A stretch of DNA of 49,305 nt from an uncultured Planctomycetota bacterium (lineage in GTDB: Bacteria; Planctomycetota; UBA1135; GCA-002686595). The stretch is from assembly GCA_903892045.1 (NCBI GenBank), contig CAITGX010000061.1, positions 1 to 49,305 on the forward strand, read 5' to 3'. Within the stretch, counting starts at the first letter, position 1; the number at the start of each line of letters is the position of its first letter. The translations under genes and the position numbers were made by a program. Below the pieces are notes generated by a model that was not told where the DNA came from, searched no databases, and saw only the letters and a program-made list of their open reading frames with translations. This document shows positions 1 to 49,305 of this stretch, piece after piece.

Positions 1-746
1 CGGTCCGTCGCGAACGAGAAGGGCTGCGGCAGCTCGTCTCCCGGCTGGGCCTGAAGTCGCTCCCACGCGATCGAGTCGCGCTGCAGGCGCGGCGGAGTGC
101 CGGTCTTGAGCCGTCCGAGCTGCAGCCCAAGGCGCGCGAGATCCGCGGACACCCCCTCGGAGGTCGCCTCGCCCACGCGACCGCCCGACGAACGCTCCTC
201 GCCCGTATGCATCACCGCGCGCAAGAACGTGCCCGTGGTCAGAACCACCGCGTCCGCTGCAAGCTCGCGACCATCGCCGAGGCGCACTCCGCGAACCCCC
301 ACGATCCCACCGCGCTGCTCGAGGAGCAGGCCTCCGACCGTGCTCTCCTCGACGCGCAGGCCCGGCTGCGCGAGCACGCGTCGCGTGGCCTCTTCGCGAT
401 AGCGATGGCGATCGGACTGGCAGCGCGGCCCCTGCGCCGCGACTCCCTTGCCGGTGCCGAGCACCTTGAACTGGATGCCGGTGGCGTCGGCCAGCTCGCC
501 CATCGCGCCTCCGAGCGCGTCGATCTCGCGCACCAACTGGCCCTTCCCCAGGCCACCGATCGCCGGGTTGCAGCTCATCTCGCCGATGCGATCCGCCCGC
601 ATCGTGACCAGCGTGACCTCCGCGCCCAGCCGCGCGGCCGCGAGGCTCGCCTCGATGCCCGCGTGCCCGCCGCCCACCACGACCACGCGCCCGCTCGCAT
701 GGCCGCGGCGGGGCGAAGCGTGAGCGTGGGTCGCAGGTGCAGGCAT
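1..746 (-). CDS. mnmG: tRNA uridine-5-carboxymethylaminomethyl(34) synthesis enzyme MnmG (GidA), N-terminal part, truncated by window edge
   Basis: Reverse-strand translation gives MPAPATHAHASPRRGHASGRVVVVGGGHAGIEASLAAARLGAEVTLVTMRADRIGEMSCNPAIGGLGKGQLVREIDALGG..., the FAD-binding GxGxxG and CNPAIGG(L/I)GKG signature of MnmG. Not in the ORF track because it runs off the edge. Confidence 0.95.
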   Translation of the reverse strand, partial: MPAPATHAHASPRRGHASGRVVVVGGGHAGIEASLAAARLGAEVTLVTMRADRIGEMSCNPAIGGLGKGQLVREIDALGGAMGELADATGIQFKVLGTGKGVAAQGPRCQSDRHRYREEATRRVLAQPGLRVEESTVGGLLLEQRGGIVGVRGVRLGDGRELAADAVVLTTGTFLRAVMHTGEERSSGGRVGEATSEGVSADLARLGLQLGRLKTGTPPRLQRDSIAWERLQAQPGDELPQPFSFATD

Positions 747-904
747 GATGAGGGCGGAGATTGAACACGATCCCGCGCGCGCCGTCAGCCTCGCGCTGCG
801 CACCGAGGGTCCCGTGAAGCACTTTCCGACCCCTCGCCGCGCCGCGAGCGAATCCCGAGCGCGGCTGGACTCCGCATCCGCGCTGCGTCGACCTCTAGGA
901 CACG

Positions 905-1108
905 ATGCTCGACCTGATCTTCCGCCAGCGCGCCCGGATGGCCGCCGTCTATGGGCGGGTCGAGCCCGGCCCCCTCGCCGGGGAGCGCTTCGCCGTCCCC
1001 CCCAGCACGCCCGCGAGCGCACCCAAGCGCCACGGCCAAGTCGGCCGCAAGGGCCGCTCGACGCTGGCCCTCCCGATGCCGCGCCGGGTCCGCCCCAAGG
1101 CCGCCTGA
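905..1108 (+). CDS. small hypothetical protein (67 aa)
   Basis: Complete ORF in the mnmG/HEAT intergenic space; basic, Pro-rich; no recognisable family, may be spurious. Confidence 0.25.
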   Translation: MLDLIFRQRARMAAVYGRVEPGPLAGERFAVPPSTPASAPKRHGQVGRKGRSTLALPMPRRVRPKAA

Positions 1109-1202
1109 GCGCGCGGACCGGCCACTCCGCTCGCCGAGGCTTGGACGCAAGTGCGCTGCCCAGGGTGGGAGTCGAGCCTCGCCGCGGGCTAGGATCTTGA
1201 GC

Positions 1203-2501
1203 ATGTGGCCCGCGCTGCTCCTCGGTCTCTCCGCTACGTTCGCGTCGCAGTCCCCGGCCCCTGTCAGCGGCGACGCCGGTCGCCAGTCGATCGAGGACCT
1301 GCTCGAGCGCGCTCGCGCCGCCCGTGCCGAGGCCCACAAGCGCCTGTCCGGCGACGTCGAGGCGCTCGCGAAGGAGATCGAAGCGGGTCCGTCGCCCCGC
1401 GAGCTCGCCGCCAAGCTCGAACGGCTCGTGGCGCTCGGCACCGAGGCCACGCCGCTGATCGTGCGCTGGATCGACCCCGGCTCTCCGGGCACCGACAAGG
1501 ACCGCCTGCGCGCCCTGCAGTTCTCCAATGCCCTCGCGCGCATGGACACCTCCGCAGTCACGAGCGAGCTGCTCGAAGTCCTGCGCGGCGGCACGAGCGA
1601 GGGTCGGCGCAACGCGCTGCGCGCGCTCGCGAGCACGCGCGAGGTCGCCCGCGTGCGACCCGAGATCGAGGCCGTGTTCCGCGCGGAGACGGGCCAGACC
1701 AAGCAGGTTGCGCTGCGCACTCTGCTGTCGTTCGGGGGCCCTGAGAACGACGTGCTGCTCACGCAGCTCCTCGGCGGCGGCGACGACACGCTGATTGGCC
1801 TCGCCCTCGACGGACTTGCGGAGCAGAAGGTCGCGGCGGCCCTCGAAAGCGTGCGCAAGCTCCTCAACCAGCCGGGCAGCGCCCCGCGCCACGCGCAGGC
1901 GCTGCTGCGCTACTTCCTCGCAGTGCGAGAGTCCGCGAACCAGTCGGACGTGCTCGCCTTCGTGCGACTGGCGCAGTCGGGTTCGCTCAACCTCGCCCAG
2001 CGCGTCGAGCTCGTCGATGGGCTCGCGGCGCTGAACCCGACGCTCAATGTCGAGCTCCGCAAGGCCATGGAGCCGTTGACCGCCTCGAGCGACCGCCAGC
2101 TCAAGGAGTCCGCGCAGGTGTTGCTCGCGCGCATCGGTGACAAGGGCACGCGGCGCGAGATCCTCAAGGAATACGACGAGCTGGTCTCGAAGAACGAGCG
2201 CTGGGCCGATGCCTACGTCCGGCGCGCGGACATGCACGTTCGACTCGGGGACGACGACGAGGCGATCAAGGACTTCCGGCAGGCACTCTCGATCGGCAAG
2301 GACGACCCGACGCTCGCGCAGGACGAGGTCTCCGAGAAGCTCGCGCGCGCCTACGTGCGCAAGGGCAAGCTCAAGGATGCGGCCGACCTCCTCAATCGCG
2401 CGCCGATCTCGCTCAAGCGGCTGGGCGAGCTCGCCGAGGACCCCGAGTTCGCCCCGCTGCGCAACTCCAAGTTCGCCAAGGACGCGTTCGGCACGAAGTG
2501 A
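1203..2501 (+). CDS. secreted HEAT-like/TPR repeat protein
   Basis: ATG at 1203 gives signal peptide MWPALLLGLSATFASQSPAP followed by alpha-helical repeats and a TPR-like C-terminus (AYVRRADMHVRLGDDDEAIKDFRQALSIG). Confidence 0.75.
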   Translation: MWPALLLGLSATFASQSPAPVSGDAGRQSIEDLLERARAARAEAHKRLSGDVEALAKEIEAGPSPRELAAKLERLVALGTEATPLIVRWIDPGSPGTDKDRLRALQFSNALARMDTSAVTSELLEVLRGGTSEGRRNALRALASTREVARVRPEIEAVFRAETGQTKQVALRTLLSFGGPENDVLLTQLLGGGDDTLIGLALDGLAEQKVAAALESVRKLLNQPGSAPRHAQALLRYFLAVRESANQSDVLAFVRLAQSGSLNLAQRVELVDGLAALNPTLNVELRKAMEPLTASSDRQLKESAQVLLARIGDKGTRREILKEYDELVSKNERWADAYVRRADMHVRLGDDDEAIKDFRQALSIGKDDPTLAQDEVSEKLARAYVRKGKLKDAADLLNRAPISLKRLGELAEDPEFAPLRNSKFAKDAFGTK

Positions 2502-2517
2502 CCTGACGCGGCCACTC

Positions 2518-3366
2518 TTGAAGCTCACCACGGACGATCACGACCGCGACAGCGCCGGACTGCGCTATGTCTATCCCGTGGTGTCCCGTCGCGCGCGCGG
2601 CGTGTCGATCGGCATCAACCTGAACCCCGACAACGCCTGCAACTGGCGCTGCGTGTACTGTCAGGTGCCCGGCCTCGTGCGCGGCGCCGCGCCGCAGATC
2701 GAGCTCGCGCGCCTCGAAGCCGAGCTGCGCACGATGCTCGCTCGAGCCTGCGATCCGGCGTGGATGGAGCGCAACGTTCCCGAAGGTTCCCGTCGCCTCA
2801 ACGACGTCGCTCTCTCCGGCAACGGCGAGTCGACGACGAGCGCGCAGTTCGAGGAGGTGCTGGCGATCATCGGCAAGGTGCTCTCCGAGCGCGGGATGCT
2901 GGGACAGCTGCGCGTCGTGCTCATCACGAATGGATCGCTGGTCTCGCAGCCCCGCGTGCAGCGCGGACTGGCGCGGCTCGCCGAGCTGGGTGGCGAGGCC
3001 TGGTTCAAGCTCGACTCGGCCACCGATGCGGGGCGTCGACGCATCAACGACACGCGCATCGATACGGAGCGCGTGCTCGACGCGCTGGCCACCTGCGCGG
3101 GCCTCGTCCCGACGTGGGTGCAGACCATGGCGCTCGACTTCGAGGGTCCGAGCCTCGCGGGAGACGAGGAGCGCGCCTATCTGGAACTGCTCACGAAAGC
3201 TCTCGCGCGCGGGGCACCGCTGCGCGGAGTCCTGCTCTACGGTCTGGCCCGACCGTCGCACCAGCCTGAGGCGCCGCGCCTGCGCGCCCTGCCGCCCGCG
3301 GAACTGGAAGCGCTCGGAGAGCGCATCGCGAAGGCCACCGGGCTCGTCGTCCAGTCTTCGCCCTGA
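2518..3366 (+). CDS. radical SAM protein
   Basis: CNWRCVYC (CxxxCxxC) cluster motif in INLNPDNACNWRCVYCQVPGL, then ALSGNGEST and VLITNGSL; TTG start at 2518 inferred. Confidence 0.85.
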   Translation: MKLTTDDHDRDSAGLRYVYPVVSRRARGVSIGINLNPDNACNWRCVYCQVPGLVRGAAPQIELARLEAELRTMLARACDPAWMERNVPEGSRRLNDVALSGNGESTTSAQFEEVLAIIGKVLSERGMLGQLRVVLITNGSLVSQPRVQRGLARLAELGGEAWFKLDSATDAGRRRINDTRIDTERVLDALATCAGLVPTWVQTMALDFEGPSLAGDEERAYLELLTKALARGAPLRGVLLYGLARPSHQPEAPRLRALPPAELEALGERIAKATGLVVQSSP

Positions 3367-3374
3367 TCCGCGCG

Positions 3375-4436
3375 CTACTTGCGCACGCCGGCCTCGTACG
3401 GTCCGCTGCGCGCCGCGTCGACGCTGCCGTCCGCGTTCCAGTACGTCCACTCGCCGCTGGCAATGTCTTCGACGTACGCGCCCTCGCTCTGCGGGCTGCC
3501 GTTGTCGTGGAAGCTCTTCCACGTGCCCTGCTTCTTGCCGGCCGCATAGCGTCCTTGCTTGCGCGGGCTCCCCGTGGGGTAGTTCTCGAGCCAATCCCCA
3601 TCCGGCTGGCCGCCCACGAAGCTGCCGCGGTTGAGCACGACACCGTTGTCGGCGTAAGCGATCCAGAGCCCCTCGGGCTTGTCCGCGCGATGCAGACCCT
3701 CGGTGCGTAGCCCGCCGTTGCGGTGCCACGCCTTGGCCGGCCCGTCCTTCTGCCCCGCGATCCAGCTCGCCTCCTCCGCTGGCGTGCCGTCCTCGTACCA
3801 GCCCTTCCACAGGCCCTCGAACTTGCCGGCGCGGTACTCGCCCTCGGTCTGCACCACGCCGTTCTTGTGCCACGTCGTGAAGCGCCCCTCTTCCTTGCCT
3901 GCGACGAACTCGCCCTCGCGCGCCTTGGTGCCGCCGTCGTGCCACTCCGTCCAGCGCCCAACCCGCAGCCCGTTCTCGTAGCTGCCCTCGTCGAGCTTGT
4001 CGCCGCTCGGGTAGAAGCTCACCCACTTGCCGCTCTCCTTGTCGCCGAGGAACGCGCCCTCGGTGAACAGGCGACCGTTGGAGTGGCGGAACGCGCTGGT
4101 GCCTTCGCGCTTGCCGGCGACGAACGTGAGCTCGCCCTTCACGGAACCATCCGGCCACAGGAGCTTCCACGCACCGTCCTTGAGGCCGTCCTTGTAGGCG
4201 CCCTCGGCCGACAGCGGCCCCTCCGGGTACCACTCGCGCCACACGCCCTGCCGCAGCCCGTCGACCTCCGTGCCCTGCTCCGCCTTCTGCGTGCGCGCCT
4301 CGTCGTAGAAGCGCGTCTTCTGCACGGGCCCCTTCTGAACGGGAGCCGTGGTGGTGGTCACCGGGGCGGGAGCGGCGGGCTCGTCGCCACAGGACGCGAG
4401 CAGCAGGCCGAGCACGAGGAGCGAAGTCTTGCGCAT
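3375..4436 (-). CDS. MORN-type (YwqK-like) repeat lipoprotein
   Basis: Lipobox-like LLLASC; about ten repeats of the type G.W..(W/Y)(Y/H)..G....EG.Y..G...G.W. Confidence 0.85.
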   Translation of the reverse strand: MRKTSLLVLGLLLASCGDEPAAPAPVTTTTAPVQKGPVQKTRFYDEARTQKAEQGTEVDGLRQGVWREWYPEGPLSAEGAYKDGLKDGAWKLLWPDGSVKGELTFVAGKREGTSAFRHSNGRLFTEGAFLGDKESGKWVSFYPSGDKLDEGSYENGLRVGRWTEWHDGGTKAREGEFVAGKEEGRFTTWHKNGVVQTEGEYRAGKFEGLWKGWYEDGTPAEEASWIAGQKDGPAKAWHRNGGLRTEGLHRADKPEGLWIAYADNGVVLNRGSFVGGQPDGDWLENYPTGSPRKQGRYAAGKKQGTWKSFHDNGSPQSEGAYVEDIASGEWTYWNADGSVDAARSGPYEAGVRK

Positions 4437-4485
4437 GCGAAGATCCTAGCGGGAGCGCCGTCCCGACTCGACGGCCTGCGGCGTC

Positions 4486-6870
4486 TCACGGGCAGCTGTC
4501 GTTGGCGCTGCCCGGCGTTCCGTGGTCCGGATTGCTGGCGCTGATGACCGACGACGCTGCGCACCAAGCATTGCCGCTGTTGTTGCCGCTCGCCGACAGC
4601 ACTCCGGAGCGCAGGCTCAGCGACGAGCCGGTCACGTCCGGCCAGAGGAAGCCGTTGTCGTACTCGATGCGGTCGATCTCGACGTTGCCGGGCGCGACCA
4701 GCACGACCTCGTCGTCGGCGTTGTCGAGCTTGAACAGCGTCCAGTCCCAGTCGTAGCCCGCGGTGATGCCGCCGTTGGTCGCCAAGTCCGTGTTGGAGGC
4801 GATCACGAGGAACCGGCCCGCGGCGACGTACAGCCCGTTGCCGCCGTTCGAGAGCACGATCGAATCCGTGCCGTTGTCGCGCAGCGTCCAGCCCTCGAGG
4901 TTCACGATCGATGGACTCGCGTTGTAGAGCTCGAGCCACTCGCCGCTCGAGTCCGCGACCACGCTCGGGTCCTTCATGACCTCGGTGATCACGATGTCGC
5001 CGGGCGCCGGCGGGCCCGGCAGCGGGCAGAACTGGACATCGAGGGCACTGGAGAGGCCCACGTTGCTGCCATCGGCCACGAACGGATCGCGGAACCAGAA
5101 CTGGTAGCAGCGGCGCGTGCCCGCCATGCTCGCGTCGATCGGGATCGGATACGTCACCGAACCGGCGAGGCTCGTCACGCTCACGCCCATGCGCTTGACC
5201 GGCGTCTTGCACCACAGCGTTCCGCCGGCAAAGGGCTTCTGGTCGCGCGCGAAACCGTAGAAGAGGATGGTCGACTTCTGCGGCAGCGCGTTCTGCAGCG
5301 TGATGGCGAAGTCGTTGGTGTCGACGCTCGGCGTGCCGCTCCACGCCACCGTCGGCAGCGTGCCGTTGCTCGTCAGCTTTCCGGTTCCGTAGGCCACGGG
5401 CGGCGGGCACGTACCGATGCCGTTCTCGTTCTGGCTCCACGGGGTACCGCGATCGCCCCCAGCCCATGAAGTCGTGCACGCGGCGAAGTTGTTGGGCAGC
5501 GCCGGACTGGCAGGCGCGATCCTCTCCGCGCTCACGCCCGGCGCGATCGTCACGGCGCCCGCTCCCCAGCTGAAGGTCTCGAGCGTCGTGCCCGCGGAGC
5601 TCTTCATCGAGAGCGAGCCGCTCGCGTTCGGCAGCGAGAACTGGCGCCACGGAGCACCGACACCGAGGAAGAAGTCTCCGTTGCGCGACGGGCGACCGTC
5701 GAGGCCGACGACGAAGCGCTCGCCCGCGGACAGCACGACCTGACTCGCCACGCGGAACGACTGCGTGCCGTTCGAGAGCTCGAGACCGCCGAGATTGAGC
5801 GTCGTCGACGAGTAGTTCACCAGCTCGATCCACTCGGCCTCCGCATCCGCGAAGGCCAGCGGATCGACCAGCACCTCGTTGATCGCGACCTGACCGGGAC
5901 CGGCCAAGGTGCCCGGCTGCTCAAACGTGGCAAAGTCGACGGACTCGGGATGCCCGGGGCTCGCGGCCCGGAACGCGCTCCCGTTGGAGGTGATCACCAC
6001 GTGGCTCGAGAGCGCGTTGAAGCCGCCCGGATCGCCGCCCAGCGTGACGCTCGCTGTCTCGCCATCCGTGGTGCACCACTGCACGCGCGTCGCCGCGCTG
6101 GTGCTCCAGTTGTTGACCACGGACTCCGCCGGGTGGCCGTAGGGGTTGTCGTGACCCGCGGAGTGGACCACGAGGCTTGGGTTGAGGTTGGCGACCACCG
6201 TCGCGGACGAGCTCGACGGCGAGCCGTGGTGCGAGCTGATCGCGACCTCGACCTGTCCGATCCACGCCGTCACCGGGCCCTCGACGTTGGGCGTCGAGAG
6301 ACCACCCGAGGTCAGGTCGCCCGCGACGTACAGGTCGAAGTCGCCGTAGCGCAGGACCATGCCCAGCGAATGGGCATTCTCCTCGCCCGAGACGTTGACT
6401 GTACCCGTGGGATGCACGCCATCGCGCGACACGAAGGTCAGCGTGCAGCCGCCGCCGAGGTCGAGCACCTGCCCCTGCGCCGCGATGACGCGCTTGCCGC
6501 TGACCGCGTTCAGGTAGCTCGTGACGAAGCCGTTCGACGGCCGGTTCGTGTCGCCACGGTCGTAGGCTGCGAGCAGCGGCTTGTAGCCCGAGCTGTGGAT
6601 GTTCGTCAGGCCCCCGAAGTGATCGGTGTGCCAGTGCGTCATCACCGTGTAGTCGAGGCCGATCGTGCCGATCGACTGCAGGTACGGAATCACGATCGCC
6701 GCGCCGTCGCCCGGGTTGCCGCCGTCGATCAGGAGCCGCTTGCCGGTCGGGCTCTCGACGTACACGGACAGGCCCTGGTCCACGTTGATCACGTGCACCT
6801 CGAGTTCCTGAGCCGACAGGCAGGGCGTGGCGAGCGCCAGCCAGAGAGTGGTCAATGCAAGGGCGCGCAT
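4486..6870 (-). CDS. secreted ComEC-like metallo-beta-lactamase-fold hydrolase with two lamin-tail domains flanking an additional module
   Basis: Signal peptide; HVINVDQGLSVYVESPTGKRLLIDGG, THWHTDHFGG, ISSHHGS; LTD-like segments INEVLVDPLAFADAEAEWIELVNYSS and ITEVMKDPSVVADSSGEWLELYNAS. Confidence 0.88.
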   Translation of the reverse strand: MRALALTTLWLALATPCLSAQELEVHVINVDQGLSVYVESPTGKRLLIDGGNPGDGAAIVIPYLQSIGTIGLDYTVMTHWHTDHFGGLTNIHSSGYKPLLAAYDRGDTNRPSNGFVTSYLNAVSGKRVIAAQGQVLDLGGGCTLTFVSRDGVHPTGTVNVSGEENAHSLGMVLRYGDFDLYVAGDLTSGGLSTPNVEGPVTAWIGQVEVAISSHHGSPSSSSATVVANLNPSLVVHSAGHDNPYGHPAESVVNNWSTSAATRVQWCTTDGETASVTLGGDPGGFNALSSHVVITSNGSAFRAASPGHPESVDFATFEQPGTLAGPGQVAINEVLVDPLAFADAEAEWIELVNYSSTTLNLGGLELSNGTQSFRVASQVVLSAGERFVVGLDGRPSRNGDFFLGVGAPWRQFSLPNASGSLSMKSSAGTTLETFSWGAGAVTIAPGVSAERIAPASPALPNNFAACTTSWAGGDRGTPWSQNENGIGTCPPPVAYGTGKLTSNGTLPTVAWSGTPSVDTNDFAITLQNALPQKSTILFYGFARDQKPFAGGTLWCKTPVKRMGVSVTSLAGSVTYPIPIDASMAGTRRCYQFWFRDPFVADGSNVGLSSALDVQFCPLPGPPAPGDIVITEVMKDPSVVADSSGEWLELYNASPSIVNLEGWTLRDNGTDSIVLSNGGNGLYVAAGRFLVIASNTDLATNGGITAGYDWDWTLFKLDNADDEVVLVAPGNVEIDRIEYDNGFLWPDVTGSSLSLRSGVLSASGNNSGNAWCAASSVISASNPDHGTPGSANDSCP

Positions 6871-6981
6871 GGGGCTCCGAGCCGAAGTATCGGCTCTCTC
6901 CCTAGCCTACCTGTCCCGCAGAAGGCCCGCAGGGGCCGAAGTGCGTTCCCGCGCACCCGTGCGGCGAGGACGCGGGCTACC

Positions 6982-7629
6982 ATGCGCGGCGTGAAGCGCA
7001 CCGCGATCCTCCTCGGGCTCGGAGCGATGCTCGTCAGCTCGCTGCTGCTCGTGCGCTGGCGTTCCTCGCAACCGGCGGAACCCGCCCGCGCGGCGCAGGC
7101 TCCCGAGCCGTCGCCAGCGCCCTCCGAAGTGCCGGCCGAGCTTCCTGCCCAGCCCGCGGCGGACGCGCCCGAGCTGCCGGGGAGCGCTGAAGCGCGCTCC
7201 GCGGTGGCGGCGACGCCCCCACCGCCGGAGCCAGAAGGGCTCGAGGACGGCGGCGCCCCCGGCCATCCCGTCGGCGACTTCGGCTGGAAATACGCGCACG
7301 CCAGCGCGGACGAGCGGCGTGCCGCGCTGCGCTCGGTCCAGCGCGACTTCGAAGGCGAGCTGTCCCGCGCTGTCGAGCGACGGGTTCGCAACGGCCAGTT
7401 CCAGGAGGCCGCCTGCGAAGGACTCGATGTGGGCGCGCTGCTGCAAGAACTCGGCGCCGGCGGCAAGCTGCACGCCGTGGTGACCGTGCCCGGGAATCGC
7501 CCCGTGCGCAGCGCGGATGACGCCGAGGGCGCGACAGCCCTGCGCTGGGTTGCGTTCGAGCGCTTCGACGAAGGAACGCTCCACGAGCTCGCGGGCGAGC
7601 TCGATTGGCTGCGCAGCGCCGGCCCCTGA
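6982..7629 (+). CDS. hypothetical protein with N-terminal TM segment and Pro/Ala-rich linker
   Basis: ATG at 6982: MRGVKRTAILLGLGAMLVSSLLLVRWRSS, P/A/E-rich spacer, helical C-terminus; no family recognised. Confidence 0.6.
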   Translation: MRGVKRTAILLGLGAMLVSSLLLVRWRSSQPAEPARAAQAPEPSPAPSEVPAELPAQPAADAPELPGSAEARSAVAATPPPPEPEGLEDGGAPGHPVGDFGWKYAHASADERRAALRSVQRDFEGELSRAVERRVRNGQFQEAACEGLDVGALLQELGAGGKLHAVVTVPGNRPVRSADDAEGATALRWVAFERFDEGTLHELAGELDWLRSAGP

Positions 7630-7691
7630 GCCCCTCGAGCCGGTGGCCCGGGGCCACGAGCGCCGCGCTCGCGCGCCGCTGCGGCCCGCGT

Positions 7692-8186
7692 CTAGTGCTG
7701 ATGCCCGCCGACGCCGTGAGCGTGGCCGTGCGCGACTTCTTCCGACGTTGCGTCGCGCACGCCGCACACCGTGATCTCGAAGTGCAGCTCGATGCCGGCG
7801 AGCGGGTGGTTCTCGTCCACGGTCACCTGCTCGTCGCCCACCGCCAGAATGATGGCCCCCGCGACGCGACCGTCCTGCAGCCGACGGTTCATGCGCATGC
7901 CGGGCGCGAGTTCCTGCCCGGGAGGAAACAGCTTGCGCTCGACCTGTCGGATGAGGTCGTCGCGGCGCACGCCGTAGCCCTTCTCCGGAGGCAACGTCAG
8001 CTGGACGAAGTCGTTCTTCGCCTTCCCGTGGAGGCCTTCCTCGACGGCCGGCAGCAGGGTGCTCTTGCCGTGCAGGTAGGCGAGCGGCTTGCCGCCCTTG
8101 CGGTTGGTGTCGAGGACGTTCCCGGCGCCGTCCTTCAGCGTGTAGTAGATGCCGACGATCTTTCCCGGTGCGACGGTCTGCGACAT
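7692..8186 (-). CDS. FKBP-type peptidyl-prolyl cis-trans isomerase, SlyD-like
   Basis: MSQTVAPGKIVGIYYTLKDGAGNVLDTNR...KPLAYLHGKSTLLPAVEEGLHG...TLPPEKGYG...VDENHPLAG...LHFEI plus His-rich tail HGHAHGVGGHQH. Confidence 0.92.
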   Translation of the reverse strand: MSQTVAPGKIVGIYYTLKDGAGNVLDTNRKGGKPLAYLHGKSTLLPAVEEGLHGKAKNDFVQLTLPPEKGYGVRRDDLIRQVERKLFPPGQELAPGMRMNRRLQDGRVAGAIILAVGDEQVTVDENHPLAGIELHFEITVCGVRDATSEEVAHGHAHGVGGHQH

Positions 8187-8262
8187 GGCGAGTTCTCCAA
8201 GGCCCACGAAGCGGGGCGCGGAAGTGTACGGCGAGAGCGAGCGAAGGCCAGCGCGAGCGCCG

Positions 8263-9543
8263 CTAGCCGGCGAGGAACGCGGCCAGGGCGCGCACCATGA
8301 GCGCAGGATCTTCCGCACCGCAGAGCTCGCGGATCGAGTGCATCGAGAGCTGCGCCGTGCCGACGTCGACCGTGCGCATGCCGAGGCGCGCGGAGGCGAG
8401 CGGCCCGATGGTGGTGCCACAGGCGAGGTTCGAGCGGTGGAAGTACTTCTGCACCGGCACGCCCGCGCGCTCGCAGGCGAGCTGGAACTCGGCCTCCCCT
8501 TCGGAATCCGTGGCATAGCGCGTGTTCGTGTTGATCTTGATCACCGGCCCCGCGTTGAGCGCGATCCAGTGCTCCGGCTCGTGCTTCTCGCGGTAGTTGG
8601 GGTGCGTGGCGTGCGCCATGTCGATCGAGGCACAGAAGCTCCGCGCGATCGCTCGGTGCACGTCGTCGCGCGTACCGCCGTCCGAGAGCACGAGCCGCTC
8701 GACCACGTCGACGAGCAGCGGCCCCTGCGCGCCCGAGCGCGAGGTGCTGCCCACTTCCTCATGGTCGAACAGGCACGCGATCGCGATCGGCGCCTTCGAA
8801 GGAGTGTGTGCGACGAGCGCCTCGAGCGCGCACCACGACGAGCACAGGTTGTCGAGCCGTGGCGAGCAGATCATTTCCTGCGCCGCGCCGAGGAACGAGC
8901 CCGGAGCCACGTCGTGCAGCATCAGGTCCCAGCTCAGGATGTCGTCCGCCCCACAGCCAAGTTCCTGCGCGAGGAAGCGCTGCAAGCCCTTCTCGTCGGG
9001 ACGACCGAGCCCCCAGACCGGCGACAGGTGCAGCTGCGGATCGAGCACCAGCCCGCGCGAGTTGACCTCGCGGTCGAGATGGATCGCGAGCTGCGGCACG
9101 CGAGCGAGCGGCCGATTGCAGAGGACCAGCCTCGCCGCGGGCCCCGACGGGGTGCGCACCATGACGCGCCCGGAGAGCCCCAGCTCCCGGTCGAGCCACG
9201 AGTTGAGCAGCACGCCGCCATACACCTCGACGCCGAGCTGCCGGAAGCCCGCGGCTCCGGTGTTGGGCCGAGCCTTGATGCGCAGGTTCGGGCTGTCGGT
9301 GTGGGCACCGAGCACGCGGAAGCCGCGCTCGACGGCCGGGGCGCCATCCCGCGACCATGCAAGCAGGCTGCCTGCGCGCCGCACGAAGCCCCGCTCGACC
9401 CCGCGCGGGAAGCTCGCGGCCTCCTGCACCTCGGTCCAGCCCGCCGCCGCAAGCCTTCGCGCGCCGTTTTCCACCGCGTGGAACGGGGACGGGGAGGCAT
9501 CGATGTAGGCACACAGGCTGCGGGCGCTCGCTCTCGGGTCCAT
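8263..9543 (-). CDS. M18 family aminopeptidase
   Basis: PSPFHAVENGARRL, VLGAHTDSPNLRIK, LFDHEEVGS, VFTHEGTIGPL-like FHRSNLACGTTIGPLASARLGMRTVDVGTAQLSMHSIRE. Confidence 0.93.
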   Translation of the reverse strand: MDPRASARSLCAYIDASPSPFHAVENGARRLAAAGWTEVQEAASFPRGVERGFVRRAGSLLAWSRDGAPAVERGFRVLGAHTDSPNLRIKARPNTGAAGFRQLGVEVYGGVLLNSWLDRELGLSGRVMVRTPSGPAARLVLCNRPLARVPQLAIHLDREVNSRGLVLDPQLHLSPVWGLGRPDEKGLQRFLAQELGCGADDILSWDLMLHDVAPGSFLGAAQEMICSPRLDNLCSSWCALEALVAHTPSKAPIAIACLFDHEEVGSTSRSGAQGPLLVDVVERLVLSDGGTRDDVHRAIARSFCASIDMAHATHPNYREKHEPEHWIALNAGPVIKINTNTRYATDSEGEAEFQLACERAGVPVQKYFHRSNLACGTTIGPLASARLGMRTVDVGTAQLSMHSIRELCGAEDPALMVRALAAFLAG

Positions 9544-9619
9544 GCCGCGTATTCAAGGCGCGAGCGAGCCCGCGTTCCACGCATTTTTCCGCCGCGTCCG
9601 CGTGTGCTATGAACCTGCC

Positions 9620-10318
9620 ATGCTGCTCGTCGCGGTGTCGCTCGCCTTCGCGCTGTCTCACGTCGCGCCAGCCGAGGATCCCGCGACCGCGCTCACCGCC
9701 GCCCTGCAGCGCTCCCGGCCCGCCCTGCGCGCCGCCGCGCTCGACCTCGCGCCCGCGACGGCCGAGCGGACGCTCGTCGAGGCGATTCGGCCGGCCCTCG
9801 GCGATCCGAGCGAAGAGGTCCGGCGCGCGGCCCTCGCGGCCTTGGGACGCATCCGCGCGCCCGAGTCCCTCGACGTTTTGCTCGAACATTCCGGGACGGC
9901 AGCGGCGAGCCTGCTACGTCACCCACGGGAACAGGCGCAGCTCTTCCGCGCCTTGGGTCAGCACGCCGACGCGCGCGCATTGCGCGTGCTCGCGAGCGAC
10001 GCCCTCGCCTCGCTCGAGCCCGAGCCGCTCCGCGCGCGCATCCTCGCGCTCGGCCGCATCCGCACCCACGAGTCCGTCGACGCGCTCGTCGCACTCGCCC
10101 GCTCACTCCCCTTCGCAGAGGAACAGCAGGTCCTGCACGAGCTGCGCCTCTCGTTCGCCGCGCTCACGGGCGAGAGCCCGGGCCAGACCGCAGCGAGCCT
10201 CGTGAAGAGGTGGGCCGAGCGACGCGCCGGGTTCGTGGTGCCCGCCGAGATTCCTGCGCTCCCCCCCGCCTTGGCTCGCCGCTGGCAAGCCGCTTGGAAC
10301 GAGGCCCCTTCGAGATGA
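9620..10318 (+). CDS. secreted HEAT-repeat protein
   Basis: ATG at 9620: MLLVAVSLAFALSHVAPAEDP then repeats such as AIRPALGDPSEEVRRAALAALGRIRAPESLDVLLEH. Confidence 0.75.
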   Translation: MLLVAVSLAFALSHVAPAEDPATALTAALQRSRPALRAAALDLAPATAERTLVEAIRPALGDPSEEVRRAALAALGRIRAPESLDVLLEHSGTAAASLLRHPREQAQLFRALGQHADARALRVLASDALASLEPEPLRARILALGRIRTHESVDALVALARSLPFAEEQQVLHELRLSFAALTGESPGQTAASLVKRWAERRAGFVVPAEIPALPPALARRWQAAWNEAPSR

Positions 10319-12036
10319 AGCGCGCCCTCTCCGCGCTCGTCGCCGCACTCCTGTGCGCGTGCTCGGACCCCGAGCCGCGCTCGGTGTTGCTCGTCACGCT
10401 CGACACCACCCGGGCCGACACGCTCGGCTGTTACGGCGCGAGCCCCTCCGTCACGCCCCACATCGACGCGCTCGCGGCCGAGGGCGTGACCTTCGAGTGG
10501 GCGCGCACGGTCACCCCGACGACCCTGCCGGCCCACACGTCGATGCTGACGGGCCTGTACCCCAACCGCCACACGGTGCGGGACAACAGCCTGAGCGCCG
10601 TGCCGAGCGCTGCAACCACCGTGGCGGAGCTCGCCTCCGCGGCCGGCATCGCCTGCGGCGCCTTCGTCTCCGCCAAGGTGCTCGACCGCACCTTCGGGCT
10701 CGATCAGGGCTTCGCGCACTACACGCAGCCGGCCCGCGAGAACGATGTCGTGACGAGCACCGGATTCGCCACGCGCAGCGCGGCGGACACGGCCGCGGAC
10801 GCCGCAGGCTGGATCGAGTCGCTGCCCGCGGAGCGCTCGTTCTTCGCTTGGGTGCACTTCTTCGATCCGCACCAGCCTTGGACCGCCGGCGAGGAGTGGC
10901 TCGCCAAGGCAAAAGGCAATCCGTATCTCGCCGAGGTGGCCGCGACGGATGCCGCCGTCGGGGCGCTGGTCGATGCGCTGAAGCGCAGCGGGCGTCTCGC
11001 TCACACGACCATCGTGGTCGTCGGCGACCACGGCGAGGGCCTCGGCGAGCATGGCGAGGACTCGCACGCGTACTTCGTGTACGACTCGACGCTGCGAGTG
11101 CCGCTGGTCCTGCGACGCGGCGATCGCTCGCGCGCCGGCGAGCGCGTGTCGACGATGACCAGCGTGGTCGACGTCGGCCCGACGATCTGCGAAGCGCTCG
11201 GCATCCGTACGCTCGCCGACGCCGACGGGCAGAGCCTGTACTCCCAAGTGCCCGACGCCGCGCGCGGCGTGTACTTCGAGTCGTTCTACGGGCTCTTGCA
11301 CTACGGCATGGCTCCGCTCGTGGGCTGGGTCGACTCGCGCGGCAAGTACATCCACTCGTCCACCTCGGAGTTCTACGAGCCGCAGCGGGCTCCGCGCGAG
11401 CCGCGCAGCCTGCTCGACGAGCGCAGTGCCGTGGCCGCTGCGCATCGCGAGCAAATCGCGCGCACGCTGGCGCGCCCGGCGCTCGAGCAGGGTGCGTCCG
11501 TCCAAGGAGACGCATCGCTCCTGCGCAACATCGAGGCCCTCGGCTACGCGAGCGCGCCAGCCTTCAGCGGTGCGCTGCCGGATCCCCTCGCGCCGAGCGA
11601 GCGGCCGAGCCCGCACCAACGCGCCGACGAGCTGCGCACCTGCGATCAGGGACAACGTCTGTTCGAGCGCGGTCGCTTCGCGGACGCCGAGCGCTTGCTC
11701 GAGCGCGTGGCGCGCGAGAACCCGGACAACACCTTCGCTCTCGAGTTCCTCGCCCACTGCCAGATGCGCCTTGGCAAGTTCCGCGAGGCGCGCGAGAGCT
11801 TCGAGCGCGCGCTCGAGCGCGGCCAAGAGCGCGCGCCCACCCTGCGCGGCCTTGGCTACGCGCTGCAGCGGCTTGGCGAGACCGAGGCTGCCCGCGAGCG
11901 CTGGACGCGCGCCGCCGAGCTCGATCCGAGCGACCTCGAGACCCTGCGCATGCTGCTGCAGCTCGCTCTCGAAGCCGGCGACACCGCCGCCGAAGCCCGC
12001 TGGCGCTCTGCCTTGAAGGCCGCGTCGACTCCCTGA
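10315..12036 (+). CDS. alkaline-phosphatase-superfamily ('sulfatase-like') lipoprotein with C-terminal TPRs
   Basis: MKRALSALVAALLCACSDPEP; VLLVTLDTTRADTLGCYG, TPTTLPAHTSMLTGLYPNRH, VVVGDHGEGLGEHGE; TPR region LAHCQMRLGKFREARESFERALERG. ATGA overlap with the upstream stop. Confidence 0.88.
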   Translation: MKRALSALVAALLCACSDPEPRSVLLVTLDTTRADTLGCYGASPSVTPHIDALAAEGVTFEWARTVTPTTLPAHTSMLTGLYPNRHTVRDNSLSAVPSAATTVAELASAAGIACGAFVSAKVLDRTFGLDQGFAHYTQPARENDVVTSTGFATRSAADTAADAAGWIESLPAERSFFAWVHFFDPHQPWTAGEEWLAKAKGNPYLAEVAATDAAVGALVDALKRSGRLAHTTIVVVGDHGEGLGEHGEDSHAYFVYDSTLRVPLVLRRGDRSRAGERVSTMTSVVDVGPTICEALGIRTLADADGQSLYSQVPDAARGVYFESFYGLLHYGMAPLVGWVDSRGKYIHSSTSEFYEPQRAPREPRSLLDERSAVAAAHREQIARTLARPALEQGASVQGDASLLRNIEALGYASAPAFSGALPDPLAPSERPSPHQRADELRTCDQGQRLFERGRFADAERLLERVARENPDNTFALEFLAHCQMRLGKFREARESFERALERGQERAPTLRGLGYALQRLGETEAARERWTRAAELDPSDLETLRMLLQLALEAGDTAAEARWRSALKAASTP

Positions 12037-12093
12037 GAGCATTTCGCACGGCCGTTGCCCCGAGGCCGTCGCGCACAGTACAAGACGGCCGGT

Positions 12094-13590
12094 ATGAAGC
12101 GCGCTGCCATCGACACCGTCGCCGCCGTCGACCTCGGGTCGAACAGCTTCCACATGGTCGTGGCGCAGCTGCACCACGAGGAGCTGCGCATCATCGACCG
12201 GCTGCGGGAGCGCACGGCCATCGCGGAGGGGCTCGACGAGAGTGACCGACTGAAGAGCAAGGTCGCCGAGCGCGCGCTCGAGTGCCTCGGGCGCTTCGGC
12301 CAGCGGCTGTCCCACATGCCCGCGGACTCCGTGCGGGTCGTCGGCACGAACACCCTGCGACGCATGCGCGACTCGCGCGCCTTCCTCGCCAAGGCCCGAC
12401 AGGCGCTCGGGCACCGCATCGAGGTGATTTCCGGCCGCGAGGAGGCGCGCCTGATCTACCTCGGCGTCACGCACGCCCACTCCGACGACTCCCGGCGCAA
12501 GCTCGTGGTCGACATCGGCGGCGGCAGCACCGAGTGCATCCTCGGGGAAGGCCCGGAGATCCTCGAGAGCGACAGCCTGCAGATGGGCTGCGTGCGCTGG
12601 TCGATGCAGTACTTCCCGGACGGCGAGATCACCAAGGAGCGCATGCAGAAAGCCCAGATCGCGGCCGGTCTCGAGCTGCAGGGCATCGCGCGCCGCTACC
12701 GGCGCCTCGGCTGGGAGAGCGCCATCGGCTCGTCGGGCACGATCGTCGCCTGCGAGGAGATGGTGCGCGCCGCGGGTTGGTCGATCCGCGGCATCACGGA
12801 CAAGTCGCTGCGCAAGCTGCGCAAGGCGCTGGTCGATGCGGGGCACCCGAGTCGCCTGCAGCTCCCCGCCCTGCAGGCCGATCGCGCGCCGGTGCTCGCC
12901 GGTGGCGTCGCGGTGCTGTCCGCGATCTTCAAGATCCTCGACATCGACGTGCTGCACGCGAGCCCGGGCGCCCTGCGCGAGGGCGTGCTGCACGACCTCC
13001 TCGGCCGCATGAAGCACGAGGACGTGCGCGAGCCCACGATCCGTTCCTTCGCGCGCCGGTACCACGTCGATCTGGAACAGGCGGGCCGGGTGGAGCGCAC
13101 GGCCCTCGCCCTGCTGACTCAGGTCGCGCCCACCTGGGAACTCGAAGGCTCCGCGCCTGCGCGCGTCCTGTCGTGGGCGGCACGGCTGCACGAGATCGGC
13201 CTTGCCATCTCCTACTCGGGCTACCACCGGCACGGCGCGTACCTTCTCGCGCACTCGGACATGAGCGGCTTCTCGCGCGAAGACCAGACCCAGCTCGCTG
13301 CACTCGTCGGCAATCACCGGCGCCGCCCCGATCGCGCAGGCTTCGACGACCTGCCGGCGGACCTGCTCGAGCCCTCGCTGCGCATGACCGCCATCTTGCG
13401 GCTCGCCGCACGCCTGCACCGCAGCCGCTCGCCCCGCCCGCTGCCCAAGTTCGACCTGTTCGTGCGCCGCAGCGAGCTGCGGCTCGAGTTCGAGCGCGAC
13501 TGGCTCGACGCGCACCCGCTCTCGCGCGCCGAGCTCCAGGAAGAGGCCGAACAGCTGCTGTCGCTCGGCTTCGAGTTGCGCTTCGCCTGA
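12094..13590 (+). CDS. ppx: exopolyphosphatase (Ppx/GppA family)
   Basis: AAVDLGSNSFHMVVAQL, VVGTNTLRRMRDSRAFL, VISGREEARLIYLGV, LVVDIGGGSTECILG; C-terminal HD-like region. Confidence 0.93.
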   Translation: MKRAAIDTVAAVDLGSNSFHMVVAQLHHEELRIIDRLRERTAIAEGLDESDRLKSKVAERALECLGRFGQRLSHMPADSVRVVGTNTLRRMRDSRAFLAKARQALGHRIEVISGREEARLIYLGVTHAHSDDSRRKLVVDIGGGSTECILGEGPEILESDSLQMGCVRWSMQYFPDGEITKERMQKAQIAAGLELQGIARRYRRLGWESAIGSSGTIVACEEMVRAAGWSIRGITDKSLRKLRKALVDAGHPSRLQLPALQADRAPVLAGGVAVLSAIFKILDIDVLHASPGALREGVLHDLLGRMKHEDVREPTIRSFARRYHVDLEQAGRVERTALALLTQVAPTWELEGSAPARVLSWAARLHEIGLAISYSGYHRHGAYLLAHSDMSGFSREDQTQLAALVGNHRRRPDRAGFDDLPADLLEPSLRMTAILRLAARLHRSRSPRPLPKFDLFVRRSELRLEFERDWLDAHPLSRAELQEEAEQLLSLGFELRFA

Positions 13591-13625
13591 GCGCCGCCGC
13601 GACGCCCCCCGCGCGCCTCGCCCCG

Positions 13626-15935
13626 TCAGGCCTTCTCGCCCGGATCGGGCGCGATGCCACCGTCCTCGGTTGGGACGATCGGCTCGAGGACGATCGACTT
13701 GCCACGCCGCTCCGCACGCCGCGGAGTTCCTCCGAGCGCACCCCCATCGCGCTTGCGGCGCGCACGCCGCATCTTGGCGTCGATCGCGCGCGCAACCTCG
13801 GCGCGCGCCGCATCCGAGTCCGCATCGCCCTCGCTCCGCGGCTCCGGCTCGGGGCTCTCGCACAGCCGCTCGAGCAGCACGTCCTGAGCCGCGCGCCGGA
13901 CGGCCTTGCCCGGCCTGCAGCGCACGTAGCGCCCGTCGGCGCCGAGCTGCCATGCCTGCACGTTGTCGGCGAGGTAGGGCTCGATGCCTTCGCTCATCAC
14001 ACGCTGCGCGAGACGCTTCTCGGTGACGGGGAAGCACGTCTCGACGCGCCGGAACAGGTTGCGCTGCATCCAGTCCGCACTGGCGCAGTAGCACACCTCG
14101 TCGCCGCCAGCGAGGAACCAGAAGATGCGGCTGTGCTCGAGGAAGCGTCCGACGATCGACCGCACGCGAATGCGATCGCTCACGCCCGGGATGCCGGGCT
14201 TGAGGCAGCAGGTCCCGCGCACGACGAGATCCACCTGCACGCCCGCCTGCGAGGCGCGGTACAACGCCTGAATGATCTGCGGCTCGGACAGCGCGTTCAT
14301 CTTCGCCACGATGCGCGCAGGCTTGCCGGCTTCGGCATTGCGCAGCTCGGTCTCGATCAGCCCGAGCAAGGTTCGGTGCAGCGAGAACGGCGACTGCACG
14401 ATGCGACGCAGGCGCGTCACCCGACCGAGACCGGTGAGCTGCAGGAACAGCCGGTGCACGTCCTCGCCCATATCACGGTCGCAGGTCAGCAACGCGAAGT
14501 CGGTGTAGCCGCGCGTCGTGCGCACGTGGTAGTTGCCCGTGCCGAGGTGCACGTAGCGCCGCAGCTTGCGCCCTTCGCGCCGCACGATCATGAGCATCTT
14601 CGCGTGCGCCTTGTAGCCGACGATGCCGTACACGACGTTGGCGCCGGCCTGCTGCAGCTTTGTGGCGAGCTTGATGTTGTCCGCCTCGTCAAAGCGCGCA
14701 CGCAGCTCGATGACCGCCGTCACCTCCTTGCCCGAGCGCGCCGCTTCGATCAGCGCATCGACCATGGGCGAGTCCCCGCCGGTTCGGTAGAGCGTCTGCT
14801 TGATCGCCAGCACGCTCGGATCGCTCGCGGCCTGCCGCACGAGCTCGACCACGGGCGCGAACGAGTCGAACGGGTGGTGCAGCAAAAGGTCGCCCTTGCG
14901 CAGCACCTCGAACAGGTCCGCGCCACCCTGCTGCACGCGCCGGGGAATGCGCTGGACGAAGGCCGGGTACTTGAGGTCGGGCCGCTCGACGAGATCCACC
15001 ATCGCCACCAGCCGGTGCATGTTGACCGGGCCGTGCACGCGATACAGGTCGCGCTCGTCGAGCTCGAACTCGCGCAGCAGGAAACGCGCGGTCTCCTCTG
15101 GACACGTATCCGCCACCTCGAGCCGCACCGCCTCGCCAAAATTGCGATCCGCGAGCTCGCCCTTGAGCGCGCGCATCAGGTCGTCGGCCTCTTCCTCGTC
15201 GACCCACAGGTCGCTGTTGCGCGTCACGCGGAACTGGTAGCAGCCCTCGACCTTCATGCCCGGGAACGCCTCGCCCACGTGCGCGTGCACCACCGACGAG
15301 AGCAGCACGAAGTCGAAGGCCCCGGTCGCGACGCCGTCGGGCAGCTGGATCAGGCGCGGCAGCGAGCGCGGCACCTGCACGATGGCCGTGCCGCTCTCGC
15401 GTCCGTAGGCGTCGTCGCCCGACACGGACACGACGAAATTGAGCGACTTGTTGTGGATGCGCGGAAACGGATGCGACGGGTCGAGCCCCACCGGCGTCAG
15501 CACCGGCAGGACCTCGTTGGCGAAGTAGCGCTGGATCCACGCCTGTTGGCGCTGGTTCCAGTCGGTGCGCTTGAGCAGCCGAATGCCCTCGCGCTCGAGC
15601 GCGGGCAGGAGCACCTCGTTCAGCAGCCGGTACTGCTCCGCGACGAGCGCGTGAGCGCTCTCGCCGATGCGGCGCAGCGTCTCGGCGTTGGACATGCCGT
15701 CCGGCTCGCTGCGCGGGATGCCATGGCTCTGCTGCTGGCGCAGCCCGGCCACGCGAATCTCGAAGAACTCGTCGAGGTTCGTGCTGCAGATCGCGAGGAA
15801 GCGCACGCGCTCGAGCAGCGGCGTCGTCGGGTCCTTGGCCTGCTCGAGGACGCGGGCGTTGAACTCCAGCTGAGACAGTTCCCGGTTCAGGTACAGCGAG
15901 GGATCGCGCAGGTCCGGCGGAACGTGGGCAGCCAT
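13626..15935 (-). CDS. ppk1: polyphosphate kinase 1
   Basis: YLNRELSQLEFNARVLEQA, RVRFLAICSTNLDEFFEIRVAGL, DLLLHHPFDSFAPVVELVRQAASDPSVLAIKQTLYRTGGDSPMVDALIEAA, TGNYH, LVVRGTCCLKPGIPG. Confidence 0.97.
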   Translation of the reverse strand: MAAHVPPDLRDPSLYLNRELSQLEFNARVLEQAKDPTTPLLERVRFLAICSTNLDEFFEIRVAGLRQQQSHGIPRSEPDGMSNAETLRRIGESAHALVAEQYRLLNEVLLPALEREGIRLLKRTDWNQRQQAWIQRYFANEVLPVLTPVGLDPSHPFPRIHNKSLNFVVSVSGDDAYGRESGTAIVQVPRSLPRLIQLPDGVATGAFDFVLLSSVVHAHVGEAFPGMKVEGCYQFRVTRNSDLWVDEEEADDLMRALKGELADRNFGEAVRLEVADTCPEETARFLLREFELDERDLYRVHGPVNMHRLVAMVDLVERPDLKYPAFVQRIPRRVQQGGADLFEVLRKGDLLLHHPFDSFAPVVELVRQAASDPSVLAIKQTLYRTGGDSPMVDALIEAARSGKEVTAVIELRARFDEADNIKLATKLQQAGANVVYGIVGYKAHAKMLMIVRREGRKLRRYVHLGTGNYHVRTTRGYTDFALLTCDRDMGEDVHRLFLQLTGLGRVTRLRRIVQSPFSLHRTLLGLIETELRNAEAGKPARIVAKMNALSEPQIIQALYRASQAGVQVDLVVRGTCCLKPGIPGVSDRIRVRSIVGRFLEHSRIFWFLAGGDEVCYCASADWMQRNLFRRVETCFPVTEKRLAQRVMSEGIEPYLADNVQAWQLGADGRYVRCRPGKAVRRAAQDVLLERLCESPEPEPRSEGDADSDAARAEVARAIDAKMRRARRKRDGGALGGTPRRAERRGKSIVLEPIVPTEDGGIAPDPGEKA

Positions 15936-16086
15936 GGCAACGTCCGGTAGGATAGGCTCGACGGCGGTGCGACCGGACTCTTCCGCGCAGGTCCGACGGG
16001 ATTGATCGAAGCTTGATCCGCCGTCGGGCGCGCGGCACGCCCCCTCCGGCCTGCGGAAGAACGCCACGAACCGCGGCACACCCAGC

Positions 16087-16557
16087 ATGCAGATCCTGCT
16101 CGTACGCCACGCCATCGCCGAACCGGCCGGCTCCGACGCGGAGCGCGCGCTCACCGACGCTGGGCGTCGGGAGTTCGAGCGTGTGGCGGCCGCCGTGGCG
16201 GCTCGCGGCTGGCGTCCCGAGAGCGTTCTGCACTCTCCCCTGCGCCGGGCTCGCGAGACCGCCGAGATCCTCGGCCGTGCGCTCTACGCGCCCCTCGAGC
16301 CCTGCGCCGAGCTCGCGGAAGCGCCGTCCGCCGAGCTGCTCGGTCGGCTGCGCGCCCCCGCCGTGGCCCTCGTTGGCCACGAGCCGTGGATGTCCGCGCT
16401 CGCGGCTTGGTTGCTCACCGGACGACGGGAGCTGGGCCATGCGTTCCCCTTCGAACGCGGTGGATGCGCCCTGCTCGAAGGCCGGGCAGTGCCCGGCGAA
16501 GCCCGCCTACTGGCCTTCCTGCCTCCGGACGTCCTCCTCGGTTCGGGCGCCCCGTGA
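16087..16557 (+). CDS. sixA: phosphohistidine phosphatase SixA-like
   Basis: MQILLVRHAIAEP (RHG motif), ALTDAGRREFERVA, VLHSPLRRARETAEIL, VALVGHEPWMS. Confidence 0.9.
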   Translation: MQILLVRHAIAEPAGSDAERALTDAGRREFERVAAAVAARGWRPESVLHSPLRRARETAEILGRALYAPLEPCAELAEAPSAELLGRLRAPAVALVGHEPWMSALAAWLLTGRRELGHAFPFERGGCALLEGRAVPGEARLLAFLPPDVLLGSGAP

Positions 16558-17255
16558 ACCCAGAGCGCTGGAAGGCCCGCGAGCGCGCGCGAGAGCTGGC
16601 GCGCCAGTCCCTGAGCAAGGGCGATGCCCTCGGCTGGTTCGAGCAGCTCTACCGCGAGGCGGGCTCCGACCCCGCGCGCATCCCTTGGGCCGACGACGAC
16701 GGCCACCCCCTGCTCCTCACCTGGCTCGCGAGCGCGCCGCGCCCCCGTCCGGGAGCGCGCGCCTTGGTGGTGGGCTGTGGACTGGGCGAGGACGCTCGCG
16801 CCCTCGCCGCTGCGGGCTGGACCGTCACGGCCTTCGACATCTCCCCGACGGCCGTCGAGTGGTGCCGGAGGCTCGCGCCCCCTTCCGCGGTACCGGCGAG
16901 CCCTGCGGCCCCGGTGGCCTACGTGCAGGCCGACCTGCTGGTGGCTCCCGAGTCGTGGCGACGCGGCTTTGAGCTCGTCCTCGAGTGCTACACGCTGCAG
17001 GCGCTGCCGGCAGCCCTGCGTCCGCAGGCCGCAAGCGCGCTCGCGTCGTTCGTCGCGCCGCGCGGCAGCCTGCTCGTGATCACGCGCCTGCGGGAACCCG
17101 ACGAACCGGCGGGCGAACTGCCTTGGCCCCTCGTTCGGGCCGAGGTGGAAGCGCTCGGCGCTCTCGGACTCGTCCAGCGCGAGTGGTCCGAGTTCCAGAG
17201 CGGTCCGTCGGAGCCGCGTAGTCGCCACGCTCGAGCGCGCTACGAAGCCTCGTGA
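16554..17255 (+). CDS. class I SAM-dependent methyltransferase
   Basis: ALVVGCGLGEDARALAAAGWTVTAFDISPTAVEWCRRL (motif I and acidic loop); GTG start overlaps the sixA stop (GTGA). Confidence 0.88.
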   Translation: MNPERWKARERARELARQSLSKGDALGWFEQLYREAGSDPARIPWADDDGHPLLLTWLASAPRPRPGARALVVGCGLGEDARALAAAGWTVTAFDISPTAVEWCRRLAPPSAVPASPAAPVAYVQADLLVAPESWRRGFELVLECYTLQALPAALRPQAASALASFVAPRGSLLVITRLREPDEPAGELPWPLVRAEVEALGALGLVQREWSEFQSGPSEPRSRHARARYEAS

Positions 17256-17474
17256 CGAAGCCCCGGACGCCGCAGGAACGCGAGGCGTTCGGTCGCTGGC
17301 CCGGAGTTGGCTCCAGTATCCGCACCGACGGGCGCGATGCTCTCGCCCCCTCGACACGACCGGCGGTAGCTGCGAGGCACGTGCTGCCCTCCGAAGTGGA
17401 CGGCAGCAGCGAACGCGCCCCGCGCGCTCGTTGAAGCCCGCTCCCCCGCGCCGTAGCCTGACTGGAGTCCCACG

Positions 17475-17756
17475 ATGTCGGTGCCCCGCCTCGAGTTGTT
17501 CCTCCATGGTTCGTCCCGCGCCGGACGCGAGGCACGCGCACAGGTGGAGAGCCTGCGCAGCCAGCTCGCGGGCGCACCGCTCGAGCTCACGATCACGGAC
17601 CTCGAGCGCCAGCCCGAGGCCGGCAAGGCCCTCGGCGTCCTGCTGACGCCGACGCTCGTGCGACGCGATCTGCCGGGCCAGCCGCGCGCGTTCGGCAGCT
17701 TCGCCGACGTCGGCGCGACCTTGCGCGCGCTGTCGCTCGCGGAGGGGAACGCGTGA
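17475..17756 (+). CDS. KaiB-family (thioredoxin-like fold) protein
   Basis: LELFLHGSSRAGREARAQVESLRSQL...LELTITDLERQPEAGKALGVLLTPTLVRRDLPGQPRAFGSF; matches remembered KaiB pattern LKLYVAGNTPNS...[24 protein letters not shown]. Confidence 0.82.
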   Translation: MSVPRLELFLHGSSRAGREARAQVESLRSQLAGAPLELTITDLERQPEAGKALGVLLTPTLVRRDLPGQPRAFGSFADVGATLRALSLAEGNA

Positions 17757-19813
17757 GCGAGCCGCTGGAAGAACGCCCCTACGAGCTGGTCCCGCAGCGG
17801 CCGCCGGCCGACCGCCTCGAGCCGTGGGTCGAAGTCGACAGCGAGGCGCTCGTGGCACTCGACGCGCAGGGCAGGATCGGCGCCCTGAACTCCGCGGCGG
17901 CCCGGCTGTTCGGTGCCACGCGCGAAGAGCTGCTCGGAACACGCCTCGGGACGCCCCTCACCGCGGCGGGCACGGCCGAGCTGGTGCTGCGCCGCGACGG
18001 GCAGCCTGCCGTGACGCTCGAACTCACGCCTCTCGGCGATCACTCCGGGCGCCGCTGGCTGCGCCTGCGTGACATCACGCGACTCGCCACCCTGCGCGAG
18101 AAGCTCGCGACGGAGAACGAGCGCGCGGCGCTGCTGGAGAGCGCCGCGAACGACGGGCTGTGGCACTGGGACCTCGCCGCCGATCGCGCGCACTTCTCGG
18201 CGCGCTGGCGCGAATTGCTCGGCCTCGGCAACGAGCCGCTCGACGACTCGATCGCCGAGTGGCTCGACCGCGTGCACCCCGAGGACCGTGAGCGGGTCCA
18301 GGGCGCGCTGCGCGCGCACCTCGACGGTGACACCGTGCTGTTCGAGTGCGAGCACCGCATCCAGCACCATGGCGGCACGTGGCGCTGGATGCTCTGCCGC
18401 GGACGCGCCTCGCGCGACGCGGAGGGCAAGCCGCGCCAGTTCGCGGGCTCGCTGAGCGACGTCACGCACCGGCGCCTCGCGGAGGAGCAGCTCGCCCACC
18501 GTTCCTTCTACGACACGCTCACCGAGCTGCCGAACCGCGCGCTGTTCCACGACCGGCTGCGCCATGCGCTGCGGCGCGCCGCGCGCCGCGCCGACTATGT
18601 GTTCGCGGTCCTGTTCCTCGACCTCGATCGCTTCAAGGTGATCAACGAGAGCCTCGGTCACTTCGCCGGCGATCGCCTGCTGGTGATGATCGCGCGGCGT
18701 CTCGAGCTCTCGCTGCGCCCCGGCGACAGCGTCGCTCGACTCGGCGGCGACGAGTTCGCGATCCTGCTCGACGACATCCGCGACGCTTCCGACGCGATCA
18801 AGGTCGCCGACCGCGTGCACGGCGAGCTCTCGGCACCGTTCAACATCGGCGGACAGGAGCTGTTCGTCAGCTCCTCGATCGGCATCGCCACCTCGCTCAC
18901 GGGCTACCAGCGCCCCGAAGACGTGCTGCGCGACGCGGACACCGCCATGTACCGCGCCAAGGCCTCCGGCCGCGCACGGCACGCGCTGTTCGACACGGCC
19001 ATGCACGCCCACGCCGTGCAGCAGCTGCAGATCGAACGCGACCTGCGACGCGCCGTCGAGCGGCACGAGATGCGGGTCCACTACCAGCCGATCATCTCGC
19101 TGGCCACGGGTCGCATCGGAGGCTTCGAGGCCCTCGTGCGCTGGACGCACCCCGAGCGCGGCCCGATCTCGCCCGGCGACTTCATCCCGATCGCCGAGGA
19201 GACCGGGCTGATCGTGCCGCTCGGCCGCTGGGTGCTGCGCCAAGCCTGCATGGAGCTCGCGAGCTGGCAGCGCAAGCTGGGCAACCCGCGCGTCTGCACG
19301 CTGTCCGTGAACCTTTCGAGCAAGCAGCTCAACCAGCCGGACCTCGCGCACCAGATCGCGCAGATCCTGGTCGAGACCGGAGTGTCCGGCGATCAGCTCC
19401 AGCTCGAGATCACCGAGAGCGCGATCCTCGAGCATCCCGACGCGGCCAAGACCATCCTGCTCAAGCTCAAGGAGCTCGGCCTCAAGCTCTCGATCGACGA
19501 CTTTGGCACGGGCTACTCGTCGCTCTCCTACCTGCAGCGCTTCCCGATCGACTCGCTCAAGATCGATCGCTCCTTCGTGCAGCACCTCGGACAGGAGCGC
19601 GGCATCGAGAGCGACGACGCGCGCATCGCGCGCACGATCGTGATGATCGGCCGCAACCTCGGGAAGAGCGTCGTGGCCGAGGGCGTGGAGACCGCGGCCC
19701 AGCTCTCGCTGATGCGCTCGGTCGAGTGCGATCACGCGCAGGGCTTCTTCTTCTCGAAGGCCGTCGACGGCGACAGCGCCCTGGCGCTGGTCGCCGCGGA
19801 CCGGCGCTGGTAG
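17753..19813 (+). CDS. PAS-PAS-GGDEF-EAL bifunctional diguanylate cyclase/phosphodiesterase
   Basis: Two PAS-like regions, RLGGDEFAILLDD, GGFEALVRWTHPERG, DDFGTGYSSLSYLQRFPIDSLKIDRSFV. GTG start overlaps KaiB-like stop. Confidence 0.95.
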   Translation: MSEPLEERPYELVPQRPPADRLEPWVEVDSEALVALDAQGRIGALNSAAARLFGATREELLGTRLGTPLTAAGTAELVLRRDGQPAVTLELTPLGDHSGRRWLRLRDITRLATLREKLATENERAALLESAANDGLWHWDLAADRAHFSARWRELLGLGNEPLDDSIAEWLDRVHPEDRERVQGALRAHLDGDTVLFECEHRIQHHGGTWRWMLCRGRASRDAEGKPRQFAGSLSDVTHRRLAEEQLAHRSFYDTLTELPNRALFHDRLRHALRRAARRADYVFAVLFLDLDRFKVINESLGHFAGDRLLVMIARRLELSLRPGDSVARLGGDEFAILLDDIRDASDAIKVADRVHGELSAPFNIGGQELFVSSSIGIATSLTGYQRPEDVLRDADTAMYRAKASGRARHALFDTAMHAHAVQQLQIERDLRRAVERHEMRVHYQPIISLATGRIGGFEALVRWTHPERGPISPGDFIPIAEETGLIVPLGRWVLRQACMELASWQRKLGNPRVCTLSVNLSSKQLNQPDLAHQIAQILVETGVSGDQLQLEITESAILEHPDAAKTILLKLKELGLKLSIDDFGTGYSSLSYLQRFPIDSLKIDRSFVQHLGQERGIESDDARIARTIVMIGRNLGKSVVAEGVETAAQLSLMRSVECDHAQGFFFSKAVDGDSALALVAADRRW

Positions 19814-20012
19814 CCGCCCCGCCTCGCGGGGGCACCGTGCGCGCCTCGGACCGACCCCGCGCTCCAGCTTGGCCACGCCTCCGTCCGATCCGCCCGTGCG
19901 ACCGCCTGCGCGCGGCTCGCCTTGACTTCCAAGCACATCCCGCGGAGCATGGAGGGCCGTTGGCGCGGCTGCGCGCCGCGTTCCTCCGGTCCCGCACCCT
20001 CGACCCCGCCCC

Positions 20013-21848
20013 ATGCGCCACTTCACCCAGGCCGCGGCCCTCGCCGCGCTCGCCCTCGCGGCCGCCACTCCCTCGGCCGTCGCCCAGACGCTGCAGGCCA
20101 CGCTGTTCAAGAACGGCTTCTCGCAGCCGGTGTTCCTGTGCTCGCCTCCGGGCGACACGACGCGCCAGTTCGTCGTCGAGCAGGGCGGCAAGATCCGCAT
20201 CATCAAGAATGGCGTCACGCTGACGACCAACTTCCTGAACCTCGGCACGGCTGCGAGCGGTGGCCTCGCCAAGATCTCCACCGGCAGCGAGCGCGGCCTC
20301 CTCGGCCTCGCGTTCCACCCGAACTACGCGCAGAACGGCTACTTCTACGTGAACTACACGGCCGCCGGCAGCGGTGCGACGGTGGTCGCTCGCTATCAGG
20401 TCAGCTCGACGAACCCGGACGTCGCGGCCACCACCGAGACGGTGCTGCTCACGATCGCGCAGCCCTTCTCCAACCACAACGGCGGCTGCATCCAGTTCGG
20501 CCTCGACGGCAAGCTCTACATCGGCATGGGCGACGGCGGCAGCGCCAACGACCCCAACAACGCCGCGCAGAACACCAACTCGCTGCTCGGCAAGATGCTG
20601 CGCCTCGACGTCAACCTGCCGGCCCCGTACATCCCGGTCGACAACCCCTATGTGGGCGCCGGTGCCCCGCTCGACGAGATCTGGCACATCGGACTGCGCA
20701 ACCCGTTCCGCTTCAGCTTCGACCGCCAGACCGGTGACATGTACATCGGCGACGTCGGCCAGAACGCGGTCGAGGAGATCGACTTCGCGCCCGCCGGCGC
20801 GAGCGGACGCAACTTCGGCTGGCGTTGCATGGAAGGTACGGCGAGCACGGGCCTCACCGGCTGCACCCCGAACTCCCCGGCCCTCACGCCCCCGCTGCGC
20901 GACTACACGCAGGCCTCGGGCGGCCACTGCTCGGCCATCGGCGGCTACGTCTACCGCGGCTCGACCATCTGTGGCCTGCAGGGCACCTACTTCTACGCGG
21001 ACTACTGCTCGAGCGCGATCTGGTCGCTGCGCTACGTGAACGGCGTGGTCTCGAACTTCACGCTGCGCACCACGGAGCTCGAGCCCGCCGGAACGCCCAC
21101 GATCAGCTCGATCAGCTCGTTCGGCGAAGACGCCAGCGGCGAGATCTACATTCTCGATTACACGGACGGCGAGATCTACCGCATCGACCCCGCCGGCGGC
21201 GCCCTCGACTGCAACACCAACGGCATCGCCGACGGCTGCGACCTGCAGAACGGTACCTCGCTCGACTGCAACGCGAATGGGCTTCCGGACGAGTGCGACA
21301 TCGCGAACGGTACGGCGGACTGCAACGGCAACGGCCGCCCCGACAGCTGCGACATCGCCTCGGGCGCCGCGGACGTCAACGCCAACGGCATCCCCGACAG
21401 CTGCGAGTGCCAAGGTGGTACGCCTCCGGCCATCTATTGCACGGCCAAGATGAACAGTCAGTTCTGCGTGCCGGCGATCGGCTTCCAGGGCAACCCGAGC
21501 CTCTCGGGCACGGGCCCCTTCCGCATCACCGCCACGAACCTGCTCAACAACAAGCAGGGACTGCTGTTCTACGGCCACGCACAGGCCGCCGTCCCCTTCC
21601 AGGGCGGCACGCTGTGCGTGCAGAGCCCGGTCAAGCGCACCGCTGCGAGCAGCACGGGCGGCAGCGCCACGGGCAACAACTGCACCGGAACCTTCAACTA
21701 CGACTTCAAGGCCCTGATCAGCTCGGGCGTCGATCCTGTGCTGCAGGTCGTCGGCCAGTCGGTCAACGCCCAGATCTGGAGCCGTGACCCGGCCGACGCC
21801 TTCACGACGAACCTGACCAACGCGGTCCGGTTCCAGATCTGCCAGTAG
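20013..21848 (+). CDS. secreted PQQ-type sugar (glucose/sorbosone) dehydrogenase-like protein with DCNxNG repeats and C-terminal module
   Basis: Signal peptide; SERGLLGLAFHPNYAQNGYFYVNYT, HNGGCIQFGLDGKLYIGMGDGG, EIWHIGLRNPFRFSFD, GDVGQNAVEEIDF; repeats DCNTNGIADGCDLQNG / DCNANGLPDECDIANG. Confidence 0.92.
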   Translation: MRHFTQAAALAALALAAATPSAVAQTLQATLFKNGFSQPVFLCSPPGDTTRQFVVEQGGKIRIIKNGVTLTTNFLNLGTAASGGLAKISTGSERGLLGLAFHPNYAQNGYFYVNYTAAGSGATVVARYQVSSTNPDVAATTETVLLTIAQPFSNHNGGCIQFGLDGKLYIGMGDGGSANDPNNAAQNTNSLLGKMLRLDVNLPAPYIPVDNPYVGAGAPLDEIWHIGLRNPFRFSFDRQTGDMYIGDVGQNAVEEIDFAPAGASGRNFGWRCMEGTASTGLTGCTPNSPALTPPLRDYTQASGGHCSAIGGYVYRGSTICGLQGTYFYADYCSSAIWSLRYVNGVVSNFTLRTTELEPAGTPTISSISSFGEDASGEIYILDYTDGEIYRIDPAGGALDCNTNGIADGCDLQNGTSLDCNANGLPDECDIANGTADCNGNGRPDSCDIASGAADVNANGIPDSCECQGGTPPAIYCTAKMNSQFCVPAIGFQGNPSLSGTGPFRITATNLLNNKQGLLFYGHAQAAVPFQGGTLCVQSPVKRTAASSTGGSATGNNCTGTFNYDFKALISSGVDPVLQVVGQSVNAQIWSRDPADAFTTNLTNAVRFQICQ

Positions 21849-21868
21849 CGCTCCCGACCGATCCTTCC

Positions 21869-21901
21869 GGGGCCGGCGCGCCGTTGCGGCGCGCCGGCCC
21901 C
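21869..21901 (+). terminator. strong hairpin downstream of the GSDH-like gene
   Basis: Perfect 14-bp stem GGGGCCGGCGCGCC-gttgc-GGCGCGCCGGCCCC starting 21 nt after the stop codon; short T run follows (gtcgctttc). Confidence 0.75.
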
Positions 21902-22180
21902 GTCGCTTTCCCCCCCTTGCGACTTCAGGGCCGCCACCTCGCGTTGGGCGCGTGGATGGTGTGCGCGGACCACCCTGCGTCCGCGTGGTCGCAGGAGGAC
22001 GCTCTCGACGCCCGCCGCGAAACTGCAGCGGATAGCCCCAATTCCGCGCGCGGCGCTGGATTCAGTCCGTCGGAGGGCCTCTGTTCCCAGGAACGTGCTG
22101 TCCAGTTCCGCTCGCGCGTGTCACTTCCCTGTGAGGGCGGCGTCGCGGATGGCGCGACCCTCCCAACCGAGTCCGCAACC

Positions 22181-23893
22181 ATGAGGCACACCGACGCCCC
22201 CCTGCTGCTCGTCGCCTGCACCCTTGCCGTCCCCTGCTTGGGGCAGACCCAGATCTTCTCGAACTCTGGCGCGAATGCGGATGTCGCTCGCGGTCAGTCC
22301 GTCGCCGGTGGCGCGGATTTCGATGGCGACGGCTTCGACGACCTCGTCGTTGGTACCCCGCGCGCCGACACGTCCGGCAAGACCGACAACGGGCTCGTGC
22401 AGGCCATCTCCGGCCAGACCGGAGCAGTCCTGTTCCAGCGCGCGGGCGACAGCTCGGACGACCAGTTCGGTTGGAGCCTCGCGCTCGCCGGGGACGTGGA
22501 CAACGACGGCGTGGTGGACGTCATCGTGGGCGCCCCGTTCGCGGCGAACGCGAGTGGCGTCGCCACCGGTATGGCCCGCGTGCTCTCGGGCGCCACAGGC
22601 TCGATCCTGCGCACGTTCTACGGACTCGCCGCCGACGATCGCTTCGGCTGGCCCGTCGATGGCGCCATCGACACCAACAACGACAGCTTCGCAGACGTGA
22701 TCATCGGGGCACCCGACGGAGACACGACCCAGATCAGCGGCTGTGGCTACGTGAGCACGTACTCGGGCGCGAACGGCGCGCTGTTGCTGCGCATCCTCGG
22801 CACCACGGTATCCGCTCGTTTCGGCGCTGCGGTGGCGGTGATCGGGGACATCACGGCCGATGGCCGTCGCGACTTCGCCGTCGGAGCGCCCGGCCATGCT
22901 GGCAAGGGCCGCGTGACGGCCTACAACGGATTGTCGGTCACCGGCTCGTTGCTCGTGCCCTGGTCCTTCGACGGCGCGAACGCCGGCGACGAATTCGGCT
23001 GCGCCATCGACGGCCTGTTCGACATCAACGGAGACGGGTTCGGCGAAGTGGCCTGCGGCGCGCGAGGCGAGGACTCACCGAGCGCCACGGACGCGGGATC
23101 CGTGACGATCATCGGCGGCTTGGCCGGAGGTCAGGCCGCAAAGGTGTTCGGAGCGGCAGCCGCTGCGAATCTCGGCTCCAGCGTGGCGGTGATCGGTAAC
23201 GTGAACAACTTCGTGGCGCGCGACATCCTTGCTGGCGCTCCAGGCCTCGACATGGTGCTGGTGATCGATTCGGCTACGGGTGCGCCCTTGATCGAGCTCT
23301 ATGGCCAGAACGGGACGCGCTTCGGTCAGGCGGTCTCGGATGCCGGTGACTTCAACAACGATGGGGCCGTCGACTTCGCCGTGGGCCAGCCGGGTTTCGA
23401 TGCTTCCGGCTTGCCGAACAACGGGCGCGCGGTGGTGTACTCGTCCACGCCGTGGGTCACGCGCTACTGCACCTCGGGGACGAGCAGCAACGGCTGCACT
23501 CCGACGCTCTCGTGGTCGGGCCTGCCGTACGCATCGGCAACCTCTGGGTTCCTGCTGACGGCGAGCGGCCTCGAAGGCCAGAAGTCCGGCCTGTTCTTCT
23601 ACGGACTCAGCGGGCGCCAACCGGTCCCGATCGTGTGGGGCAACAGCTCCAGCTTCCTGTGCGTCAAGGCCCCCACTCAGCGCTGCGTGGCGCTGTCCAC
23701 GGCGGGCAACGCGGGCTCCTGCAACGGCTTCCTCGTCTTCGACTGGCTGTCCTACCGCTCCGCGAATCCGACGGCACTCGGTGGCCCGCTGAATGCCGGC
23801 GAGCTCGTGCAGGCCCAGGGCTGGTACCGCGATCCGCCGAGCGCGAAGACTACGCAGCTCACCAACGCGGTGGAGTTCCTGCTCGCGCCTTGA
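22181..23893 (+). CDS. secreted FG-GAP (integrin-alpha-like) repeat protein with C-terminal module
   Basis: Repeats GADFDGDGFDDLVVGTPRAD, GDVDNDGVVDVIVGAPFA, FDINGDGFGEVACGARGE, GDFNNDGAVDFAVGQPGF; signal peptide MRHTDAPLLLVACTLAVPCLGQ. Confidence 0.92.
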   Translation: MRHTDAPLLLVACTLAVPCLGQTQIFSNSGANADVARGQSVAGGADFDGDGFDDLVVGTPRADTSGKTDNGLVQAISGQTGAVLFQRAGDSSDDQFGWSLALAGDVDNDGVVDVIVGAPFAANASGVATGMARVLSGATGSILRTFYGLAADDRFGWPVDGAIDTNNDSFADVIIGAPDGDTTQISGCGYVSTYSGANGALLLRILGTTVSARFGAAVAVIGDITADGRRDFAVGAPGHAGKGRVTAYNGLSVTGSLLVPWSFDGANAGDEFGCAIDGLFDINGDGFGEVACGARGEDSPSATDAGSVTIIGGLAGGQAAKVFGAAAAANLGSSVAVIGNVNNFVARDILAGAPGLDMVLVIDSATGAPLIELYGQNGTRFGQAVSDAGDFNNDGAVDFAVGQPGFDASGLPNNGRAVVYSSTPWVTRYCTSGTSSNGCTPTLSWSGLPYASATSGFLLTASGLEGQKSGLFFYGLSGRQPVPIVWGNSSSFLCVKAPTQRCVALSTAGNAGSCNGFLVFDWLSYRSANPTALGGPLNAGELVQAQGWYRDPPSAKTTQLTNAVEFLLAP

Positions 23894-24335
23894 TTGCAAA
23901 GCTCCCGCAGGTCTCGCGGGCCACGGGCGCGCGAATCTCCGCAGGCCGCACGCGGCATCAGCAGGTCCGTTCGTGAGCCAAGGGTGCACTCAGCTCCAGT
24001 GACTCGTCTCGAGTAAGGCGGCTTGTGAGCCGCATCGAGAGTGCGGAGCCAACTGGCCATCGTACTACTGCGGGCGAGTCGCGCGCTTCAGCCCGTGCAG
24101 GCGCCCAACCCGAGAGTCCTCGCCTGACGCGCTCCTCGAGACTCTGGCTGAGCCCGCAGCGAATGCCGTGCGTGCCTCGCCGATGCGAGCCAGCGCCTTG
24201 CAACGAAGAGACGGCATGAGCCACTCGAAAGGCCCGGCCGATCGCATCGCAGATGCGGCACGCGCGGACACTCGACCTGCGCGAGGGGCGGCGGAACGCC
24301 CGCGATCCGCGCAGGGCACTGCTCGAGAAAAAGCC

Positions 24336-24368
24336 GAGCGGCGCCTCCCACGCGGGGAGGCGCCGCTC
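24336..24368 (-). terminator. intrinsic terminator for the 24413-25801 minus-strand gene
   Basis: Perfect 14-bp stem GAGCGGCGCCTCCC / GGGAGGCGCCGCTC, 5-nt loop; on the minus strand followed by GGCTTTTTCTC. Confidence 0.85.
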
Positions 24369-24412
24369 GTTGTGCTCGCTGCGGCGATCACGCGGACCGC
24401 CGCGCTAGCCGA

Positions 24413-25801
24413 TCACGGGCAGAGCGTGATCTCGAGGGCGTCCGACAGGTGCGTCGTCTTCGGAGCCGGCGGGTCGCGGAACCACGCCTGGATGTCGAAG
24501 AGACCGCCAGCGGCGACCGGGAAGCCGGTCTGCAGGGCGAGCGCCGCGTTGATGTCGAGGCTGAGCGTGCCGTCGCAGGCGTTCGCCGTGCCACCCGTCG
24601 CCTGGACGCCCGAGCGGATCGTCGGCGACTTGACGCACAGGAAGCTCGACGACGTCGGGCTCCAGGCCGTGGCCTGACGCGCGATGCCGTAGAAGATCAG
24701 GCCCGTCTTGGCGCCTTCGACGTTGGTCGCGGCGACGATCGCCGGACCGGCGTTGCTGGCGCTCGGGATGCCGCTCTGGAGCGTCATCGTCGCGTTGCAG
24801 CCGTTCGACGTCGTGCCGGCGGTGCAGTAGTTGACGGCCGTGGCCGCGCAACCGCCGCAGGAGCCGTTGTTGCCCATCTTCATGTAGAAGCCGCTGAAGG
24901 GGTTGCCCGGCGCGCCACCGAACCAGTAGCAGCCCGTGCCGCCGCCCGGAGCGGAGACGCAGCCCGTGCCGGCCGAGAGGCCGCCACCGGCGAGGTCGTT
25001 GTCGACGTTGATCCAGAAGCCGTCGTCGTTCGCGAGGCCCGAGCCGCAGGGGTTGCCGTACAGCGGGTCCGCCGAGCACGGCACGTTGTACGTGCACGAA
25101 CCGGGGATCGTGGCGAAGGGCTCGCCCGAGAGCAGGATGCCCTGCGTCACGGTGTTGTCCATCTGCCACGACCAGTTGAAGCGGTCGAGGTCGGCGTTGT
25201 TGTCGTAGATTCCATCGCCGTCCGAGAGCATGCAGAAGCCCGTGTTGCCGAGGTCGAAGCCGACCACCCAGCACTGCAGGCCGCCCGTCGACGTGCCGCC
25301 CGGCATCGTCGCGATCGGCAGCTGGAACACGGCACCCTGCGTCGTCAGCGCCGGCGGGATCGGAGCAGGCGGGAAGCCGCCGCACTGACCACCGAGCGAG
25401 TCATAGAAGCCGACCTTGATGTCGACCGTGCCCGCGGCAGCCGCGGTGCAGTAGCCGACTTCGAAGAACGTGACGTTGTTGTCGGTCGTCGCGCCCGTCG
25501 GGGCCGTACCACCGATGCCGCCGGGGATGCGACCCTCGTCGATGTAGTCCTCGCACACGCCGGTGCCGGTGTAGAAACCGCCGCCGGTCCAGGTGCAGGT
25601 GTTGTCGTAGATGTAGTTGGTGACCGCGCGAACCTGAGCTTCGCGCGCGGGGCTCACCGGCTGGCCGGTGCGCAGGTTGATCACCGGGCCGCGCTGAACG
25701 GCACCGGGAACCGGGTAGACATTGTCCACCTGTTGAGCGAAGCCCGCGCCGCACATCATGGCGGCCGCAGCTGCGATCAGGGTCGAACGAACCATGTACA
25801 T
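24413..25801 (-). CDS. secreted Cys-rich protein of unknown function with C-terminal module
   Basis: Signal peptide MYMVRSTLIAAAAAMMCGAGFAQ; Gly/Cys-rich body; C-terminal NYCTAGTTSNGC...GLIFYGIA...FLCVKSPTIR...WFRDPPAPKTTHLSDALEITLCP. Confidence 0.85.
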   Translation of the reverse strand: MYMVRSTLIAAAAAMMCGAGFAQQVDNVYPVPGAVQRGPVINLRTGQPVSPAREAQVRAVTNYIYDNTCTWTGGGFYTGTGVCEDYIDEGRIPGGIGGTAPTGATTDNNVTFFEVGYCTAAAAGTVDIKVGFYDSLGGQCGGFPPAPIPPALTTQGAVFQLPIATMPGGTSTGGLQCWVVGFDLGNTGFCMLSDGDGIYDNNADLDRFNWSWQMDNTVTQGILLSGEPFATIPGSCTYNVPCSADPLYGNPCGSGLANDDGFWINVDNDLAGGGLSAGTGCVSAPGGGTGCYWFGGAPGNPFSGFYMKMGNNGSCGGCAATAVNYCTAGTTSNGCNATMTLQSGIPSASNAGPAIVAATNVEGAKTGLIFYGIARQATAWSPTSSSFLCVKSPTIRSGVQATGGTANACDGTLSLDINAALALQTGFPVAAGGLFDIQAWFRDPPAPKTTHLSDALEITLCP

Positions 25802-26029
25802 GTCTCCTGAGAAGTGAGTGAAGAGAGGGAGAGAACCTCGGCTTCCAAGCCTAACGCCCCCATTTCGAGAGCGTCAAACCGGATTCCTAGCAAACCTAGG
25901 AGGGACCCCCGCACGGGTAGGTTCCCGCGCAGAAGTTTCCGGCTGACCGCGGTCGCGGAAGCCGGGCCCTCACCAGTTTGACGCTACCACGCCCCCCATG
26001 GGTGGGAAGGGGTCTGAAGGGAAATCCGC

Positions 26030-27127
26030 TCAAACGGCGTCCGAGCGCTTGCGCCCGCACTGGCCGCAGAAGCGAGCGTCCGCCGCGAGCGATGCGCTGC
26101 AGCCAGCGCAGACTCCGGACGGGACCGCGGAAAGCGGCACGCCACAGGCGCCGCAGAACTTGCCCGCGGCGACCTGGGCACCACACTTGCCGCAGGCCAC
26201 GCGTGCCGCAGCGGCCTCCCCTGCGGGCCGGGGCGACTGCATCAGCTGCTGGGCGAGCCCAAGGCCCACGCCGAGCCCGGCGCCGCCCAGGAGGCCCCCG
26301 CTGCCGCCGCCATCCCCGCCCCCCTTGGCCATGCCCTCCCCGGCACCGAGCATCGCCTTGCCGGCGGCAAAGCGCTGGAAGTTGTCGACCCCACCCACCG
26401 CCCGCACGTAGGCGGCATCGGTGTAGAGCTTCTTCAGGTTCGCGGCGTCGCCGTCGGCGATGGCGACCACAAAGTTCCCGAGCCGCGGGATGACAAGGCC
26501 GTAACCAGAGCAGTGCGTACCGAGCCCCGCGAGCACATCGGCCTCGATCTCCTCGGTGTAGGCGCCCGAGGTGACGTCCAGCAGCGGCCACTTGTTCTTG
26601 ACGACGAGCTCCGCGATGCGATCCCGGATCACCTTGAGCACCTGCTCGCGCATCCAGCCCGAGACCTGCACCGGCGCGCCCCCGCCCATGCCGACGAGGC
26701 CGACGATCAGTCGCTCGGCGTCGCTGACGCGGAAAGCGAACTCGCCGTGGACCATGGTCTCGACCGGCACGCCCGACTTGGGGTCCTCGACGTTGCCGAT
26801 GCGACCGCCAAACTTCTGGCCGACCTGCTCGGTCATGCTCACGAAGAACACTTCCGCGATGAACACGCGACCGCCGGTGAACGAGTCGACGAGGTTCGAC
26901 AAGAAGGGCAGGTTCGCGGTGTCGAGCGTGTGACGACCGGGGCCGAGCGTCGCGACGACCTTGCCGTCGCGGAAGAACACGCAGCGCTCGTCGGATTCGA
27001 CGGTGAGCTGCGACTTCATCGGGATCGTCGGATCGGGGTGCTTCCAGACGACCTGCGTCTTCGCCTCGTCCGGGCGAGCGATCATCAACTCGCCGACACC
27101 ACGCTTGAGCCAATCCATCACACCCAT
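26030..27127 (-). CDS. SPFH-domain protein with C-terminal double zinc ribbon
   Basis: VVWKHPDPTIPMKSQLTVESDERCVFFRDGKVVATLGPGRHTLDTANLPFL plus CGKCGAQVAAGKFCGACG and CAGCSASLAADARFCGQCG. Confidence 0.88.
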   Translation of the reverse strand: MGVMDWLKRGVGELMIARPDEAKTQVVWKHPDPTIPMKSQLTVESDERCVFFRDGKVVATLGPGRHTLDTANLPFLSNLVDSFTGGRVFIAEVFFVSMTEQVGQKFGGRIGNVEDPKSGVPVETMVHGEFAFRVSDAERLIVGLVGMGGGAPVQVSGWMREQVLKVIRDRIAELVVKNKWPLLDVTSGAYTEEIEADVLAGLGTHCSGYGLVIPRLGNFVVAIADGDAANLKKLYTDAAYVRAVGGVDNFQRFAAGKAMLGAGEGMAKGGGDGGGSGGLLGGAGLGVGLGLAQQLMQSPRPAGEAAAARVACGKCGAQVAAGKFCGACGVPLSAVPSGVCAGCSASLAADARFCGQCGRKRSDAV

Positions 27128-27240
27128 CGCGAAAACTCCTTGGAGAACTGTCGGGCCGTCGTGCCCGCACGGCGAGCGAGTGCGCGCGCAGATGGCACTA
27201 CGCGCAAGCTAGGAGAATCTTCAGGCCACGCAAGTATCGC

Positions 27241-27909
27241 TCACTGGACGCGCACGTTGTCCTTGTAGAAGCCGGAGAGGCGCGCATCGGGCGCCCCCTG
27301 CTCGTCCCAGAAGAGCCACGGGCCCTCGCGACGGTTGTTGACATAGCTGCCTTCCGCCATGCGCTGCCCGTTCTCGTGCCAGTACGTCCACGGCCCCTCG
27401 TTGAGCCCAAGATGCAGCAGCCCCTCGTAGCGCTTGCGGCCGTTGGGGTGGTACTCGACCCAGTCGCCCTCGCGCAGGCCCATGGCAAAGTCGCCCTCGC
27501 GCAAGAGTGCGCCGCTCTCATCCCAGTAGCGCCAGTGGCCCGTGAGCTTGCCCTCGTCGTCGTAGGCGCCTTCGCAGCGCAGCTGCCCGTTCTCGAACCA
27601 GGCCTTCATGGGCCCGACCCGCGTGGCATTCCCCTGCGCGCCGAGCCGTTCGCTGCGCTCGGTGAAGACCTGCCCGTTGGGGTGGAACTCCCGCACCTTC
27701 ACCACCGAGCCCGGCGCCGCCACGGCCGGTTCCTGCACACGTGCCACGCCGGGCGTGCCCTGGGGAGCTTCCGGCGCGCGCTCGGCTTCCGGCGCGACGC
27801 TCGAAGCCGCGCTCTGCGCGAGGGACTCGTGCTCCGTGGCGGAGGGCCGGGCCTCGGGGGCGCAACCGACGAGCAGCGCGACAGATGCGAGATGCAAACG
27901 AGGATTCAT
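27241..27909 (-). CDS. MORN-type (YwqK-like) repeat lipoprotein, second copy
   Basis: Lipobox-like LLVGC; MKAWFENGQLRCEGAYDDEGKLTGHWRYWDESGALLREGDFAMGLREGDWVEYHPNGRKRYEG repeats. Confidence 0.82.
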   Translation of the reverse strand: MNPRLHLASVALLVGCAPEARPSATEHESLAQSAASSVAPEAERAPEAPQGTPGVARVQEPAVAAPGSVVKVREFHPNGQVFTERSERLGAQGNATRVGPMKAWFENGQLRCEGAYDDEGKLTGHWRYWDESGALLREGDFAMGLREGDWVEYHPNGRKRYEGLLHLGLNEGPWTYWHENGQRMAEGSYVNNRREGPWLFWDEQGAPDARLSGFYKDNVRVQ

Positions 27910-28004
27910 GGTCTGCAAGTCTCCCCCCGAGACCCTACCGCGCGCAACCGCACTCGCCCGCTGCCTTGTGAGTTCCCCGCGCGCGCCGCTAGCTTCTGCG
28001 CCCC

Positions 28005-30122
28005 ATGGCCAGCTCCTCGACCCCCGCGCCCGCCCCCGCCCGTCCCCCCCTGCCGAGCCTCGACGCCGGCGGGCTGCGCAAGCTCGAGAGCTATCGGGCG
28101 GAGCTGGCCACGTCAGGCGCGACGGCGCGCGTCCTGCGTCCCGTGCTCGAGGACCAGCGTCGGCCCTCGGGCACCACCTACCTTGCCGCCGCACCCGCCC
28201 TGACCGCGGAACCCGTGCCGGAGTCGAACCTCAAGGTGGAACTGGAGTGGGACGGAACCTGCCAGCGCGCCCTGCTGCGACTCGGGGAAGCCGCCCACCT
28301 CTATGGCGGCGGCTCGGGCGGCGCTGGGCTGGAGCGCACCGGTCGCAGCGCGCGCCTGTGGGCCCGAGCGGGCAGCGAGAGCGAGCCGGCGAGTGAAGCG
28401 CCGCACGTGCATCCGCTCGTGCTGGCCCTGCGCGTCGATGGCAGTGCGCTCGCCGCGTTCGCCGACAGCGCGCGCGACGGAACGCTGCGCTGCGGCACTT
28501 CCGAGTTCGAGTTCACGCTCGAGGCCGAGCCCTTCGACCTGTGGATCGTCGAGGCTGCGGACGTCCGCGTCGCGCTCGCAGCGCTGCGCGAGCTGCTCGG
28601 GCCATGCGCGCTCCCGCCGCAGTGGGCTCTCGGGCACCAGCACCTCGTGCGTGGCGTGGACAGTGCCAGCGCGCTGCTCGAGCACGCGCGCCGCCTGCGC
28701 GCGCGGCACCTACCCTGTGACGTGCTGCGACTCGACGACGCTGTGCTCGAGCGCGGCCGCCCCTTCACGTGGTCTCGCAATGGCTTCGAGGAGCCGGCGC
28801 GAGCGCTCGACGAGCTGCGCGAGGCTGGTTTCCATGCGCTCATTCCGCTCGAGCCCGCGCTGCCCGTGGGCAAGCACTATCCAGCCCACAAGAGCGGGCT
28901 CGACGGCGAGCACTTCGTGCTCGACTCCAGGGGGCACGCCCTGCGCGCGCGCGCCGAGCATGGTGCGAGCTCGTTCCCGGACTTCTCGCAAGAATCCGCG
29001 CGCGGCTGGTGGGCTTCGCTCGCGGAGAAGCATGCCGAGAGCGGGCTAGACGGCTACTGGAGCGACACCAATCTCCCCCACCTGCCGGCGGTTCCCTGCG
29101 GCAGCTTGCCGCCCGAGGCGCTCCATCGCGGACAGGGCGGCGGTGCCCACGCGCGCTTCCACAACGCGACGGCACGCCACTGGTCCGCGGCGACGCGCGA
29201 CGGCCTGTCGCAGGCCCGCCCGACGCTGCGGCCCTTCGTCCTCTCGCGCGGCGCGGACCTCGGCAGCGCACGCGGCGCAGCCACGTGGGTCGCTTCTCAG
29301 CGCGCGAGCTGGGAAGAACTGCGAACCCAGCTGGCGCGCGTGCTCTCCCTCGGCCTGTGCGGCCAGCCCATCGCGGGCATCGAGGTCGGTGGACGTCACG
29401 GAACGCCGAGTCCGGAGCTGCTCGCCCGCTGGCACGAGCTCGCGGCCCTCCTGCCGCTCGCACTCGATGCGGGACGCGAGCTCTTCGGCCACGGCCAGGA
29501 AGCCGACCGCGCCATCAAGGCCGCGCTCGAGCGCCGCATGCGCTTCCTGCCCACGCTGGCGAGCCTCGCGCTCGACGCGCACCGCACGGGCCTGCCCATC
29601 GTGCGGCCGATGTTCCTCGCCGATCCGGCCGATCGTGCGCTGCGCGAGCTCGACGACCAGTTCCTGCTCGGGGAGGACGTCGTCGTCGCCCCCGTGCTCC
29701 AGCCCACCGCTACCCAGCGCACGGTCGTGCTGCCTTCGAGCCCGTCGGGCGGCTGGTTTCTCTTCGACGGCGGCCGGGACCTGCTGCCCGCGGGCCGCTA
29801 CACGGTCGAGGCTCCCCTGGGTCGCACGCCGATCTTCGTACGCGCCGGACGCATCCTCGTCACGCGCCCCGTCGCGCCCCACGTCGCGGCGCAGCGCGAG
29901 GAGGACCCGGAGCTGCACGTCTACTTCGATCCGCGCCAGCGCGCGGTCGGCTCGCTGCACGAGGACGACGGCGAGTCGAGTGCAGTCCGCGCCACCACGA
30001 CGGAGTTCAGCGCACGGCTCGCGCGCGGCCGCGTCGTGATCGATGCCTTCGCGGACGGACGCGAGGTCGTCGATCGCGCATGGCACGTGCACGCGCACGG
30101 GCTGCCGGCCGTCAGGAACTGA
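28005..30122 (+). CDS. glycoside hydrolase family 31 homolog
   Basis: LPPQWALGHQHL, GLDGYWSDTNLP, RPFVLSRGADLGSARGAATW, HGTPSPELLARWHEL, RPMFLADPADRALRELDDQFLLGEDVVVAPVL. Confidence 0.88.
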   Translation: MASSSTPAPAPARPPLPSLDAGGLRKLESYRAELATSGATARVLRPVLEDQRRPSGTTYLAAAPALTAEPVPESNLKVELEWDGTCQRALLRLGEAAHLYGGGSGGAGLERTGRSARLWARAGSESEPASEAPHVHPLVLALRVDGSALAAFADSARDGTLRCGTSEFEFTLEAEPFDLWIVEAADVRVALAALRELLGPCALPPQWALGHQHLVRGVDSASALLEHARRLRARHLPCDVLRLDDAVLERGRPFTWSRNGFEEPARALDELREAGFHALIPLEPALPVGKHYPAHKSGLDGEHFVLDSRGHALRARAEHGASSFPDFSQESARGWWASLAEKHAESGLDGYWSDTNLPHLPAVPCGSLPPEALHRGQGGGAHARFHNATARHWSAATRDGLSQARPTLRPFVLSRGADLGSARGAATWVASQRASWEELRTQLARVLSLGLCGQPIAGIEVGGRHGTPSPELLARWHELAALLPLALDAGRELFGHGQEADRAIKAALERRMRFLPTLASLALDAHRTGLPIVRPMFLADPADRALRELDDQFLLGEDVVVAPVLQPTATQRTVVLPSSPSGGWFLFDGGRDLLPAGRYTVEAPLGRTPIFVRAGRILVTRPVAPHVAAQREEDPELHVYFDPRQRAVGSLHEDDGESSAVRATTTEFSARLARGRVVIDAFADGREVVDRAWHVHAHGLPAVRN

Positions 30123-30702
30123 CGTCGCCGGGCTCGACGCCTTCGATCGCGGGCAACATCAGCCACGCATCGAAGGCCGGGAAGTCGTGCAGGGCGAGCG
30201 TGGCTCGCGCCACGACGTGCTCCTCGTCCGCAGTGCGCGGAAAGGCCGGCGCGAAGCCGGACTTCAGCCCCTGACAGCCCTCGGAGCGCGTGGACGTGCG
30301 CCGCGGAAAGACCTCGCGCACCGCGCAGTCGAGCGAACCACCGATCAGGTTCCCGACCTCGAGCAGCGCATCCTTCGTGGCGCGTTCCATGTCGCGATCC
30401 TTGCGGCGCGCGGCGACCACGTCGTCCGCCATCATCATCAGGTAGCAGGCCATCGCGATCGCCTCGGGGAGCGGGACCAGCAAGGCACCGTGCCGCAGCG
30501 TCCCGTCCACCGTCACGCCGAAGCGGAACGCCACGTGCACGGCCTTCTCGCCGGCCACGCGCTGTCGCGCGCGCGCCACCTCGACCTGCGAGCACAGGAG
30601 CGGCCGGTCGAGCAGCATCGAGAGATCCTCGGCGAGCTTGTTGAAGCACTGCTGCACGAGCCGGCGATCGAGGGCTTGCTGACGATCGAGAGTGGCTTGC
30701 AT
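30112..30702 (-). CDS. CheX/CheC-like protein (chemotaxis phosphatase superfamily)
   Basis: ExxN motif in ATKDALLEVGNLIGGSLDC; adjacent to other chemotaxis genes. Confidence 0.6.
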   Translation of the reverse strand: MQATLDRQQALDRRLVQQCFNKLAEDLSMLLDRPLLCSQVEVARARQRVAGEKAVHVAFRFGVTVDGTLRHGALLVPLPEAIAMACYLMMMADDVVAARRKDRDMERATKDALLEVGNLIGGSLDCAVREVFPRRTSTRSEGCQGLKSGFAPAFPRTADEEHVVARATLALHDFPAFDAWLMLPAIEGVEPGDVSS

Positions 30703-30715
30703 GGTGACGGTCCTC

Positions 30716-31234
30716 CTAGGAGTGGAGCGGGACGTCCCGGCGCCAGAGTTCGACGGAGACCAGCCCCTGCTGGAGCCGGTACACCAGCGCGCCGCACGCG
30801 GGGCCGGGCACCTGCGCGCCGACATCCTTCATGAAGGGGATGCTGAGGTCGAACTTGCCGAGCGGATCGAGCACGTTCGTCTTCACGTGGCCCGTGACCA
30901 TGTTGGCGCACTCCTTGAGCGCATCGTTCACCTCCTCGACCGCCAGCGCGGTGGAGTCGTCGAGCATCAGGAGCCCGCGCGCGATGTCGTGAGCGCCGTC
31001 CGCGGTGCAGCGAAACACGACCTGCCCCGAGATCGCGCCGCGGAACTCGACCACGGCCTCGCGATCGAAGCTCGCGCGCACGCCAATCTTCTCGAGTGTC
31101 GCCACCGGACTGCGGTGCTCGGCGAGCGCCTCGAAGGCGAACACCATGGAGGAGAACACCTCGTCGACCGCCCGCTCGAGCGCCGCGAGCAGCTCCGCGT
31201 CGCCCGGAAGAGCCTGCGAAGTCGGCTCAGCCAA
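30716..31234 (-). CDS. CheX-like chemotaxis phosphatase
   Basis: VEFRGAISGQVVFRCTADGAHDIARGLL and ExxN in VNDALKECANMVTGHVKTNV. Confidence 0.75.
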   Translation of the reverse strand: MAEPTSQALPGDAELLAALERAVDEVFSSMVFAFEALAEHRSPVATLEKIGVRASFDREAVVEFRGAISGQVVFRCTADGAHDIARGLLMLDDSTALAVEEVNDALKECANMVTGHVKTNVLDPLGKFDLSIPFMKDVGAQVPGPACGALVYRLQQGLVSVELWRRDVPLHS

Positions 31235-31601
31235 GGTACGCCTCCAGCGCGGCGCGGATCGATTCCGGCGTGAAGGGCTTGGTGACGTAGCCGTTGGCGC
31301 CGAGTGCGAGGGCGTTGTTCATCATCGCCTCGCCGCCTTCGGTCGTGACCATGATCATCGGCAGCGATTCCTTCGCGCGCGTGGCACGCACGGCCTTCAC
31401 GAAGTCGACGCCGTTCATCTCCGGCATGTTGATGTCGGACAGGATCAGGTCGATGTCGGGATCGCTCGCGAGGCGCGCCATGCCCTCGACGCCGTTGCCG
31501 GCCTCGACCACGCTGGCACAGGGGATTTCGGCCTGGCGCAGGACTCGGGTGATGATCTTCCGCATCGTGGCGGAGTCGTCGACGATCAGGACCTTGTTCA
31601 T
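31227..31601 (-). CDS. cheY: CheY-type response regulator
   Basis: VLIVDDSATMRKII, LILSDINMPEMNG, IMVTTEG, YVTKPFTPE. Confidence 0.95.
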   Translation of the reverse strand: MNKVLIVDDSATMRKIITRVLRQAEIPCASVVEAGNGVEGMARLASDPDIDLILSDINMPEMNGVDFVKAVRATRAKESLPMIMVTTEGGEAMMNNALALGANGYVTKPFTPESIRAALEAYLG

Positions 31602-31755
31602 CGTCTGGGTGCTCTCGTGCTAGGGGTTGGCCGCCCCCGACGCGTGCAGCACCGCGACATGCGGCGCGCGCGTCCTTGGGCGTGCTTCCCTCCTCGGAGC
31701 GCCGCGATTCACTTCTGAAACGCCGCAGCGGATTTCCGCAGGAATTCGCCGCGGA

Positions 31756-32226
31756 TCACGGCAGGGCGGAAAAGACCTGCAGGCGCAGCGGCCAGCCGCG
31801 GAAGGACAGCGCCTGCTCGTGCGCGAGCGCGCTGCGATCGAGCGGCAACTCCAGCGGTGCGCGGCACGGCAGGGCGAGCTCGTTGCGCCCGGGCAGGACG
31901 GCCTTCAGGTTGCCGCCGAAGATGTTGACCAGCTCGAAGAGCGTCGCGTCGATCTCCGATGCCGAGAGTTCCTCGTGCGGCTTGCCGAGCAGGCTCGCCG
32001 CAAACTCGGTGGCGGTTCCGCGCGGGCACGAGAGCACCACGGCCCCGCACCAGTCCCCGCGAATCGAGACGCAGAAGCGCTCCACCGCAGCAGCGGCGAG
32101 TTCCGCATCGCAAGCCGCGCTCGCGGTGCGCAGCGGCTCGCCGAGGGCGGCACTCCAGACCTGCTCGAAGAGCTGCGAGATGGCGCGGGCGAGATCCACT
32201 CCGGCGGCCGTCGGTGCCGTGCCCAT
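31756..32226 (-). CDS. CheX/CheC-like chemotaxis phosphatase
   Basis: ExxN in EIDATLFELVNIFGGNLKAVLPG; start overlaps the cheR stop codon. Confidence 0.68.
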   Translation of the reverse strand: MGTAPTAAGVDLARAISQLFEQVWSAALGEPLRTASAACDAELAAAAVERFCVSIRGDWCGAVVLSCPRGTATEFAASLLGKPHEELSASEIDATLFELVNIFGGNLKAVLPGRNELALPCRAPLELPLDRSALAHEQALSFRGWPLRLQVFSALP

Positions 32227-33053
32227 CAAGCTGCCTTCAGCCGGTAGCAGGCCGTGTGCAGGGTGTCGGACGCGAAGTTGTCGTCGACATTGATCGTCGT
32301 CTCGGCCGTGCCGAGGAACAGGTACCCGTCCGGGCGCAGCACGCGTCGCATGTTGCCGAGGATCGAGCGCTTGGTCGGAACGTCGAAGTAGATCATCACG
32401 TTGCGCAGCATGATGAGGTCGAACGGCCCCATCGGAGGGAACGTCTTCGAGGCGAGGTTGAACTCGCGCCACTGGATCATCGAGCGCAGCGAGGAGTCGA
32501 CCTGCCACTCGAGCCCGTGCTTGCGGAAGTACTTCACGAGCAGGGGCGCCGGCAGGCCGCGGTTCACCTCGAGCTGGCTGTAGATGCCCTCGCGCGCCTT
32601 GGCGAGCACCTGCGTCGAGATGTCGGTGGCGAGGAACTCGACGCGCCAGCCGGCGAGCTCGGGGAAGTTCTCGCGCAACAGCATCGCCATCGAGTAGGGC
32701 TCCTGGCCACTCGACGCGGCGGCGCACCAGATCGAGAGCTTCTTCTCCGCGCGTCGACGCTCGATGAGCTCGGGGAACACCTTGCGCTTGAGATGCTCGA
32801 AGGGCTGCACGTCGCGGAAGAACGACGTCTCGTTGGTGGTCATGGCGTCGACCACGCGCGTCAGCAGCGCAGGATTGCGCCGCGTGCGCAGCTCGGCGAC
32901 GAGCGTGGAGATCGTCCCCAGCCCGAGCTGGTGAGCAACGGGCCCAAGGCGCGTCTCGACGAGATACTCCTTGCCCGCATCGAGCACAATCGCCGCCTCG
33001 GCCCGGATCAGGTCGGCCACGAAGCGGAATTCCTCGGCACTGATCCCCATCAC
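32226..33053 (-). CDS. cheR: chemotaxis protein methyltransferase CheR
   Basis: TNETSFFRDVQPFEHLKRKVFPELIE, IWCAAASSGQEPYSMAMLL, FLATDISTQVLAKAREGIYS, FDLIMLRNVMIYFD. Confidence 0.96.
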   Translation of the reverse strand: MMGISAEEFRFVADLIRAEAAIVLDAGKEYLVETRLGPVAHQLGLGTISTLVAELRTRRNPALLTRVVDAMTTNETSFFRDVQPFEHLKRKVFPELIERRRAEKKLSIWCAAASSGQEPYSMAMLLRENFPELAGWRVEFLATDISTQVLAKAREGIYSQLEVNRGLPAPLLVKYFRKHGLEWQVDSSLRSMIQWREFNLASKTFPPMGPFDLIMLRNVMIYFDVPTKRSILGNMRRVLRPDGYLFLGTAETTINVDDNFASDTLHTACYRLKAA

Positions 33054-34144
33054 GCCCCCCTCGCGTAAGTGCCGCGCGACTCGCGCACGCGACGGTCCAC
33101 TTCACCCGCCAGCTGCCGCAGCGGCAGGACCGCATCGGCGAGTCCCGCGCGCACCACGGCACCTGGCATGCCCCAGACGACACTCGAGGGCTCGTCTTGA
33201 GCGAGCACGAGGCCGCCTGCATTTCCGATCACTTCGGCGCCGAGCATCCCGTCCTGCCCCATGCCGGTCAGGATCAGGCACATCGCGTTGCCGCCGTAGG
33301 TCGCGGCGACCGACCGGAAGAGCACGTCGACCGCGGGTCGACAGAAGTTCTCCGGCGCGCCTTGATGCAAGGTCACGCTGACGGCGCCCTCGGCGCGTCG
33401 CGTTTCCATGTGATAGTCGCCCGGCGCGATCAGCACGCGTCCGGCGCTGACGAGGTCGCCCTCGGCGGCTTCCTTGACGCGCAGCTTGCAGCGCTGGTCG
33501 AGGTTCTGCGCCAAGTTGGCCGTGAAGCCCGGCGGCATGTGCTGCACGAGCACGATCGGCACGGGAAAGTCGGCCGGAATCGCGGGCAGGAACTCCGCCA
33601 GCGCGTTGGGACCGCCGGTCGAGACGCCGACGGCGAGGACCTCGATGCGCAGGCGCGGCTTGCTGCGGGGAGCACGCGGCGTCGCGGACTCCGGAACCGC
33701 TCGCGCAAGCCCGGCTTGCAGGGCCGCCATCGCCGGCATGCTCGAGCGCGCCCGCACGCGGGCGAGCAGCTCGGCTCCGAAGCTGCGTGCGCCGACGCAC
33801 AGCGCCGCATCGCTCGTCGGCCGGGTGAGCGTGTCGTCCGCACCCGCTGTCAGCGACTGCGCCAGCGCCGCTCGGCCATCCGCGCTGTCGTGAGCGAGCG
33901 CGACGATGCGGGAGCGCGGAAAGCCGCGGCGCAGCTTGGCCAGCGAGTCGCGCCAGTCTTCCTCGGCCATGCACAGGTCGAGCACCACGACATCGGGACT
34001 GGCGTCTGCGCACTTCGCGAGCGCGAGGGCCGTGGCGCCCACCGAGGCGCACAGCTCGACGTCCTCCGCCGCGGCGAGTCCATCCTTGAGGACCTTGCGC
34101 GCGAGCGCCGAGTCGTCGATCACGGCCACACGCAGGCTCGCCAT
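33050..34144 (-). CDS. cheB: chemotaxis response regulator protein-glutamate methylesterase CheB
   Basis: GVSTGGPNALAEFLPAIPADFPVPIVLVQHMPPGFTANLAQNLD, LIAPGDYHM, LTGMGQDGMLGAEVIGNAGG; N-terminal receiver-like domain. Confidence 0.95.
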   Translation of the reverse strand: MASLRVAVIDDSALARKVLKDGLAAAEDVELCASVGATALALAKCADASPDVVVLDLCMAEEDWRDSLAKLRRGFPRSRIVALAHDSADGRAALAQSLTAGADDTLTRPTSDAALCVGARSFGAELLARVRARSSMPAMAALQAGLARAVPESATPRAPRSKPRLRIEVLAVGVSTGGPNALAEFLPAIPADFPVPIVLVQHMPPGFTANLAQNLDQRCKLRVKEAAEGDLVSAGRVLIAPGDYHMETRRAEGAVSVTLHQGAPENFCRPAVDVLFRSVAATYGGNAMCLILTGMGQDGMLGAEVIGNAGGLVLAQDEPSSVVWGMPGAVVRAGLADAVLPLRQLAGEVDRRVRESRGTYARGA

Positions 34145-34151
34145 GGTGGTC

Positions 34152-34523
34152 CTAGCTCCCCTTGATGCCGAGGATCTGGAGCTTCTCCTCCACCATCTCG
34201 GGCGTGAAGGGCTTCATCAGGTACTCGTTGGCGCCCGCGGCGAGCGCCTTGACCACCTGCTCCATCTCGGTCTCGGTGGTGACCATCATCAGCGGCAGGT
34301 CGCGCCACTCGGAGCTGGCGCGCACGCTGCGGATGAACTCGTACCCGTTCATCTCGGGCATGTTCCAGTCGACCAGCGCGATCGCCGGCAGCGGGCCGCC
34401 GCGCAGGCGCTCGAGCGCTTCCTTGCCGTGCGCGGCCTGCACCACCTCGAAGCCGAGGTTGGTGAGGATGCGCGTCAGCACGGTGCGGATGACGGCAGAA
34501 TCGTCGATGACCAGGGCTCGCAC
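34152..34523 (-). CDS. cheY: CheY-type response regulator
   Basis: ALVIDDSAVIRTVL, IALVDWNMPEMNGYEF, MMVTTETE, YLMKPFTPEM; GTG start inferred. Confidence 0.93.
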   Translation of the reverse strand: MRALVIDDSAVIRTVLTRILTNLGFEVVQAAHGKEALERLRGGPLPAIALVDWNMPEMNGYEFIRSVRASSEWRDLPLMMVTTETEMEQVVKALAAGANEYLMKPFTPEMVEEKLQILGIKGS

Positions 34524-34558
34524 GGGTTTCCTCGCTTCGCTTTCTGGGCGCCTTGGAC

Positions 34559-34996
34559 TCAGGCCTCGGAGGGCACGAGCAGGACCTTGTCGGTGTCGAG
34601 CAGCAAGAGCAACTCGCTCTCGAGCTTGGCCACACGGCTGATGAGCTCGCGCGAGATCCCGCGCAGGTTCTCGGGCGGACGCTCGAGCACCGTGTCGTCG
34701 ATCTCGACCACGTCGCCGATCTCGTCGACGAGCAGGGACACGGCACCTTCCTCGGTGCGGAGCACGACGTTCATCGAGCGTCCCCCGCCCTCGCGCGGCC
34801 CGCGGCCGAGACGCCGGCGCAGGTCGATCGCGGTCACGATCTGGCCGCGCAGGTTGATCAGGCCGCGCACGACGTCGGGCGCGAGCGGGACCGGAGTCAT
34901 CTCCTGGTCGCGCAGGACTTCCTGGACCTTGTGGACCTCGACGCCGAACAGGGCGCGGTCGAGGTAGAACGTGCAGAACTGGCGGGGCTTGCTCAT
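34559..34996 (-). CDS. cheW: chemotaxis coupling protein CheW
   Basis: FCTFYLDRALFGVEVHKVQEVLRDQEMTPVPLAPDVVRGLINLRGQIVTAIDLRRRLG, LLVDEIGDVVEI. Confidence 0.95.
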   Translation of the reverse strand: MSKPRQFCTFYLDRALFGVEVHKVQEVLRDQEMTPVPLAPDVVRGLINLRGQIVTAIDLRRRLGRGPREGGGRSMNVVLRTEEGAVSLLVDEIGDVVEIDDTVLERPPENLRGISRELISRVAKLESELLLLLDTDKVLLVPSEA

Positions 34997-35014
34997 GTGG
35001 TTTCTCCGGCCGCG

Positions 35015-37294
35015 CTAGGCCACGCGGGACTCGCATTCGCTCTCGAAGCGCCGCACGACGGCGGTGATGTCGAGCAGGTCGGTCACCTTGCCGCCGATCA
35101 CCGCGGTGCCCTGCAGCCCGGCGCGCGGCGCACGGCGCTGGACCTTGAGCTCCTGCTCGACGATGTCGAGGATGCGCTCGACCACGAGGCCGTAGCTGCG
35201 CTCGCCTTCGCGCACCACGACGACCGGCAGCGGCTTCCCGCCACTCCCCTCCTCGCGGCGGCCGAACTGCTCGGCGAGCGAGATCAGGGGCAGGATGTCG
35301 TCGCGGTACTGCACCACGCGCTGGTCGCCCGAGGTCTCGACCTGTTCGGCCGCGAACTCCTCGAGGCGCGCCGCTTCCTCGAGCGCCGCGGCCATGCGCT
35401 GGCCACCGGCGACGCTGAAGAGCAGCAGGCGACGTCGGACGCCCTCGCTGGCGCTTGCGGTCGCGCTCGACGAGACGCTCGCGCGCTCGCGCGCTTCCGA
35501 GATCACGCGCGCACGCTGCGCGATGCCCATGACGTCGAGGATCAGGGCCACCTTGCCGTCGCCCATGATCGTCGCGCCGGCGAAGGTCGCCAGTCCCTTG
35601 AGGAGCTTGCCGAGCGGCTTGACGACGATCTCCTCGGTGTCGCAGATGCGATCGACGACGAGCCCGAAGTGGCGATCGTCGGCCTGCAGCACCACGATGT
35701 TGACCGCCTCGTCGCCATCCGAGCGGCGCGCGAGCCCGAGCTCGCGGTCGAGGTGCACCAGAGGCAGCAGCGCGCCGCGCAGGCGGTACACCGGGCTGCC
35801 CTCGATGGTCTCGATGCCCTTGCGCGCGGCCTCGCCCTCGAGCCGCACGAGCTCGAGCAGCGACACCTGCGGGATCGCGAAGCGCTCCTCGCCCGTCACG
35901 ACCACGAGCGCCGGGATGATCGCCAGCGTCAGCGGGATCTTGATGCGAATCGTGAGCCCCTCGAGGAAGCGATTCTGCAAGTCGACTTGCCCGCCGGTCT
36001 TCTCGATGTTCGAGCGCACGACGTCCATGCCGACGCCGCGCCCCGACACGTTGGTGACCGCCGAGGCGGTCGAGAGGCCCGCCGCGAAGATCAGCATGCA
36101 CGCCTCGCGCTCGCCCATGCGAGACGCCTGTTCCTGCGTGATCAGGCCATTGGCCACGGCCTTGCGCTTGACGCGCTCGACATCGATCCCGCCGCCGTCG
36201 TCGCTGATCTCGATGATCACCTGCCCGCCCTCGTGGAACGCGCGCAAGTGCAGCACGCCCTCGGCCGGCTTGCCGCGCTGGACGCGCACGTCAGGCGTCT
36301 CGATGCCGTGGTCGCACGAGTTGCGCACGATGTGCGTCAGCGGGTCCTTGATCGCCTCGAGGATCGTCTTGTCGAGCTCGGTCTCCTTGCCGTCCATCTC
36401 AACCCGGATCTTCTTGCCGAGCGACTGCGACAGGTCGCGCACGACGCGCGGGAGCTTGCTCCACACGTTCGAGATCGGCTGCATGCGCGTCTTCATCACG
36501 CTCTCCTGCAGCTCGGTCGTGATGAGGTTGAGGCGCTGGGTCGTCGCGAGGAAGCCGTTGTCGCTCGAGCCGGCGGTGAACTGCAGCACCTGGTTGCGGG
36601 CGAGGACCAGCTCACCGACGAGGTTCATCAGCTTGTCGAGCTGTCCCACGTCGACGCGGATCGAGTTGTCCGCGACCGAGTGCTCGTTCTGCGCGGACGA
36701 CGGAGCCGCAGGGCTCGCGGACGGCGCGGCGCTCGGCGACGGAGCGGGCGTGGCAGCCTTCGGCGCTGCGGAGACGCTGGCCGCCGCACTCGGAGTCGGA
36801 GTGCTCGCCGGGACCGCGGCCGTCACCGGAGCCGGCGCGGGATCGACCGAAGCCTGAGCCGGAGTCGCGTTCGAGGCCGGCGCGGCGGCCTTCTTCGCCG
36901 GCTTGGCGAACTCGCCCTGCAGGCGGGTGAGCGTCTCCTTCAGCTCGAGGAACTCGTCGGGGCCTTCACTGCCCTGCTTCTCGATGTTGCCGAGCATGCG
37001 GCGCGTGGCATCGACGAGCGCGAGTAGCGCGCTGGTCGTCTCGGAATCGACCCCGACCTTGCCGTCGCGCAAGAGCGACAGCAGGTTCTCGCCGACGTGG
37101 GTCAGCGACTCCAGTCGCCCGAAGCCGAGGAACCCGCAGGTGCCCTTGATGGTGTGGATCGAGCGAAAAATGCTGGCGAGCATCTCGCGCGCGTTGGGGT
37201 TCGACTCGAGCGCCAGCAGGTCGGTATCGAGGCGATCGAGGTTCTCGTGGCTCTCGACGAGGAACTCGGATACGACGTCGTCCATCTCGCCCAT
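35015..37294 (-). CDS. cheA: chemotaxis histidine kinase CheA with two C-terminal CheW-like domains
   Basis: Hpt-like FRSIHTIKGTCGFLGF; HATPase motifs HIVRNSCDHGIETPDVR, ISDDGGGIDVERV, SGRGVGMDVVRSNIE; two CheW-like regions. Start at 37294 inferred. Confidence 0.96.
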   Translation of the reverse strand: MGEMDDVVSEFLVESHENLDRLDTDLLALESNPNAREMLASIFRSIHTIKGTCGFLGFGRLESLTHVGENLLSLLRDGKVGVDSETTSALLALVDATRRMLGNIEKQGSEGPDEFLELKETLTRLQGEFAKPAKKAAAPASNATPAQASVDPAPAPVTAAVPASTPTPSAAASVSAAPKAATPAPSPSAAPSASPAAPSSAQNEHSVADNSIRVDVGQLDKLMNLVGELVLARNQVLQFTAGSSDNGFLATTQRLNLITTELQESVMKTRMQPISNVWSKLPRVVRDLSQSLGKKIRVEMDGKETELDKTILEAIKDPLTHIVRNSCDHGIETPDVRVQRGKPAEGVLHLRAFHEGGQVIIEISDDGGGIDVERVKRKAVANGLITQEQASRMGEREACMLIFAAGLSTASAVTNVSGRGVGMDVVRSNIEKTGGQVDLQNRFLEGLTIRIKIPLTLAIIPALVVVTGEERFAIPQVSLLELVRLEGEAARKGIETIEGSPVYRLRGALLPLVHLDRELGLARRSDGDEAVNIVVLQADDRHFGLVVDRICDTEEIVVKPLGKLLKGLATFAGATIMGDGKVALILDVMGIAQRARVISEARERASVSSSATASASEGVRRRLLLFSVAGGQRMAAALEEAARLEEFAAEQVETSGDQRVVQYRDDILPLISLAEQFGRREEGSGGKPLPVVVVREGERSYGLVVERILDIVEQELKVQRRAPRAGLQGTAVIGGKVTDLLDITAVVRRFESECESRVA

Positions 37295-37631
37295 GGGGAT
37301 CTGTTTCTCGGCTGAAACCGGTGCGTGCGGTCGGGGAAGCCCGCGGGCCCCCTCCGCAGGGGCCCGGGACGGGCTCCCCACCGCTTTCGACGCCCTCCGT
37401 TCCGGGCTTGAGCGACTTTGGCGTTTCCGAAGTGAAACATACGCGCGCCACGCGCCGTCCCGAAATCGCTACCGCGCGCCGCGCAGCGGACCGCCCGCAG
37501 CCCCGCACTAGGGCGCAGGGACGAGCTCCGATCGCCGAGCTCCGCCGCCCACCGTCGGCGAAACCGCACCATCGGACCTGCGGCAATCCCCTCCGACGCC
37601 TCAACCGGGCCGCGCAGCAACGGGTCGCACC

Positions 37632-37714
37632 GCGAACGTGCCCACTGCGAACGTGCCCACTGCGAACGTGCCCACTGCGAACGTGCCCACTGCGAACGTG
37701 CCCACTGCGAACGT
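37632..37714. repeat. 15-bp tandem repeat, five perfect copies plus 8-nt partial copy
   Basis: Unit gcgaacgtgcccact at 37632, 37647, 37662, 37677, 37692, then partial gcgaacgt at 37707-37714. Confidence 0.97.
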
Positions 37715-37741
37715 AATGCCGCGGGGGCCACCACGGGGAGA

Positions 37742-37819
37742 TGGGGTGAGCGAGGGGACTCGAACCCCCGACCCCGAGGACCACAACCTCGTGCTCTAAC
37801 CGACTGAGCTACGCCCACC
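37742..37819 (-). tRNA. tRNA-His (anticodon GTG), including G-1 and encoded CCA
   Basis: Minus strand GGTGGGCGTAGCTCAGTCGGTTAGAGCACGAGGTTGTGGTCCTCGGGGTCGGGGGTTCGAGTCCCCTCGCTCACCCCA; acceptor GTGGGCG/CGCTCAC, anticodon loop TTGTGGT, G-1 opposite C73, 3' CCA. Confidence 0.97.
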
Positions 37820-37962
37820 GTGCAAGCATCCACTCCTCACCGTCGTGTGGAGAGCGACGGAAAGCCCGCCCCAGCCTTGCGGGCGTGAACGGGGCGGAGA
37901 GGATCGGCCGGAGAGGGCCGCTTGTCAAGCGCCGAAGGCCCGAGGCCCCCGCCCGCCCGGCC

Positions 37963-38382
37963 TCAGCGGACGAACCAACGGCGCCAGAAGGGCTTCGAGC
38001 TCCGACCGGCCGCCGCGCGGGCCCCGGCCCGAGACTCGAGTTGCGGGGTGGCTCCCGCCCCGAGCGCCGCGACCTTCTGGCGCAGCAGCTCGTTCTCTCG
38101 CTGGACGGCCCCGAGCGCGAGCAGCAGCCGCTTCTGGGCCTCCTCCGAGGCCCGCAGCTCTCCCTCGAGCCGCTCGGAGCGCCGCACGGAGCCGCGCTCC
38201 ACGCGGGCCGACCACTCCAGCTCCTGCGCCAGCCGCCCGCGCTCCTGCTCGGCGCGCTGCCGCTCGGCCTCGAGGCGCAGGATCTGCTCGCGATAGCCCT
38301 GCTCACGGCGCCCCGGCCCGATCACCCGCGGACGCGCGGCCGGCAGCACGAACACTCGCTCTTGCGCTTCGATATGCACCAT
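37963..38382 (-). CDS. hypothetical coiled-coil protein
   Basis: MVHIEAQERVFVLPAARPRVIGPGRREQGYREQILRLEAERQRAEQERGRLAQELE... heptad-like, basic C-terminus WRRWFVR. Confidence 0.6.
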   Translation of the reverse strand: MVHIEAQERVFVLPAARPRVIGPGRREQGYREQILRLEAERQRAEQERGRLAQELEWSARVERGSVRRSERLEGELRASEEAQKRLLLALGAVQRENELLRQKVAALGAGATPQLESRAGARAAAGRSSKPFWRRWFVR

Positions 38383-38466
38383 CGTCGCCCCCCCGTAGGC
38401 TGTGGACATCGGCGCGCGGAAGCTGCACCTTTCCCGCCGTCCCGCTTTCTCCCTCAGGAATCCCCC

Positions 38467-39228
38467 ATGCGCCTCCTCGCCCTCCTGCCCCTGCTGCTCG
38501 TCGCAGCCTGCTCCGCACCCGAGATCCACGGTTCTCCGAGCTACGGGTTTCTCAAGCCGGATGGCGACATCGGCCTCGCGAGCTCTGGAACGCCCGTCGC
38601 CGACACGAGCCTGTCGAAGCTCGGCATCGACGAGCGCGAGGGCGCGCTGAGCCCGCAGTTCGACTTCAAGTGGGGCATGCCGCACCTGTCGGTCGACATG
38701 CAGTCGGCCAGCTGGGAGGGCTCGGGCACGCTGGACGTCGACTTCGGCGACATCAGCGCGGGAGAAGCGGTGTCGAGCGAGCTCGACCTCTCCGTGTACC
38801 GCGCCTACCTGACCTTCGACTTCGCCCCCACCGACGTGCTCGAGCTCGGCATCGGCTTCGGTGCGCTGGTGCTCGATCTCGACGCTGCGGTGACTCCGAA
38901 CTCGGGCAGCGTGGCAACGCAGGACTTCGACGAGCTGATCCCGCTGCCCGTGGTCGCGGCGCGCGCCGGTGGGCGCCTGTGGAAGCTCGACCTCGAGGCG
39001 GTCGCCGCCGGGGTGCAGGTCGACTACGACGGGGACGAGGCCACGTTCCTCGATCTCGACCTCAACGCGAAGTACGCGCTCTGGGGCTCCCACGGGTCCT
39101 TCCACGGCGCGCTCGTGGTCGGCTGGCGCACGACCTCGTTCGAGGTCGCGTACGAGGACGACTTCGACAACGTGGACCTCGATGCGAGCTTCTCGGGCCC
39201 CTACGTCGGCCTGCAGCTCGGCTTCTAG
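38467..39228 (+). CDS. predicted outer-membrane beta-barrel lipoprotein
   Basis: MRLLALLPLLLVAACSAPE lipobox; alternating amphipathic beta strands; C-terminal aromatic (GLQLGF). Confidence 0.7.
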   Translation: MRLLALLPLLLVAACSAPEIHGSPSYGFLKPDGDIGLASSGTPVADTSLSKLGIDEREGALSPQFDFKWGMPHLSVDMQSASWEGSGTLDVDFGDISAGEAVSSELDLSVYRAYLTFDFAPTDVLELGIGFGALVLDLDAAVTPNSGSVATQDFDELIPLPVVAARAGGRLWKLDLEAVAAGVQVDYDGDEATFLDLDLNAKYALWGSHGSFHGALVVGWRTTSFEVAYEDDFDNVDLDASFSGPYVGLQLGF

Positions 39229-39246
39229 CCTCGCCACGATCCCGCG

Positions 39247-39627
39247 ATGGACTCTGAGCAGCGCCCGCCGAGCTACGGCAACATGAGCGACCAGCACTGG
39301 TCGCGCACGCGCAGCGAGCGCAATCGCGAGGCGCTGGACTACTACCTCGAGCGCTCGCGCAAGCCGGGCGTGGCCGAGGGCGGAGCCGAGCGCAACTTCT
39401 ACTGCATGCAGTGCGACGGGGTGATCCCCTTCGCGCCGCGCACGCGCTTTTGCCCCCACTGCAAGGCGGAGCTCGACGAGCACGTCGTGCGCTACTTCAA
39501 CTGGGTCGAGATCAACGAGCCGCCGGAGAGCGACCTCAAGGCGCTGCTGCCGTTCCTGATCGGCGCGATCGGTCTGCTCGCGCTCGGCGGGCTCGCGTTC
39601 CTCGCCTGGAGCGTGTGGGGCTCGTGA
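39247..39627 (+). CDS. zinc-ribbon protein with C-terminal TM segment
   Basis: CMQCDGVIPFAPRTRFCPHC and ALLPFLIGAIGLLALGGLAFLAWSVW. Confidence 0.7.
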   Translation: MDSEQRPPSYGNMSDQHWSRTRSERNREALDYYLERSRKPGVAEGGAERNFYCMQCDGVIPFAPRTRFCPHCKAELDEHVVRYFNWVEINEPPESDLKALLPFLIGAIGLLALGGLAFLAWSVWGS

Positions 39628-40655
39628 GCGCAGGCCGCTTCGACCGCCAGATCCGCTTCGCCCCTCTCGGCGCGGCCGGGCAGGAACGGCTCGCGCGGGC
39701 GCGCGTGCTCGTCGTGGGCTGCGGCGCGCTCGGCGGAGCGCTGGCCCAGTCCATGGCCCGCAGCGGGCTCGGCTTCGTGCGCATCGTGGACCGCGACGTC
39801 GTGGAGGAGAGCAACCTGCCGCGTCAGGTGCTGTTCGAGCCCACCGATATCGGGCAACCGAAGGCGCAGGTCGCCGCGCGGGCCCTCGAGCGCATCGGAG
39901 GTCCCACGCGCGTCGAGCCTCACGTGCGCCACCTCGACGCGGAGCTGCTGCGCGAGCTCGGCACCGACGTCGAGCTGATTCTCGACGGCACCGACAACCT
40001 CGCGACGCGCTACCTGATCAACGACTTCGCGGTGGAGCGCGGCAGGCCCTGGGTGTACGGCGGCGTCGTCGGCAGCTCGGGGATCGTGTTCCCGGTCGTG
40101 CCCCAAAGCGGCGCTTGCCTGCGTTGCCTGTTCCCGGATCCGCCGCCGCCGGGAGCGCTCGCGACCTGCGACAGCGCGGGCGTGCTGCAGCCCGCGGTCG
40201 CCGCGATCGCGGCCCTGCAGGCCGGCGCAGCCCTGCGGTTGCTCGGCGCCGAGCCGGGCACGCTCGTCGGGAGAGCCTCGCGTCTCGTCGAGCTCGACGT
40301 GTGGACACTCGAGAGCCACGCGATCGAAGTTCCGCGCGATCCGCAGTGCCCGTGCTGCGGGCAACGATCCTTCGCCTTCCTCGACGCCGACACGACGGGC
40401 GACGCGCTCTCCCTGTGCGGCCGCAACACGGTGCAGGTGCGTCCGCAGCGCTCCGCGCGAGCGCGTGTCGACCTCGCGAGCCTGCACGCGCGCCTCGCGG
40501 GCCTCGCTCTGGACCTCGCGCTTCAGGACGGCCTGCTGCGCTTCCGGCTCGAGGGCATCACCTGCTCCGTCTTTCCCGACGGACGCGCGCTGTTCGAGGG
40601 CACGGAAGATCCCGTGCGCGCGCGCGCGCTGTACGACCGCTGGCTGGGCTCATGA
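39624..40655 (+). CDS. ThiF/MoeB/HesA-family adenylyltransferase (E1-like)
   Basis: RFDRQIRFAPLGAAGQERLARARVLVVGCGALGGALAQSMARSGLGFVRIVDRDVVEESNLPRQVLF; CLRCLFP and CPCCG zinc ligands; VFPDGRALFEGTEDPVRARALYDRWLG tail. GTGA overlap with upstream gene. Confidence 0.93.
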   Translation: MSAGRFDRQIRFAPLGAAGQERLARARVLVVGCGALGGALAQSMARSGLGFVRIVDRDVVEESNLPRQVLFEPTDIGQPKAQVAARALERIGGPTRVEPHVRHLDAELLRELGTDVELILDGTDNLATRYLINDFAVERGRPWVYGGVVGSSGIVFPVVPQSGACLRCLFPDPPPPGALATCDSAGVLQPAVAAIAALQAGAALRLLGAEPGTLVGRASRLVELDVWTLESHAIEVPRDPQCPCCGQRSFAFLDADTTGDALSLCGRNTVQVRPQRSARARVDLASLHARLAGLALDLALQDGLLRFRLEGITCSVFPDGRALFEGTEDPVRARALYDRWLGS

Positions 40656-41245
40656 CGCTGCGCGCCGTCGTGCTGGCCGCGGGCGAGAGCCGACGTCTCG
40701 GCGAACCCAAGGCGCTCGCCCAGCTCGGCCCACGCTGCGCGCTCGAGCACCTGCTCTCGGCGCTCGCTGTGGTCGATCCGAGCCCGTTGGTGATCACCGG
40801 CGCCCACGACTCCGAGATCCGCGCCCGGCTTGGATCGCTCGCCGACTGCCTCGCCAATCCGCACTGGAGCGAGGGCCGCACCAGCGGCGTCCTGCTGGCT
40901 CGCGCCACGCTGCCCAGCCGGGACCTTCTCATCGCCCCCGTGGATGTGCCGCTGGTTGCCGCCGCGACTGTGGCGCATCTCGCACAAGCTTGGCACGCCG
41001 CGGGCGAGCCGGAGCTCGGCTGGCTCGCGCCGCGCCTCGGCGAGCAGGGTCCGTTCGGGCATCCCGTGATCGTCGGGCGCACGCTGCTCGCCACGCTGGA
41101 GGATGGGAAAGAACTTCGCAGCCTGCGTGAGCGAGCGCAGCCGCTCGAGTTCCTCGCGGTCGCGGATCCGGCCATTGTCGACGACCTCGACACTCCCGCG
41201 GACCTCGCTCGGCTCCGCCGGCGTCTCGAATTCGGCCGCGGCTGA
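40652..41245 (+). CDS. MobA/MocA-like nucleotidyltransferase family protein
   Basis: AVVLAAGESRRLGEPKALAQLG, SEGRTSGVLLA, LIAPVDVPLVAAATV, GHPVIVGR, DIDTP-like DDLDTPADLARL. ATGA overlap with upstream gene. Confidence 0.87.
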   Translation: MTLRAVVLAAGESRRLGEPKALAQLGPRCALEHLLSALAVVDPSPLVITGAHDSEIRARLGSLADCLANPHWSEGRTSGVLLARATLPSRDLLIAPVDVPLVAAATVAHLAQAWHAAGEPELGWLAPRLGEQGPFGHPVIVGRTLLATLEDGKELRSLRERAQPLEFLAVADPAIVDDLDTPADLARLRRRLEFGRG

Positions 41246-41286
41246 AGTTCGCCCGCCGTCGAGCCCGATAAAGCACCTGAAATCGC

Positions 41287-44200
41287 ATGAGTTTTCAGGG
41301 AGATGTCGCCGGTCTCGGCCTGGGTGAGCTGTTGCAGGGCCTCGCCCGCGGCGGCCGCGCCGGCGTACTGACCCTGCTGACCAACGGACGCGTCGTCCGC
41401 GTGGGTGTGCGCGACGGCCAGCTGTTCCTGTTGCCCGAGGAGCACGAGCGCTCCGAGTCCTGGCGCACTCGCAGCCAGCGCGCGTGGGCCGCGCGCACGG
41501 ACCTGCGCATCGACTCCCTGCGCATGCGGGAGATCGCGCAGGCGAGCCGGCTCGAGGCGATCTTCGGCATGCTCGACTCGAGCGGGGTTCACTTCCGCTT
41601 CGAGGCGGGGACCATTCCGGAGCTCGAGCCGCGCTCAGAAGCTGCACAACCGGCCGCGAGCGGCGAGACGCTCGAGCTCGACGAGGTCGTGCTCGGTCCC
41701 GCAGTGAGCGTCGAGTACATCCTGCTCGAGCACGCGCGCATCAGCGACGAGCTCGCGTCGCAGCCGCAGGCGAGCGCCATCGATCCGCACTTCGTCCCTC
41801 GACGCCGCGGGGACGAGCCGCCCCAGCGCACGCTGGAGCGCATCTGGACGGAGTGCGATGGATCCTCGAGCGTGGCCGAGATCGGCGATCGGCTCGGTTG
41901 GCCCCTGCGGCAGGTGCGCACGTCGCTGTGCGCCCTCGGCGCACACGGAGCGATGCGCTTCGCGGATGCACGCGAGCTGCTCGCTCTCGCCCACCACGAG
42001 CTGCAGGCTGGCCAGTTCGCTCGCGCTGCGTCGCGCCTCTCGGGCTGGTGCCGACTTGCGCCTCCGGGACCTGCTTCGCACGGCGATGCGCAGCTGCTCG
42101 TCGATCACTGGGAGCGCGGGAGCCTCGCGCCGGCCTTGGCCGCCATGGAGCCACGTCACGGGCGCTCGCTGCTCGCTCGCCTCGACGCCTCCGAGCTGGA
42201 CTCCGCGCGCTCCGTGTCGCGCTGGATCGAGCTGCGCCGGGCCCACAAGGGAGACTTCCTGACCGAGTTCGCCGCGCTGCGACGCGCCCAGCGCGGCTCG
42301 GACGAGACCCAGCGCCCGCCGATCGCGGACATGCTGCGCGTCGCACGCCGCTTCCAGGATCGCGGCCAGCCGGAGCGCGCTGCGGCCGTGCTCCGCACTG
42401 CCGTGCTGCGCGAGAATGCCAGCGTCGCCGCGCGACTCGAGATCGGGCAGCGACTGATGTCCGTCGGCAAGCTCGAAGAAGGCGGCGGCTGGGTCATCGA
42501 CGCCTGCCGCACCCTCGCCGACTCGGGGCAGCACGACCGTGCCGTGGCCGCGCTCAAGCCCGTGCTGCACGCGGTCCCCAGCCTGCGCGAGGCCCGCGCG
42601 CTGTATTCCTCGAGCTTCGGACGCACGGCGAAGGGGCGTCGCGCCCGGCGCAACACGCTGGCCGTGCTCGGCAGCGTGCTCGTCCTCTCCATCGCCGGCG
42701 TGGTGCACGTGCGGCAGAGCGAGGAGTTCGAGCGCAAGCTCGAGATCGTGCGCGAGGAACTCGATCGACCGGAAGCGGCGCTCGCGGAGATCGACGGGCT
42801 GTTTGGCGACAGCGCCGACGAGCGCGTCGAGAGCCTGCGCGAGCAGCTTCGCTCCCGCATCCGCCACCGTCAGGTCGCCGCGCGCCAGGCGTGGATCCTG
42901 CGCTTTCAGGAGTGCCACCTCGAGTGCACGGGAGGCGACCCAGTGCTCGGGCTGCGCAACGCGCTCGAGATGCCGCCCATTCCAGCCGGCCCCAAGCTCG
43001 ATGGCGAGCCGCCGCCGCGCCTCGCTGCGCTGCTCGAGAGCCTCGTGGCTCGCCTGCAGGACCTGCTGATCGCCTCCGGCGCGAGCTCGGACGCAGTCGA
43101 GTCCGCGCACGCCGAGCAGCGGCTCTCGCGCCTGATCGCGGACGTCCACACCGTGCTGGAGGGTGCTGAGCCCCACCCCGAGCTGGCCGGCTTCGAGGAC
43201 ACGCTCCGCTCGTTGCAGCTCACGCTCGACACCCGAGCCCGGGAACGCGCCGCCCAGCGCGAGAAGGAGCTGCAGGCCGAGGCACTCGCCCAGCTCGATG
43301 CACTGTTCGCGGCGGGGCGCGCCCACGCGGCCGCCGGCGACCTCGAGCGCGCCGTCGAGAGCTTCGAGCAGTTCGAGCAGGCCCCCGGCGGAGCCGAACT
43401 AGCACCGCTCTTCCGCCGCGAGATCGATGCGGTTCGCAAGCATCACGAAGCCGTACTCGCTGCGCGCGCCCTCGCCGAGCAGGGCCAGCACGCCGAGGCG
43501 ATCGCGCGCCTCGCGCCCGCCTGCCAGCGACCGGCCGAGCACCTCCTTCCCTGTCGCATCGAGTCCATGCCGTCAGGGGCCCACGTGCGGCTGTCGAATG
43601 GAACCCTGCGCACAACTCCCTTCGTGCTCGAGTGCGCACCGGGCGAGCGCGTCGCGGGGCGGGTCGAGCTGGCGGGCTTCGAGACCGCCACGCTGGTCCT
43701 CGATGGTCCGGCCGACCGCGAGATCCTGCTCTCGCGCACCCCGAGCGCTCACTGGCCAGCGCGCTCACGCGTCGAGGCCGTGCCCGTCTCCGTCGACGAC
43801 AGCCACATCGTCTGCGACCGCGAGGGCCGCGTCGCGCGCGTCGGCGCCGATGGCCGCGAGCGCTGGAGCATTCGCCTGCGCACGGCGGCCGGCATCCGTC
43901 ACACGCCGGTCTTCCTGCCGCGCAGAGCGGGCTCCCTGCTCGTCGTGGACGAGCTCGGTTCGGCGTGGGTGCTCGACTCCCAGAACGGGGCCACGGAAGG
44001 ACCGCTGCTGCTGGGCTCAGCGCCCGCGGGCGGGCTGCAGCCCACCGCGCAGGGCGTAGCACTCGAGTTGCAGGATGGCCGCTTGCTCCTGTGGCAGGGC
44101 GAGCTGACGCCGAGCGCGGAACAGCGAGCGGAGGGCGGCGATCTCCGGCAGCGTCTCCATGACGCGGGCCTCGCCTGCCTGCGACGCTCGATCGAGTCCG

Positions 44201-44409
44201 GGAGCGCACTTGCCTCGCCTTGGGCACAGGGAACGCTCGGCGTCACGCCCACGCACTACGTGCTGCGCCGCACGGACGGCTCCATGAGCTTCGCCGCCAA
44301 GCGCAGCGGCGAGTGGACCTACCTCGCCTTCGAGGCGCCGAGCGCCCGAGCCCCGCGCGGACGGGCATGGGTCTCGGACGCGAGCGGACTCAAGTCCTTC
44401 GACCTGTAG
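41287..44409 (+). CDS. multidomain DUF4388 / TM / PEGA / PQQ-like protein (1040 aa)
   Basis: MSFQGDVAGLGLGELLQGLARGGRAGVLTLLTNGRVVRVGVRDGQLFLL (DUF4388-like); single TM at TLAVLGSVLVLSIAGVVHV; PEGA-like CRIESMPSGAHVRLSNGTLRTTPFVLECAPGERVAGRVELAGFE. Confidence 0.8.
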   Translation: MSFQGDVAGLGLGELLQGLARGGRAGVLTLLTNGRVVRVGVRDGQLFLLPEEHERSESWRTRSQRAWAARTDLRIDSLRMREIAQASRLEAIFGMLDSSGVHFRFEAGTIPELEPRSEAAQPAASGETLELDEVVLGPAVSVEYILLEHARISDELASQPQASAIDPHFVPRRRGDEPPQRTLERIWTECDGSSSVAEIGDRLGWPLRQVRTSLCALGAHGAMRFADARELLALAHHELQAGQFARAASRLSGWCRLAPPGPASHGDAQLLVDHWERGSLAPALAAMEPRHGRSLLARLDASELDSARSVSRWIELRRAHKGDFLTEFAALRRAQRGSDETQRPPIADMLRVARRFQDRGQPERAAAVLRTAVLRENASVAARLEIGQRLMSVGKLEEGGGWVIDACRTLADSGQHDRAVAALKPVLHAVPSLREARALYSSSFGRTAKGRRARRNTLAVLGSVLVLSIAGVVHVRQSEEFERKLEIVREELDRPEAALAEIDGLFGDSADERVESLREQLRSRIRHRQVAARQAWILRFQECHLECTGGDPVLGLRNALEMPPIPAGPKLDGEPPPRLAALLESLVARLQDLLIASGASSDAVESAHAEQRLSRLIADVHTVLEGAEPHPELAGFEDTLRSLQLTLDTRARERAAQREKELQAEALAQLDALFAAGRAHAAAGDLERAVESFEQFEQAPGGAELAPLFRREIDAVRKHHEAVLAARALAEQGQHAEAIARLAPACQRPAEHLLPCRIESMPSGAHVRLSNGTLRTTPFVLECAPGERVAGRVELAGFETATLVLDGPADREILLSRTPSAHWPARSRVEAVPVSVDDSHIVCDREGRVARVGADGRERWSIRLRTAAGIRHTPVFLPRRAGSLLVVDELGSAWVLDSQNGATEGPLLLGSAPAGGLQPTAQGVALELQDGRLLLWQGELTPSAEQRAEGGDLRQRLHDAGLACLRRSIESGSALASPWAQGTLGVTPTHYVLRRTDGSMSFAAKRSGEWTYLAFEAPSARAPRGRAWVSDASGLKSFDL

Positions 44410-44441
44410 CGACGCTCGCGCGCCGCGCGCATACTGCGGCC

Positions 44442-44801
44442 ATGGGCGTGGACAACTCTCAGGTCGTCGATCTCGTCGCCAAGGCTCCGGACGGCAGCCT
44501 GCTGCTCGTGATGGTCGAACATCGTCCGTGGGACGGCTCCGACGAACGCTTGCAGCAGCTGCAGGACAAGGTCAACGCGTACCTCGCGTTCGCGCTCGAC
44601 GGCGAGCTCGAGCGCGAGTTCCCCGGTCACACGGCCGCCGGTCTCACCCTGCTGCTGCGCTGCATCGAGCCGCCCGACGCGCTGGTCCGAGGTCTCGTGA
44701 CACCGCTGCGCAAGGCGCTCGAGCCGCTCGGCCTGCACTTCGAAGTGCAGGTCGAGGGCGAGCCCAACCTGTGGCAGGATCCGGACGAACCCGCGCGCTG
44801 A
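44442..44801 (+). CDS. DUF6572-like small protein
   Basis: MGVDNSQVVDLVAKAPDGSLLLVMVEHRPWDGSDERLQQLQDKVNAYLAFALDGELEREFP; family recalled from memory, not searched. Confidence 0.65.
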   Translation: MGVDNSQVVDLVAKAPDGSLLLVMVEHRPWDGSDERLQQLQDKVNAYLAFALDGELEREFPGHTAAGLTLLLRCIEPPDALVRGLVTPLRKALEPLGLHFEVQVEGEPNLWQDPDEPAR

Positions 44802-44813
44802 GGCGCCGCTCGC

Positions 44814-46124
44814 TCAGGGAGTGAGGCGATAGATCGTGCGCGGGAACGGGATCGCCTCGCGCACGTGCTCGATGCCGCAGATCCACGCCACGGTGCGCTC
44901 GAGCCCGAGCCCGAAGCCGCCGTGGGGCACGGAGCCGAAGCGGCGCAGGTCGAGGTACCACTGGAAGGCCTCTTCCGGCAGGCCCTCGTGGCGGATGCGC
45001 GCGAGCAGCAGGTCGAGGTCCTCCTCGCGCTGGCTGCCACCGATGATCTCCCCCACGCCTTCGGAGCCGAGCACGTCGACCGAGAGGCACTTGGTCTCGT
45101 CGGCCGGATCGCGCTTCATGTAGAAGGCCTTGATGGCCGCCGGGTAGCGGTGGACCATCACCGGGCGATCGTAGAGGTTCGAGATGATCGTCTCGTGCGG
45201 CGCGCCGAAGTCCTCGCCGGCCTTGAAGGCAAGCTCCGTGCCCTTGATGTCGGGATGGTCGAGCAGGATCTGCGAGGCCTCCGCGTAGGTGATGCGCGGG
45301 AACGGCGCGACGATCTTCTCGAGCTTCGAGATGTCGCGCTCGAGCACGGCGAGCTCCGCGCGCCGCGTCTTGAGCACGTGCGCGACGACGTAGCTCAGCA
45401 TGTCCTCCGCGAGCGACATCACGTCGTCGAGTGTTGCGTAGGCCATCTCCGGCTCGATCATCCAGAACTCCGTCAGGTGACGGCGCGTCTTGGACTTCTC
45501 GGCGCGGAACGTGGGCCCGAAGGTGTAGACCTTGCCGAGCGCCATGGCCGCGGCCTCGGCGTACAGCTGGCCCGACTGCGTCAGGTAGGCCATCTGCTCG
45601 AAGTACGGCACCTGGAACAGGGTCGACGTTCCCTCGCACGCATTGGGCGTGAAGATGGGCGCGTCCATGCAGGTGAAGCCGCGCTCGTCGAAGAAGTTGC
45701 GGATGCCCATGATCACCGCGTGGCGGATGCGCATCACCGCCCACGGGCGCTTGGAGCGCAGCCACAGGTGGCGGTGCTCCATCAGGTACTCGATGCCGTG
45801 CTCCTTGGGCGTGATCGGGTAGCCGGTCACCGCCTGCAGCACGCGGCCGGACTGCACGTCGATCTCGAAGCCGCCCGGCGCGCGCGGCTCGGCCTTGACG
45901 AGGCCGGTGAGCGTGATGCTCGACTCCTGCCCGGCGCCCGCGACCTGCTGGAAGAAATCCTCGCCGACGTTCCCGCGGAACACGACGCACTGCACGATGC
46001 CCGTGCCGTCGCGCAGGAGCACGAAGTGCAGCTTGCCCTTCGAGGTGCGGTCGTACACCCAGCCCTGCAGGGTGACGACCTGTCCGACGTGCTGGGCGAG
46101 CTTCTCGATCGTGGTGACAGTCAT
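44814..46124 (-). CDS. asnS: asparaginyl-tRNA synthetase
   Basis: [101 protein letters not shown]. Confidence 0.95.
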
Positions 46125-46151
46125 GGTTGGTCTGCGTGAGGAATCGGGCGC

Positions 46152-46727
46152 TCAGGGGAACATCGAATAGGCAGGCTTCACTTCGACCTCGACCACCACG
46201 CCGTCCCGCACGAGCACGCGGCCCTTGCACTGGACGCCGGCGCGCCGGGCCTCGACGAGCACTTCGTGGGAGCCGCCGGCCTCGAAGAGCTTCGCGAGCT
46301 CCTCGAGCGTCGGCACGACCTGCACATGCTCGTAGCCGTGGGCGATCAGGCGCTGGACGATGCGCTCGGAGAGACCGGCCCCATCCGAGGCCGGAAGCCC
46401 GCGCGCGAGCTCGCCGTGGTGCGCGACCTGCGCGGCGCGCAGGAGCGAGTCCTCGAGCCGCCGCTGCCCGTCGCGGATCTCGATCAGCACGTGCTCGATG
46501 CGCCGCAGGTCGAGGTCCTCGCGCTCGCGCGCCACGCGGGCGAGCGTCGTCTGGATGGGCTCGAGCGCCGACAGGCGTTCCGCGAGCCGCGCCAGCTCGC
46601 GCAGGCGGGTGTGCAGGAGCCAGACTCCCGCCGCGGTCGCGCCGGCCGCCACGGCGCACAGGCCGAGCAGCCAGGGGATCGTGGACAGGAGCCAGTCCGA
46701 GCTCTCGGGAGCCTGCAGGAACGACAT
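46152..46727 (-). CDS. hypothetical membrane-anchored coiled-coil protein
   Basis: MSFLQAPESSDWLLSTIPWLLGLCAVAAGATAAGVWLLHTRLRELARLAERL; no family recognised. Confidence 0.6.
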   Translation of the reverse strand: MSFLQAPESSDWLLSTIPWLLGLCAVAAGATAAGVWLLHTRLRELARLAERLSALEPIQTTLARVAREREDLDLRRIEHVLIEIRDGQRRLEDSLLRAAQVAHHGELARGLPASDGAGLSERIVQRLIAHGYEHVQVVPTLEELAKLFEAGGSHEVLVEARRAGVQCKGRVLVRDGVVVEVEVKPAYSMFP

Positions 46728-46833
46728 GGGCGCAGAGGATACGCAGCGCTCCCCCACTCTCCAAGCAAGGCGACGACCTGCAAGTCCCGCACTCGAGCTT
46801 CACCCCGCGGGGCAGGGTGCCTATCCTCCCCCC

Positions 46834-48954
46834 ATGCGCGCAGCCCTGATCTCCCTCATCTGCATCCTCGCGCTCGCCGCAGTCCAGCTGCTGCCGGCGG
46901 CGGACCCCGCGCGCCTCGCGGCCCAGAATGCCCACGCCGTCCTCTCGGAGCGAGTCGGACCCGCGCCGGCCGAAGGGCAGCCCGACGAGCGCCCCACGCT
47001 GTCCGACGTGGTGCTCGACGGCCCCGCCCTGATCGAACGCTCGGGCGATCGCGCGACGCTCGCCATCTTCGGCGTGGGCTTCGAGAGCGACGTGCCGTCC
47101 GAGGACCTCACCGTGCACTACCACGCGCGCCGCAGCCTGATCCGCGGCCTGCGCGAGGCCGCCGCGGAGCGCGACCTGTCGCTCGCGGTGGAAGGCGAGG
47201 AAGGTCCGACCGCGAAAAGCCAGGGAGCAGGCGCGAGCTTCGGCGTGCGGCACGACAGCACGCGCGGCGCCCTGATCGTCGAGGTCACGCAGCCCGGCGG
47301 CGCACGTCAGCGCGCCGAGCTCGTCGGCTGGTCGGCCCCCGAACGCTCGTCGCTCTACCCGCCGCTGGTGGCGATCCTGTTGGCCGTCGTGTTCCGCCGC
47401 CCCGTGCTCGCCTTGTTCTCGGGCGTGTGGGTGGCGATGGTGCTCGCGCGACTCAAGGCGGGAGCGAGCGTCGGCGGCGCACTCGCAGGCAGCCTGCCCG
47501 ACTTCGCCACGCGGAGCCTCTGGCCGCAGCTCGCGGACCACGACAAGCTGCTCATCATCGGCTTCGTGATCGCGATGCTCTCGATGGTCGGCGTGATGAC
47601 GCGCAGCGGCGGCATCCGCGGGCTGGTGGACTCGGTCGCGAAGTTCGCGCGCGGAACGCGCTCCACCCAGGTGGCGACCTGGATCATGGGCCTCGTGGTG
47701 TTCTTCGACGACTACGCGAACTGCATTCTCGTCGGCACGACGATGCGGCCGCTCTCGGACCGCTTCCGCATCTCGCGCGAAAAGCTCAGCTACTTGGTGG
47801 ACTCGACGGCGGCCCCCGTGGCTGGCATCTCGATCTTCTCGACCTGGATCGCCTACGAGGTCTCGACCTTCGCACCGCAGCTGCCCGCGGCGGGCCTCGC
47901 TTCCGATCAGGGCTACGCGGTCTTCATCGCGAGCCTCCCGTTCCGCTTCTACTGCATCTTCACGCTCGTGCTCGCGGGCCTGATCGTGTGGAGCGGCCGG
48001 GACTTCGGTCCGATGCTGGCGGCCGAGCGGCGCGCCCGCGCGACAGGGCAGCTCGTGCGCGAGGGCGGCACGCCGATGGTCGGGGACGCCGCGACGCACA
48101 TCGAGCCGGCGCCCGGCGTGATCCCGCGCGCGTACCGCGCGATCGTGCCGATGCTGGTCTTCATCGGCGTGACCGTGCTCGAGATCGTGCGCGTCGGCAA
48201 CGCCGCGCATCCCGGGCTGTGGGACGACGCGGGCATCGACTTCGTGCGCAAGGTCACGCTGGTGCTCGCCGACGGCCAGAGCTCGCGCGCGATCCTGATC
48301 GGCTCGACGAGCGGGTTCGTCGTCTCGTGCATCCTCGCCTTCTTTGCCGGCGCGGCCGCCGCGATTCCCGGGGCGATCGCCACGACGATTCGCAACATGG
48401 GCATCGCGGTCGCGATCCTCTACCTCGCGTGGATGATCGGCGCCGCCTGTGACGACCTCGGGACGGCGAGCTACCTCACCGAGCTCCTCGGTGACCGCCT
48501 CGCGCCGCCGCTGCTTCCCACGCTGCTCTTCCTGCTCTCGTCCGCGATCGCCTTCGCGACGGGCACCTCGTGGGGCACGATGAGCATCCTCTTGCCGCTG
48601 GTCGTCGGCCTCTCCTGGACGCTCGGCGAGCGCGACCCGGCCTTGGGCGGCTACACGCTCATGCTGCTCTCCATCGGCGCGGTCCTCGAAGGTTCGATCT
48701 TCGGCGACCACTGCTCCCCTATCTCCGACACCACGATTCTCAGTTCGACGGCCTGCGCCGCAGACCACATCGACCACACGCGCACGCAGATGGGTTATTC
48801 CCTGACGACCATGGCCGTGGCCATCACGTGCGGCTACTTCCCGTGCGCGTTCCTCGGCTGGAGCGCCTCCGCGGCGCTGGCGCTGGGCGTCGCGGCACTG
48901 CTCATGATCGTGTTCGTGTTCGGACGAAAGAGCGACTCGCCCGCGCAGGCCTGA
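46834..48954 (+). CDS. NhaC-type Na+/H+ antiporter family transporter with N-terminal extracytoplasmic domain
   Basis: VVFFDDYANCILVGTTMRPLSDRFRISREKLSYLVDSTAAPVAGISIFSTWIAYE, FATGTSWGTMSILLPL, LEGSIFGDHCSPISDTTILSSTACAADHIDHTRTQ. Confidence 0.93.
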   Translation: MRAALISLICILALAAVQLLPAADPARLAAQNAHAVLSERVGPAPAEGQPDERPTLSDVVLDGPALIERSGDRATLAIFGVGFESDVPSEDLTVHYHARRSLIRGLREAAAERDLSLAVEGEEGPTAKSQGAGASFGVRHDSTRGALIVEVTQPGGARQRAELVGWSAPERSSLYPPLVAILLAVVFRRPVLALFSGVWVAMVLARLKAGASVGGALAGSLPDFATRSLWPQLADHDKLLIIGFVIAMLSMVGVMTRSGGIRGLVDSVAKFARGTRSTQVATWIMGLVVFFDDYANCILVGTTMRPLSDRFRISREKLSYLVDSTAAPVAGISIFSTWIAYEVSTFAPQLPAAGLASDQGYAVFIASLPFRFYCIFTLVLAGLIVWSGRDFGPMLAAERRARATGQLVREGGTPMVGDAATHIEPAPGVIPRAYRAIVPMLVFIGVTVLEIVRVGNAAHPGLWDDAGIDFVRKVTLVLADGQSSRAILIGSTSGFVVSCILAFFAGAAAAIPGAIATTIRNMGIAVAILYLAWMIGAACDDLGTASYLTELLGDRLAPPLLPTLLFLLSSAIAFATGTSWGTMSILLPLVVGLSWTLGERDPALGGYTLMLLSIGAVLEGSIFGDHCSPISDTTILSSTACAADHIDHTRTQMGYSLTTMAVAITCGYFPCAFLGWSASAALALGVAALLMIVFVFGRKSDSPAQA

Positions 48955-48976
48955 GGCCCGCGCGGAAGGTTTTTCC

Positions 48977-49305
48977 GTGCCCCTCCCCAAGAAGCTCGGA
49001 CGCCGCCTGCTGGTCGGCGTGTTGTTCGGCGTGCTCGTGTACGCCGGGATCGCCGTCTGGTCTGACGCGTCCGCGATCGCCGAGGCGTTCAAGCGCTTGC
49101 CGCTCTGGGTCCTCCCGGCCGCGTGCGCGCTCAGCTTCGCGAATTACGCGATCCGCTTCCTGAAGTGGCAACGCTACTGCCGCCTGCTCGACATCCACCT
49201 TGAGACCGGCACCTCGTTCCTGATCTACCTGAGCGGCATGACGCTCTCGGTGACGCCCGGCAAGATGGGCGAGGTCTTCAAGTCGTGGCTCGTCAAGCAG
49301 GTGAC
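48977..49305 (+). CDS. lysylphosphatidylglycerol synthase TM region / UPF0104-like flippase-domain protein, N-terminal part
   Basis: VPLPKKLGRRLLVGVLFGVLVYAGIAVWSD...ALSFANYAIRFLKWQRYCRLL...FLIYLSGMTLSVTPGKMGEVFKSWLVKQV; truncated by window edge. Confidence 0.82.
   Translation, partial: MPLPKKLGRRLLVGVLFGVLVYAGIAVWSDASAIAEAFKRLPLWVLPAACALSFANYAIRFLKWQRYCRLLDIHLETGTSFLIYLSGMTLSVTPGKMGEVFKSWLVKQV

Follow-up and report, generated by a model that had tools for sequence, protein, structure and literature searches.

A C-terminal beta-sandwich module shared by secreted proteins of Planctomycetota, with a possible role in sorting or anchoring

Proteins of the PEP-CTERM class end in a PEP motif, a transmembrane helix and a basic tail. 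The PEP-CTERM/exosortase arrangement resembles the module described here in being a many-to-one C-terminal tag on secreted proteins, but the module is a folded domain with neither a transmembrane helix nor a basic tail, and its C-terminus is the last strand of the globular domain (e.g. ...FTLCP) rather than a PEP motif, helix and basic tail. Exosortase is common in the phylum (152 of 392 Planctomycetota genomes). A link to the module was nevertheless rejected because the two are not associated across genomes: exosortase is about equally frequent where the module is present (34/80) and where it is not (118/312), and PF09721 (exosortase) had no match in the genomes G000, G001 and G004. The MYXO-CTERM/myxosortase and GlyGly-CTERM/rhombosortase systems also place C-terminal tags on many surface proteins per genome (PMC11980579, PMC3237569), but these tags are short and include a transmembrane segment, whereas the module is globular and has none.

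The CTD of the type IX secretion system (T9SS) is an Ig-like C-terminal domain whose targeting signal lies in its last 22 residues (PMC4804311, PMC10202324). CTD types A and B (PF18962/TIGR04183 and PF13585/TIGR04131), from Bacteroidota, are like the module in their C-terminal position and in their signal-peptide hosts with very different bodies, and both kinds of domain are C-terminal beta-sandwiches present in many copies per genome (PMC10202324, PMC4804311). The module differs in being longer, in having conserved cysteine pairs and in belonging to another phylum.

Four copies in one window

The window is the whole stretch of DNA that was analysed, 49,305 nucleotides of a planctomycete contig (CAITGX010000061.1). 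The first-pass annotation had described a module shared by four otherwise unrelated secreted proteins of the window, and both parts of this description hold. The four segments lie where it had placed them (Table 1). They are 123-142 residues long and match one another by pairwise BLASTP at E = 1.5e-9 to 5.5e-36 (31-45% identity), and an independent HMM built from other genomes only recovers 4/4 copies (E = 3.5e-18 to 9.6e-55), with no reversed decoy among the matches listed. The host bodies are unrelated, their pairwise comparison giving a best E of 0.37.

Table 1. Module copies, their host proteins and a nearby hairpin in the window
Feature	Position	Strand	Length	Remarks
Host 1, GSDH-like secreted protein	20013..21848	+	611 aa	Pfam GSDH 2e-37; N-terminal signal peptide (MRHFTQAAALAALALAAATPSAVAQ), GSDH domain (residues 50-388), DxNxNGxPDxC repeats, module last
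Module copy 1	21435..21845	+	137 aa	HMM i-E 3.3e-50; YCTAKMNSQFC type, with four conserved cysteines; 0 residues before stop codon
Host 2, secreted FG-GAP beta-propeller protein	22181..23893	+	570 aa	From ATG 22181; Pfam FG-GAP 2.3e-37; signal peptide MRHTDAPLLLVACTLAVPCLG
Module copy 2	23465..23890	+	142 aa	HMM i-E 3.8e-49; 0 residues before stop codon
Host 3, secreted protein with Cys-rich body	24413..25801	-	462 aa	Body without Pfam/NCBIfam match
Module copy 3	24416..24829	-	138 aa	HMM i-E 1.4e-48; reaches stop codon
Intrinsic-terminator-like hairpin	24335..24369	-		15 pairs then T-rich tail; ~44 bp past the end of host 3
Host 4, secreted ComEC-type metallo-beta-lactamase (MBL/LTD) protein	4486..6870	-	794 aa	Pfam Lactamase_B 1.4e-9; two lamin-tail domains (LTD 6.4e-30 in two stretches)
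Module copy 4	5023..5391	-	123 aa	Divergent; HMM i-E 2.3e-28

Three of the four copies are exactly C-terminal. The exception is the copy in the MBL/LTD protein, rightly singled out at first reading as the more divergent: it is internal, followed by 178 residues that hold the second LTD domain, and it has lost the conserved disulfide cysteines. Its host also matches ComEC_Rec2 of NCBIfam at 6e-19, under the family cut-off. Host 3 has orthologues at loci L082-L085 of four other genomes; they are 67-92% identical over the body and 79-90% over the module. The window copies are not mutual closest relatives, and local tandem duplication was rejected as their origin because the nearest in-genome relative of copy 3 sits on another contig (62% identity), its two window neighbours reaching only ~47% and ~37%.

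Distribution, cargo and fold of the module

The 4.4-Mb genome of this freshwater planctomycete holds ~105 copies of the module. Where a stop codon is visible, the module ends the protein in 91 of 93 copies in this genome and in 145 of 147 in its relatives, counts that include a few short 3'-end duplicates; non-terminal copies make up ~2%. Divergent copies behave in the same way, 31 of 32 ending 0-3 residues from the protein end, and 178 of 203 copies (88%) have proline as their final residue. At L047 and L144 the signal peptide is followed directly by the module and then by an FGE-type domain, so that the module need not stand at the very end of its protein. More widely, a Cys-poor superfamily of the module occurs in 80 of the 392 sampled Planctomycetota genomes, including all those sampled from the order of this planctomycete. 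A giant frame of 24,335 aa in G001 is a run of masked N.

The bodies that carry the module are secreted and varied. By a strict A-x-A rule, signal peptides are found in 123 of 182 hosts, as against 2 of 167 internal-methionine controls. The 58 host bodies with a Pfam match are spread over 45 families, among them subtilases, M28 and M10 peptidases, endonuclease I, lectins, FG-GAP, PD40, P-domain and TSP3. A conserved processing site was looked for upstream of the module and none was seen. These data support the first-pass view of a portable extracellular domain, and its prediction that many copies would be found at the C-termini of diverse signal-peptide proteins is borne out by the genome. Neither single copies nor profiles of the module found a credible match among Pfam, NCBIfam, PHROGs and PDB sequences, as had been expected of a domain with no named family, and a literature search found no published description. 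The module can be regarded as an undescribed beta-sandwich domain of ~125-140 residues.

AlphaFold predicts a beta-sandwich both for copy 3 (pLDDT 95.6, pTM 0.89) and for copy 4, the most divergent in the window (pLDDT 95.1, pTM 0.88), the models having seven to nine strands. The general sandwich class is that of the Ig-like and FnIII-like PDB folds, and Foldseek points to no specific relative: against the PDB neither model gave a match at E <= 0.001, to Ig-like structures or others, the best being E ~0.006-0.01 with TM-score <=0.51. The modelled fold therefore says little about function. Among 215 aligned rows, all four cysteines are present in 203, only 2 and 65 in six, and only 11 and 85 in one; this pairwise retention or loss implies two disulfides, C2-C65 and C11-C85. 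The paired cysteines, together with the confident models of copies 3 and 4, bear out the common disulfide-bonded beta-sandwich foreseen by the first-pass annotation. R72, Q114, R118 and D119 are near-invariant, and the last 25 residues have the form QxWxRDP...LSNALxFxxxP, with the terminal proline. In orthologues the dN/dS of the module is ~0.28-0.40, indicating purifying selection.

Sorting or anchoring, and the alternatives

By analogy with the T9SS CTD, we propose, at roughly even odds (a probability of about 0.5), that the module acts as a C-terminal sorting or anchoring domain of secreted proteins, similar to the CTD in its working but a separate family. What the analysis shows is the shared module at the end of its proteins, a cargo that is secreted and of many kinds, the confident fold models, the paired cysteines, the purifying selection and the clade-wide distribution; the steps that follow are inferred. 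Against the proposal count the ~2% of copies that are internal and the lack of a conserved processing site ahead of the module. The signal peptide would take the host protein through Sec into the periplasm, where the module would fold and form its two disulfides. The folded module, and especially its last 25 residues, may then be recognised by a putative outer-membrane machine or surface receptor, and the host protein would be either exported or kept at the cell surface. Whether the module is an export signal, a surface anchor or a ligand-binding domain is a choice that sequence does not settle. Secretins number 4-10 per genome in 25 of 25 genomes tested, so that a secretin route is possible but is not singled out. 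A conserved locus on contig C478 of G000, which codes for two secretins and a MotA/ExbB protein, is a first candidate for genes that go with the module.

More tentatively, and with rather less than even probability, a large clade of Planctomycetota may have its own undescribed outer-membrane export or surface-anchoring system, a separately arisen functional counterpart of the T9SS, whose substrates are set by the folded C-terminal module and number about a hundred per genome in the family of this planctomycete. If so, this would be a second case of a C-terminal beta-sandwich that generally tags proteins for export or anchoring. Little is known of how Planctomycetota bring proteins to their surface, and the module offers a ready list of substrates as well as, on its hundred or so proteins per genome, a delimited region for mutagenesis and a bait with which to pull down the putative receptor. 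A module family would also annotate the C-termini of thousands of proteins that now have no annotation.

A serious alternative, though a less likely one, is that the module is a plain extracellular binding domain, for carbohydrate, matrix or self-association, which tethers enzymes to substrate, biofilm matrix or envelope polymer and requires no secretion machine. Extracellular enzymes and lectins among the cargo would suit such a role, as would the few copies adjoining a signal peptide instead of the C-terminus and the beta-sandwich fold itself, whose weak Foldseek matches include ester-bond adhesin repeats, LPMO and CBM structures. However, binding domains are usually found at either end of a protein, internally or in tandem, and the near-absolute C-terminal position of the module, with so few copies elsewhere, speaks for a tail used in sorting or anchoring rather than for generic adhesion. 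Nor is there a dominant class of cargo, since propellers, nucleases and proteases all carry the tail.

It is improbable that the module is instead a cap that aids folding or stability, its disulfide bonds and terminal proline shielding secreted proteins from proteolysis. The two inferred disulfides, the frequent terminal proline and the many secreted hosts agree with this, but the near-invariant R72, Q114, R118 and D119 are not readily explained by it, and Cys-poor members of the superfamily hold the same C-terminal place.

True membership of the T9SS CTD family is very unlikely. Position, style of cargo and general fold class do agree (PMC10202324, PMC4804311), but the module is longer and has its cysteine pairs, and TIGR04183, TIGR04131, PF18962 and PF13585 have no match in the window proteins or in 40 diverse modules. 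SprA was not found in the module's own genome, nor SprA_N in 41 genomes, although the control genomes gave no match either.

A DNA element downstream of some module genes

Some module genes are followed by a structured DNA element that has a copy of the 3' end of the gene on either side. The near-identical 3'-end copies lie 210-245 bp downstream, with hairpins in between. Because near-repeats of the gene end lie so close to some copies, the module could be thought the variable target of a diversity-generating retroelement, a reading that is scarcely credible given the purifying selection on orthologous modules and the presence of a reverse transcriptase in only some of the element-bearing genomes (RVT_1 has no match in G003 and G010, which carry the element), and that is largely refuted by the substitution pattern between the repeats, where the few differences lie for the most part at bases other than adenine: the 17 repeat pairs differ at 24 positions, just 4 of them at an A of the downstream copy.

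Recurrence and fold of the terminal module

The four segments of the window that the first-pass annotation had read as one shared module were all found where it had placed them. They match one another in pairwise BLASTP (E = 1.5e-9 to 5.5e-36), against a best match between host bodies of E = 0.37, and a profile from which the source genome was left out recovered all four at E 3.5e-18 or better, with no reversed sequence among the matches listed. In Pfam three of the hosts match GSDH, FG-GAP, MBL and LTD families; the fourth protein has no match along its whole length, nor does any of the four modules.

Many more copies occur in the source genome (4.44 Mb, 487 contigs, 91% complete; the window is contig C61), where a single-module query hit 95 places and a broad profile gave 110 matches, including a few fragments. 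In the DNA around the matches an iterated HMM located 98 module domains in open frames. Five run off contig ends; the stop codon is visible for the other 93, and in 91 of these the module is the end of the protein, counting four short 3'-end duplicates and two copies with one residue beyond the module. The two non-terminal copies are that of the window MBL protein and that of locus L047. Elsewhere in the Planctomycetota, 80 loci were examined, and there the module ends the protein in 145 of 147 cases with a visible stop, a count that takes in some short duplicates. Of 203 full-length copies, 178 have proline as the last residue. Three exceptional architectures (see the table) show that the module may also precede the other domains of a protein. 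A 24,335-aa open frame in another genome (G001:C2:80509-80934 and upstream; L223, L224) was rejected as a masked N stretch, with no giant protein.

AlphaFold2, given an alignment of 129 modules, modelled the copy at 24416-24829 as seven strands and a short helix (pLDDT 95.6, pTM 0.89). The model of the most divergent window copy, in the MBL protein, has nine strands by DSSP in a similar order (pLDDT 95.1, pTM 0.88), and this order, together with homology, suggests one fold common to both. Neither model matched the PDB in Foldseek at E <= 0.001, the best TM-scores (about 0.46 and 0.51) being to assorted beta-sandwiches. All four conserved cysteines are present in 203 of 215 aligned rows, six rows keeping C2 and C65 alone and one C11 and C85 alone; these partial sets point to C2-C65 and C11-C85 disulfides, the cases being few and perhaps of common ancestry. 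The disulfide cysteines are lost from the module of the MBL/LTD host. This host (4486-6870, minus strand) is a secreted MBL protein of the ComEC type; it has two LTD domains and may be an extracellular nuclease.

Hosts and the proposed role of the module

Among the 182 hosts whose 5' end is complete, a loose rule sees a signal peptide in 167, compared with 47 of 167 controls; a strict A-x-A rule sees one in 123/182 and 2/167, respectively. Fifty-eight source-genome bodies match 45 Pfam families, and those displayed are nearly all of extracellular types, including enzymes (subtilases, M28 and M10 peptidases, endonuclease I, PHB esterase), proprotein-convertase P domains, legume-type lectins, FG-GAP and PD40 propellers and TSP3 repeats.

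Passages in PMC10202324 and PMC4804311 describe type IX secretion system (T9SS) substrates in Bacteroidota as combining a Sec signal peptide, extracellular cargo of varied kinds and a folded domain at the C-terminus. That C-terminal domain (CTD) is an Ig-like beta-sandwich whose targeting signal lies within the last 22 residues. The module hosts likewise have signal peptides, varied cargo and a folded terminal domain, modelled as a beta-sandwich, and the last 25 residues of the module (QxWxRDP...LSNAL) are among its most conserved parts. Because of this likeness and conservation our preferred reading, at a probability of about 0.5, is a domain for sorting or anchoring; the main rival, a plain binding domain, is a possible but less probable reading. 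Membership of the T9SS family itself is unsupported, as there was no match to a CTD profile; the translocon SprA also gave no match, nor did it in control genomes. A link to exosortase was rejected: the enzyme was found in none of the three sampled genomes of the source genus, and across the phylum enzyme and module are unlinked (34/80 module-bearing versus 118/312 module-less genomes, by hand count over 392).

If the module is a sorting domain, its export machinery might, as a guess, be encoded at a secretin locus on contig C478 of genome G000 (see the table). Secretins number 4-10 in each of 25 genomes tested, and many genomes of the order have secretin pairs at similar spacing.

Age and distribution

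The protein at 24413-25801 has orthologues in four other genomes, with module identities of 79-90%, versus 62% for its nearest same-genome paralogue, which indicates that this copy, at least, is older than the species and that the common tail has not spread recently. From counted synonymous and nonsynonymous changes among these orthologues, dN/dS in the module is near 0.28-0.40, a range like that of the body.

With the first profile, same-genus genomes have from 79 to at least 100 copies each, and other genomes of the family 61 or more in most and 0-7 in some. These module-poor relatives have a divergent, mostly Cys-poor form, likewise C-terminal. Profile A5, which includes such forms, matched at E <= 1e-6 in 80 of 392 sampled Planctomycetota genomes, comprising all those of the source family and order plus several other families, and in none of the remainder.

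Sequences at the 3' ends of module genes

A minority of module genes carry a conserved structured element of ~135 bp 3' of the stop codon, usually 13-27 bp past it and on the same strand. It ends in CTTACC, and directly after this the 3' end of the gene is repeated from the FRDP codons on, with 93-100% identity over 45-92 bp. This arrangement was seen in 14 of the 17 cases examined, and L113 has two tandem units. An alignment of 13 elements folds, with compensatory changes in 18 of 48 pairs, and Rfam has no family for it at gathering score. When eight whole genomes were scanned with a covariance model, five had 13, 18, 13, 9 and 11 copies, and three from other genera, though module-rich, yielded none. 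In 28 of the 30 loci returned the element adjoins a module end, complete or partial, the other two being near contig ends; the window yielded no copy. The element resembles a small mobile or repeat sequence that would target the module gene and regenerate its end, subject to how repeats were assembled in these MAGs.

In about two dozen module genes, codons of the WFRDP region are complementary to sequence just past the stop, forming perfect inverted repeats of 10-18 bp that enclose the gene's 3' end.

Features at module genes, and a candidate export locus, by locus (L). Elements and inverted repeats are examples; domain names in module-first proteins are from sequence reading.
Feature	Locus	Position	Strand	Remarks
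Structured element	L023	4953-5088	-	
Structured element	L022	3560-3697		
Structured element	L017	164-298	-	
Structured element	L010	4950-5080		
Structured element	L113	6430-6777		
Structured element	L106	6430-6564		
Structured element	L146	1902-2035		
WFRDP inverted repeat	L017			contig C457
WFRDP inverted repeat	L022			contig C414
WFRDP inverted repeat	L091			
WFRDP inverted repeat	L101			
WFRDP inverted repeat	L110			
WFRDP inverted repeat	L131			
WFRDP inverted repeat	L139			
WFRDP inverted repeat	L146			
Module-first protein	L047	445-1953	-	signal peptide, module, FGE-sulfatase-like domain
Module-first protein	L144	10021-11490		signal peptide, module, FGE-sulfatase-like domain
Module-first protein	L172	1156-2559		signal peptide, module, lamin-tail-like domains
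Secretin locus	L221 (G000 C478)	1061-3628, 8321-9088, 10491-13235		two secretin genes ~9.6 kb apart, MotA/ExbB-type proton channel between
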